Source of the DNA: a virus
Direction: 5' to 3' (one strand)
DNA length: 33,411 nt
Virus record (IMG/VR): IMGVR_UViG_3300009488_000014
Location: 1-33,411 of that record
Shown here: one piece after another, positions 1 through 33,411 of the stretch
How positions within the stretch are numbered: position 1 is the stretch's first letter
How the letters are laid out: every line of letters begins with the position of its first letter
Notes under the pieces: generated by a model
Told to the model about the DNA's origin: nothing
What the model saw: only the letters and a program-made list of their open reading frames with translations
The model's database searches: none
Translations under genes and position numbers: made by a program

Positions 1-123
1 CTGCCTTAAATGTATGAAGTTTGTCTCTATAGAATGGGGTTCGTTTATCCACCCACATCTAGGAGAGAAACGTTGTTATTTATGCCGTAAATGCGGGAAG
101 CCAGTATATGTAAAGGAACAGGA
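1..123. repeat. Terminal direct repeat, left copy
   Basis: Bases 1-123 are identical to 33289-33411. The repeat falls inside one small open reading frame that reads straight through the join, so this is most simply the overlap left when a circular or circularly permuted genome is assembled. A true short terminal repeat of a linear phage is less likely, because the repeat ends do not coincide with gene boundaries. Confidence 0.93.
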
Positions 124-142
124 GGGCGAATATGCCGTATAA
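2..142 (+). CDS. Small zinc-ribbon protein (3' part, continues from 33272 across the join)
   Basis: This is the rest of the gene that starts at 33272. In the frame from base 2 the product has CLKC near its start and CRKC about 25 residues later, a classic four-cysteine zinc ribbon, and it ends at TAA 140-142. Joined, the protein is about 56 residues. Its last codons overlap the ATG of the protease gene at 132, so the two genes are translationally coupled. The function is unknown. Small zinc ribbons of this kind are common in phage genomes. Confidence 0.75.
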   Translation, partial: CLKCMKFVSIEWGSFIHPHLGEKRCYLCRKCGKPVYVKEQEGEYAV

Positions 143-2123
143 AGCATTAAGTGAATTACCAGATGCAGTTAAAAAGATGCCTAAACACGCACAGGAAATC
201 TATATGAAGGCATTTAACTCCGCCTTTGAGCAGCACAAGGGAGAAAACGGTGCCGAACCTCGCTCCCACGCTATAGCTTGGTCAGCGGTCAAAAGGAAAT
301 ATAAGCAGGTGGATGGCAGGTGGGTAGCCAAAGAATCTAAGGAGGCAGCTATGGTTAGTAAAGTAAAGGAAGCAGAACTGAGTGATGAAAATAAAAGAAA
401 TCTACTGCAAACAGCCTTGACTGATGAGTATAAATTGAAAGTACAGAGTCCCATTCCGAGTCATGTGTGGATTGATGATATATTCGAGGATTACCTGATT
501 TATAGCATCGATGGGCAGCTATATAAGGCAAGCTACGAATTGGCAGAAGATGGCACGGCTACCTTCGGTGACCCTGAAAAGGTTGTTGCTCAGAAAATCT
601 ATAAACCGATGGAATCATTACAATCCACATATTCGGAGATTATCCAGGAAGCCGGTAGGCGTAATGCTACATTGGATTCTACTCGTATCAGGAAGATTCT
701 AACACTATGCCAGGAGCTATTATCAGATGAAGAGCCGGATGAAAAGAAAACTAAGGAAGTATTAAAAGAAGCCGAATCCATATTGGCTTGGGTTAAAGAG
801 CAGGCAGCTATGAAAACTGAGGATGGAGTAAAGTTCCCGGCTGCCGCCTATGCCTATGTCCCTGACGCCGAAAAATCTTCAACGTGGAAACTGAGACTAT
901 GGGAAGACCCGGATAAGAAAGTAACCCGCACTCAATTAGGTCGGGCTGCTGCTGCCTTGAGTCCCGGTGGGTTCAGGGGACAGAGGGTTCAAATACCCTC
1001 TGCTGATTTACCAGCTGTCAAAAGGAAGATAAGGGCTGAATACAGGAAACTGGATGTAGAGGATGAGGATATTCCGAGGTGGGTGAAGGAAGTTATGACT
1101 CGGGAACGGATACTAAACTTCACTCCACTTACAGAAGCAAAATATGAGAAGCGGAGGGCAACTGTAGTAGTCATCAAGCCTGGTTTCAATGCCGATGAAT
1201 CGAGATATTATCCTGCCGAAATGCTGAAACGAGACTATAAGGTATTTGAGGGAATGAAGATGTATGCCGACCACCCAACAGCAACCGCAGAAAAGGAGTT
1301 ATCCGAAAGGTCGATAAGGGACTGGGTTGCCACCCTGAAAGAAGTAATATGTGACGAGTCCGGAGTAGTTACTGGTGTTGCTGAGGTTCATTCCGAATGG
1401 CTGAATGAGATGTTAGCTTCACTGCGAGATAAGGAGATGCTTTCAGAAATGGGCATCTCTATCAATGCAGTTGGCAGCGCTTCCAAAGCTACCATAGACG
1501 GAAAGGAAACTCTGGTAATAGAGAAACTCGTAGCTTGCAGGTCGGTTGATTTTGTTACTGAACCTGGAGCCGGCGGGATTGTCACATTCTACGAATCGGA
1601 TAGGAGATATGACATTGATTTGGTGGAACTATCAACACTAAAGGAGAAGCGTCCTGACTTAGTCAAATCCATAGAGACTGAGGTCAGGGCAGAAATAACT
1701 AGGGAGGTTAAAAAGGCTATGGGGAATGAAGAACTTATCAAGGAAAGGGACGAACAGATTGCGACTCTGACTAAAGAGCGTGATGACCTCAAGGAAGCCG
1801 CCGAGAAGGCAGAGAAGGATAAGGCAAAAGCCGAAGCACAAGCCACTATTAAAGAGGCTGTAGACAAGGCCGAGCTACCCGAGGCTGCCAAAGAGCGTCT
1901 TATTGAGAGGTTCAAGGATGCCGAGTCTGCTAATGGAATTGAAGAGGCGATAACGAACATGAAGGAATTTATCACCAAACTATCCGAGGCGGGAACGGTA
2001 AAGGGCATGGGGCCTACCCAGGCTTCTACCGAGAAGTCGAAGGAAGCCCTGAGGGAATCCTTCAAGAAGGCGAATCCAGGGTGGAACGAGGAACAACTAG
2101 AAACTGCCGTCTCTGGGCGCTAA
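132..2123 (+). CDS. Prohead protease/scaffold fusion with N-terminal ChaB-like and DUF6582-like domains
   Basis: This 663-residue protein should shape the procapsid and process capsid proteins. Residues 1-62 resemble a ChaB domain (short helices, then an AW-x3-KRKY motif). Residues 227-310 resemble DUF6582, found beside phage proteases. Residues 330-490 look like a Mu-I/S78-type serine protease: candidate catalytic His381 lies in YADHP and Ser443 in GISIN. From about residue 520 there is a charged coiled coil (repeated E/K/A heptads), as in scaffold domains fused to head proteases. The start at 132 has GGAGGG at 121-126. A second start with AAGGAGG just upstream at codon 74 (base 351) would give a form without the ChaB domain. 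It lies before decoration and capsid genes, as expected, but no portal or terminase precedes it. The protease assignment rests on motif and position. Confidence 0.8.
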   Translation: MPYKALSELPDAVKKMPKHAQEIYMKAFNSAFEQHKGENGAEPRSHAIAWSAVKRKYKQVDGRWVAKESKEAAMVSKVKEAELSDENKRNLLQTALTDEYKLKVQSPIPSHVWIDDIFEDYLIYSIDGQLYKASYELAEDGTATFGDPEKVVAQKIYKPMESLQSTYSEIIQEAGRRNATLDSTRIRKILTLCQELLSDEEPDEKKTKEVLKEAESILAWVKEQAAMKTEDGVKFPAAAYAYVPDAEKSSTWKLRLWEDPDKKVTRTQLGRAAAALSPGGFRGQRVQIPSADLPAVKRKIRAEYRKLDVEDEDIPRWVKEVMTRERILNFTPLTEAKYEKRRATVVVIKPGFNADESRYYPAEMLKRDYKVFEGMKMYADHPTATAEKELSERSIRDWVATLKEVICDESGVVTGVAEVHSEWLNEMLASLRDKEMLSEMGISINAVGSASKATIDGKETLVIEKLVACRSVDFVTEPGAGGIVTFYESDRRYDIDLVELSTLKEKRPDLVKSIETEVRAEITREVKKAMGNEELIKERDEQIATLTKERDDLKEAAEKAEKDKAKAEAQATIKEAVDKAELPEAAKERLIERFKDAESANGIEEAITNMKEFITKLSEAGTVKGMGPTQASTEKSKEALRESFKKANPGWNEEQLETAVSGR

Positions 2124-2149
2124 GGAAAATAAATAGGAGGTAAAATAAA

Positions 2150-3142
2150 ATGAGTCCACAAGGAGTATATCCAACAGCGGATGTCTGTGCTATAGGAGAC
2201 CAGATTTCTTCTACTGGCGAAGGCAGACACATAACTTTATACGCCGAAAACTTGGAACATGGTAGTGTAGTTGACTATGTTACTAAAGGCTATCCTGTTT
2301 GGTTCGGCGAAGGTGCTGTCGGTGTGGCTTTTGACACGCAGGTAGCGGGGGAAAATCCCCTTATTGCGGTAGACACTGAGGGAATATGGTGTCAAGATGT
2401 CTATGCCAGAAATGACGATGGCAACAGTAATGTTGTTCCCGGTGATATTCTATACATCAATACGACCACTGGCCTGATAAGCAAGATAATGAATGTCACC
2501 ACCCAGCTTCCTTTCGGTTATGCACTTGGCACTATTACTGGCGGAAATACTGATAGGATCGCCGTCAAGGTGCATTTTGACCCCACTTACCAGAACGATA
2601 TGCAGATGCGAAAGACCATTGATGTGGCTGACCCTTCAGCCCTCAGTGGTGCTTATGCTGCGGCTATGAAACTGATAGTCAATAGCGATATTGCCCAGAC
2701 TGGCGGTAGGCTTTGCGCTCTATCAGTTAATCTTGAGCCAGGGTCGGCTTTAGCAGTTCAAGCCATAATGGGTGCCGAGATATGCACCTATTTAGCTGCT
2801 GACATTGCTGTTGCTGGGGCCCTCAATGGCTTTTTCATAGAAGTGCAGGGTGGGCTGTCCTATGCTTCTGATGTTCGTTCTCTATACGTTTATCTGGCCA
2901 TGAACGCCGACCCAACGACATCGGGCGAATTGGTTAGGCTAGAACATAACTCTGGGACTGCCGCTTGGCTTGATCAGTTTATTTCTTTCGTCGGGGATGG
3001 GCAGCATGTATGGAATTTCGGTCCCGTTGACGAGAATAGTGCCTGGAGTAAAGGTACTGCTCCGAATGGTGGCGCCGTTGGTCATGTCCATGTTATGTGC
3101 GGTAGCGCCGAAATGGAAATCCCATTATATGCGGCGGCATAG
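2150..3142 (+). CDS. Capsid decoration-like protein (DUF2190-type N-terminus)
   Basis: This 330-residue protein has an N-terminal 150 residues rich in Gly/Val beta strands, with the pattern of DUF2190 head decoration or stabilisation proteins (GYPVWFGEGAVGVAF, then I-x-V-D-T-E-G-I-W and a PFGYAL segment). After residue 155 a second Ala/Gly-rich domain begins (RKTIDVADPS). It probably forms a further capsid-surface or virion domain, but I do not recognise it. The RBS AGGAGG precedes ATG 2150. It sits between the protease/scaffold and the capsid gene. In many siphophages this place holds the decoration protein. Confidence 0.65.
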   Translation: MSPQGVYPTADVCAIGDQISSTGEGRHITLYAENLEHGSVVDYVTKGYPVWFGEGAVGVAFDTQVAGENPLIAVDTEGIWCQDVYARNDDGNSNVVPGDILYINTTTGLISKIMNVTTQLPFGYALGTITGGNTDRIAVKVHFDPTYQNDMQMRKTIDVADPSALSGAYAAAMKLIVNSDIAQTGGRLCALSVNLEPGSALAVQAIMGAEICTYLAADIAVAGALNGFFIEVQGGLSYASDVRSLYVYLAMNADPTTSGELVRLEHNSGTAAWLDQFISFVGDGQHVWNFGPVDENSAWSKGTAPNGGAVGHVHVMCGSAEMEIPLYAAA

Positions 3143-3171
3143 GAGACTAAATAAAAAGGAGTAAAAAGAAG

Positions 3172-3543
3172 ATGCGTAAACTTAAATTGACGGATTACAC
3201 GGTGAAAACGAAGGTTCCCGACCAGATGAATCCCGGGCAACAAATAGATATCGAGATGCCCTATCGCTTCATGGATTCTATTCTCAACCTATTGTTCATT
3301 CGTGAACTGCAACTGTCTGGCGCTGAACTAGTCAAGCAGAATATGCTGGCTATGAAGCTTGAGGCTTGCAAGGATGATGAAATCCTATTAGAAGATGAGG
3401 AATGGCAGAGAATCAAGAGAGCCGTGGATGTCTTTAAGGGGTTCAACCGAAGCGACGTTGAATTCGTGATGCGCATTAACGAGGCGGAAAAAGTGGAAGA
3501 AATTAAGGAGGTAAAACCTAAGAAGGTAAAACCTAGAAAATAA
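3172..3543 (+). CDS. Small head-module protein, unknown function
   Basis: This 123-residue protein is helical and acidic in the middle and ends in a Lys/Pro-rich tail (VKPKKVKPRK). It lies between the decoration-like gene and the major capsid gene with AAAAGGAG upstream, so it is probably made with the head proteins. I do not recognise the family. The basic tail could bind DNA or another head protein, but nothing else supports that. Confidence 0.55.
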   Translation: MRKLKLTDYTVKTKVPDQMNPGQQIDIEMPYRFMDSILNLLFIRELQLSGAELVKQNMLAMKLEACKDDEILLEDEEWQRIKRAVDVFKGFNRSDVEFVMRINEAEKVEEIKEVKPKKVKPRK

Positions 3544-3558
3544 ACACAGGAGGTTAAA

Positions 3559-4689
3559 ATGCCAGAAATTATGGAACTAATTGAGGATTGGAAGGGCTAT
3601 CACGCCGTCAGGGGAATGGGTGGTGGTGAGGTCTATGAGCAGAAACTGACCGAAGTTATCAATCTGCTCAGTAACGCCCGACGCCTTCCAGCTCATCGAC
3701 AAGACTACGAGCTGATGGAAGCAATGACCACATCGGACTTCCCCCTGATGTTTGCCGATGTGATAGATCGGCAGATGTTAGCAGGCTACCAGGCCATCGA
3801 CCCGGTATGGAAAAAGTACATGAGGCTAAAGACCGTTAACCGGCTCTACCCCTGGGTAGGCGGAAAGAGATTCGCTATATCCAATTCCGGCATGTATCTT
3901 AGTGAAGTAGCCGAGAAGGGTGAGTTTTTGGCTCTCAAGAAAACGGAAGTCAAGTACGATATGTATGCTCGCAAGTACGGCAATCAGTTAGACATTTCTT
4001 GGGAGGCAATTATAGCCGACAAGCTCGGTGCCCTAAAGGATACTCCTAACGAATTCGCCTGGCTGGCTGCTAATACCGAGCATTACACGGCTGTAAACCT
4101 GTATGCAAACGATGTCAACGTTTTGGGCAGCCATACGCTTGGTGACCTCTACGATGACTCTACAGCCGGCGAGATAAACGCCAACACCCGACCACTCACG
4201 ATTCACAACATGGAGCTGAGTGTAGCGGATATGCAGGCTTTTCGACACCCAAGTGGACAGCCTATGAGGAACAAGCCCAAGTACCTGGTTATATCTGATG
4301 GTGGTCTGGAGTTTACTGCAAGGCAAATCCTGACATCGGCAACCAAGCAGTGGTTAGAGCATATTACCCGTGCCGGTGCTGATGGTTTCCAGACTCTTTA
4401 TCCGATGCCGACAACCAACGTCATAGCCCAATATGGGCTTGAGCTCATCATCGACCCATGGTTGTCTATCGCAGGCCTGGATGGTTACACCGCGAACTCC
4501 TGGTATCTATTTGCAGACCCGCGGAACATTGCGGCAATCGAGTGTGACTATCTGGAAGGTCATGAGCGACCAGAGATTTGCATGAAGGCCAGCAATAAGG
4601 TGACCATCGGAGGTGGGGCAATCAACCCGATGACCGGAGACTTTGACAGACAACATATTCTATCGGGTACGCCAGTGCTTCGGTGCTAA
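3559..4689 (+). CDS. Major capsid protein, HK97-fold, Mu gpT-like
   Basis: This 376-residue protein has the features of Mu gpT/DUF2184-type major capsid proteins: the early TTSDFPLMFADVIDRQM segment, an E-loop-like FAISNSGMYLSEVAEKGEF region, YDMYARKYGNQLDISWEAI in the first strands of the spine/A-domain region, and a C-terminal WYLFADP followed by IECDYLEGHERPEI. Length is normal for this group. ATG 3559 follows AGGAGG. It should form the icosahedral shell after processing by the upstream protease. A long inverted repeat follows it. Confidence 0.85.
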   Translation: MPEIMELIEDWKGYHAVRGMGGGEVYEQKLTEVINLLSNARRLPAHRQDYELMEAMTTSDFPLMFADVIDRQMLAGYQAIDPVWKKYMRLKTVNRLYPWVGGKRFAISNSGMYLSEVAEKGEFLALKKTEVKYDMYARKYGNQLDISWEAIIADKLGALKDTPNEFAWLAANTEHYTAVNLYANDVNVLGSHTLGDLYDDSTAGEINANTRPLTIHNMELSVADMQAFRHPSGQPMRNKPKYLVISDGGLEFTARQILTSATKQWLEHITRAGADGFQTLYPMPTTNVIAQYGLELIIDPWLSIAGLDGYTANSWYLFADPRNIAAIECDYLEGHERPEICMKASNKVTIGGGAINPMTGDFDRQHILSGTPVLRC

Positions 4690-4761
4690 TAAGCTGGACT
4701 GGAGAGCAACTTTCCTGAACACTGTTGCTGACTAAAATACTAATCTTAGATAGCTAGTTAC

Positions 4762-4801
4762 GGGGTAGGGGGAGATTTGACTCCTTTTCTTCCTCTACCC
4801 C
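4762..4801 (+). terminator. Stem-loop after the capsid gene
   Basis: A 13-bp stem (4762-4774 with 4789-4801, two G-U pairs) closes a 14-nt loop. No T-run follows, so it is more likely to attenuate transcription or protect the 3' end of the capsid message than to end transcription fully. It lies 20 bases upstream of the next gene. Confidence 0.5.
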
Positions 4802-4821
4802 TGACTAGGTAGGAGGCAAAT

Positions 4822-5130
4822 ATGACTAATCCAGTAATTGATTTCCCCTGGGAAAAAACGCATGTAGATGGAGATACCTTGGTTCATACTGGAGAATGCG
4901 TATTACACGGGATTACTTTTAATGGTATGACTGTTGTAGGGGATGTCATTCTTTACGATGGTATAGATGCTGCTACTGGCACAATTATCGCAACATATAA
5001 TTTCAGAAGTGCCGTCCATGTTTCTTATCAAGGCATTACATTTCTCTATGATTGTAAAATAGATACTGGTATCTTTATTGATTTGGATACTTCAACTTTT
5101 ACAGGCAATCTTACGGTGATGTGGAAGTAG
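4822..5130 (+). CDS. Small beta-rich virion protein, unknown
   Basis: This 102-residue protein is made almost entirely of short beta strands (GDTLVHTGECVLHGITFNG, later TFTGNLTVMW) with no charged helices. That is the look of small phage virion proteins encoded near the capsid gene. RBS AGGAGG precedes ATG 4822. It begins a run of beta-rich genes between capsid and neck. I do not recognise a named family. Decoration or fibre attachment are possible roles by position. Confidence 0.6.
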   Translation: MTNPVIDFPWEKTHVDGDTLVHTGECVLHGITFNGMTVVGDVILYDGIDAATGTIIATYNFRSAVHVSYQGITFLYDCKIDTGIFIDLDTSTFTGNLTVMWK

Positions 5131-5132
5131 AT

Positions 5133-5306
5133 ATGGCTCAAGAAAGAGAACCTTATAACTATCTTTATTGTGTAAAAGTTCGATGCCAATATCGGCATGG
5201 GAATAATTGCACCTTAGAAGAGTGTACTCGCAAAGGTGCTGAAAAGTGGCCTGAATATTTTACAATACACAATGAATTGGCCGATGGAGATAAGGTAGAT
5301 GCCTGA
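5133..5306 (+). CDS. Small cysteine-rich protein
   Basis: This protein of about 57 residues has four cysteines spaced C-x5-C-x7-C-x4-C, followed by WPEYF, so it may bind one zinc ion. ATG 5133 lies just after the previous stop. ATG 5121 in the same frame is an alternative start that overlaps the previous gene. It ends inside the start of the next gene, which suggests coupled translation. Function unknown. Confidence 0.5.
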   Translation: MAQEREPYNYLYCVKVRCQYRHGNNCTLEECTRKGAEKWPEYFTIHNELADGDKVDA

Positions 5307-5607
5307 CCCAAGGATATGGCCTATACCAAACGTAAATGATACCTTTGCTGAGGTTGGGATAGCATCAGATATAGCTCTAGCAGCTAGAAATGGTCGTGTG
5401 GATTGTGATTTTACCAATACTAGTGATAATTGGATTTATTTAGGTAGAGGGAATGCTGCAGTTGTAGGTTCTGGTATCCCTTTAAGTCCCAATGGAGGCA
5501 GTTATCACATGGGAACTAATAATCTATTTCAGGGCATTATATACGCTATAGCGGATGCCGACCAGGGTACTTCTAATTTGGCAATAAGTGAGGGTTATCT
5601 GCCATGA
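5299..5607 (+). CDS. Small beta-rich virion protein
   Basis: This 102-residue protein has strand-turn repeats rich in Asn/Gly (TSDNWIYLGRGNAAVVGSG). It resembles small structural proteins of tailed phages that sit near fibre genes. It overlaps the previous gene by 8 bases and shares an ATGA overlap with the next gene, so the three are a coupled set. No specific family is recognised. Confidence 0.55.
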   Translation: MPDPRIWPIPNVNDTFAEVGIASDIALAARNGRVDCDFTNTSDNWIYLGRGNAAVVGSGIPLSPNGGSYHMGTNNLFQGIIYAIADADQGTSNLAISEGYLP

Positions 5608-6350
5608 GCGGTGAAGGTGTACATAATGTAGCAGATGATAGCGATGTTCTAACTGCTGCGGCTGCAATTTATGCTTTATTGGTTTTAGTCAATGATGAAG
5701 TTGCTGGATTAGATGGCGCTGCCATGCGGGGAACGAACAATGCAGCTCTGGCAGCCATATGGATTCCAGCTCTGGCAACAGCTTTAGCAAATTATACCGC
5801 TGCACGTGCAGCTTATTTAGATGAGTTGGCAGCGGCCAATCTTCCAAGCGATGTCGATGACCTTTTATATAATATTGCAGTTTTATTCCACCACATTCAT
5901 TCTAGGATTCGAGCCTACCCGCAAGATGTCACTAGTACGATAACTCTAGTGTCAAATGCGGCGGCCAATACCTTCGGTTCATGGACTGAGATAATTCCGA
6001 TAAATATTGTAGACTTTCAGTATATGACCGAAGGCATTGTAATTGAACAAGTTGATGCCGCAACGATTTATTTCATTCAAATTGGATATAGCATTGTAGA
6101 CGGTTCAGATCCGACAACCGCTCAGATACTGGGTGAAAGGCGTATCCGATTGGTTACAGTCCCGATAGCCCGGGCTACTGAGATTCTTGAATTAAAGGCA
6201 TCTCACTGTCCAGCTAATGCGAAACTTTGGGGTCGGCTCAAAACAGCTTCCACCAATGCAGACGAGGCAGAAATCAGCGTTGTAGTAATAAGACATACTC
6301 ATATAACGAATCATATAGAACACTTGACTACGTGGCCATGGTCAACATAA
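5604..6350 (+). CDS. Putative virion protein, helical N-terminus and beta C-terminus
   Basis: This 248-residue protein has an Ala-rich helical first half (repeated ALA/AAA segments, residues 10-100) and a beta-rich second half starting near TSTITLVSNAAANTFGSW. That second half has the look of a jelly-roll or fibre-tip domain. Its ATG overlaps the stop of the previous gene. By position and composition it is probably a fibre or fibre-anchor subunit working with the tailspike at 6361. The family is unknown. Confidence 0.5.
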   Translation: MSGEGVHNVADDSDVLTAAAAIYALLVLVNDEVAGLDGAAMRGTNNAALAAIWIPALATALANYTAARAAYLDELAAANLPSDVDDLLYNIAVLFHHIHSRIRAYPQDVTSTITLVSNAAANTFGSWTEIIPINIVDFQYMTEGIVIEQVDAATIYFIQIGYSIVDGSDPTTAQILGERRIRLVTVPIARATEILELKASHCPANAKLWGRLKTASTNADEAEISVVVIRHTHITNHIEHLTTWPWST

Positions 6351-6360
6351 GGAGTGAATT

Positions 6361-8217
6361 ATGAGTGTAAAACATACTAAGGTCAGTACAATAGCAGATG
6401 GGACTGATACTGATAGAGTCCGCCCTAGCGATTGGAATGCCGAACATACTGTTGCCTTAACTGATAGCGAAATACCCGCAACGATAGCCAGGGATGCTGA
6501 GGTAACTGCCGACATAGCTACACATGCTGCTTTGCCAACTGTTCACCAAGATGCACCAACACTTATAGGTAACCATGCTGCTTTAACAGCTACTCATGGT
6601 GTTGCGGGAACTATTGCCGATGCTGATGATTTAACTGCTCATGAAGCTGAAAATGATGCCCATAGTATTTCTAGAACAGCTACTTTAGTTGTCGCTGCTA
6701 ATGACTCATCTGCATTAAGTAAAGCACAGGCAGATTATGTCTGTGACGGCACAGCTGACGATGTGGAAATACAGGCAGCGCTTGATGCTTTACCCACTGT
6801 TGGAGGTACAGTTGTTTTATTAGAAGGCACATTTAATATAAGTGCTATAGTTAATATAGTGAATGGTGGAACAACATTGCGTGGACAGGGGTATGGTATT
6901 TCTGTGCACCATGGAGTGACCATATTGAGGGCAGTAAATGGTACGAATCTTACCGCAGTTCTATATACCGACCAACACAATACAATAATCCAAGACCTTT
7001 ATATAGATGGTAACAAAGCAAATAATCCCACTGCTAATTTTGGATTATATATTGATGGAACTGATGATGGTACCTTTGAGAAGTTAGGGATTATGTACTG
7101 TAAAGATTCGGGAATATACATAAATGCAGCCAGTTCTTGTGTTTTTTCAAAAATATGGTCCGAATACAGTGACCAATTCGGTATTGAGACCCTCAATGGG
7201 GATACACTCATCTTTGAAGGCGTATACTCCGCATTAAACGCTAACCGCGGTTTCTGGATTCAGGGTGCTAGGCAATTTTCCTTTATTGGTTGTGGGGCAG
7301 ATGTAAACGATGATGCTTATGGATTTACATTATTTCTATGCGTGGGTGTTACAATTGCTGATTCATATATATATCAGTCCGATGCTTTTAGAGGAAGACA
7401 CGGAATTCAAATACAGGGCTCTACTCATTGTATTATCAGCAATAATCTAATATATCAAGCTGGCAATGCGGCACATAATACTAATGATGCGATTGTTCTT
7501 GCTACCCAGAGTGGAATTCATTCAACACACAATATATTTACTGGTAATCAAATATGGAGTGACCATGGCAATTTACCTCGCTATGGAATTAATGAGTGGG
7601 ATGCTAACCAAGATTATAATCAATACTATAACAATGACATTATGAATACTGCAACTGCACCAATGAATATACAAGGTTTACATTCTGTTGCCTATGGCCA
7701 ACACTACGACACCTATGAGGATGTCCTTGCTTCTTCAGCCAACCTCGTAGTAAATGCCAAAAACTTTGTTAACGGTGCAATAGCTTTAACTGGAGTTAAT
7801 CCTAACTATCCAAGAGGTCTGGTTTTTGCTATTACCGCTGGTGTTACCGATTATACACTAACAGTGGTTGGTGTTACTGCCAAAGGTCAAACTGTTACTG
7901 AGGTATATACCTTTGCGGATGATGGTTTAGCTTGGTCATCTGATAATGCCTTTGACACCGTAACATCAATAACCCTTGCCGATAGGGCTGGTGCCGCCGC
8001 CACGATTGATGTTGGTATTGACGAACGTCTAGGGTTAATGAATGTAATCTACGAGACAGGTGATGTTTGGAAAATAACTAAAAACTTAACTAGGCAAGTG
8101 GTGGCTGGAGCTCAGGTAGATATTGACTATGATACTTATGATATGTCAGTGATTACTTTGGCGGCTACTGATGATTTTGTAATATGGTATAGGAGTAATT
8201 TGAATATAATAAGTTAG
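6361..8217 (+). CDS. Tailspike/fibre with right-handed beta-helix (pectate lyase-like)
   Basis: This 618-residue protein has an N-terminal segment of Ala/His/Asp-rich repeats (AALPTVHQD, AALTATHGV), then at about residue 122 the motif YVCDGTADDVEIQAAL followed by GGTVVLLEGTFNIS. That motif typically opens a pectate-lyase-superfold beta-helix. Residues 150-450 carry the repeated short strands and Asn ladders of such a helix, and the last 150 residues form a separate beta domain. It should bind or cut a surface polysaccharide of the host. Its place between capsid and neck genes is unusual for a tailspike. Catalytic residues cannot be assigned by eye. Confidence 0.75.
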   Translation: MSVKHTKVSTIADGTDTDRVRPSDWNAEHTVALTDSEIPATIARDAEVTADIATHAALPTVHQDAPTLIGNHAALTATHGVAGTIADADDLTAHEAENDAHSISRTATLVVAANDSSALSKAQADYVCDGTADDVEIQAALDALPTVGGTVVLLEGTFNISAIVNIVNGGTTLRGQGYGISVHHGVTILRAVNGTNLTAVLYTDQHNTIIQDLYIDGNKANNPTANFGLYIDGTDDGTFEKLGIMYCKDSGIYINAASSCVFSKIWSEYSDQFGIETLNGDTLIFEGVYSALNANRGFWIQGARQFSFIGCGADVNDDAYGFTLFLCVGVTIADSYIYQSDAFRGRHGIQIQGSTHCIISNNLIYQAGNAAHNTNDAIVLATQSGIHSTHNIFTGNQIWSDHGNLPRYGINEWDANQDYNQYYNNDIMNTATAPMNIQGLHSVAYGQHYDTYEDVLASSANLVVNAKNFVNGAIALTGVNPNYPRGLVFAITAGVTDYTLTVVGVTAKGQTVTEVYTFADDGLAWSSDNAFDTVTSITLADRAGAAATIDVGIDERLGLMNVIYETGDVWKITKNLTRQVVAGAQVDIDYDTYDMSVITLAATDDFVIWYRSNLNIIS

Positions 8218-8224
8218 GGTTAGA

Positions 8225-8284
8225 ATGATAAAACTAAAGTGCAATGTGAAAGTAAAGCTCAAGGATAAGGAATTAAAATTATAA
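8225..8284 (+). CDS. Possible 19-residue basic peptide
   Basis: An ATG 7 bases after the tailspike stop opens a 19-residue reading frame made mainly of Lys, Leu and Val. It has no clear ribosome-binding site, so it may be only chance. It is listed because it fills part of the gap between 8217 and 8307. Confidence 0.2.
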   Translation: MIKLKCNVKVKLKDKELKL

Positions 8285-8306
8285 TTAAGAAGGGGATTTT
8301 GCCATA

Positions 8307-8444
8307 ATGGAGACTGCTTTTCAGGGGAACGCATTTCAAATAAATGCCTTTCAGATAAATATAATCAGGACTGCGGTTAGATTAGCCAGAATGATTATTA
8401 AAAGACATCGGGTGGCTAGGTTACCGTTTAGTAGAGTAGGTTGA
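8307..8444 (+). CDS. Small protein with AFQ repeats
   Basis: This 45-residue product begins with three copies of an AFQ-x-N motif (AFQGNAFQINAFQI), followed by a basic Arg-rich half. Similar AFQ-x-NAFQ peptides occur as short genes or tails of proteins near phage neck and fibre genes. AAGGGG lies 12 bases upstream of ATG 8307. It is too short for standard gene callers. Function unknown, possibly a minor virion part. Confidence 0.5.
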   Translation: METAFQGNAFQINAFQINIIRTAVRLARMIIKRHRVARLPFSRVG

Positions 8445-8456
8445 GGGGGTATGTAA

Positions 8457-8822
8457 ATGACAGCTACTTATGATATCACCACGGCAGTAGGAAAGGTCAG
8501 GCTGGTAATATCTGATACTGATGTAACTCCAGTAACAGACGCGGTGTTTACCGATGAAGAACTGACCTATTTTCTGACAACTTATTCCAACAACATCAAT
8601 CTGGCAGCAGCCGATGCTTTGGAGGCATGGGCTGCTAAGTATGGAGCCAATGCCGATAGCGAGAAGATAGGCGACTATGCCTATACCCAGAAGATAATTG
8701 ACAAGATGCTTGCTCTGGCAAAGCGACTTCGGGAGACAGATGCTTCAACACCTTATCTCACTTGGGCGGAAATGGATTTGTCTGGAGTAGAAGATACCAC
8801 AATTAATGAGGATATAGAATGA
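8457..8822 (+). CDS. Head-tail connector protein (adaptor, gp6/gp15-like)
   Basis: This 121-residue all-helical protein has the usual layout of head-tail adaptors: GKVRLVISDTD near the start, FTDEELTYFL, then a long Ala-rich helix (AAADALEAWAAKY) and a C-terminal helix. The adaptor normally docks under the portal ring. It is followed at once, with a 4-base overlap, by a head-closure-like gene and then by gp10-like and tail-terminator genes, the standard neck order. RBS GAGGGGG precedes ATG 8457. Confidence 0.75.
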   Translation: MTATYDITTAVGKVRLVISDTDVTPVTDAVFTDEELTYFLTTYSNNINLAAADALEAWAAKYGANADSEKIGDYAYTQKIIDKMLALAKRLRETDASTPYLTWAEMDLSGVEDTTINEDIE

Positions 8823-9145
8823 CTTATACCTCTTTATTGATAAATACCTGTGATGTTGAACGCAATATTCCTGGTGCAGTTGGCGATTATGGGCACAAGG
8901 CAGATAGCTGGGCAGTCCATTTAGATGATGAGCCTTGTCGCTTAATGGCGGGGGCAGGTAAAGAAATTAAAGTCGGAGCCGAAGTCGTCATAGCCGATTA
9001 TAAACTATTCTTGGGTGATGTTGACATTACGGAGCAGGATAGAGTTGTGATAGACAGCATAAATTATGAAATCCTTTTAGTGACAGATAAACAGGATAGT
9101 GCAGACAGCCACCATAAAGAGTGTTTTATGAGAGTAGTTCGTTGA
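8819..9145 (+). CDS. Head closure protein (SPP1 gp16-like)
   Basis: This 108-residue protein is rich in beta strands, with CDVERNIPGAVGDYGH near the start and DYKLFLGDVDITEQDRVVID in the middle. The second motif, a strand-turn ending in D-R-V, is typical of head-closure (Hc1) proteins that seal the neck after packaging. Its ATG overlaps the connector stop (ATGA). The identification rests on motif plus gene order. Confidence 0.65.
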   Translation: MTYTSLLINTCDVERNIPGAVGDYGHKADSWAVHLDDEPCRLMAGAGKEIKVGAEVVIADYKLFLGDVDITEQDRVVIDSINYEILLVTDKQDSADSHHKECFMRVVR

Positions 9146-9474
9146 AGATTAAACTTAGCTTAATAACCAACCTGAAAATAAAAGAGGGAAAGAATAAGAT
9201 AGACAATGCTGCCAAGAAGGCACTCAAAGACACAGTGGTGGCTATCGCCAATGATGTTATAAAAATCCACCCGTGGAAGAATAGAACTGGAAATAACAGC
9301 CGGTCAATTAAATATGAAGTTGATGGATTATCTGGGGCTGTTTATTCCACTTCTGGATACGGTGGTTATTTGGAAACGGGAACGTCTAAGATGCCACCAA
9401 GACCTTATTTCAAACCAGCTTTAGATAGGAATATAGGTAAATTGCCAGCCGGTATAAAGGCGGAACTTAGATGA
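9142..9474 (+). CDS. HK97 gp10-like neck/tail completion protein
   Basis: The product has about 110 residues. It has the HK97-gp10 signature: an N-terminal helix (NAAKKALKDTVVAIANDVIKIHP), RTGNNSRSI, then GAVYSTSGYGGYLETGTSKMPPRPY, the conserved Y-x-x-Y-L-E-x-G-T-x-x-M-x-x-R-P-F/Y core. I prefer TTG 9142 as start because it overlaps the previous stop as TTGA. GTG 9121 in the same frame is an alternative that overlaps more. It belongs to the head-tail joining set. Confidence 0.8.
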   Translation: MKIKLSLITNLKIKEGKNKIDNAAKKALKDTVVAIANDVIKIHPWKNRTGNNSRSIKYEVDGLSGAVYSTSGYGGYLETGTSKMPPRPYFKPALDRNIGKLPAGIKAELR

Positions 9475-9911
9475 GTTTAGTGGATGTTAATATACTAATC
9501 AGAACTTATTTACTGACCTCTACGGCTATTACAGACCCTCTCATTGCCCTTATAGGTGGTGCTGGCAATGAGAGAATGTATCAGGGACGATTGCCTGAAA
9601 ATGTGACACTTCCAGCGGTAAGTTTTTTAACTCGGGGCGGCGGTTCATCCCATAAAAGACCCGCTGGAGTTTGGCCGAGTATTCAATTTGACTGCTGGGC
9701 CGAAAGTCCCATAGTTGCCAGGCAGGTTTATCGTGCTTTATATGATGCTCTTCAGGGATTAGGCAATGCTCCAGTCGTGGTAGATGGAAATACTTATCAT
9801 ATAATCCAAGCACGGGAGGAGGTTCAAGGTCAAGATTTACAGGATATTGATATTCCCGGGTACTATCGGGTAATCACTTTTTATCAGGTCACAATAAGAG
9901 ATGACCTTTAG
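9471..9911 (+). CDS. Tail terminator/completion protein (DUF3168-like)
   Basis: This 146-residue protein fits DUF3168: a helical start (VDVNILIRTYLLTSTAITDPL), then ERMYQGRLPENVTLPAVSF, SIQFDCWAES, then a helix (ARQVYRALYDAL), and a C-terminal VITFYQVTIRDDL strand. Such proteins cap the tail tube and fix its length end. ATGA overlap with the gp10-like gene. It is followed by the tail tube gene, as is normal. Confidence 0.8.
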   Translation: MSLVDVNILIRTYLLTSTAITDPLIALIGGAGNERMYQGRLPENVTLPAVSFLTRGGGSSHKRPAGVWPSIQFDCWAESPIVARQVYRALYDALQGLGNAPVVVDGNTYHIIQAREEVQGQDLQDIDIPGYYRVITFYQVTIRDDL

Positions 9912-9933
9912 ATAAACATATAGGAGGCTTAAA

Positions 9934-10665
9934 ATGGCAGGACCACAAATAGGGTATGGAACTACACTGACTTGGGATGGCGACCCAGTTGGCCAACTGA
10001 CCCGGATAGGTCCAGTTAATCTCACAATCTCTAAACAGGATTCGACAAATCTTGCACCAGCCAGTGCTACGAAGACGATATTACCTGGTTTAATTGACCC
10101 CGGTGATGTTGAAATTGAGGGCTGGTTTACACCGAGTGATACAGGTCAGGCAGGCATGCGGGCTGATATGCTAACAAGAACGGTGAAGCAATTTATTATT
10201 ACTTTCCCGACAGATATTAGCTCATCTACTTGGACAGGCAATGCTTATGTTACGGCACTTTCTGCTGGTGATGTAACGCCTGAAGGTATTATACCTTTCA
10301 TCGCTACCCTTTCAGTAACAGGCTTGCCGGTACTTGGCGTGACGGCTGCAGGAGATGCTACAGACATAGTTATAACAGGCGATGTCAGTGGTGCTTTGGC
10401 AGAAGTGCCGACCTTTGCTGGAGCAACCTACATCTATAGTGTAGACGGTTCTCTGGAGAATGACTTTACCATTACGGTAACGGCTGCTGCTGCCGATGAC
10501 ATCACGCTGAATGTCGATGGTGGGTCTGATATAGCTCTGACAACTGCAGTTGCATCAAGTAGTATCGATACTTCAAGCGGTGCAATAGTAACTCTGGTGG
10601 TAAGAGTTCAAGAGGACAATAAATCAACAAAGACCTATACAGTTCGTGTAGTAGATGGCTTATAA
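9934..10665 (+). CDS. Major tail (tube) protein with C-terminal cadherin-like/Ig-like domain
   Basis: This 243-residue protein has a tube-like N-terminal 145 residues (GYGTTLTWDGDPVGQLTRIG, DVEIEGWFTPSD, FIATLSVTGLPV). Residues 150-243 form a second beta-sandwich ending in TKTYTVRVVDGL, the end of a cadherin-like beta-sandwich repeat. Such surface domains decorate many siphophage tails. AGGAGG precedes ATG 9934. It lies between the tail terminator and the assembly chaperones. A 9-bp perfect hairpin follows. Confidence 0.8.
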   Translation: MAGPQIGYGTTLTWDGDPVGQLTRIGPVNLTISKQDSTNLAPASATKTILPGLIDPGDVEIEGWFTPSDTGQAGMRADMLTRTVKQFIITFPTDISSSTWTGNAYVTALSAGDVTPEGIIPFIATLSVTGLPVLGVTAAGDATDIVITGDVSGALAEVPTFAGATYIYSVDGSLENDFTITVTAAAADDITLNVDGGSDIALTTAVASSSIDTSSGAIVTLVVRVQEDNKSTKTYTVRVVDGL

Positions 10666-10688
10666 CCACTGAAATTAGGATGGAATAA

Positions 10689-10712
10689 GGGAGGGAGTTT
10701 CAACTCCCTCCC
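10689..10712 (+). terminator. Hairpin after tail tube gene
   Basis: A perfect 9-bp GC-rich stem (10689-10697 with 10704-10712) closes a 6-nt loop. Only a weak T/A stretch follows, so it may reduce but not stop transcription. This would favour tail tube protein over downstream chaperones. Confidence 0.55.
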
Positions 10713-10731
10713 ATCTTAAAAGGGGTAAGGA

Positions 10732-11061
10732 ATGCTAGATAATTTAGTTACTATCACACTGGATAAGAAACGCCACCTGCGCCTGACACTAAAAGGCATG
10801 CTAGAGTTTGAGAAAATCACTGGGAAGAGTCTTCTAAAGGGATTTAAGCTTGATGAACTATCTCTGACTGACAGTGCCGCCCTGATATGGGCTTGTTTGC
10901 TTCATGAGGATATAGAATTAACTTATGATGCTATTATTACCATGATTGACATCAATAATCTAGCCGCCGTGATGGAAACTGTAACAAAGTGCCTAAATCA
11001 ATCACTAGTGGAGGCGAAAGCAGATGGTCGCCCTTTAGCACGGAAGTCCCGAGCTGGTTAG
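10732..11061 (+). CDS. Tail assembly chaperone, short form (G)
   Basis: This 109-residue protein has the size and place of the lambda gpG-type chaperone: directly after the tail tube gene and before the tape measure. It has LKGMLEFEKITGKSLL, then helices with AALIWACLL and ELTYDAIITMI. Near its end the frame holds the slippery heptamer CCCTTTA at 11031-11037. RBS GGGGTAAGG precedes ATG 10732. It should bind the tape measure during tail assembly. Confidence 0.8.
   Translation: MLDNLVTITLDKKRHLRLTLKGMLEFEKITGKSLLKGFKLDELSLTDSAALIWACLLHEDIELTYDAIITMIDINNLAAVMETVTKCLNQSLVEAKADGRPLARKSRAG
11031..11037 (+). promoter_or_regulatory. Programmed -1 ribosomal frameshift site
   Basis: C CCT TTA fits the X XXY YYZ slippery pattern exactly in the frame of the upstream gene, and the -1 frame is open from there to the tape measure. 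A GGAGG at 11010-11014 lies 16 bases upstream and could stimulate slippage as an internal Shine-Dalgarno, though it is a little farther than usual. No strong downstream hairpin was seen. Confidence 0.8.
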
Positions 11062-11363
11062 AATTGTGGGCATCTGGTAGATATAACCTCAATTTATCTG
11101 AAGTTGATTTCTGGCATTTAACTCTGAAAGAGTTAAATATCCTTTCAACAAAGTATAAAGAATCACAGAACTGGCTCAATTACAGGTCGGCTATGATATG
11201 TGCTGTTATAGCTAATACAGTAAGAACCAAGAAAAGACAACGTGCCTGGACACCTGATGATTTTATGCCTAAAGAAGAACGGAAGGTTATGACTAACCAA
11301 CAGATGTTCGCTCAGGTTCAGGCAATCAATTCAATACTTGGTGGCAAGGTTATAGAGGTTTAG
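11037..11363 (+). CDS. Tail assembly chaperone T part, made as a GT fusion by -1 frameshift
   Basis: This frame has no good start of its own. A GTG at 10989 lacks a ribosome-binding site. A -1 shift at CCCTTTA joins residue 102 of the short chaperone to STEVPSWLELW, giving a fusion of about 210 residues that ends at TAG 11361-11363, one base before the tape measure ATG. The T part is helical and ends in RKVMTNQQMFAQVQAI. This is the arrangement of siphophage G/GT pairs. Confidence 0.75.
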   Translation, partial: STEVPSWLELWASGRYNLNLSEVDFWHLTLKELNILSTKYKESQNWLNYRSAMICAVIANTVRTKKRQRAWTPDDFMPKEERKVMTNQQMFAQVQAINSILGGKVIEV

Positions 11364-11364
11364 T

Positions 11365-13026
11365 ATGGATTTAGGCGATGCCAAGATAACCGTAAATGTT
11401 GACGATAAAGCCTCAGCTAAACTTGATAATATCGGCAATAAGATGAAAGGAATGTCTAAAACATTCCAAAACGTCGGTATCAAGATGATGGGAGCCGGAG
11501 TACTTCTTGGTGGTGGTTTGCTTGCTCTTGCTAAAGGTGCCGCTGACTTCGAAATGGCAATGCGGGAAGTCAACACTATGGCAGGGCTTACCGAAGAAGG
11601 TTTCCAAAGTCTATCAGATGAGGTTAAAGCAGTATCCTCCGAAGTCGGAAAATCAAGCAAAGAATTAGCAGGAGCTTTATATCAGATTGTTTCGGCTGGT
11701 GTAGATGCTGCTAATGCCATAGATGTTTTGGGCGTAGCCGCTAAAGCAGCAGTCGCCGGTGTTACCGATGTTGAAACTGCAGCCGATGGTTTAACTACCG
11801 TTCTTAATGCTTTCAAAATATCTGCTACAAAAGCTATGGATGTAGCAGATATTATGTTCACCGTAGTCAAGCGTGGTAAGACTACCTTTGAAGAGTTATC
11901 AGCTTCTATGTTTCAAGTTGCACCTATTGCAGCAGCTGCAGGTGTTAAATTTGAAGAGGTTGCTGCTGCTATTGCCACAGTTACCAAACAGGGTGTACCA
12001 ACGTCAGTTGCGACCACTCAATTAAGGGCTACTATACAAGCCATCATCAAACCAACTGCAGAGATGTCTGCAGCACTTAAAGAAATGGGTTATGAATCTG
12101 GCGAGGCTATGCTTAAAGAAGAAGGCTTGGCTGGTGCGTTAGATTTGCTTACCGGACATGTCGAAGGCTCGCTAGAACCACTCGGTAAAATGTTCGGTAG
12201 CGTTGAAGCTCTGGGAGCTGTATTAAGTTTAACTGGTGAAAATGCAGCTACATTTGCAGAGGACTTAAAAGCCACAACAGAGGATGCCGCCGGATCGGTC
12301 GAATCTGCCTATGAGCAAATGAATGAGGGTGTTGGTAGGCAGTTTGAGTTGTTGTTTAATGACATTAAAGAATTGGGTATTGAGATAGGTGAGACTCTTT
12401 TACCCATATTGAAGGAAATAATAGAGAAATTAAAGCCTATAATAGAGAACTTAAAAAACTGGGTAACAGAAAATGAAAACCTATTCCCAACACTTCTAAA
12501 AGTAGCAGGTATCCTAGTAGGTGCAGGCGGTTTGTTATTTGCTTTAGCACAGATAGCCAAGATGATTACGGCAATAAACACAGCATTAGTTATAATGCAC
12601 AGCTTAGCGGGACCTGCAGGCTGGGCAAAATTGGCAGCAGGGGCTTTGATAGCTGCGAGTGTTATCGGAATCATAAATGAATTGATGCCAGACTTCGATG
12701 TAGGGCAGGCTGGAGCACTAACAGAAGAACAAAAATCTCGTTGGCCTGGATTGGCTGGTGAACTCGAAAATTTTCAATATGGTGGCATTGTCCCCGGCTC
12801 CATAGGGCAACCAGTTCCAATTCTTGCACATGGAGGAGAGCAGTATGCCGGAGTAGGGAGTACAATAGGTTCAAAATTAGTAATTAACATAGGTTCTTAT
12901 TTGGGTGATGATATTAGTTTGAGGAAATTTGCCAGAACTATTAAATCAATTATAGGAGAGGATAGTCGCAGGAATACATTCGGTCAAGTGAATAGAGGAT
13001 ATTACTTTGGCAGGAGTAGTATATAA
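11365..13026 (+). CDS. Tape measure protein (TP901 core)
   Basis: This 553-residue protein sets tail length. Residues 50-300 match the TP901 tape-measure core: ADFEMAMREVNTMAG, AGALYQIVSAGVDAA, ADGLTTVLNAFKI, then FEELSASMFQVAPIAAAAG and QGVPTSVATTQLRATIQ. A coiled-coil region follows, then hydrophobic segments at about 373-435, and a C-terminal GGIVPG/LAHGGEQ segment seen in many tape measures. At roughly 1.5 angstroms per residue the tail would be near 80 nm (inference). It starts one base after the GT stop. Confidence 0.9.
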   Translation: MDLGDAKITVNVDDKASAKLDNIGNKMKGMSKTFQNVGIKMMGAGVLLGGGLLALAKGAADFEMAMREVNTMAGLTEEGFQSLSDEVKAVSSEVGKSSKELAGALYQIVSAGVDAANAIDVLGVAAKAAVAGVTDVETAADGLTTVLNAFKISATKAMDVADIMFTVVKRGKTTFEELSASMFQVAPIAAAAGVKFEEVAAAIATVTKQGVPTSVATTQLRATIQAIIKPTAEMSAALKEMGYESGEAMLKEEGLAGALDLLTGHVEGSLEPLGKMFGSVEALGAVLSLTGENAATFAEDLKATTEDAAGSVESAYEQMNEGVGRQFELLFNDIKELGIEIGETLLPILKEIIEKLKPIIENLKNWVTENENLFPTLLKVAGILVGAGGLLFALAQIAKMITAINTALVIMHSLAGPAGWAKLAAGALIAASVIGIINELMPDFDVGQAGALTEEQKSRWPGLAGELENFQYGGIVPGSIGQPVPILAHGGEQYAGVGSTIGSKLVINIGSYLGDDISLRKFARTIKSIIGEDSRRNTFGQVNRGYYFGRSSI

Positions 13027-13580
13027 TGCCTTCTGAAATAGTCTATGAAATTATGGTTGATTGGGATATGACCGATTGGGCTGATGCTCCCGATTTCAGT
13101 GAAGGTATTGATAACATTTCTAATGATGTAGCAGCTGTGAGTTGGATTCGTGGAGAGGATAGGGAAGAAGGAAACAGCCCAGCTTCTACTTTAGAATTAA
13201 AAATAGTAGGTTCTTTATATGAAAAATATTCACCCTTCAATGCAGCCGGAGACCTTTATGGCAAGCTACTTCCCTGGCGTATAGTGAGAATCAGGTCTAT
13301 ACACGATGGTAATACCTATAATGTATTTTTCGGTTATATCTCGAGAATTAGAATCAATCCCAATCCAGATAATCCAGAAGTATATATTTACTGCACAGAT
13401 GGTCTTGATTTGTTAGCTAGGAACTTAGTCAAGCAGGATTATTCAACTCGCACTACGGAAACTGATGGTGCCGCTGTTGGTGAACTATTGGATGCCGCTG
13501 GCTGGAGTGCTACCAGAAGGGATATAGATGTTGATGGTGGTGATATATTTCAATATCCTGCTGTAACATCACCAGTATAG
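13026..13580 (+). CDS. Tail hub/baseplate protein, N-terminal part
   Basis: This 184-residue protein starts in a TAATG overlap with the tape measure stop. It shows the start of a siphophage hub protein: an early beta domain (RIVRIRSI, YNVFFGYISRIR), YIYCTDGLDLLA and then AVGELLDAAGWSATRRDID. In related hubs the last motif runs on into a region like LEALRNIEMSAMGRTYVDEQG, which here appears in the next gene. Stop TAG 13578-13580 and a second TAG at 13590-13592 are in the same frame as the following gene. It is therefore probably one piece of a split hub. Confidence 0.65.
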   Translation: MPSEIVYEIMVDWDMTDWADAPDFSEGIDNISNDVAAVSWIRGEDREEGNSPASTLELKIVGSLYEKYSPFNAAGDLYGKLLPWRIVRIRSIHDGNTYNVFFGYISRIRINPNPDNPEVYIYCTDGLDLLARNLVKQDYSTRTTETDGAAVGELLDAAGWSATRRDIDVDGGDIFQYPAVTSPV

Positions 13581-13601
13581 GTTTTTATATAGGAAAATGT
13601 T

Positions 13602-14246
13602 ATGTCTTGGGATACCCAAAGTGTACATTTGAATGGCGATGTAGGTCAGACTGGAACCTGGACAAGATTCCCTGCCACTGGTAGTTATTGGAATAAATTA
13701 CAGACAGTGGACGAGGATACTACTTATGTAGAATGTACTGCTGTGGGGATAATAACTTTTGATATTGTACAATTCACTATACCTGCTGAATCTACATTTG
13801 ATGGAGATAGATGGGTTACTTTATCGATACGATTAAAGGGAGTCGATGGTGCTGATGTTGATTGCGAAGTTGGTATCTCTATATATGGTACTTGGTATTG
13901 GAGCCCAGATAATATAGTACCAGGGGCAGCTTATAATACACACGGTCCTAATTGGGAAGTAAATCCAATAACAGGTGGTTTATGGACTAGAGAACATATC
14001 AATGCTATTGATAAATGTGCTGTAAGTTGCACTAATGCCAATGATAAACTTCGCATTACTCAGGTATATTTATATGCTACTTATTATCCAGTTGAATCTG
14101 AAGATTATAGACCGGTAAATATACCCGATTATGAGCTTACTACCCTAGAGGCTTTGAGGAATATTGAAATGTCGGCAATGGGAAGAACATATGTTGATGA
14201 ACAAGGCAACTTAAAATATGAAAGTAGATACGCGAGGAATCCATGA
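13602..14246 (+). CDS. Tail hub/baseplate protein, middle part with inserted beta-sandwich
   Basis: This 214-residue protein has about 165 residues of beta sandwich (WTRFPATGSYWNKLQ, WVTLSIRLKG, LRITQVYLYATYYP), resembling a carbohydrate-binding or fibre domain. It then carries the hub motif TTLEALRNIEMSAMGRTYVD and ends in ESRYARNP. It is in the same frame as the previous gene, 21 bases away. An AGGA about 9 bases before ATG 13602 can serve as RBS. It overlaps the next gene by ATGA. The hub motif plus inserted domain suggest a domain insertion that split the gene. Confidence 0.6.
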   Translation: MSWDTQSVHLNGDVGQTGTWTRFPATGSYWNKLQTVDEDTTYVECTAVGIITFDIVQFTIPAESTFDGDRWVTLSIRLKGVDGADVDCEVGISIYGTWYWSPDNIVPGAAYNTHGPNWEVNPITGGLWTREHINAIDKCAVSCTNANDKLRITQVYLYATYYPVESEDYRPVNIPDYELTTLEALRNIEMSAMGRTYVDEQGNLKYESRYARNP

Positions 14247-15136
14247 GTGTTGCCACTTTTAATGACACAATGTACTCTCTGATATGCGAGATAGATGATA
14301 GGAAAATCTATAATGACATTCGCAGTCAAATAGACGTTACTGTTACTGAGGTTGTTCTTGATGAAGAGGCTGAATATGGCATAATATCTACCTGGGGCGG
14401 TTATTTCTGGGATACTTGTCAAGATTTAGCGGCCAATGAAACGATTGAAGATGAAATAATACATGCTCATAGGGAACATACAGATATTATAATTTCCTGG
14501 GATAAGGCTTGGGCTGAGGCTAGAATCGTAGCTGATGGTACTGAATTAGATTTTGATGTAACAATAACCGAAGAAACTGTCAAATATTACGCAAGTGGTA
14601 AGTATGAAATTCTTTATGTAGATGTTACCAATCCACTAAGTGAGGCAATAGAGCATGTTCGCCTTTATGCAGAATATACTTATTTAGTGAGAGACGAAAC
14701 CAGCCACCCAGAAACCAACACCAGGACAGTAACAGTTAATGTAACGGATGCGACAAGCATAGACTTATTTGGCAGGAGAGAATTAAATCTTACTTGGGCA
14801 TTAGGGCAAACCCAAACACAGATGGAATCAATCATTGCTGGATACCTTGCAATCTATAAAGACCCACTACCCTATTTGATTATGACATTGAAAGGTACTA
14901 TCGATGCCCTGATACTACAAATATTCACTCGCAAAATAAGTGATAGGATTACTATAGTGAGTTCAGGATTGGGTCTAAATGCCGATTTTTTCATAAATGG
15001 CATCAATATTTACGATGATGCTGAGGGGATTCTTACTGGAGTATATTTACTAGAGCAAGTGCCTGCGATATATGCAGTTTCATTATTCACCCTTGATTCT
15101 AGTTCTTTAGATGGACCCGATATTTTAGCTTTATAG
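14243..15136 (+). CDS. Tail hub/baseplate protein, C-terminal part
   Basis: This 297-residue protein begins with VATFNDTMYSLICEID and YNDIRSQIDVTVTEV, which in intact hubs follows directly on the end of the previous ORF. It continues with an inserted-looking beta domain and ends with a hub C-terminus (FFINGINIYDDAEGILTGVYLLEQV). RBS GAGGA lies 6 bases before ATG 14243. All three pieces have their own ribosome-binding site, so separate chains could assemble into one hub. A sequencing error is the other possibility for the last break. Confidence 0.6.
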   Translation: MSVATFNDTMYSLICEIDDRKIYNDIRSQIDVTVTEVVLDEEAEYGIISTWGGYFWDTCQDLAANETIEDEIIHAHREHTDIIISWDKAWAEARIVADGTELDFDVTITEETVKYYASGKYEILYVDVTNPLSEAIEHVRLYAEYTYLVRDETSHPETNTRTVTVNVTDATSIDLFGRRELNLTWALGQTQTQMESIIAGYLAIYKDPLPYLIMTLKGTIDALILQIFTRKISDRITIVSSGLGLNADFFINGINIYDDAEGILTGVYLLEQVPAIYAVSLFTLDSSSLDGPDILAL

Positions 15137-15145
15137 GAGTAAATT

Positions 15146-15970
15146 ATGTCAGGAACTTGGACAGCACCAAAAACTTGGGTGGCAGCAATTTTAACAGTCT
15201 CAGATATGAACCAATATCTCAGGGACAATCAATCATATCTTAAAACCCACATAGCCCTTGAAGCTGCTGGGGCTCTAACAGTAGCGGCTGGTGTTATTAC
15301 AATTACTCAAGGGTATCATAAAGTTGCAGGGCAAGGAGCAGCAAATGATGATTTAGATACTATATCCGGTGGCTCCGAGGGAATGGTTATTATTCTCCGG
15401 GCTAATGGTCAGGTAATTACTCTAAAAGATGGGGTAGATAATCTCGATTTAGGTAATGATATAGTTATAACAGATGATGACCATATCGCTTTAATATGCG
15501 ATGATGCTGATGATTGGCATCCTCTATGGCAATCAATAACAAGAACCTTTTTGGTAAACGCCTTTCAGTATCCTAATTCTGGTACTGATTGGACGCCCCA
15601 GCTGGAAGGCGCCCATTTAGCAGCGAGCCTTGGGGCTAAAAAGGTCTGGCTACCATTCAACTTCCTTAAACAGGGTGATGAGATAATCTCATATAAGCTG
15701 CTTGGTGACGGTGTGGAAACAAATGTCTTCACTCTTGACTGCAAGCTGGTGCGGATTAACTTAGCTGACCCGCTAACAACGACCGATATCGCGGGTGGAG
15801 CAATCGCTCAGGTTAATGTCGATGGTGACTTCGACGTCGAGGCAACCCTCACCAATCCAGAGGTGGTAACTACAGATAAACAATATGTCGCCGAGCTTTT
15901 AGGAACCACAGGTGTTGGTGATGCTATCACGGTGATAGGTGCCGAGTTTACAATAAGGAGATTGATATAA
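15146..15970 (+). CDS. Tail-tip fibre/receptor-binding protein
   Basis: This 274-residue protein starts with TWTAPKTWVAAILTVSDMNQYLRD, a short N-terminal module common in tail-tip proteins that follow the hub gene. Beta-rich repeats follow (ITITQGYHKVAGQGA, then GMVIILRANGQVITL) and a C-terminal domain ends in VIGAEFTIRRL. It probably forms the distal fibre that touches the host. RBS TAGGAG precedes ATG 15146. Confidence 0.65.
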   Translation: MSGTWTAPKTWVAAILTVSDMNQYLRDNQSYLKTHIALEAAGALTVAAGVITITQGYHKVAGQGAANDDLDTISGGSEGMVIILRANGQVITLKDGVDNLDLGNDIVITDDDHIALICDDADDWHPLWQSITRTFLVNAFQYPNSGTDWTPQLEGAHLAASLGAKKVWLPFNFLKQGDEIISYKLLGDGVETNVFTLDCKLVRINLADPLTTTDIAGGAIAQVNVDGDFDVEATLTNPEVVTTDKQYVAELLGTTGVGDAITVIGAEFTIRRLI

Positions 15971-15972
15971 TT

Positions 15973-16212
15973 ATGAACGAAAAAACTAAGGCTGGATATG
16001 AAGTAACATTAAAGTTGATACTTGCTTTCGGTTCTATATTCCTGGCGGCTATCTTTTCTACCGGTATGGTGATTATGATGGTGCAGGATAGATTTAGTGA
16101 GATCCCTGTAGCCTTCTGGTCTGTGTGGGCTGTAGCGGTATCTCCATATATACCCGGGGTTAAGGAAGTGGTCGGCAAGGTCAAGGGTATAAGAGTAGTT
16201 AAAAAGGGATAA
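15973..16212 (+). CDS. Small membrane protein, possible holin
   Basis: This 79-residue protein has two hydrophobic segments (LKLILAFGSIFLAAIFSTGMVIMM at 13-36 and AFWSVWAVAVSPYIPGV at 47-63) and a basic tail. Size and place after the tail genes fit a holin, but no endolysin can be recognised beside it. RBS AAGGAG lies 13 bases upstream. The holin call is inference. Confidence 0.5.
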   Translation: MNEKTKAGYEVTLKLILAFGSIFLAAIFSTGMVIMMVQDRFSEIPVAFWSVWAVAVSPYIPGVKEVVGKVKGIRVVKKG

Positions 16213-16224
16213 AGGCGGTGTATT

Positions 16225-16464
16225 ATGGCTGCTAATAATCTATTTGACAAGATGGTGAATGAAGCTACAGAAGAGGTTGCCAGTAAAGGTTGGAAGAAAG
16301 CCGATCAGAACGCTGTTACATTAGCAGCCTTCGGTATGTTAAACAAGGCGATTAAAAATCGGATGCATAGTATCACCAAGCCTTTCTGGTGGGCTTCCGG
16401 TGCAATCGGTACCGGAGTTCTCTGGTTCATTATAAGTGGTATCCTAGAACTTGCACTGGGATAG
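16225..16464 (+). CDS. Small membrane-anchored protein, possible holin or lysis partner
   Basis: This 79-residue protein has a soluble helical N-terminus (residues 1-50) and one C-terminal membrane helix (WWASGAIGTGVLWFIISGILELA). It is the last gene of the late operon and follows the holin-like gene after 12 bases. The end of the operon is marked by two terminators. A lysis role is plausible by position only. Confidence 0.45.
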   Translation: MAANNLFDKMVNEATEEVASKGWKKADQNAVTLAAFGMLNKAIKNRMHSITKPFWWASGAIGTGVLWFIISGILELALG

Positions 16465-16521
16465 CCCCCACAAACCCTACAATAAAAATCTAGCACCTTA
16501 ACTGAATAATGTATAGGATTC

Positions 16522-16552
16522 CCCCCCTCTCCTTCAAGGGGGGACTATTTTT
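16522..16552 (+). terminator. Rho-independent terminator 1 of late operon
   Basis: Six C (16522-16527) pair with six G (16538-16543), and the stem is followed by ACTATTTTTC. It is the first of two tandem terminators after the last late gene. Confidence 0.75.
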
Positions 16553-16653
16553 CAGGCGTAAAATACCCCACTTCACAAAATAGTCTGCCTTTGGGAACAA
16601 GTATTAGATCAAGTTCCGTTGGTTTGTTCCGTGAGCACTGTGTAAATTACTTT

Positions 16654-16690
16654 CCCCCCTCTCCTTCGAAGGAGAGGGGGGATATTTTTT
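16654..16690 (+). terminator. Rho-independent terminator 2 of late operon
   Basis: A perfect 12-bp stem (16654-16665 with 16670-16681) with TCGA loop is followed by ATATTTTTT. The arm CCCCCCTCTCCTTC also occurs in terminator 1, so one may be a copy of the other. About 100 bases between the two hold only a weak GGAAC/GTTCC repeat and no gene. Confidence 0.9.
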
Positions 16691-16720
16691 GTTTATTGAT
16701 AAAAATAGTTGAAAAACCTA

Positions 16721-16750
16721 TTGACAAGGGGTATACCCCTGTGTTATAAA
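16721..16750 (+). promoter_or_regulatory. Early sigma-70-type promoter
   Basis: TTGACA at 16721-16726 and TATAAA at 16745-16750 are separated by 18 bp (17 bp if TTATAA is read as the -10). It lies about 40 bases before the first early gene, after the late terminators. It should drive the early genes from 16790 on. Confidence 0.85.
16727..16740. promoter_or_regulatory. Palindromic operator in the early promoter spacer
   Basis: AGGGGTATACCCCT is a perfect 14-bp palindrome that begins right after the -35 box. A dimeric regulator bound here would block or remodel the promoter. G-tract/TATA/C-tract sites are known for CsoR/RcnR-like metal regulators, but no such gene is seen here. The small ribbon-helix-helix-like protein at 16987 is one candidate. 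It could also be a host regulator. Confidence 0.6.
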
Positions 16751-16789
16751 GAGGGTGCACAGACAAAGGAATAGAGAAAGGGGGTAGAA

Positions 16790-16972
16790 ATGAAGCTAGA
16801 GAGAGCTATTAAAACCAGTAAAGATGCGAGGTTGGTATTTTTTCTCCAGGGTGGGACTGAATACGTTGATGCTCAGAAGCTAGGCATTGAGGCTTTAAAA
16901 CGTCTTATTGATTTGCGGTCAGGTAAAATTACTAACCCAGATATTCTATTACCGGGTGAGACAGAGGAATAA
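16790..16972 (+). CDS. First early gene, small unknown protein
   Basis: This 60-residue acidic protein has a beta-strand start (DARLVFFLQGGTEYVD) and a helix (QKLGIEALKRLIDL). GGGGG lies 7 bases before ATG 16790. It is the first gene after the early promoter, a place often used for host takeover or control proteins. I do not recognise the family. Confidence 0.6.
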   Translation: MKLERAIKTSKDARLVFFLQGGTEYVDAQKLGIEALKRLIDLRSGKITNPDILLPGETEE

Positions 16973-16986
16973 AAGAAGAGGATAAA

Positions 16987-17157
16987 ATGCCAACAAAGAA
17001 TAGCAAGGTCAGAGGTGTCAGGGTATTAGATAAGGATTACGCCCAGATAATGGAAAAGGCTACCCGCAAGGGTTGGACGTTCAATCGCTGGATGAACTGG
17101 GCGATTTCTATTGGCCTCCGAAGCCATAAAAAGAAGGAGAAGGAAGATGATTTATAA
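16987..17157 (+). CDS. Small ribbon-helix-helix-like DNA-binding protein
   Basis: This 56-residue protein, missed by length limits, begins KVRGVRVLDKDYAQIMEKA and continues with a helix-turn-helix-like second half (GWTFNRWMNWAI), then a Lys-rich tail. A basic strand followed by two helices fits a ribbon-helix-helix repressor of the Arc/MetJ type. It could act on the palindrome in the early promoter just upstream (inference). RBS GAAGAGGA. Confidence 0.6.
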   Translation: MPTKNSKVRGVRVLDKDYAQIMEKATRKGWTFNRWMNWAISIGLRSHKKKEKEDDL

Positions 17158-17326
17158 ATGTCCTAACCATAAGAGCATTACACTTAAAAAGGTTGAAGAT
17201 TATGAAGGTGCCTTGATATGCCCTTTATGTCCTGATATTTTTACAGTCATAGATGGGTGTTTATGTATTCTTGATGGTAATCGCTGGAAAGATGTTAAGA
17301 CTGATGAATATAAAGAGGTTAAGTAA
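17147..17326 (+). CDS. Small zinc-ribbon protein
   Basis: This 59-residue protein has YKCPNHK near the start, CPLC in the middle and two further Cys in GCLC, a zinc-ribbon pattern. I take ATG 17147, with GAAGGAGAAGG directly upstream and an overlap with the previous gene, rather than the upstream start at 17111. Function unknown. Confidence 0.6.
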   Translation: MIYKCPNHKSITLKKVEDYEGALICPLCPDIFTVIDGCLCILDGNRWKDVKTDEYKEVK

Positions 17327-17449
17327 ATGCCAGTAGCACATTGGCTCATAACGATAGGCTTTATCTTGATATTAAGTCTCACTCTAGGGATTAAAGATGC
17401 TTATAAGGAGACGAAGGAAGTAGATAATGCCACTCATAATAGAGATTGA
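17327..17449 (+). CDS. Small single-pass membrane protein
   Basis: This 40-residue product has one membrane helix (WLITIGFILILSLTLGI) followed by a charged cytoplasmic-looking tail. It starts directly after the previous stop and overlaps the next gene by 23 bases. Function unknown. Confidence 0.45.
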   Translation: MPVAHWLITIGFILILSLTLGIKDAYKETKEVDNATHNRD

Positions 17450-17645
17450 TAAAATCCAGACAGAGCTTCAGGAACTAGTTGGTGGTGAGATAGTCAAAGT
17501 CAAAATTGACAAAAGGCAGGAACGTGCCAGTCGACTTATCTGCACTGATAATAAGAATGTGCTTTATCTGAACCCGAGCAAAATCAGGAGTCAAAATACT
17601 CTCGACAGACACATTGATATAGCAAGAGAGGAATTGGGAAGGTAA
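17427..17645 (+). CDS. Small early protein, unknown
   Basis: This 72-residue protein has strands followed by Lys/Arg-rich helices (IVKVKIDKRQERASRLICTD, then TLDRHIDIAREELG). AAGGAAG precedes ATG 17427. No family is recognised. The basic centre could bind nucleic acid. Confidence 0.5.
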   Translation: MPLIIEIDKIQTELQELVGGEIVKVKIDKRQERASRLICTDNKNVLYLNPSKIRSQNTLDRHIDIAREELGR

Positions 17646-17650
17646 GTAGG

Positions 17651-17800
17651 ATGATACAAGTTTGTGAATACACCTTAAAATGTTGCCCTTGTTGTGGTAG
17701 CAGAAAAATAAAAGAACTTCCCAAACGGGATTTAAATGGCAACCACCAAGTTATATGTAAAAGGTGTTCAATCATCTTCATTATTCCCTGTGAGGATTAG
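17651..17800 (+). CDS. Small zinc-ribbon protein
   Basis: This 49-residue protein has CCPCCG near residue 11 and CKRC near 36, a four-cysteine zinc ribbon between short strands. It follows the previous gene by 5 bases, and the GTAGG next to ATG 17651 could help initiation. The overlapping frame that extends 17811 upstream to 17736 is not supported. Confidence 0.55.
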   Translation: MIQVCEYTLKCCPCCGSRKIKELPKRDLNGNHQVICKRCSIIFIIPCED

Positions 17801-17810
17801 GAGATATAAA

Positions 17811-17963
17811 ATGAACAATAAAGGATTACCCTGCCCGGTAAGAGAGAGACAGGGACGTTATCTACTCTGTCAAGAAGGGGAATGCTCAATCTGCCAGATA
17901 GAACTTGATAGACCAGCACTTAAACAAATTGATGACAAAAATTCAATGAATGATGCCCTATAA
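17811..17963 (+). CDS. Small Cys-rich protein, paralogue A
   Basis: This 50-residue protein has GLPCPVRERQGRYLLCQEGEC followed by SICQ, giving four cysteines. It is clearly related to the product at 18568 (same VRERQG and LCQEGEC core). RBS TAGGAG precedes ATG 17811. Probably binds zinc. Function unknown. Confidence 0.6.
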   Translation: MNNKGLPCPVRERQGRYLLCQEGECSICQIELDRPALKQIDDKNSMNDAL

Positions 17964-17994
17964 AAATGATTGAGGATGAAGAGGATTAAAGAAG

Positions 17995-18174
17995 ATGGGG
18001 ATGACGACTTTTGAGGTAGGCAGTCGTAGCCGGGCAGCCCGTGAAGGCGGCTGGCTGGGTCGGAGACGAAACTACCGTTGCCGGCAATGTGGGGAGAAAT
18101 TTAAGGTATATACTCGGAACCCACTGCCAGAAAAAGAAAGAATATGTTTATCTTGCCGAGGACAGAAGGAGTAA
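17995..18174 (+). CDS. Small basic zinc-finger protein
   Basis: This 59-residue protein has an Arg-rich N-terminus (SRSRAAREGGWLGRRRNYRC) and two CxxC pairs (CRQC and CLSC), so it probably folds as a zinc ribbon that binds nucleic acid. RBS AAAGAAG precedes ATG 17995. The frame that runs through it from 18041 is not the coding one here. Confidence 0.6.
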   Translation: MGMTTFEVGSRSRAAREGGWLGRRRNYRCRQCGEKFKVYTRNPLPEKERICLSCRGQKE

Positions 18175-18295
18175 TTATGCCATCAGCCAAACGGAATCCC
18201 TTAATAAGAGTATGCACCACACTATCTTCCTAACCCGTCGTCAAATCAACAAGATACTCAAGGAGAAGGAAGTAGATTTTAGCGAGGAGGAAGTA

Positions 18296-18571
18296 ATGGA
18301 ATATACAAAAGGAGAATGGGCTCTTAGGAAGCTAAAGGAGGATGTGTTTGGTCTTTTGTACGGGGATGATACCAATGATGGTTTTGACTTTGGTATAGAT
18401 TTAAGTCCATCTCAAATAATAGAACTCGTTGATTTTATCTTTGATGGTACACCTGTATTCAAGTCAGCCCCAAAGTTATATGAGGCACTCAAGGAGGCAC
18501 TAGAAAAGAGTCACAACCCCGAAGTTGAAAAGATACTAATGGCAGCCCTAGCCGAAGCGGAGGATAAATGA
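18296..18571 (+). CDS. Small KGEW...LYEALKEALE phage protein
   Basis: This 91-residue protein starts MEYTKGEW and ends SAPKLYEALKEALE plus a helical tail, a pattern found in many unrelated phages. I choose ATG 18296 because GAGGAGGAAG lies just before it. The same frame is open further upstream, with ATG 18212 as an alternative that would add RRQINKILKEKEVDF. Function unknown. It overlaps the next start by 4 bases (ATGA-type). Confidence 0.65.
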   Translation: MEYTKGEWALRKLKEDVFGLLYGDDTNDGFDFGIDLSPSQIIELVDFIFDGTPVFKSAPKLYEALKEALEKSHNPEVEKILMAALAEAEDK

Positions 18572-18738
18572 ACCATAAAGGACAACCCTGCTCGGTAAGA
18601 GAGAGACAGGGAAAATATAAGCTCTGCCAGGAAGGTGAATGTGAGCTGTGTAATATAAGTATAGAGATGTATACGATAGGGGAGAAGCAGCTTGACCATC
18701 TCAGGGCAATGAAGGAAGCCTATAAAGGGAGGAAATGA
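18568..18738 (+). CDS. Small Cys-rich protein, paralogue B
   Basis: This 56-residue protein has GQPCSVRERQGKYKLCQEGEC followed by ELCN, matching the product at 17811 over its first 30 residues. It then has its own helical tail (EKQLDHLRAMKEAY). The DNA of the two genes shares a 20-base identical stretch around the VRERQG codons, so this is a recent duplication. Function unknown. Confidence 0.6.
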   Translation: MNHKGQPCSVRERQGKYKLCQEGECELCNISIEMYTIGEKQLDHLRAMKEAYKGRK

Positions 18739-18759
18739 CTACTCAAATAATAAGAGGAT

Positions 18760-18945
18760 GTGGGGAAGGCAAGAGATATATTCCCGGCACTTAAAGAAGT
18801 CTGCAAGAAAGGAAGTTTGGGTGATTTTATAATGATATGTAAATTATGCGGCTGTACTATGTATAAAGGGATGAAGGGATTAGGTCCCCGGATATGGGTC
18901 TGTTCCGATCCTGTTTGTGGACATCTTCAGGTAGAGGGGAAATAA
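18760..18945 (+). CDS. Small zinc-ribbon protein
   Basis: This protein has up to 61 residues, with CKLCGC and, 17 residues on, CSDPVCG, a zinc ribbon. GTG 18760 has AGAGGA upstream. ATG 18832 would keep only the ribbon (37 residues) and is also possible. Short competing frames at 18735 and 18758 make the start uncertain. Function unknown. Confidence 0.5.
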   Translation: MGKARDIFPALKEVCKKGSLGDFIMICKLCGCTMYKGMKGLGPRIWVCSDPVCGHLQVEGK

Positions 18946-18946
18946 T

Positions 18947-19111
18947 ATGACAGTATTAGCTTGGATAATTTTAGTATTAATGGGAATAGAACTTTTGGTT
19001 CTACCTTTTAGTGCTGGTAAAACAATCGTAAAAACCCCAACTTTGATATGCTGTAATCTTATTATATTTATAGTTATCGGCACTTTCGTAGCATTATATT
19101 TATTTAGCTAG
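18947..19111 (+). CDS. Small two-helix membrane protein
   Basis: This 54-residue protein has two membrane helices (LAWIILVLMGIELLVL and LICCNLIIFIVIGTFVAL) with a short positive loop. It is too short for length-limited gene callers. RBS GAGGGGA precedes ATG 18947. It lies among zinc ribbons and has no recognised family. Confidence 0.45.
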   Translation: MTVLAWIILVLMGIELLVLPFSAGKTIVKTPTLICCNLIIFIVIGTFVALYLFS

Positions 19112-19119
19112 AGAATAAA

Positions 19120-19290
19120 ATGCTCATACAATGCGCCTGGTGTAATAGGGATTTAGGGGAGAAAGAACCCCTAAAAGATAAATCAACTACTCATACTATC
19201 TGCCAGGAATGTTCAGATAAATACTTTACCGGTAAATCATTCAAAAATCCAGAACGCGCTGTTATGGATGCAGCAATTAAAAAGGAGTAA
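19120..19290 (+). CDS. Small zinc-ribbon protein
   Basis: This 56-residue protein has CAWCNRDLG near the start and TTHTICQECSDKYF, the common CxxC...H-x-I-C-x-E-C arrangement of phage zinc ribbons. RBS AGAGAA before ATG 19120. It precedes the nuclease gene by 2 bases. Function unknown. Confidence 0.6.
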   Translation: MLIQCAWCNRDLGEKEPLKDKSTTHTICQECSDKYFTGKSFKNPERAVMDAAIKKE

Positions 19291-19292
19291 TT

Positions 19293-19952
19293 ATGACAGA
19301 TAAAGGAACTTGTAAGAAATCTAAGGCACACGTAATCTACAAGCTGGAGGATGGGACTAAAATTCCTGGTGTCACAACGGTTCTCGGAATATTGAACAAG
19401 CCAGCCCTCGTTATATGGGCTAATAAACTTGGCCTTCAGGGTATAGATAGTTCAAAGTACCGAGACGAAATGGCTAGTATTGGTACTCTTGCTCACCAGA
19501 TGATAGTTGACTACTTCAATGAGATTGAGACAGACACAAGCGACTATTCCATAAACCAAATAGAACTGGCCGAGAACTGTCTTTTATCGTTTTGGGAGTG
19601 GGAAAAGGGACATAAAATAAAGGTCATTATGGCAGAGAAACAGATGGTCTCTGCTAATTACGGCTTTGGGGGAACGATAGATTGCTTCTGTGAACTTGAT
19701 GACCGACCAACCCTACTTGACTTCAAGACTGGCAAGGCAATATACCCTGAGATGCTTTACCAACTGGCTGCATATAATCAATTACTCTTCGAAGCTGGCT
19801 ATCCCCTTAATATGAATAGAATACTCCGCATAGGCAGGGATGAGAGTGAAGGGTTTGAAGAAAGGCTGATTACCGATACATCTAAACACTTTGAATTATT
19901 CAAACATTGCCTAGCAATCTATCATCTACAAAAAGAGATAGGAAGGAATTAA
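19293..19952 (+). CDS. PD-(D/E)XK exonuclease (RecB/Cas4-like)
   Basis: This 219-residue nuclease carries the family motifs: GVTTVL early on, GTLAHQ with His68, Glu115, GFGGTID with Asp130, LDFKTGK with Asp143 and Lys145, and QLAAYN (Gln157 to Tyr161). RecB-like phage nucleases process DNA ends for recombination or replication. It lies one codon before an OB-fold protein, the usual exonuclease plus ssDNA-binding pairing. RBS AAAGGAG precedes ATG 19293. It is not next to cas genes, so a phage recombination role is more likely than a CRISPR one. Confidence 0.85.
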   Translation: MTDKGTCKKSKAHVIYKLEDGTKIPGVTTVLGILNKPALVIWANKLGLQGIDSSKYRDEMASIGTLAHQMIVDYFNEIETDTSDYSINQIELAENCLLSFWEWEKGHKIKVIMAEKQMVSANYGFGGTIDCFCELDDRPTLLDFKTGKAIYPEMLYQLAAYNQLLFEAGYPLNMNRILRIGRDESEGFEERLITDTSKHFELFKHCLAIYHLQKEIGRN

Positions 19953-20600
19953 ATGCAAAAGATAAAAGTAGCGGACATAAAAATCAAGACCGGGACCGGT
20001 GAAAAGGGAGACTGGACTAATACTACTATCATTGATGATAAGGGTGGCAGATTTAGTAGCTTTGACAAAAAATTATCTAAATTAAACAAGGGAGCTTTGA
20101 TAGAGGCTGAGATAGTTATTGATGGTAAGTATAATAACATCAAGGAATGGAAACTCTTAGAGGAAGGAACAGTACCGGTGGCATCCACAGTCCCTCAGAT
20201 GAATAAAGAGGACTGGGCTAAGAAGGATGCGATACAATCACTTAGTATTGAAGCTCAGACAGCGGTTAAGGCTCTCCTTTTATTAGCTAGTAGTTGTCCG
20301 GTAGAAGAGGGGCTTGCTCATACAGCAGTAGAGAAGGCACTTAAATGGTGCATTGACCGGATAGACCGGACTATGGTACCGGCACCGGTGACAAAAACGA
20401 AGACTACGAAAGTCAAGGATGAGAAAGTCAAGGATGATTCCCCCGTCAAAGATGCCGGTGATTTACTGACTCGCTGCCAGAAAATCGGAGTAACAAGAGC
20501 TCGTATCCTTGAGTTAGAAGGTGTCAGTGACATCAACCAAATTGCCGACCTTGATGCAGCGTGGGGTGATGCTCAAGCCGATGTTTGGCTGGAAAAGTAA
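19953..20600 (+). CDS. OB-fold ssDNA-binding-type protein with C-terminal helical domain
   Basis: This 215-residue protein has an OB-fold-like N-terminus (KIKVADIKIKTGTGEKGDW, FSSFDKKLSKLNKGALIEAE, then NNIKEWKLL). A Thr/Lys/Val-rich linker follows at 140-165. The C-terminal helices (ARILELEGVSDINQIADLD) resemble a helix-hairpin-helix. The position directly after the nuclease and the fold fit a single-strand binding or annealing partner. Its ATG lies just after the nuclease stop. Confidence 0.65.
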   Translation: MQKIKVADIKIKTGTGEKGDWTNTTIIDDKGGRFSSFDKKLSKLNKGALIEAEIVIDGKYNNIKEWKLLEEGTVPVASTVPQMNKEDWAKKDAIQSLSIEAQTAVKALLLLASSCPVEEGLAHTAVEKALKWCIDRIDRTMVPAPVTKTKTTKVKDEKVKDDSPVKDAGDLLTRCQKIGVTRARILELEGVSDINQIADLDAAWGDAQADVWLEK

Positions 20601-20601
20601 A

Positions 20602-20729
20602 ATGAAACCAACAGAAGAACAATTAAAGTGGCTTTTTGAACTAGGGGCTACACAGAAGATTACACGGCTTCTGCAGACGACCCTGCCCTAGCTCTATTCT
20701 GGGCAATCTATAAGGTTTTAGTAAAATGA
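20602..20729 (+). pseudogene. Small gene with a -1 frameshift
   Basis: ATG 20602 opens MKPTEEQLKWLFELG, but this frame meets TAG after 29 codons. The -1 frame from about 20640 continues with YTEDYTASADDPALALFWAIYK and ends at TGA 20727-20729, overlapping the next ATG as ATGA. Together they read as one normal protein of about 42 residues. The break lies at a run of four G (about 20644-20647). It may be a real decay, a sequencing error or a recoding site. Confidence 0.55.
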
Positions 20730-21058
20730 GAAAAACCCGCATACCAAAGAGGTCAAAGAAACAAATCAGAAGAGAGAAAGGTCTTGCAAAGTTAAGAGAC
20801 CATCTTATCTTGAATCGTGCTAAAGGAAGATGCGAACTCCCCGGGTGTTTGAGCCAGTTCCTCTTACAGGAGCATCATATAGTCTTCAGAAGCCGTAGAA
20901 GGGACGACACGGCTCAAAATATAATGATTGGGTGCTTTGAGTGCCACGACCACTATAAATACCCTCTATCCGGACTCCCTATCTCAGTGGAAGAGGCTCT
21001 TAATTTGATTAAAGAGAGGAATCTTAAATATAATATTGACCCAGAGTTACATTTTTAG
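20726..21058 (+). CDS. HNH endonuclease
   Basis: This 110-residue protein has the HNH core: Cys36 and Cys41 (CELPGC), the His pair H50-H51, Asn65 (QNIMIGC) and Cys70/Cys73 with His74 (CFECHDH), so the zinc site and catalytic His are present. The Arg/Lys-rich N-terminus would bind DNA. In this early module it is more likely to act in recombination or replication than beside a terminase, where similar proteins assist packaging. RBS is weak, coupled by ATGA overlap. Confidence 0.8.
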   Translation: MRKTRIPKRSKKQIRREKGLAKLRDHLILNRAKGRCELPGCLSQFLLQEHHIVFRSRRRDDTAQNIMIGCFECHDHYKYPLSGLPISVEEALNLIKERNLKYNIDPELHF

Positions 21059-21069
21059 AGGAGGTTAAA

Positions 21070-21294
21070 ATGGCTTTACTGAGTAAAATTTTAGTAGACG
21101 CAACTGGCTTGACAGAGGAGGAAATAAAAGCAAAACTCCTCAAGCTTATACCAAAAGAAAAATACCAAAGAATCAAGGGAAGGAATAAGGGCTATAATCT
21201 CTGGGACAATCCTTATGGGGAAAAGAGCTGGGGATTTTTAACAGATTGCCTAGGTTCTGACCCCGATAGATTAATTAGTATCTTAAAAACTTAA
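21070..21294 (+). CDS. Small helical protein, unknown
   Basis: This 74-residue protein has LTEEEIKAKLLKLIPKEKYQRI and KGYNLWDNPYG, then a helical end. RBS GAGGAGG precedes ATG 21070. It is the last gene before the long non-coding stretch at 21295-21696. The family is not recognised. Confidence 0.55.
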   Translation: MALLSKILVDATGLTEEEIKAKLLKLIPKEKYQRIKGRNKGYNLWDNPYGEKSWGFLTDCLGSDPDRLISILKT

Positions 21295-21305
21295 TATAGC
21301 TTACT

Positions 21306-21678
21306 AACTGGGGTACACAAAGTGAATACTGTAGGTGCTGACCAGCCCCAGTTTTTAAGGCTTGCTGGTATCTTCGTGACCTTTGGCAAGGGTGGGTCTG
21401 TAATCTGCTCTGGGAGCATCCTAAGTCCACAACAGCCAGCCACTGTGCGGGGAATACAGGGAAGAGCCAGCAAGTAACCTGCCAGTTACCCGAAGGGGTA
21501 TTGAGTGTCGGGGTTAGTGCTCTTAGAATGCATCTCATTTAGAGACCCATTCGGCTGGAACGAACACGCTGGCAGGGTATATGGTTAGGGAGTGGGTACG
21601 ACAGAAACTAAGTGGGATACCCTCCACAAAAGTTAAGGATTTGCCGACCACAAATTCAATCTCTGCCCACTCCCAACC
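21306..21678 (+). ncRNA. Unrecognised large structured RNA
   Basis: The 402-base stretch between genes has no credible ORF but holds three closed domains. P1: 21306-21313 with 21346-21353 (8 bp, then five T). P2: 21361-21368 with 21467-21474 (8 bp), enclosing hairpins 21380-83/21388-91, 21407-10/21414-17 and 21432-35/21443-46. P3: 21478-21485 with 21569-21576 (8 bp), enclosing 21487-91/21496-500 and 21533-36/21542-45. P4: 21583-86 plus 21588-96 with 21666-78 (13 bp, one bulged A), enclosing 21612-15/21624-27 and 21638-43/21651-56. P2 to P4 lie head to tail with only a few bases between. I cannot match it to RNase P, tmRNA, SRP RNA or group I/II introns. P1 with its T-run could also end the upstream message. 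Confidence 0.7.
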
Positions 21679-21696
21679 GCCAAGAAGGGGGAAGAT

Positions 21697-21801
21697 ATGA
21701 ATAAAACAACGGAGGTAATATTACTAATATCCCTGGGGATTATATCGAGCGGTATTGTCAGTATAATAATTCTATTAGCAGCTATATTGTATGAAATCTA
21801 A
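21697..21801 (+). CDS. Very small membrane protein
   Basis: This 34-residue product is one hydrophobic helix (VILLISLGIISSGIVSIIIL). AAGGGGGAAG stands just before ATG 21697 and it is the first gene after the structured RNA. Function unknown. Confidence 0.45.
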   Translation: MNKTTEVILLISLGIISSGIVSIIILLAAILYEI

Positions 21802-21814
21802 AATGTAGGTTGAA

Positions 21815-21934
21815 ATGATAAGAGTAATCTGTATAATAATAGGTGGCTTGTTTTATATTATATTTCTAATTAGTTACCCCTTGTTTCTTTTTGGGGGGAA
21901 ATTTCTTGACTGGGTATTTAGGAGTTTGAAGTGA
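21815..21934 (+). CDS. Very small membrane protein
   Basis: This 39-residue product has one long hydrophobic segment (VICIIIGGLFYIIFLISYPL) and a short basic tail. Its stop overlaps the GTG start of the next gene (GTGA). The RBS is weak (GTAGGTTG). Function unknown. Confidence 0.4.
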   Translation: MIRVICIIIGGLFYIIFLISYPLFLFGGKFLDWVFRSLK

Positions 21935-22149
21935 ATGAATTGTTTGAAGTTTACGCACTAGGTTTTGTTTGCACTTCTGTTTGCTCAAATCTCTCTATAG
22001 AAGAGACAACAATTAGGCTCAATAGACAAGAGCCAACTGGTATAAGTAGTAATTGGAAACTTAGCAAGGATAATTTTAAAGATGGTTCGCTTAATCCTCA
22101 TCCTTGTGAAAGAAACCCTAAATGTAAACATTACTTATTTAATTGCTAG
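21931..22149 (+). CDS. Small conserved phage protein, Cys-rich C-terminus
   Basis: This 72-residue protein begins NELFEVYALGFVCTSVC, has ETTIRLNRQEPTGISSNW in the middle and ends PHPCERNPKCKHYLFNC. This compact pattern (early strand, P-T-G turn, C-terminal Cys/His cluster) recurs in phage and metagenome proteins of unknown role. Start is GTG 21931 with AGGAG upstream, overlapping the previous stop. It may bind zinc through the C-terminal Cys/His residues. Confidence 0.65.
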   Translation: MNELFEVYALGFVCTSVCSNLSIEETTIRLNRQEPTGISSNWKLSKDNFKDGSLNPHPCERNPKCKHYLFNC

Positions 22150-22158
22150 GAGGTTGAT

Positions 22159-22503
22159 ATGACTTATAAAGATGTAATGAAAAGAATAAATTATGCCGCC
22201 GTCCTTCTCATAAACCAAGTTGAGGATGCTGAAGGCAATAAGGGAAAGGGTAAAAAAGCTTGGGAAAGTTTTTGGAAGAGGTTTGAAGAAATCAAAGCAG
22301 GCAACTACACCCTTAAAGAGTTAGTAGAAATAGCAGAGAAGGCTAAAGATACTCGGTTAGCAGTAGTAGATAAAGACCAGAGTTTGCCCGAAAATCCAAA
22401 CAATGAACTTTCTCGTTATGATGATGCAGTAATAGGCTATGGGGTATATGATACAGCTCAACAAGATATGTTCAATGCTGGCTGGATAAAGGAAAGTAAA
22501 TGA
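22159..22503 (+). CDS. Helical protein, unknown
   Basis: This 114-residue protein is mostly helical and charged (DVMKRINYAAVLLINQVEDA, then AWESFWKRFEEIKAGNYT, LKELVEIAEKAKD) with a C-terminal segment IGYGVYDTAQQDM. AGGAGG lies before ATG 22159. No family is recognised. Confidence 0.55.
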   Translation: MTYKDVMKRINYAAVLLINQVEDAEGNKGKGKKAWESFWKRFEEIKAGNYTLKELVEIAEKAKDTRLAVVDKDQSLPENPNNELSRYDDAVIGYGVYDTAQQDMFNAGWIKESK

Positions 22504-22504
22504 T

Positions 22505-22702
22505 ATGGTGAATGGAATAAAAGTTTATAAAACAACTAAAGAGGCTCTGTGTAATCCTCGTCTTTTTGATAGTTTGTGTCAATGTCAATGCGGAGCTATT
22601 TGGTGGCTTAATAGTTCTCAAAACTGTCCAGTCTGTGGTAATAGTAGGTACAATCTATTAGGGGAGGGTGAAACGGGGGATACTGGGGGGCAGAGAGAAT
22701 GA
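22505..22702 (+). CDS. Small zinc-ribbon protein
   Basis: This 65-residue protein has CQCQCG and, 15 residues on, CPVCG, a zinc ribbon, followed by a Gly/Glu-rich tail. It starts 1 base after the previous stop. Function unknown. Confidence 0.55.
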   Translation: MVNGIKVYKTTKEALCNPRLFDSLCQCQCGAIWWLNSSQNCPVCGNSRYNLLGEGETGDTGGQRE

Positions 22703-22743
22703 GTAAGGAAAGTAAATAGACTATATTCTAAAGGAGGTGAAGG

Positions 22744-22938
22744 ATGAAAAGTATAACTATAGAAAGCTGTTCTCAATGTCCGCATTATAGGAAACTGTCT
22801 GATAGAGAAATGGAAATTCATTGGTGTAGAAAACTAAATAAACGATTAGAATGGGGTGGGTCTATATTTAGGATGTTTGAGATACCAAAAGAATGTCCAT
22901 TAGTAGAAGCGACTTTTAAGACAGGTAAAGGAAAGTAA
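22744..22938 (+). CDS. Small Cys-rich protein ending in IPKECPL
   Basis: This 64-residue protein has SCSQCPHYR near the start, WCRK in the middle and IPKECPLV near the end. This Cys-x2-Cys ... Cys ... IP-x-x-CPL pattern is frequent in small phage proteins and fits a zinc site. Strong RBS AAGGAGGTG precedes ATG 22744. Confidence 0.65.
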   Translation: MKSITIESCSQCPHYRKLSDREMEIHWCRKLNKRLEWGGSIFRMFEIPKECPLVEATFKTGKGK

Positions 22939-23081
22939 ATGAAAAAGCTAACCATAGTGCAGCAAAAGCACAAATTATTGCCCGTCTGTTTTGGGAGCAT
23001 ATAATAAAAAAATACAATTTATCATTTGATAGTGGTCATTTCATCAAAGGTAATAGTATTTACAAACGAGAACTTAATTAA
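22939..23081 (+). pseudogene. Small gene apparently broken by a frameshift
   Basis: ATG 22939 follows the previous stop at once but its frame ends after 21 codons. The -1 frame is open from 22929 to TAA 23079-23081 and reads like a real protein (KAQIIARLFWEHIIKKYN, then SGHFIKGNSIYKRELN), but it has no ATG, GTG or TTG start. The simplest view is one small gene with a frame shift near its 5' end. Confidence 0.35.
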
Positions 23082-23092
23082 GAGAGAGTATA

Positions 23093-23257
23093 ATGACAAT
23101 ATCACAAGAGATGGCAAGGAAGATAAGGAAGTTATATCCTAACGATTGTAAGATTGTTAAGATAAAAATGCTCTATGGGAGAGAAGTCGGAAAGTATATA
23201 AGGGAGATAGAAGAAGCCCATAATAAAACGGCAAAAAGTAAATTGCATTTTCCGTAG
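23093..23257 (+). CDS. Small basic protein, unknown
   Basis: This 54-residue Lys/Arg-rich protein has two helices (SQEMARKIRKLYP and GKYIREIEEAHNK). GAGAGAG lies upstream of ATG 23093. It ends 9 bases before the secreted beta-helix gene. It could bind nucleic acid, but the family is not recognised. Confidence 0.45.
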   Translation: MTISQEMARKIRKLYPNDCKIVKIKMLYGREVGKYIREIEEAHNKTAKSKLHFP

Positions 23258-23266
23258 GAGGTTAAT

Positions 23267-24415
23267 ATGGGAAAACTAATAACAGCTTTAATACTAATCT
23301 TAATCCTATCTACTACACCAGTCAGTGCTCAAGGAACATTTGTTACGACCTATACAAATGATGGGTTTGCTGGTAACTGGGCTTCCAACAGATTTATCAG
23401 ACAGTCCAGTTCCGCTATCGGTGAGTTTAACCAAGAGAAAGGAATTATACATACCCAGTATGTTATAAGCGGTTCAGCAGAGGACGAGATAAACCAAGCT
23501 ATAGATGACCTTGAGGGTATAGGTGGGATAGTAGAATTAAGCAAGGGTGAGTTCCCGATAACTGCCTCTGGTGTGCATTACATTAAGTTACATCAAAGTA
23601 ATGTAATCCTAGAAGGACAGGGACAAGATACTATCCTTTACGGAATGAGCGGTGGCAACAATGTAATCGTAGAACTCCTTGCACTTGAAGGAGAGCAGGT
23701 TGAGAATGTAGGTATAAGAAACCTTGTAATTACTGGTGCTCCTGATAGTTATGTTTGCGGACTGGGGATAGGGACACTAGATATTACGGGAACTCTTACC
23801 AATGCTTTCGCTGAAGACTTGTGGATACACGACGTCGCCTGGCATCCAGATGTAGGTGGCGGCAAGGGTATCACGATGGGTTCTTTCGAAGTAGGAAGTG
23901 TTGATGGCGTATGTCTAAATAGAATTAAGGTCTGGGACTGCGATTTCTATGGAATAGATACCTCACATAATTACGTCACCGGAGGAATTAGGAATCTAGA
24001 GATTGAGAATACTTGCATACTTCGCTCTAACCAGCACAATCTATATATCTTAGGTGTTGATGGGGTTCGTATAAATAACGTAACAACAAATGACTCAGTT
24101 AACAGAAACGGGGCCGTATTCAACTTCTGTAATGATGTCCGTATAAGAAGATTACGGTCTACGGGTAATGGAGCAAGAGGTTTCTTGGCGGGGCAGTCCA
24201 GTAATCTAAATATAAGATACTCACTTTTTAAAGACAACGAAAGTAGCGGAGCAGACATAGACGACTGCACCGGTTATATTTATTTATTCAGGTCAAGAGT
24301 TATAGGGAATGAAGTAGGGATGGATGTGGATAATAGTATTGTCAGATTGAGATGGACTGTCGTCAGGAACAATGAGCTTGATTACAGGGTCATAAACGGG
24401 GGGGAAATATATTGA
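23267..24415 (+). CDS. Secreted right-handed beta-helix protein with signal peptide
   Basis: This 382-residue protein starts with a clear Sec signal peptide: two charged positions, a hydrophobic core (ALILILIL) and a VSA cleavage site after residue 21. The rest is a beta-helix of the pectate-lyase/parallel-repeat type (GGIVELSKGEFPI, NVILEGQGQDTILYG, then repeated NLEIEN, VRINNV, VRIRRL strands). It lies among early genes, far from the tail genes, so it is likely to be exported by the infected cell rather than put in virions. A polysaccharide depolymerase or surface-altering role is possible (inference). RBS TAGGAGG. Confidence 0.75.
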   Translation: MGKLITALILILILSTTPVSAQGTFVTTYTNDGFAGNWASNRFIRQSSSAIGEFNQEKGIIHTQYVISGSAEDEINQAIDDLEGIGGIVELSKGEFPITASGVHYIKLHQSNVILEGQGQDTILYGMSGGNNVIVELLALEGEQVENVGIRNLVITGAPDSYVCGLGIGTLDITGTLTNAFAEDLWIHDVAWHPDVGGGKGITMGSFEVGSVDGVCLNRIKVWDCDFYGIDTSHNYVTGGIRNLEIENTCILRSNQHNLYILGVDGVRINNVTTNDSVNRNGAVFNFCNDVRIRRLRSTGNGARGFLAGQSSNLNIRYSLFKDNESSGADIDDCTGYIYLFRSRVIGNEVGMDVDNSIVRLRWTVVRNNELDYRVINGGEIY

Positions 24416-25071
24416 AGAAAGAGACGGGGATAATAATGTCCGGCAACCACCCCCAGCTCATAATTGATTTGCTTAAAACGATGACTAGGCGGACTTACGG
24501 GCTTGAGATGGTAAACCAATTCCCTGATGATTGGCGTTTTATACGAATGGAAGGGGATTTAGCAGTCTTCCTTCTACTTAAAAAGCATTTTGGCAAAATA
24601 GTTCCGGCTCGTAGTAGCTCAAAGATAATCAGGGGAGAAAAACCTAACCTAGAATTTCTTTTCAAATGCCCCTATGGTCAAGTAGGCGGTAGGCTCATAA
24701 TAAAAGAGACTTGGGCAACTGAATATCAATATGACCATCTGAAATCTAGTGAGATACCACAGACTGCACGAATATATTATCTATGTGATGATTTAAGAGG
24801 ATTTGCTTTTGTTGGCAGGAAGAGGTCAGCCCGCTTTATGTGCCATTGGATGAGTAGAGCTAGACCTGAGATTACTGGGCTTAGAGCCGAGAGATTGCAG
24901 GAGATAAAAGTGAATGATGCTATTCAGGAAGGTATTGTTCAAAGTCTTCAAGAACCACAACGCCCAAGAGAATTATTTAGGAGTTTTTGGGACTTCCTCA
25001 ATGCCAAGTGTGGTTATTCTTGGGAAATGAACTCTTATGTGTGGGTGATAGGTTTTAAGGTGATAAAATGA
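24412..25071 (+). CDS. ASCH-domain-type phage protein
   Basis: This 219-residue protein fits a known phage ASCH family: LLKTMTRRT near residue 23, CPYGQVGGRLIIKETW, HWMSRARPEITGLRAERLQ, KVNDAIQEGI and a final YVWVIGFKVI. ASCH folds resemble PUA domains and are thought to bind RNA or modified bases. Start is TTG 24412, overlapping the previous stop, and ATG 24436 (MSGNHPQ) is an alternative. It overlaps the radical-SAM gene by 4 bases, so the two are coupled. Confidence 0.8.
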   Translation: MKKETGIIMSGNHPQLIIDLLKTMTRRTYGLEMVNQFPDDWRFIRMEGDLAVFLLLKKHFGKIVPARSSSKIIRGEKPNLEFLFKCPYGQVGGRLIIKETWATEYQYDHLKSSEIPQTARIYYLCDDLRGFAFVGRKRSARFMCHWMSRARPEITGLRAERLQEIKVNDAIQEGIVQSLQEPQRPRELFRSFWDFLNAKCGYSWEMNSYVWVIGFKVIK

Positions 25072-25862
25072 ACAGAACATCAATAGAATGGGCTAGGAAC
25101 CAAGATGGCACTCCAGGCCTTACTTCTAACCCGGTGCGCGGGGAATGCCCGGTCGGTTGTTCATACTGCTATGTCAAATCCTTCAGACAAAGATATGGAT
25201 GGCACAAGGATATACGTCTTTACCCTGAAGAATTGAACAGAATAGTCTGTAGAAAGAAACCAGCAGGGATATTTCTCGGCTCCACGATAGAGCTATTTCA
25301 CGACAAAACAATCCAGTATATGCCTTGTATTATGGACTGTATAAAAGCAAGCCCCCAGCATCGATTCTATCTCCTTACAAAGTGTCCCCAGAATCTTCCG
25401 AAAGAGTTCCCTGAGAATTGTTGGGTGGGGGTTAGTGTTACAAGTAACCAGATGTACCGAGAAGCTATAGTTGCATTGTCTATAATAAAAGCTAGGGTTA
25501 AATATCTTTCCTTTGAGCCTTTACTTGAATATATACCCCTCGCCATCTTTAATAGCTTTATAGATTGGATAATCATCGGTGCTATGACAGGAACGAAAGC
25601 CGACCTTTTACCATTCCATCATAAGACAGGGCTAATTATGGTCAAACTCAGTAGCAATAGGTGGTCATTACAGCCTCAAATAGAGTGGATACAGGAGATT
25701 GTCCAGGCTGCTGATAAGGCTGGTATTTCTGTGTTCCTTAAAAACAATTTAATGCCCTTAACGAAGCCTGTGTATGAACTTGCTGGCTGTATAGATAATT
25801 TCTTTATAGGTGGCGATGGAATTACACCAATACTAAGGCAGGAAATGCCCATTGACAATTAA
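25068..25862 (+). CDS. Radical SAM-type Gp37/Gp68 family protein (DUF5131)
   Basis: This 264-residue protein starts TSIEWA and has a C27-x3-C31-x2-C34 motif (CPVGCSYCY), the iron-sulphur cluster signature of radical SAM enzymes, followed by FLGSTIELFH, RFYLLTKCPQNLP, NCWVGVSVTS, YLSFEPLLE and WIIIGAMTG. This order is that of the phage Gp37/Gp68 family. The substrate is unknown. Its ATG overlaps the stop of the ASCH gene (ATGA). The pairing suggests that one protein binds and the other chemically modifies a nucleic-acid base (inference). Confidence 0.85.
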   Translation: MNRTSIEWARNQDGTPGLTSNPVRGECPVGCSYCYVKSFRQRYGWHKDIRLYPEELNRIVCRKKPAGIFLGSTIELFHDKTIQYMPCIMDCIKASPQHRFYLLTKCPQNLPKEFPENCWVGVSVTSNQMYREAIVALSIIKARVKYLSFEPLLEYIPLAIFNSFIDWIIIGAMTGTKADLLPFHHKTGLIMVKLSSNRWSLQPQIEWIQEIVQAADKAGISVFLKNNLMPLTKPVYELAGCIDNFFIGGDGITPILRQEMPIDN

Positions 25863-25883
25863 GTATCTTGTCGGAGAAGAATA

Positions 25884-26609
25884 GTGGCTAGACCGCACAA
25901 GCAGACAGTAGATTACTTCCCCCACGATACTGATGCCAGTGAGGGTAAAACATTGACTATCATTCAGGCTAAGTATGGTAATGATGGTTACGCTCTCTGG
26001 TTTAAATTGCTACAATTACTCGGCAAATCATCAGGACACTATTTTGATTTCAACAACCCCGCTGACTGGGAGTTTCTGTTAGCAAAAACCCATCAAAAAA
26101 GTACAGAATCACTTAAGGCTATTCTGGAAACCCTTGTTTTACTAGGTGCCATCGATGCCGAACTCTATAAAAACGGCATTATATGGTGTCAAAAGTTCGT
26201 TAATGGGATATCAGATGCCTATGAACGCACAATTAATGGCGCACCAAAAAGACCTGATTTGCCAGTTAATGTAGAGAATGAGGGAGTTTCTGTTAGCAAT
26301 AACTCCGAAAAGACTACAAAAACACCACAAACTAAACTAAAGGAAACTAAACTAAATAATATAAAACCTGAATGGATTGATAAAAACACTTGGTTAGACT
26401 GGTTAGAAATGAGGAAAAAAAAGAGAATACCGAATACAGAAAGAGCTTTATATTTGGCGATTAAAACACTTGAAAGATTAAGAAAAGAAGGGAATGATCC
26501 TAAAGAAGTTCTTGAACAATCTATTATGAGAGGATATTCAGGTCTCTTCCCGGTGAAAGGAGATTTTAGTGGCAAAGAAATACCTAAGGGATTTACCAAG
26601 CTCGGCTGA
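25884..26609 (+). CDS. DnaD-like replication protein with DUF4373 N-terminus
   Basis: This 241-residue protein begins ARPHKQTVDYFPHDTDASEG and IIQAKYGNDGYALWFKLLQLL, the DUF4373 (Lin1244/Lin1753) winged-helix-like domain of phage replication initiators. A low-complexity Lys/Thr linker follows at about 135-160, then a C-terminal WLDWLEMRKKKR segment and helices. Starts with GTG 25884 after CGGAGAAG. It overlaps the DnaC-like loader by 41 bases. Together they should open the origin and load the host helicase. Confidence 0.75.
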   Translation: MARPHKQTVDYFPHDTDASEGKTLTIIQAKYGNDGYALWFKLLQLLGKSSGHYFDFNNPADWEFLLAKTHQKSTESLKAILETLVLLGAIDAELYKNGIIWCQKFVNGISDAYERTINGAPKRPDLPVNVENEGVSVSNNSEKTTKTPQTKLKETKLNNIKPEWIDKNTWLDWLEMRKKKRIPNTERALYLAIKTLERLRKEGNDPKEVLEQSIMRGYSGLFPVKGDFSGKEIPKGFTKLG

Positions 26610-27171
26610 AGAACGGGAACACTTGCGGATTGGACTTGGTTTAAGCGATATAAATAATACCTTTGAAAGTTTTAAGCCAATAGCCGGAGCGAGGCAATCA
26701 TTGGCGCTATTCAAGGAGATTTCAAGTAATCCGGCTTGGCGCATGCTGGCTTGTTATGGATCCCCCGGAAATGGCAAGACACACCTATGTGAGGCCTTAG
26801 CAATAGATTTATGGAGACAGGGCATTTTTACCCGAGTTGTTGCTTGGGCACAAGTAATCAGGCGGTTTAAGGGTTCGTTCGACAAACAACTTGGTGAACT
26901 GCCTTACCACATGGTGTTTGATAGGTTCTTAAAAATGGAACGCCTGATATTAGATGATGTCGGCACGGGCACAAGCGGATCAGCTTGGGAATGGGCGGAA
27001 CTTGAGGAGATTGTCAGATATAGATACCACGAAAATAAGTTTACAGTGATTACTTCTAACCTTGATTCACTACCAGCGCGGGTCGTATCAAGGTTCAATG
27101 ATAATACCAGAGCGCGGATAATAAAGAATGAGGCACCGGATTACAGACCAAAGAAAGGAGGGGGAATATGA
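26569..27171 (+). CDS. DnaC/IstB-like AAA+ helicase loader
   Basis: This 200-residue ATPase has Walker A GSPGNGKT at 64-71 and Walker B RLILDDVG at 125-132, then sensor ITSNLDSLP and an Arg-finger-like ARVVSRF. It matches phage DnaC-like loaders, which place DnaB on the origin. Length is near the usual 200-250. GTG start at 26569 has GGAG upstream inside the DnaD-like gene. It ends in an ATGA overlap with a small membrane gene. No transposase is beside it, which argues against IstB of an insertion sequence. Confidence 0.88.
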   Translation: MAKKYLRDLPSSAEEREHLRIGLGLSDINNTFESFKPIAGARQSLALFKEISSNPAWRMLACYGSPGNGKTHLCEALAIDLWRQGIFTRVVAWAQVIRRFKGSFDKQLGELPYHMVFDRFLKMERLILDDVGTGTSGSAWEWAELEEIVRYRYHENKFTVITSNLDSLPARVVSRFNDNTRARIIKNEAPDYRPKKGGGI

Positions 27172-27305
27172 ATATAGTTATAGTGATAATCTGTATCGGT
27201 AGTGTTATCGCTAACGTAGGTTTAGTAGCAATAGTAGCTAAACTCTATACAGAATATTGGAAGGATATTACTATCAAGCGTAGATATGAAAGCAAGTCCA
27301 AATAA
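27168..27305 (+). CDS. Very small membrane protein
   Basis: This 45-residue product has an N-terminal membrane helix (VIVIICIGSVIANVGLVAIVA) and a basic tail. It overlaps the loader stop by ATGA with GGAGGGGG upstream. Function unknown. Confidence 0.5.
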   Translation: MNIVIVIICIGSVIANVGLVAIVAKLYTEYWKDITIKRRYESKSK

Positions 27306-27339
27306 AGTTAAAGAATGCTATGGATAAAAGGAGGGGGGG

Positions 27340-27426
27340 ATGAAACTAATAAGGGGTTTTGGCTTAATAAGCTGGTTATTAGGCTTTGGTACTGGAATGG
27401 CAATAGCGTTTCTTTTTTTAGCATAA
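27340..27426 (+). CDS. Very small membrane peptide
   Basis: This 28-residue hydrophobic product (LISWLLGFGTGMAIAFLFL) has a strong GGAGGGGGG directly before ATG 27340. It could be a real membrane peptide, but it is short. Confidence 0.35.
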   Translation: MKLIRGFGLISWLLGFGTGMAIAFLFLA

Positions 27427-27456
27427 CCCGACATAACCAACATTGTGCGAACTGAA

Positions 27457-27993
27457 ATGAAAGAAGCAGAGATATTAAAACTAGAGGCGTTATCATATTG
27501 GCGGTTTGAACGCAACCATATAATTGGTGCTATTGAATGTCAGGATGCTGATGTTAAGACGATGACTAGAGCAAAGATGCTTACAGAGACGGAAGTAAAA
27601 GTTAGTATTACTGATATACAACGTGAGGTTAGCACCAAGCATTACAAGCACCGGCAAATGAGATTAGATAATCTGCCATCTGGACAGTATTATTCTGCTA
27701 TTGGTCATTGCTCTGTTCACTATTTCTACTTTTTAGTACCCCTGAGATTAAAAGATAAAGCACTTGAAATATGTAAAGAGAGATACCCCTATGCAGGCTT
27801 GCTTGTCTTGGATGGTGAAGTAAAAGACCTTTATTACGATAGGTGCATAAAAAGCATTAAACTCGCTAAGAGGCTAAAAAGAGATAGAGCTACCGAAACT
27901 GAGATTATCCATCTTGGCCGTGGTGCTGTAAATACGGCTCTAAGGTATGGTAATAAAATATTAGCCCTTAATAGTAAGAACAAGGAGGAATAA
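27457..27993 (+). CDS. MmcB-like PD-(D/E)XK nuclease
   Basis: The product has about 178 residues. It has the pattern of MmcB-type nucleases: DADVKTMTRAKMLTETEVKVS with the Asp ... Glu-x-Lys catalytic triad, ITDIQREVSTKHYKH, then HYFYFLVPLRL and YAGLLVLDGEV. Related proteins repair or process DNA. ATG 27457 is chosen. GTG 27445 in the same frame is an alternative, and neither has a strong RBS. Confidence 0.7.
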   Translation: MKEAEILKLEALSYWRFERNHIIGAIECQDADVKTMTRAKMLTETEVKVSITDIQREVSTKHYKHRQMRLDNLPSGQYYSAIGHCSVHYFYFLVPLRLKDKALEICKERYPYAGLLVLDGEVKDLYYDRCIKSIKLAKRLKRDRATETEIIHLGRGAVNTALRYGNKILALNSKNKEE

Positions 27994-27994
27994 A

Positions 27995-28246
27995 ATGGAA
28001 GGAATTATGAAAACAAGCGGATATTCAGAGAACGACAAGGAGATTAGTGTTAAGCTAGACCCGCAGGAAACAGAAGGTGAAGGCGTAGTTTGTAGCGGAT
28101 GTAATTTGGCATTTATCGTTATGGCGATAGACCCGAAAACACATTTAGTTCGTGCCATACCGCTTACCGGAACGGTGGACTATTTTTGTCCAGCCTGCGG
28201 GAAAAATCTAAAGTATGATATTGCTGAAATGTTAAAAGCAGGTTAA
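27995..28246 (+). CDS. Small zinc-ribbon protein
   Basis: This 83-residue protein has CSGCNLAF and CPACGKNL about 33 residues apart, a zinc ribbon with a beta core. AAGGAGG lies before ATG 27995. ATG 28007 is an alternative. Function unknown. Confidence 0.65.
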   Translation: MEGIMKTSGYSENDKEISVKLDPQETEGEGVVCSGCNLAFIVMAIDPKTHLVRAIPLTGTVDYFCPACGKNLKYDIAEMLKAG

Positions 28247-28255
28247 GGAGGAGTT

Positions 28256-28417
28256 ATGAAAGAAGAAGAGGCGAGAAAATTAGCTGAAAAACATTGGCAA
28301 TATAACAGAGAATTATTAAGTTTATCAGGTCATACTCCAACGGCACTAGAGCGGTTTCTTTTCATTGAAGCTATGGTGCATATGAATAAACATAATGAGG
28401 AGGACTCCAATGACTAA
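28256..28417 (+). CDS. Small helical protein, unknown
   Basis: This 53-residue protein has a helix KEEEARKLAEKHWQYNRELL and a second one after SGHTPTALERF, rather like short phage helical hairpins. AAGGAGGAG precedes ATG 28256. It overlaps the next gene by 8 bases. Confidence 0.6.
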   Translation: MKEEEARKLAEKHWQYNRELLSLSGHTPTALERFLFIEAMVHMNKHNEEDSND

Positions 28418-28727
28418 AGATAGATTACTAGATAAGATAAAGCGGTTTTTCTTGCCACATAAACGTATTGTGACTTGGAAAGAAGTTAGAGAGAATATAA
28501 TTAAATCAATAGGTGCAGAGAAAAAGAGACGAGAAGAAGAGATTAAAGAACTACTCAAACTCCGAGACCAGCAATGGATAGAGGAGATAGAGACAGAAAT
28601 GTTCGTTATAGAAGGGACTCTATCGGGGGAAAAGGCTTTAAGACTATATGACAGATACATTAACCCTAGGGGTAACTACCGTAAATGGCAAGAACTTAAA
28701 AAGAGAATGGAGGCTAAAGATGCTTAA
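28410..28727 (+). CDS. Coiled-coil helical protein, unknown
   Basis: This protein of about 105 residues is almost all charged helix (ENIIKSIGAEKKRREEEIKE and EIETEMFVIEG). ATG 28410 is preferred over 28395 because GAGGAGG lies 6 bases before it. It overlaps the next start by 8 bases. No family recognised. Confidence 0.6.
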   Translation: MTKDRLLDKIKRFFLPHKRIVTWKEVRENIIKSIGAEKKRREEEIKELLKLRDQQWIEEIETEMFVIEGTLSGEKALRLYDRYINPRGNYRKWQELKKRMEAKDA

Positions 28728-29028
28728 GGAAATAAAGAAGATAGCAGAAAAATACCATTATGAAACTATGGGGACGCAACAGGTGAAAGAACTTGAAGTT
28801 GACATCCTCGCCCTCTTCCCAAAGGGGGATGAGGAAGGATTGCTGACACCCGAAGAGACTGTTGAGATTTTTGATGATTACAATGGAGGCGATTTAACGG
28901 GTGAACTAGCCGAAGATTTGTTCAGGCGTATTAGGGAAATAATCAAAGCCCAAAAGCTCCTATGCGAACAAAGGGGGGAGAAGTTTGACCCTGATTGGCT
29001 TAAAACAAAAGAGGACTATGAAGAATAA
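28720..29028 (+). CDS. Acidic helical protein, unknown
   Basis: This protein of about 102 residues is acidic and helical (LKEIKKIAEKYHYETMG, then EEGLLTPEETVEIFDDYNGG). ATG 28720 follows GGAGG and overlaps the previous stop. The same frame can be extended upstream to 28648, but no RBS supports that. No family recognised. Confidence 0.6.
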   Translation: MLKEIKKIAEKYHYETMGTQQVKELEVDILALFPKGDEEGLLTPEETVEIFDDYNGGDLTGELAEDLFRRIREIIKAQKLLCEQRGEKFDPDWLKTKEDYEE

Positions 29029-29061
29029 ATTAGAAACATAGTAAAAGAATATACAGAACTT

Positions 29062-29229
29062 ATGAAGGGGATGTTAGAGATAACACCAGAGGAAGCAAGT
29101 TGGATTATCGGAAAATTCCCTGCAAGCAGACATCCTGATTGTCATTGTATCGCCTGTTTCCTTGAACAAGATATGATAGCCAAACTAAAACCAATAGCAG
29201 ATAGAGATGATAACAGAAAAGCAGTTTAG
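29062..29229 (+). CDS. Small Cys/His protein
   Basis: This 55-residue protein has HPDCHCIACF, a tight His/Cys cluster that could hold a metal ion, between helices. ATG 29062 has only a weak RBS. It overlaps the VRR-NUC start by 23 bases. Function unknown. Confidence 0.45.
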   Translation: MKGMLEITPEEASWIIGKFPASRHPDCHCIACFLEQDMIAKLKPIADRDDNRKAV

Positions 29230-29518
29230 CGAACAAGTTGAGGATTTACTAAAAACTTTTCATTGGCGTTGGTGTCATTTTAGACCAGCTAGAACTATGA
29301 AGGGTTGGCGAACATCTTTGTCTGGTGATAAGGGATTTCCCGATTACATAGCCGCCAGACCCCCTAGATTGCTGATATTTGAATTAAAGAGTGATAAGGG
29401 GCGGCTGAGTTCTGAACAGAAAGAGTGGCTTTATATTTTACAACAGCTACCGGCACCTGTAGAATGTTATTTATTTAGGCCTAGTGATTTTGAAACTATC
29501 GTGGAGATTTTGAGGTGA
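29207..29518 (+). CDS. VRR-NUC domain nuclease
   Basis: This 103-residue protein is a minimal VRR-NUC enzyme: HFRPART, then SGDKGFPDYIA with Asp46 and IFELKSDKG with Glu59 and Lys61 as the D...E-x-K site, then SSEQKEWLYILQ. Stand-alone VRR-NUC proteins are common in phages and cut branched DNA. ATG 29207 overlaps the previous gene and it shares a 4-base overlap with the methyltransferase. Confidence 0.88.
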   Translation: MITEKQFSEQVEDLLKTFHWRWCHFRPARTMKGWRTSLSGDKGFPDYIAARPPRLLIFELKSDKGRLSSEQKEWLYILQQLPAPVECYLFRPSDFETIVEILR

Positions 29519-30753
29519 AACCTTATTATCAAGACCATCATATAACACTCTATAATAAAGACTGCCACAGTATGGCTGAATTGAAGGATGGGTCGGTTCA
29601 GTGCGTTGTAACTTCACCGCCCTACTGGGGACTCCGTAAATACGCTGGCATACCGGATATTATCTTCGGGGATAATAATTGTGAGCATCTATTTAACCAA
29701 CCTACTATCGCCATTCAGGGTAATAATTCAATGATACGTGGTGCCAGTGAAACGTGCAGTGGTAATTTTGCCATCCCGAGGTTCAAAGATACTGATATGA
29801 AGCAACGCCGTGAAGTAGTGGGTAATACCTGCTTTATCTGTGGTGCTTGGAAAGGACAATTCGGGCTAGAACCCACACTCGAACTCTACATAGAACACAC
29901 AATAGAATTCTTGAGAGAGATTAGACGAGTCCTGAGAAAAGATGGGGTTGTGTTCTGGAATATAGGGGATAGTTACTACGGGCAGCCTGCTGGTAATACT
30001 GGTAAATGCGATAATGCTTGGCAAAGACCTAGCCGGACTGCTGCTTGGAAAGCTAAAAAACCAAAAGGCGGTAGTAAAATCCTCAAACCCAAAGATTTAT
30101 GTTTAATACCATTCAGGGTAGCCATCGCGGCTCAAGAAGATAGTTGGTGGGTGCGTTCAGTAATCATCTGGAGTAAACCTAACCCTATGCCCGAAAGTGT
30201 AACCGATAGACCAACAAATTCCCACGAATATGTTTTAATGCTGACGAAATCATCTAAATATTACTGGGATGCGGATGCGGTGAGGGAAAAGCAATTACCA
30301 CAAAGCATTGATAGAATGACACGCAGTCATCTGACTGATTATGACCCCAACTATCCAACGCAGGGGCCACAAAATCTACATTACGGGGAGAAATTGAGCA
30401 AAGAAGAGGCTGGTACTATGCCAGGTCGCAACATCCGTGATGTATGGGAGTTCCCAACCCAACCCTACCCCGAAGCACATTTCGCAGTCTTCCCTGAAAA
30501 ACTACCTGAATTATGTATTAAGGCAGCTACGCCGGAAGATTGTTGTAGTAAGTGTGGGGCACCGTGGGAGAGGGTAAGGGAACCAACTGAGGAGTATAAA
30601 AAAGCCCTTGAAAGGTTACGTAAAGTTAAAGATAGATTTCCACGCCCTGCAGGGGATTGGCACTCTCAGCACGCAAAGGATGATAACTATGTGGCTGATT
30701 ATATGACTAAAGGCTGGCAACCTACCTGTAAATGTAATGCCGGGAAATCATAA
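29515..30753 (+). CDS. DNA methyltransferase (N4/N6 type), N-terminal part up to an in-frame TAA
   Basis: This 412-residue reading frame has motif IV TSPPYWGL (residues 33-40), RRVLRKDGVVFWNIGDSYY, then LIPFRVAIAAQ, WSKPNPMPESVTDRP and RDVWEFPTQPY, all typical of beta-class amino-methyltransferases. A four-cysteine insert (CCSKCGAPW ... CKC) follows. The frame stops at TAA 30751-30753, just before the SAM-binding motif. Start is GTG 29515, overlapping the VRR-NUC stop. As read it lacks motif I and would be inactive alone. Confidence 0.8.
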   Translation: MKPYYQDHHITLYNKDCHSMAELKDGSVQCVVTSPPYWGLRKYAGIPDIIFGDNNCEHLFNQPTIAIQGNNSMIRGASETCSGNFAIPRFKDTDMKQRREVVGNTCFICGAWKGQFGLEPTLELYIEHTIEFLREIRRVLRKDGVVFWNIGDSYYGQPAGNTGKCDNAWQRPSRTAAWKAKKPKGGSKILKPKDLCLIPFRVAIAAQEDSWWVRSVIIWSKPNPMPESVTDRPTNSHEYVLMLTKSSKYYWDADAVREKQLPQSIDRMTRSHLTDYDPNYPTQGPQNLHYGEKLSKEEAGTMPGRNIRDVWEFPTQPYPEAHFAVFPEKLPELCIKAATPEDCCSKCGAPWERVREPTEEYKKALERLRKVKDRFPRPAGDWHSQHAKDDNYVADYMTKGWQPTCKCNAGKS

Positions 30754-30897
30754 TCTATAGTTCTGGACCCGTTTGCAGGAAGTGGAACGACCTTATGGGT
30801 AGCTAAGAAACTAGGTAGAAAAGCTATAGGCTATGAATTATCAGAAGATTATTGTCGTTTAATAGTAGAACGTAATATGCAGCAATCTTTATTATGA
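30754..30897 (+). pseudogene. DNA methyltransferase, C-terminal SAM-binding part beyond the TAA
   Basis: In the same frame, directly after TAA 30751-30753, come [19 protein letters not shown] and [19 protein letters not shown], the methyltransferase motif I and its following helix, ending at TGA 30895-30897. This has no start codon of its own. With the upstream part it makes one methyltransferase of about 460 codons broken by a single stop. The TGA overlaps the next ATG, so translation through the gene would matter for coupling. Confidence 0.75.
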
Positions 30898-31082
30898 TTG
30901 ACAGAACTTCCTGGCCGATATGGGAGTGCATCCCTGGAGAAAGTCTGGTAAAGCTGATTCAATATCAATGGAATAATTACGGCCAGAAACTGGATCTGAT
31001 GCTTTGTAAAGAAAAGTCTTTTAAGGATGAAGATTTTGACCGCTTGATGCGACAGAAGCCACATGGAGTAAGGTGTGGATGA
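30894..31082 (+). CDS. Small protein, unknown
   Basis: This 62-residue protein begins [20 protein letters not shown] and ends in a basic segment. Its ATG overlaps the TGA that ends the methyltransferase frame and its own stop overlaps the next gene. No family recognised. Confidence 0.5.
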
Positions 31083-31530
31083 CTTCTTTTCCCCGCCCGG
31101 GATACACTTCACCCGCCGGACAATCTTATGGTTACTTCATAATCTCAGAGAATTAAGAGAGGGTAACTGGCCTTCTGAAATGTCGAATTACATAGACCTT
31201 CCCATAGGTAAAGGTTCGGGAAAATCCCCCTTTGAAACACCTCTTGGATATGCTATAGAGATTGAACAGCGTCTTGAGGAATGCAGGATAGATGGTCTTA
31301 TCTTACTGGCGATTGAGTGCTGGGAGCTTACTGAAGCCTCTCTATCTAGCTATTTTAATTTTCCAATCTGGGATATAAGGAAGAGATGGAAGAACGCACT
31401 CAATTATATATCAAGCGGCCTCAATCGAAGATGGTTTGGTGAAGGATGTATTACTTACAAAGAATGGGAAAATGGGAAGAGGTGGAATAAAAAGAAGAAG
31501 GAATACTACTGGAAGAAAGGTAGGAAATGA
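31075..31530 (+). CDS. Putative late transcription regulator (ArpU/RinA/Q-like, helix-turn-helix)
   Basis: This 151-residue protein has FTRRTILWLLHNLRELREGNW, then FETPLGYAIEIEQRLEECRI and a helix-turn-helix-like end (LLAIECWELTEASLSSYFNF, WDIRKRWKNALNYISSG). This resembles small phage regulators found upstream of late genes. GTG 31075 has GGAG upstream. It is close to a promoter followed at once by a terminator (32145-32221), which would fit an antiterminator or activator. A small terminase subunit is another reading, less likely with no large subunit near. Confidence 0.5.
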   Translation: MDDFFSPPGIHFTRRTILWLLHNLRELREGNWPSEMSNYIDLPIGKGSGKSPFETPLGYAIEIEQRLEECRIDGLILLAIECWELTEASLSSYFNFPIWDIRKRWKNALNYISSGLNRRWFGEGCITYKEWENGKRWNKKKKEYYWKKGRK

Positions 31531-32033
31531 GAAAGTTTGAATTAGAAGCAATAACAGGGAATGTTTTGGTGAATAGTTACCCTGGTGCTTTTGCGACTGA
31601 AGTAGACAGGGTTATTAGGCAAACTATTAGTGGTTCTATACTACATCTATATTCAGGGAGTAGCTTTATTGGTGAAGTGCGAGTAGATATAGACCACCCC
31701 AATGCCACCCTTAATTGTGATGTTGAAGCCTTTATTAAAGACGATAATAGATTGTGGGATTTTGTTATTCTTGACCCACCCTATCAAATAACTAGAACTG
31801 ATGCCAAGCTAAATGGCTATGGAATAAAAGGTGCGATATCAGCGAATGTAGAAAGAAGGCGACTTATTAAGGAGTATCTGCAAAAGCACACCGAGAATGT
31901 CTTGTGGTTAGACCAATGCGCTCCAATGATAAAAGGATTTCGCCGACAGAAGCTATGGCTAGTATTGCCTGGGGCGTTTAAGAATGTCCGTATATTATCC
32001 TGGCTAAAAAGGGAAATGAAACCATTATTTTAG
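31527..32033 (+). CDS. SAM-dependent methyltransferase-like protein (DPPY)
   Basis: This 168-residue protein has a short Rossmann-like core: ILHLYSGSSFIGEVRVDID (motif I-like), then a WDFVILDPPYQ motif IV at 79-87. It is short for a DNA methyltransferase and lacks a target-recognition domain, so it may modify adenine in a simple context or be a cut-down relative. ATG 31527 overlaps the regulator stop. It is the last gene before the late promoter region. Confidence 0.7.
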   Translation: MRKFELEAITGNVLVNSYPGAFATEVDRVIRQTISGSILHLYSGSSFIGEVRVDIDHPNATLNCDVEAFIKDDNRLWDFVILDPPYQITRTDAKLNGYGIKGAISANVERRRLIKEYLQKHTENVLWLDQCAPMIKGFRRQKLWLVLPGAFKNVRILSWLKREMKPLF

Positions 32034-32144
32034 GATAATGAAGTAGAGGGTGATATAGAACTTCTCTAAACCTAAGTGCCACTTTATCTACAACCAGGTG
32101 TTAGCTATGTAATAAAGTATTTTAAGAAGATTTTAGCTTAAAGG

Positions 32145-32174
32145 TTGACAAAATGCCCATTATATGCTTATGAT
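32145..32174 (+). promoter_or_regulatory. Putative late promoter
   Basis: TTGACA at 32145-32150 and TATGAT at 32169-32174 are 18 bp apart. TATAAT at 32174-32179 is a better match but would need a 23-bp gap. It lies in the 200-base space after the middle genes and before the late genes. About 110 bases upstream (32034-32144) hold no gene and no other clear signal. Confidence 0.75.
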
Positions 32175-32200
32175 ATAATCAGCGAAAAGCTATGAAGGAG

Positions 32201-32221
32201 GCACCGTGTCGGTGCTTTTTT
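32201..32221 (+). terminator. Rho-independent terminator just after the late promoter
   Basis: GCACCG (32201-32206) pairs with CGGTGC (32210-32215) around a TGT loop and is followed by six T. A transcript from the promoter at 32145 would end after about 40 nt. The ribosome-binding site of the next gene follows at once, so passing this terminator is needed for late expression. Confidence 0.88.
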
Positions 32222-32235
32222 ATTTGGAGGGAATT

Positions 32236-32355
32236 ATGAAAGTCAAATTATATTCAAACCCTGAAGGGACTGGGTGGCTTGGGTGGATGGAGAATTGCAA
32301 GGGCGAAGCTGTGGGATTTATCAAGCTGGATGGTACAATCATCTTTGAGTGGTAG
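32236..32355 (+). CDS. Small protein, first gene of late operon
   Basis: This 39-residue protein has strands and two W/G-rich turns (GTGWLGWMENCKG) and ends GTIIFEW. TGGAGGG lies just before ATG 32236, right after the terminator. Too short for length-limited callers. Function unknown. Confidence 0.55.
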   Translation: MKVKLYSNPEGTGWLGWMENCKGEAVGFIKLDGTIIFEW

Positions 32356-32357
32356 CA

Positions 32358-32546
32358 ATGCGAAATACCAATATGCCCAGATTTCAACAATGCACTGTAA
32401 AAGGCTGCGGCAAAGCATCAAAGAGAAAAAGAAGAACGGTAACAGGTGCTATATATGGATGCCGTAATCACGGTGAGTTCTTTGTTGTAAGTAAAGAAAT
32501 GAGCCGGCAACTGCCCGATAATCCCAATCAGAAAGTAGGGAGGTGA
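32358..32546 (+). CDS. Small basic zinc-ribbon-like protein
   Basis: This protein of about 62 residues has QCTVKGCGKASKRKRRT and YGCRNHGEFF, a C-x5-C ... C-x2-H zinc site with a very basic loop. ATG 32358 is chosen because it follows the previous stop and has GAGTGG upstream. GTG 32349 is an alternative. Function unknown. Confidence 0.55.
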   Translation: MRNTNMPRFQQCTVKGCGKASKRKRRTVTGAIYGCRNHGEFFVVSKEMSRQLPDNPNQKVGR

Positions 32547-32552
32547 TGCCCT

Positions 32553-32645
32553 GTGAACGATGCTACCCGTATCATTCCAACCATTGAGCACCAACTGGGG
32601 GATTACCGAGCCAGTCTAAATAACGAGCAAGTAGAATATATATAG
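32553..32645 (+). CDS. Possible 30-residue protein
   Basis: GTG 32553, 9 bases after GGGAGG, opens a 30-residue frame (NDATRIIPTIEHQLGDYRAS). It ends at the first base of the tRNA-like element. An ATG at 32546 in another frame gives only 13 residues. Listed with low certainty. Confidence 0.3.
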   Translation: MNDATRIIPTIEHQLGDYRASLNNEQVEYI

Positions 32646-32786
32646 TTACGGTGGCGGAATAGGTAGAATGGGGAATATGGCACGAATGGCACTTTTAAAA
32701 CCATTTTGTTAGTGTCACCAATATGGTTAGCTATAAAAATGGGAATGGCATTCCCATATCTAGGGTGCAAATCCCTAGCCGTAACT
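32645..32786 (+). tRNA. tRNA-Leu-like element with a long insertion, possibly degenerate or intron-bearing
   Basis: A perfect 7-bp acceptor pairs GTTACGG (32645-32651) with CCGTAAC (32779-32785). TGGCGGAATAGGTAGA (32652-32667) matches the leucine tRNA D-arm. A strong 8-bp hairpin (32739-32757, loop GGC) fits a class II variable arm. The T-arm is TAGGG/CCCTA with loop TGCAAAT, where the nearly invariant T55 is G. About 50 extra bases lie where the anticodon arm should be, and no 7-base anticodon loop is clear, although TTTTAAAA with a Leu TAA core is present at 32693-32700. It is an altered tRNA or one with an unusual intron. The D-stem is also poor. Confidence 0.55.
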
Positions 32787-32798
32787 AAAGGATAAATA

Positions 32799-33014
32799 AT
32801 GTCAGAGAAGCCAATTTATACAGAGAATGGCTGCCAGTATTATAATGATTGTTTCACCTGTCCTTTTCCTGACTGCGGGCTTATAACTATGAAATCTAAA
32901 AAGATTAGAGACAATAAGATATTAAAGTTCTTTAAAGAGGGAAAGAATACAAGCATAATAGCACAAATGTTTGGTGTCTCTATTAGGACAGTTGAGAGAG
33001 CATTAAAGGAGTAA
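32799..33014 (+). CDS. Small protein with Cys cluster and helix-turn-helix
   Basis: This 71-residue protein has a Cys-rich start (NGCQYYNDCFTCPFPDCG) and a helix-turn-helix second half (ILKFFKEGKNTSIIAQMFGV, SIRTVERALKE) like a resolvase/homeodomain-type DNA-binding unit. It may bind phage DNA as a regulator or act as a small packaging subunit by its place before the head genes. Weak RBS (AAAGGA) before ATG 32799. Confidence 0.6.
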   Translation: MSEKPIYTENGCQYYNDCFTCPFPDCGLITMKSKKIRDNKILKFFKEGKNTSIIAQMFGVSIRTVERALKE

Positions 33015-33015
33015 T

Positions 33016-33162
33016 ATGAAAGAGTGTCCAATCTGCGGTAAAGTTGTCTACCCCGGGATAGCCCAGAAGGTCCATATAGATTGCCTATCTAAAATGACGA
33101 CAGAGCAGTATTTTGATTATCTTGAGACGAAAAATGGAAAAGCCAGGAGCTGTCGTATATAA
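33016..33162 (+). CDS. Small zinc-ribbon protein
   Basis: This 48-residue protein starts KECPICGKVV and has VHIDCLSK, a C-x2-C...H-x3-C zinc site, then a helical tail. AAGGAG precedes ATG 33016. It overlaps the next gene by 29 bases. Function unknown. Confidence 0.55.
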   Translation: MKECPICGKVVYPGIAQKVHIDCLSKMTTEQYFDYLETKNGKARSCRI

Positions 33163-33262
33163 GAGTAAAAAGGAACAAGATAAGATTGATGAAGGATTGG
33201 ATAAGAAACTTCCCAAGCCTAAGATATTGAAAGACGGCACACGGCGGTGGACTTTTAATTAA
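33134..33262 (+). CDS. Small basic protein, unknown
   Basis: This 42-residue Lys-rich protein (KSKKEQDKIDEGLDKKLPKP) ends in TRRWTFN. ATG 33134 lies within the previous gene in another frame. No family recognised. Moderate support: it leaves only 9 bases before the next gene. Confidence 0.4.
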   Translation: MEKPGAVVYKSKKEQDKIDEGLDKKLPKPKILKDGTRRWTFN

Positions 33263-33271
33263 GGAGATAAA

Positions 33272-33411
33272 ATGCCTCTAGGTCATTACTGCCTTAAATG
33301 TATGAAGTTTGTCTCTATAGAATGGGGTTCGTTTATCCACCCACATCTAGGAGAGAAACGTTGTTATTTATGCCGTAAATGCGGGAAGCCAGTATATGTA
33401 AAGGAACAGGA
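33272..33411 (+). CDS. Small zinc-ribbon protein (5' part, continues to 142 across the join)
   Basis: ATG 33272 follows AAGGAG. The protein starts PLGHYCLKCMKF and continues over the join to CRKCGKPVYV, ending at base 142. It is the gene just before the protease. Its intact frame across the repeat is good evidence that the join is correct. Confidence 0.75.
   Translation, partial: MPLGHYCLKCMKFVSIEWGSFIHPHLGEKRCYLCRKCGKPVYVKEQ
33289..33411. repeat. Terminal direct repeat, right copy
   Basis: This is the second exact copy of bases 1-123. Joining the two copies gives a molecule of 33288 bp and restores an intact 56-codon gene that starts at 33272 and stops at 142. The length is typical of a k-mer overlap from a short-read assembler, which is an inference. 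Confidence 0.93.

Follow-up and report, generated by a model that had tools for sequence, protein, structure and literature searches.

Positions 21306-21678 of a 33,411-base IMG/VR virus record, analysed over its whole length and referred to here as the window, are best interpreted as a multi-domain structured non-coding RNA, read from the plus strand as part of an early transcript and probably acting in trans; the probability given to this interpretation is about 0.4. The segment is non-coding and GC-rich, and it contains helices that are improbable in shuffled sequence. A sequence-only reading of the same DNA had described it as an unrecognised structured RNA. This is the best single reading and a partly supported one, because the segment is non-coding, is more foldable than its shuffles and matches no Rfam family; nothing positive supports kinship with the phage RNAs GOLLD and ROOL, which that reading had cited as a precedent.

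No credible gene lies in the gap that separates a 74-aa ORF ending at 21294 from a 34-aa ORF starting at 21697, in an early region that is otherwise gene-dense. The best ORFs in this gap (21295-21696) encode 51 aa (plus strand) and 87 aa (minus strand) and have no match in Pfam or PHROG, and the codon usage of the genome, sought in every frame, is absent over the segment taken whole. These results bear out the sequence-only reading, which had seen no credible ORF in the roughly 400 bases. There is also no sign of a decayed gene, which it had named as an outcome that would overturn it, as Pfam and PHROG recognise no protein remnant. The gap has a GC content of 50.5%, compared with 41.7% for the window, and the segment is the 400-nt stretch of highest GC in the early region. 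The lack of coding signal and of any protein family among densely packed genes, together with this composition, counts in favour of a structured RNA.

The predicted fold consists of a leading hairpin, P1, and three closed domains (approximately 115, 99 and 96 nt) arranged in a row, with no common closing stem (Table 1). Closing helices have predicted ensemble pair probabilities of 0.8-1.0. P1 pairs with probabilities of 0.93-0.99 (z -1.8) and, together with its T-run, could double as a weak terminator for the upstream genes. The outer helix of domain A, with a pair probability of about 0.84, is extended by TCTTC/GAAGA (21371-21375/21461-21465), and the domain has z-scores of -2.0 on the plus strand and -2.6 on the minus strand. 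Domain B (z -2.7 plus, -4.5 minus) encloses the hairpin TACCC-GAAG-GGGTA and a GAATG/CATTC hairpin. Domain C is closed by a helix of 9 bp (21588-21596/21666-21674) that becomes 13 bp with one bulged A when 21583-21586/21675-21678 are included, and its z-score is -4.2 on the plus strand (0 of 500 shuffles) and -4.0 on the minus strand. Exact search found again, at the same positions, all of the helices that had been placed in series from the sequence, the last of them with its bulged A, and the 8-bp leading stem followed by T's is likewise present. The small hairpins described within the domains are predicted in B and C, two inside each.

Table 1. The segment and its surroundings (window positions); P1 and domains A to C are predicted elements, entered on the preferred strand.
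Feature	Position	Strand	Details
HNH endonuclease gene, 110 aa	20726..21058	+	PHROG 7370, E 3.5e-9; Pfam HNH, E 1.4e-4
Upstream gene, 74 aa	21070..21294	+	no family in Pfam or PHROG
P1 leading hairpin	21306-21313/21346-21353	+	exact 8-bp helix AACTGGGG/CCCCAGTT, 32-nt loop, then TTTTT
Domain A	21360..21475	+	closing 8-bp helix CTTGCTGG/CCAGCAAG, 21361-21368/21467-21474 (exact search)
Domain B	21478..21576	+	closing 8-bp helix CCTGCCAG/CTGGCAGG, 21478-21485/21569-21576
Domain C	21583..21678	+	closed by GGTT(A)GGGAGTGGG/CCCACTCCCAACC; two hairpins inside
34-aa hydrophobic peptide ORF	21697..21801	+	start 18 nt past domain C; putative ribosome-binding site AAGGGGGA; no match in Pfam or PHROG
39-aa hydrophobic peptide ORF	21815..21934	+	second in downstream row; no match in PHROG

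How often such a series arises by chance was gauged with a score that sums non-overlapping Watson-Crick helices of at least 7 bp in series. The segment scores 33 bp, whereas dinucleotide shuffles average 11.9, and 33 is reached by 3 of 8000 shuffles. Its MFE is -143.5 kcal/mol on the plus strand (z -2.4) and -139.9 on the minus strand (z -3.3), with 0 of 100 shuffles on each strand doing as well. These figures, along with the domain z-scores, count for a structured RNA. However, when the same helix-series score was computed at successive positions across the whole window, the segment was equalled by a coding stretch near 9526, so significance at the scale of the genome is only modest; this tie counts against the structured-RNA reading. 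The earlier claim that the helices are improbable by chance therefore stands against shuffles and is weakened genome-wide. Furthermore, 120-nt windows not framed on the domains are unremarkable within the region. It is conceivable, then, that the helices are largely chance pairings in a GC-rich non-coding remnant of decayed or recently acquired DNA, with no RNA function. This would accord with the tie, with the unframed windows, with a whole-segment z of only -2.4 and with the lack of a homologue in any collection searched, but it accounts poorly for the rarity of the helix series among shuffles, for domain C and its 0 of 500, and for a stretch with no recognised protein remnant in an otherwise gene-dense region. 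Chance is judged less probable than a structured RNA and ranks just behind the leader reading given below.

The strand is left unsettled by folding, since both strands fold about equally well; G-U pairs make up 16 of 131 pairs in the plus fold and 13 of 124 in the minus fold. Relative to shuffles the fold of the minus strand is as good as that of the plus strand or better, which counts against the structured-RNA reading. The plus strand is nevertheless preferred because the recognisable surrounding genes all lie on it, a point in favour of the reading, and because P1 has its TTTTT run on the 3' side in that orientation. Near-equal folding of the two strands would also suit an element acting at the DNA level, such as a replication origin whose inverted repeats are recognised as DNA, and an AT-rich stretch (30% GC) does lie at 21700-21900. 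Yet the segment has no iterons or tandem repeats, there is no DnaA-box cluster or GC-skew switch, arms separated by 50-100 nt are ill-suited to cruciforms, and the replication genes are 4-5 kb distant. A DNA element is accordingly improbable.

The segment would be transcribed on the plus strand within the early transcript. As no consensus promoter is apparent directly upstream and no terminator directly downstream, the RNA would be cut from the early mRNA or stay part of it; both absences count against the structured-RNA reading. Elsewhere in the window, at 16640-16760, a perfect 15-bp terminator (TCCCCCCTCTCCTTC/GAAGGAGAGGGGGGA) is followed by T's and then by a consensus-like promoter, TTGACA-18-TATAAA, whose spacer contains the palindrome GGGGTATACCCC, likely an operator. 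Late and early genes probably meet here. A 76-nt direct repeat (83% identical) occurs at 17809-17884 and 18566-18641, at the starts of two small and apparently paralogous genes.

Type I toxin mRNAs and attenuators use strongly folded leaders to control small genes. The segment resembles these in folding strongly and in lying immediately ahead of an ORF for a hydrophobic peptide of 34 aa, and it differs from type I toxin-like leaders in having several closed domains and a peptide without a family, with no antisense RNA shown. The main rival reading is a long structured leader or intercistronic element that controls the downstream genes for hydrophobic peptides (34 aa at 21697 and 39 aa at 21815), with P1 and its T-run ending upstream transcription. 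It is a serious rival because domain C adjoins the 34-aa ORF, which has a good ribosome-binding site. Only 18 nt separate the end of the domain from the start codon, the purine-rich site lies between them, with some of its bases paired in the predicted fold, and a TTTTT run comes after P1. On the other hand, the segment lacks a consensus promoter by which a message could begin here; no known regulatory family is found by Rfam, three independent domains exceed what a leader needs, and small hydrophobic ORFs elsewhere in the genome lack such leaders. Control of the peptide genes is thus a less probable role than that of a separate structured RNA, although a real contender.

Rfam 15 gave no match at gathering thresholds across the whole window, and a search of the segment with permissive filters and E up to 10 returned only a chance snoRNA match (E 6.9). 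ARAGORN detected neither tRNA nor tmRNA genes across the 33.4 kb of the window; the record may itself be a fragment. Insofar as the models reach divergent members, these searches disfavour group I and II introns, RNase P, SRP, tmRNA, HEARO, GOLLD, ROOL and OLE. RNase P RNA, tmRNA and SRP RNA were rejected on unmatched Rfam models, with ARAGORN also negative for tmRNA, and a group I or II intron on a conserved catalytic core that went unmatched in Rfam at E up to 10. The ORFs flanking the segment are short orphans, each complete and without homologues, and give no sign of a split gene. HEARO/omega RNA was rejected because Rfam HEARO was unmatched and the nearby HNH protein, at 110 aa, is not IscB. 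Rfam and ARAGORN thus agree with the sequence-only reading, which could fit the segment to none of RNase P RNA, tmRNA, SRP RNA or group I and II introns; the Infernal search that it had proposed matched no known class even at E up to 10. A divergent group I intron, RNase P, HEARO/omega RNA, GOLLD or ROOL overlooked by the models would be compatible with the size of the segment, which suits several of these, and with the HNH gene close by. Such a member would have had to yield nothing beyond a chance snoRNA match in the permissive search, to leave flanking ORFs without a split-gene sign and to sit beside an HNH protein other than IscB, and it is very improbable.

GOLLD and ROOL are phage or prophage RNAs of unestablished function that are often found near tRNA islands; many GOLLD RNAs exceed 800 nt, and ROOL forms cages (PMC12286853). 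Assembly into RNA-only multimers is characteristic of ROOL. Like ROOL, the segment would be a structured non-coding phage RNA of several domains with no known protein partner; unlike ROOL, it has no Rfam match and no nearby tRNAs, is probably shorter, and has a fold made of predicted helices with no pseudoknots demonstrated. It shares with GOLLD the character of a structured phage RNA, but at approximately 375 nt it is about half as long, the Rfam model, which covers the conserved 3' region, is unmatched at the gathering threshold or at E up to 10, and the tRNA context that is frequent, if not strict, in GOLLD is missing. Kinship with the two RNAs, which had been cited earlier as a precedent, is therefore unsupported, and the comparison serves as an analogy only, the segment belonging in neither class.

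Relatives of the segment were sought widely. It had no blastn match among phages and plasmids, positions 1-25000 of the window had no megablast match among phages, and no exact 22-mer of the segment was found in IMG/VR. Peptide-pattern scans of IMG/VR with both halves gave a single match (L008), judged to be chance on a weak DNA alignment (E 2.6). Neighbouring genes used as bait brought in no homologue of the segment, and the major capsid protein brought in one 4.8-kb contig that also lacked one. With the exonuclease gene (19293-19952) as bait, 65 viral loci and two genome contigs were recovered. Neither blastn and nhmmer nor single-sequence covariance models built on domains A, B and C detected the segment in any of these, and the viral loci hold no counterparts of its flanking genes, so in present data this virus alone has the early region that surrounds the segment. 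The idea that relatives carry a structured RNA in the corresponding position behind the exonuclease gene was also tested and is unsupported. Among 439 bacterial genomes, single-sequence models (B and C over 395 of one phylum, C over 44 of another) revealed no homologue; two weak matches of the domain models fall on one stretch inside a protein gene and were judged chance. The search of related phage contigs proposed by the sequence-only reading thus came back empty. Because single-sequence models and exact patterns reach near relatives only, this absence is weak evidence. It does leave no homologue to align and hence no covariation test of the helices, which counts against the structured-RNA reading.

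Several other gene-free or tRNA-like stretches were noted in viral loci. L050 14050-14423, from a virus that carries a distant relative of the exonuclease, is gene-free and folds strongly (z -3.4, 1 of 100 shuffles); it has no Rfam match and is unrelated in sequence to the segment of the window. L049 15828-16177 and L065 10924-11161 are gene-free with long helices (z about -2.0 and -1.8) and have no Rfam match; the former also has no match among phages. Directly after the exonuclease gene, L018 680-790 and L022 4690-4966 share a tRNA-like 3' part (48 nt, 92% identical) that ARAGORN does not recognise; L018, also unrecognised by Rfam, resembles a degenerate tRNA with the acceptor AGTGCGGA/TCCGCACT. 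On the viral contig L052, a piece at 2363-2520 matches the ends of the tmRNA model directly before a tRNA-Met gene.

Methanoculleus virus Blf4 supplies the best protein matches of the window (capsid 30.5%, methyltransferase 43%), together with ANMV-1 for the DUF5131 protein (37%). A bacterial-consensus promoter precedes the early genes and the replication genes are of DnaC type. The host is probably an anaerobe, bacterial or archaeal.

For the structured RNA, the most likely role would be to act in trans as a stable RNA in infected cells, by binding to a protein or nucleic acid of the host. Action in trans is favoured because a row of three closed domains looks more like the architecture of large stable RNAs than like that of a switch; like transcription, the strand and the fold itself, it is inferred. 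That the segment belongs to a novel class of multi-domain structured phage RNA with no relation to GOLLD, ROOL or OLE, and that it acts in trans early in infection of an as yet uncultured and probably anaerobic host, is a tentative and somewhat doubtful proposition. As one sequence without relatives, the segment is a lead and not a class, a plausible but unproven new phage RNA. Few large structured phage RNAs are known, and the best-known, GOLLD and ROOL, have no established function. If the reading is true, an unrelated RNA encoded in an early region, the site of host-takeover genes, would point to a diversity of such RNAs beyond the catalogued classes.
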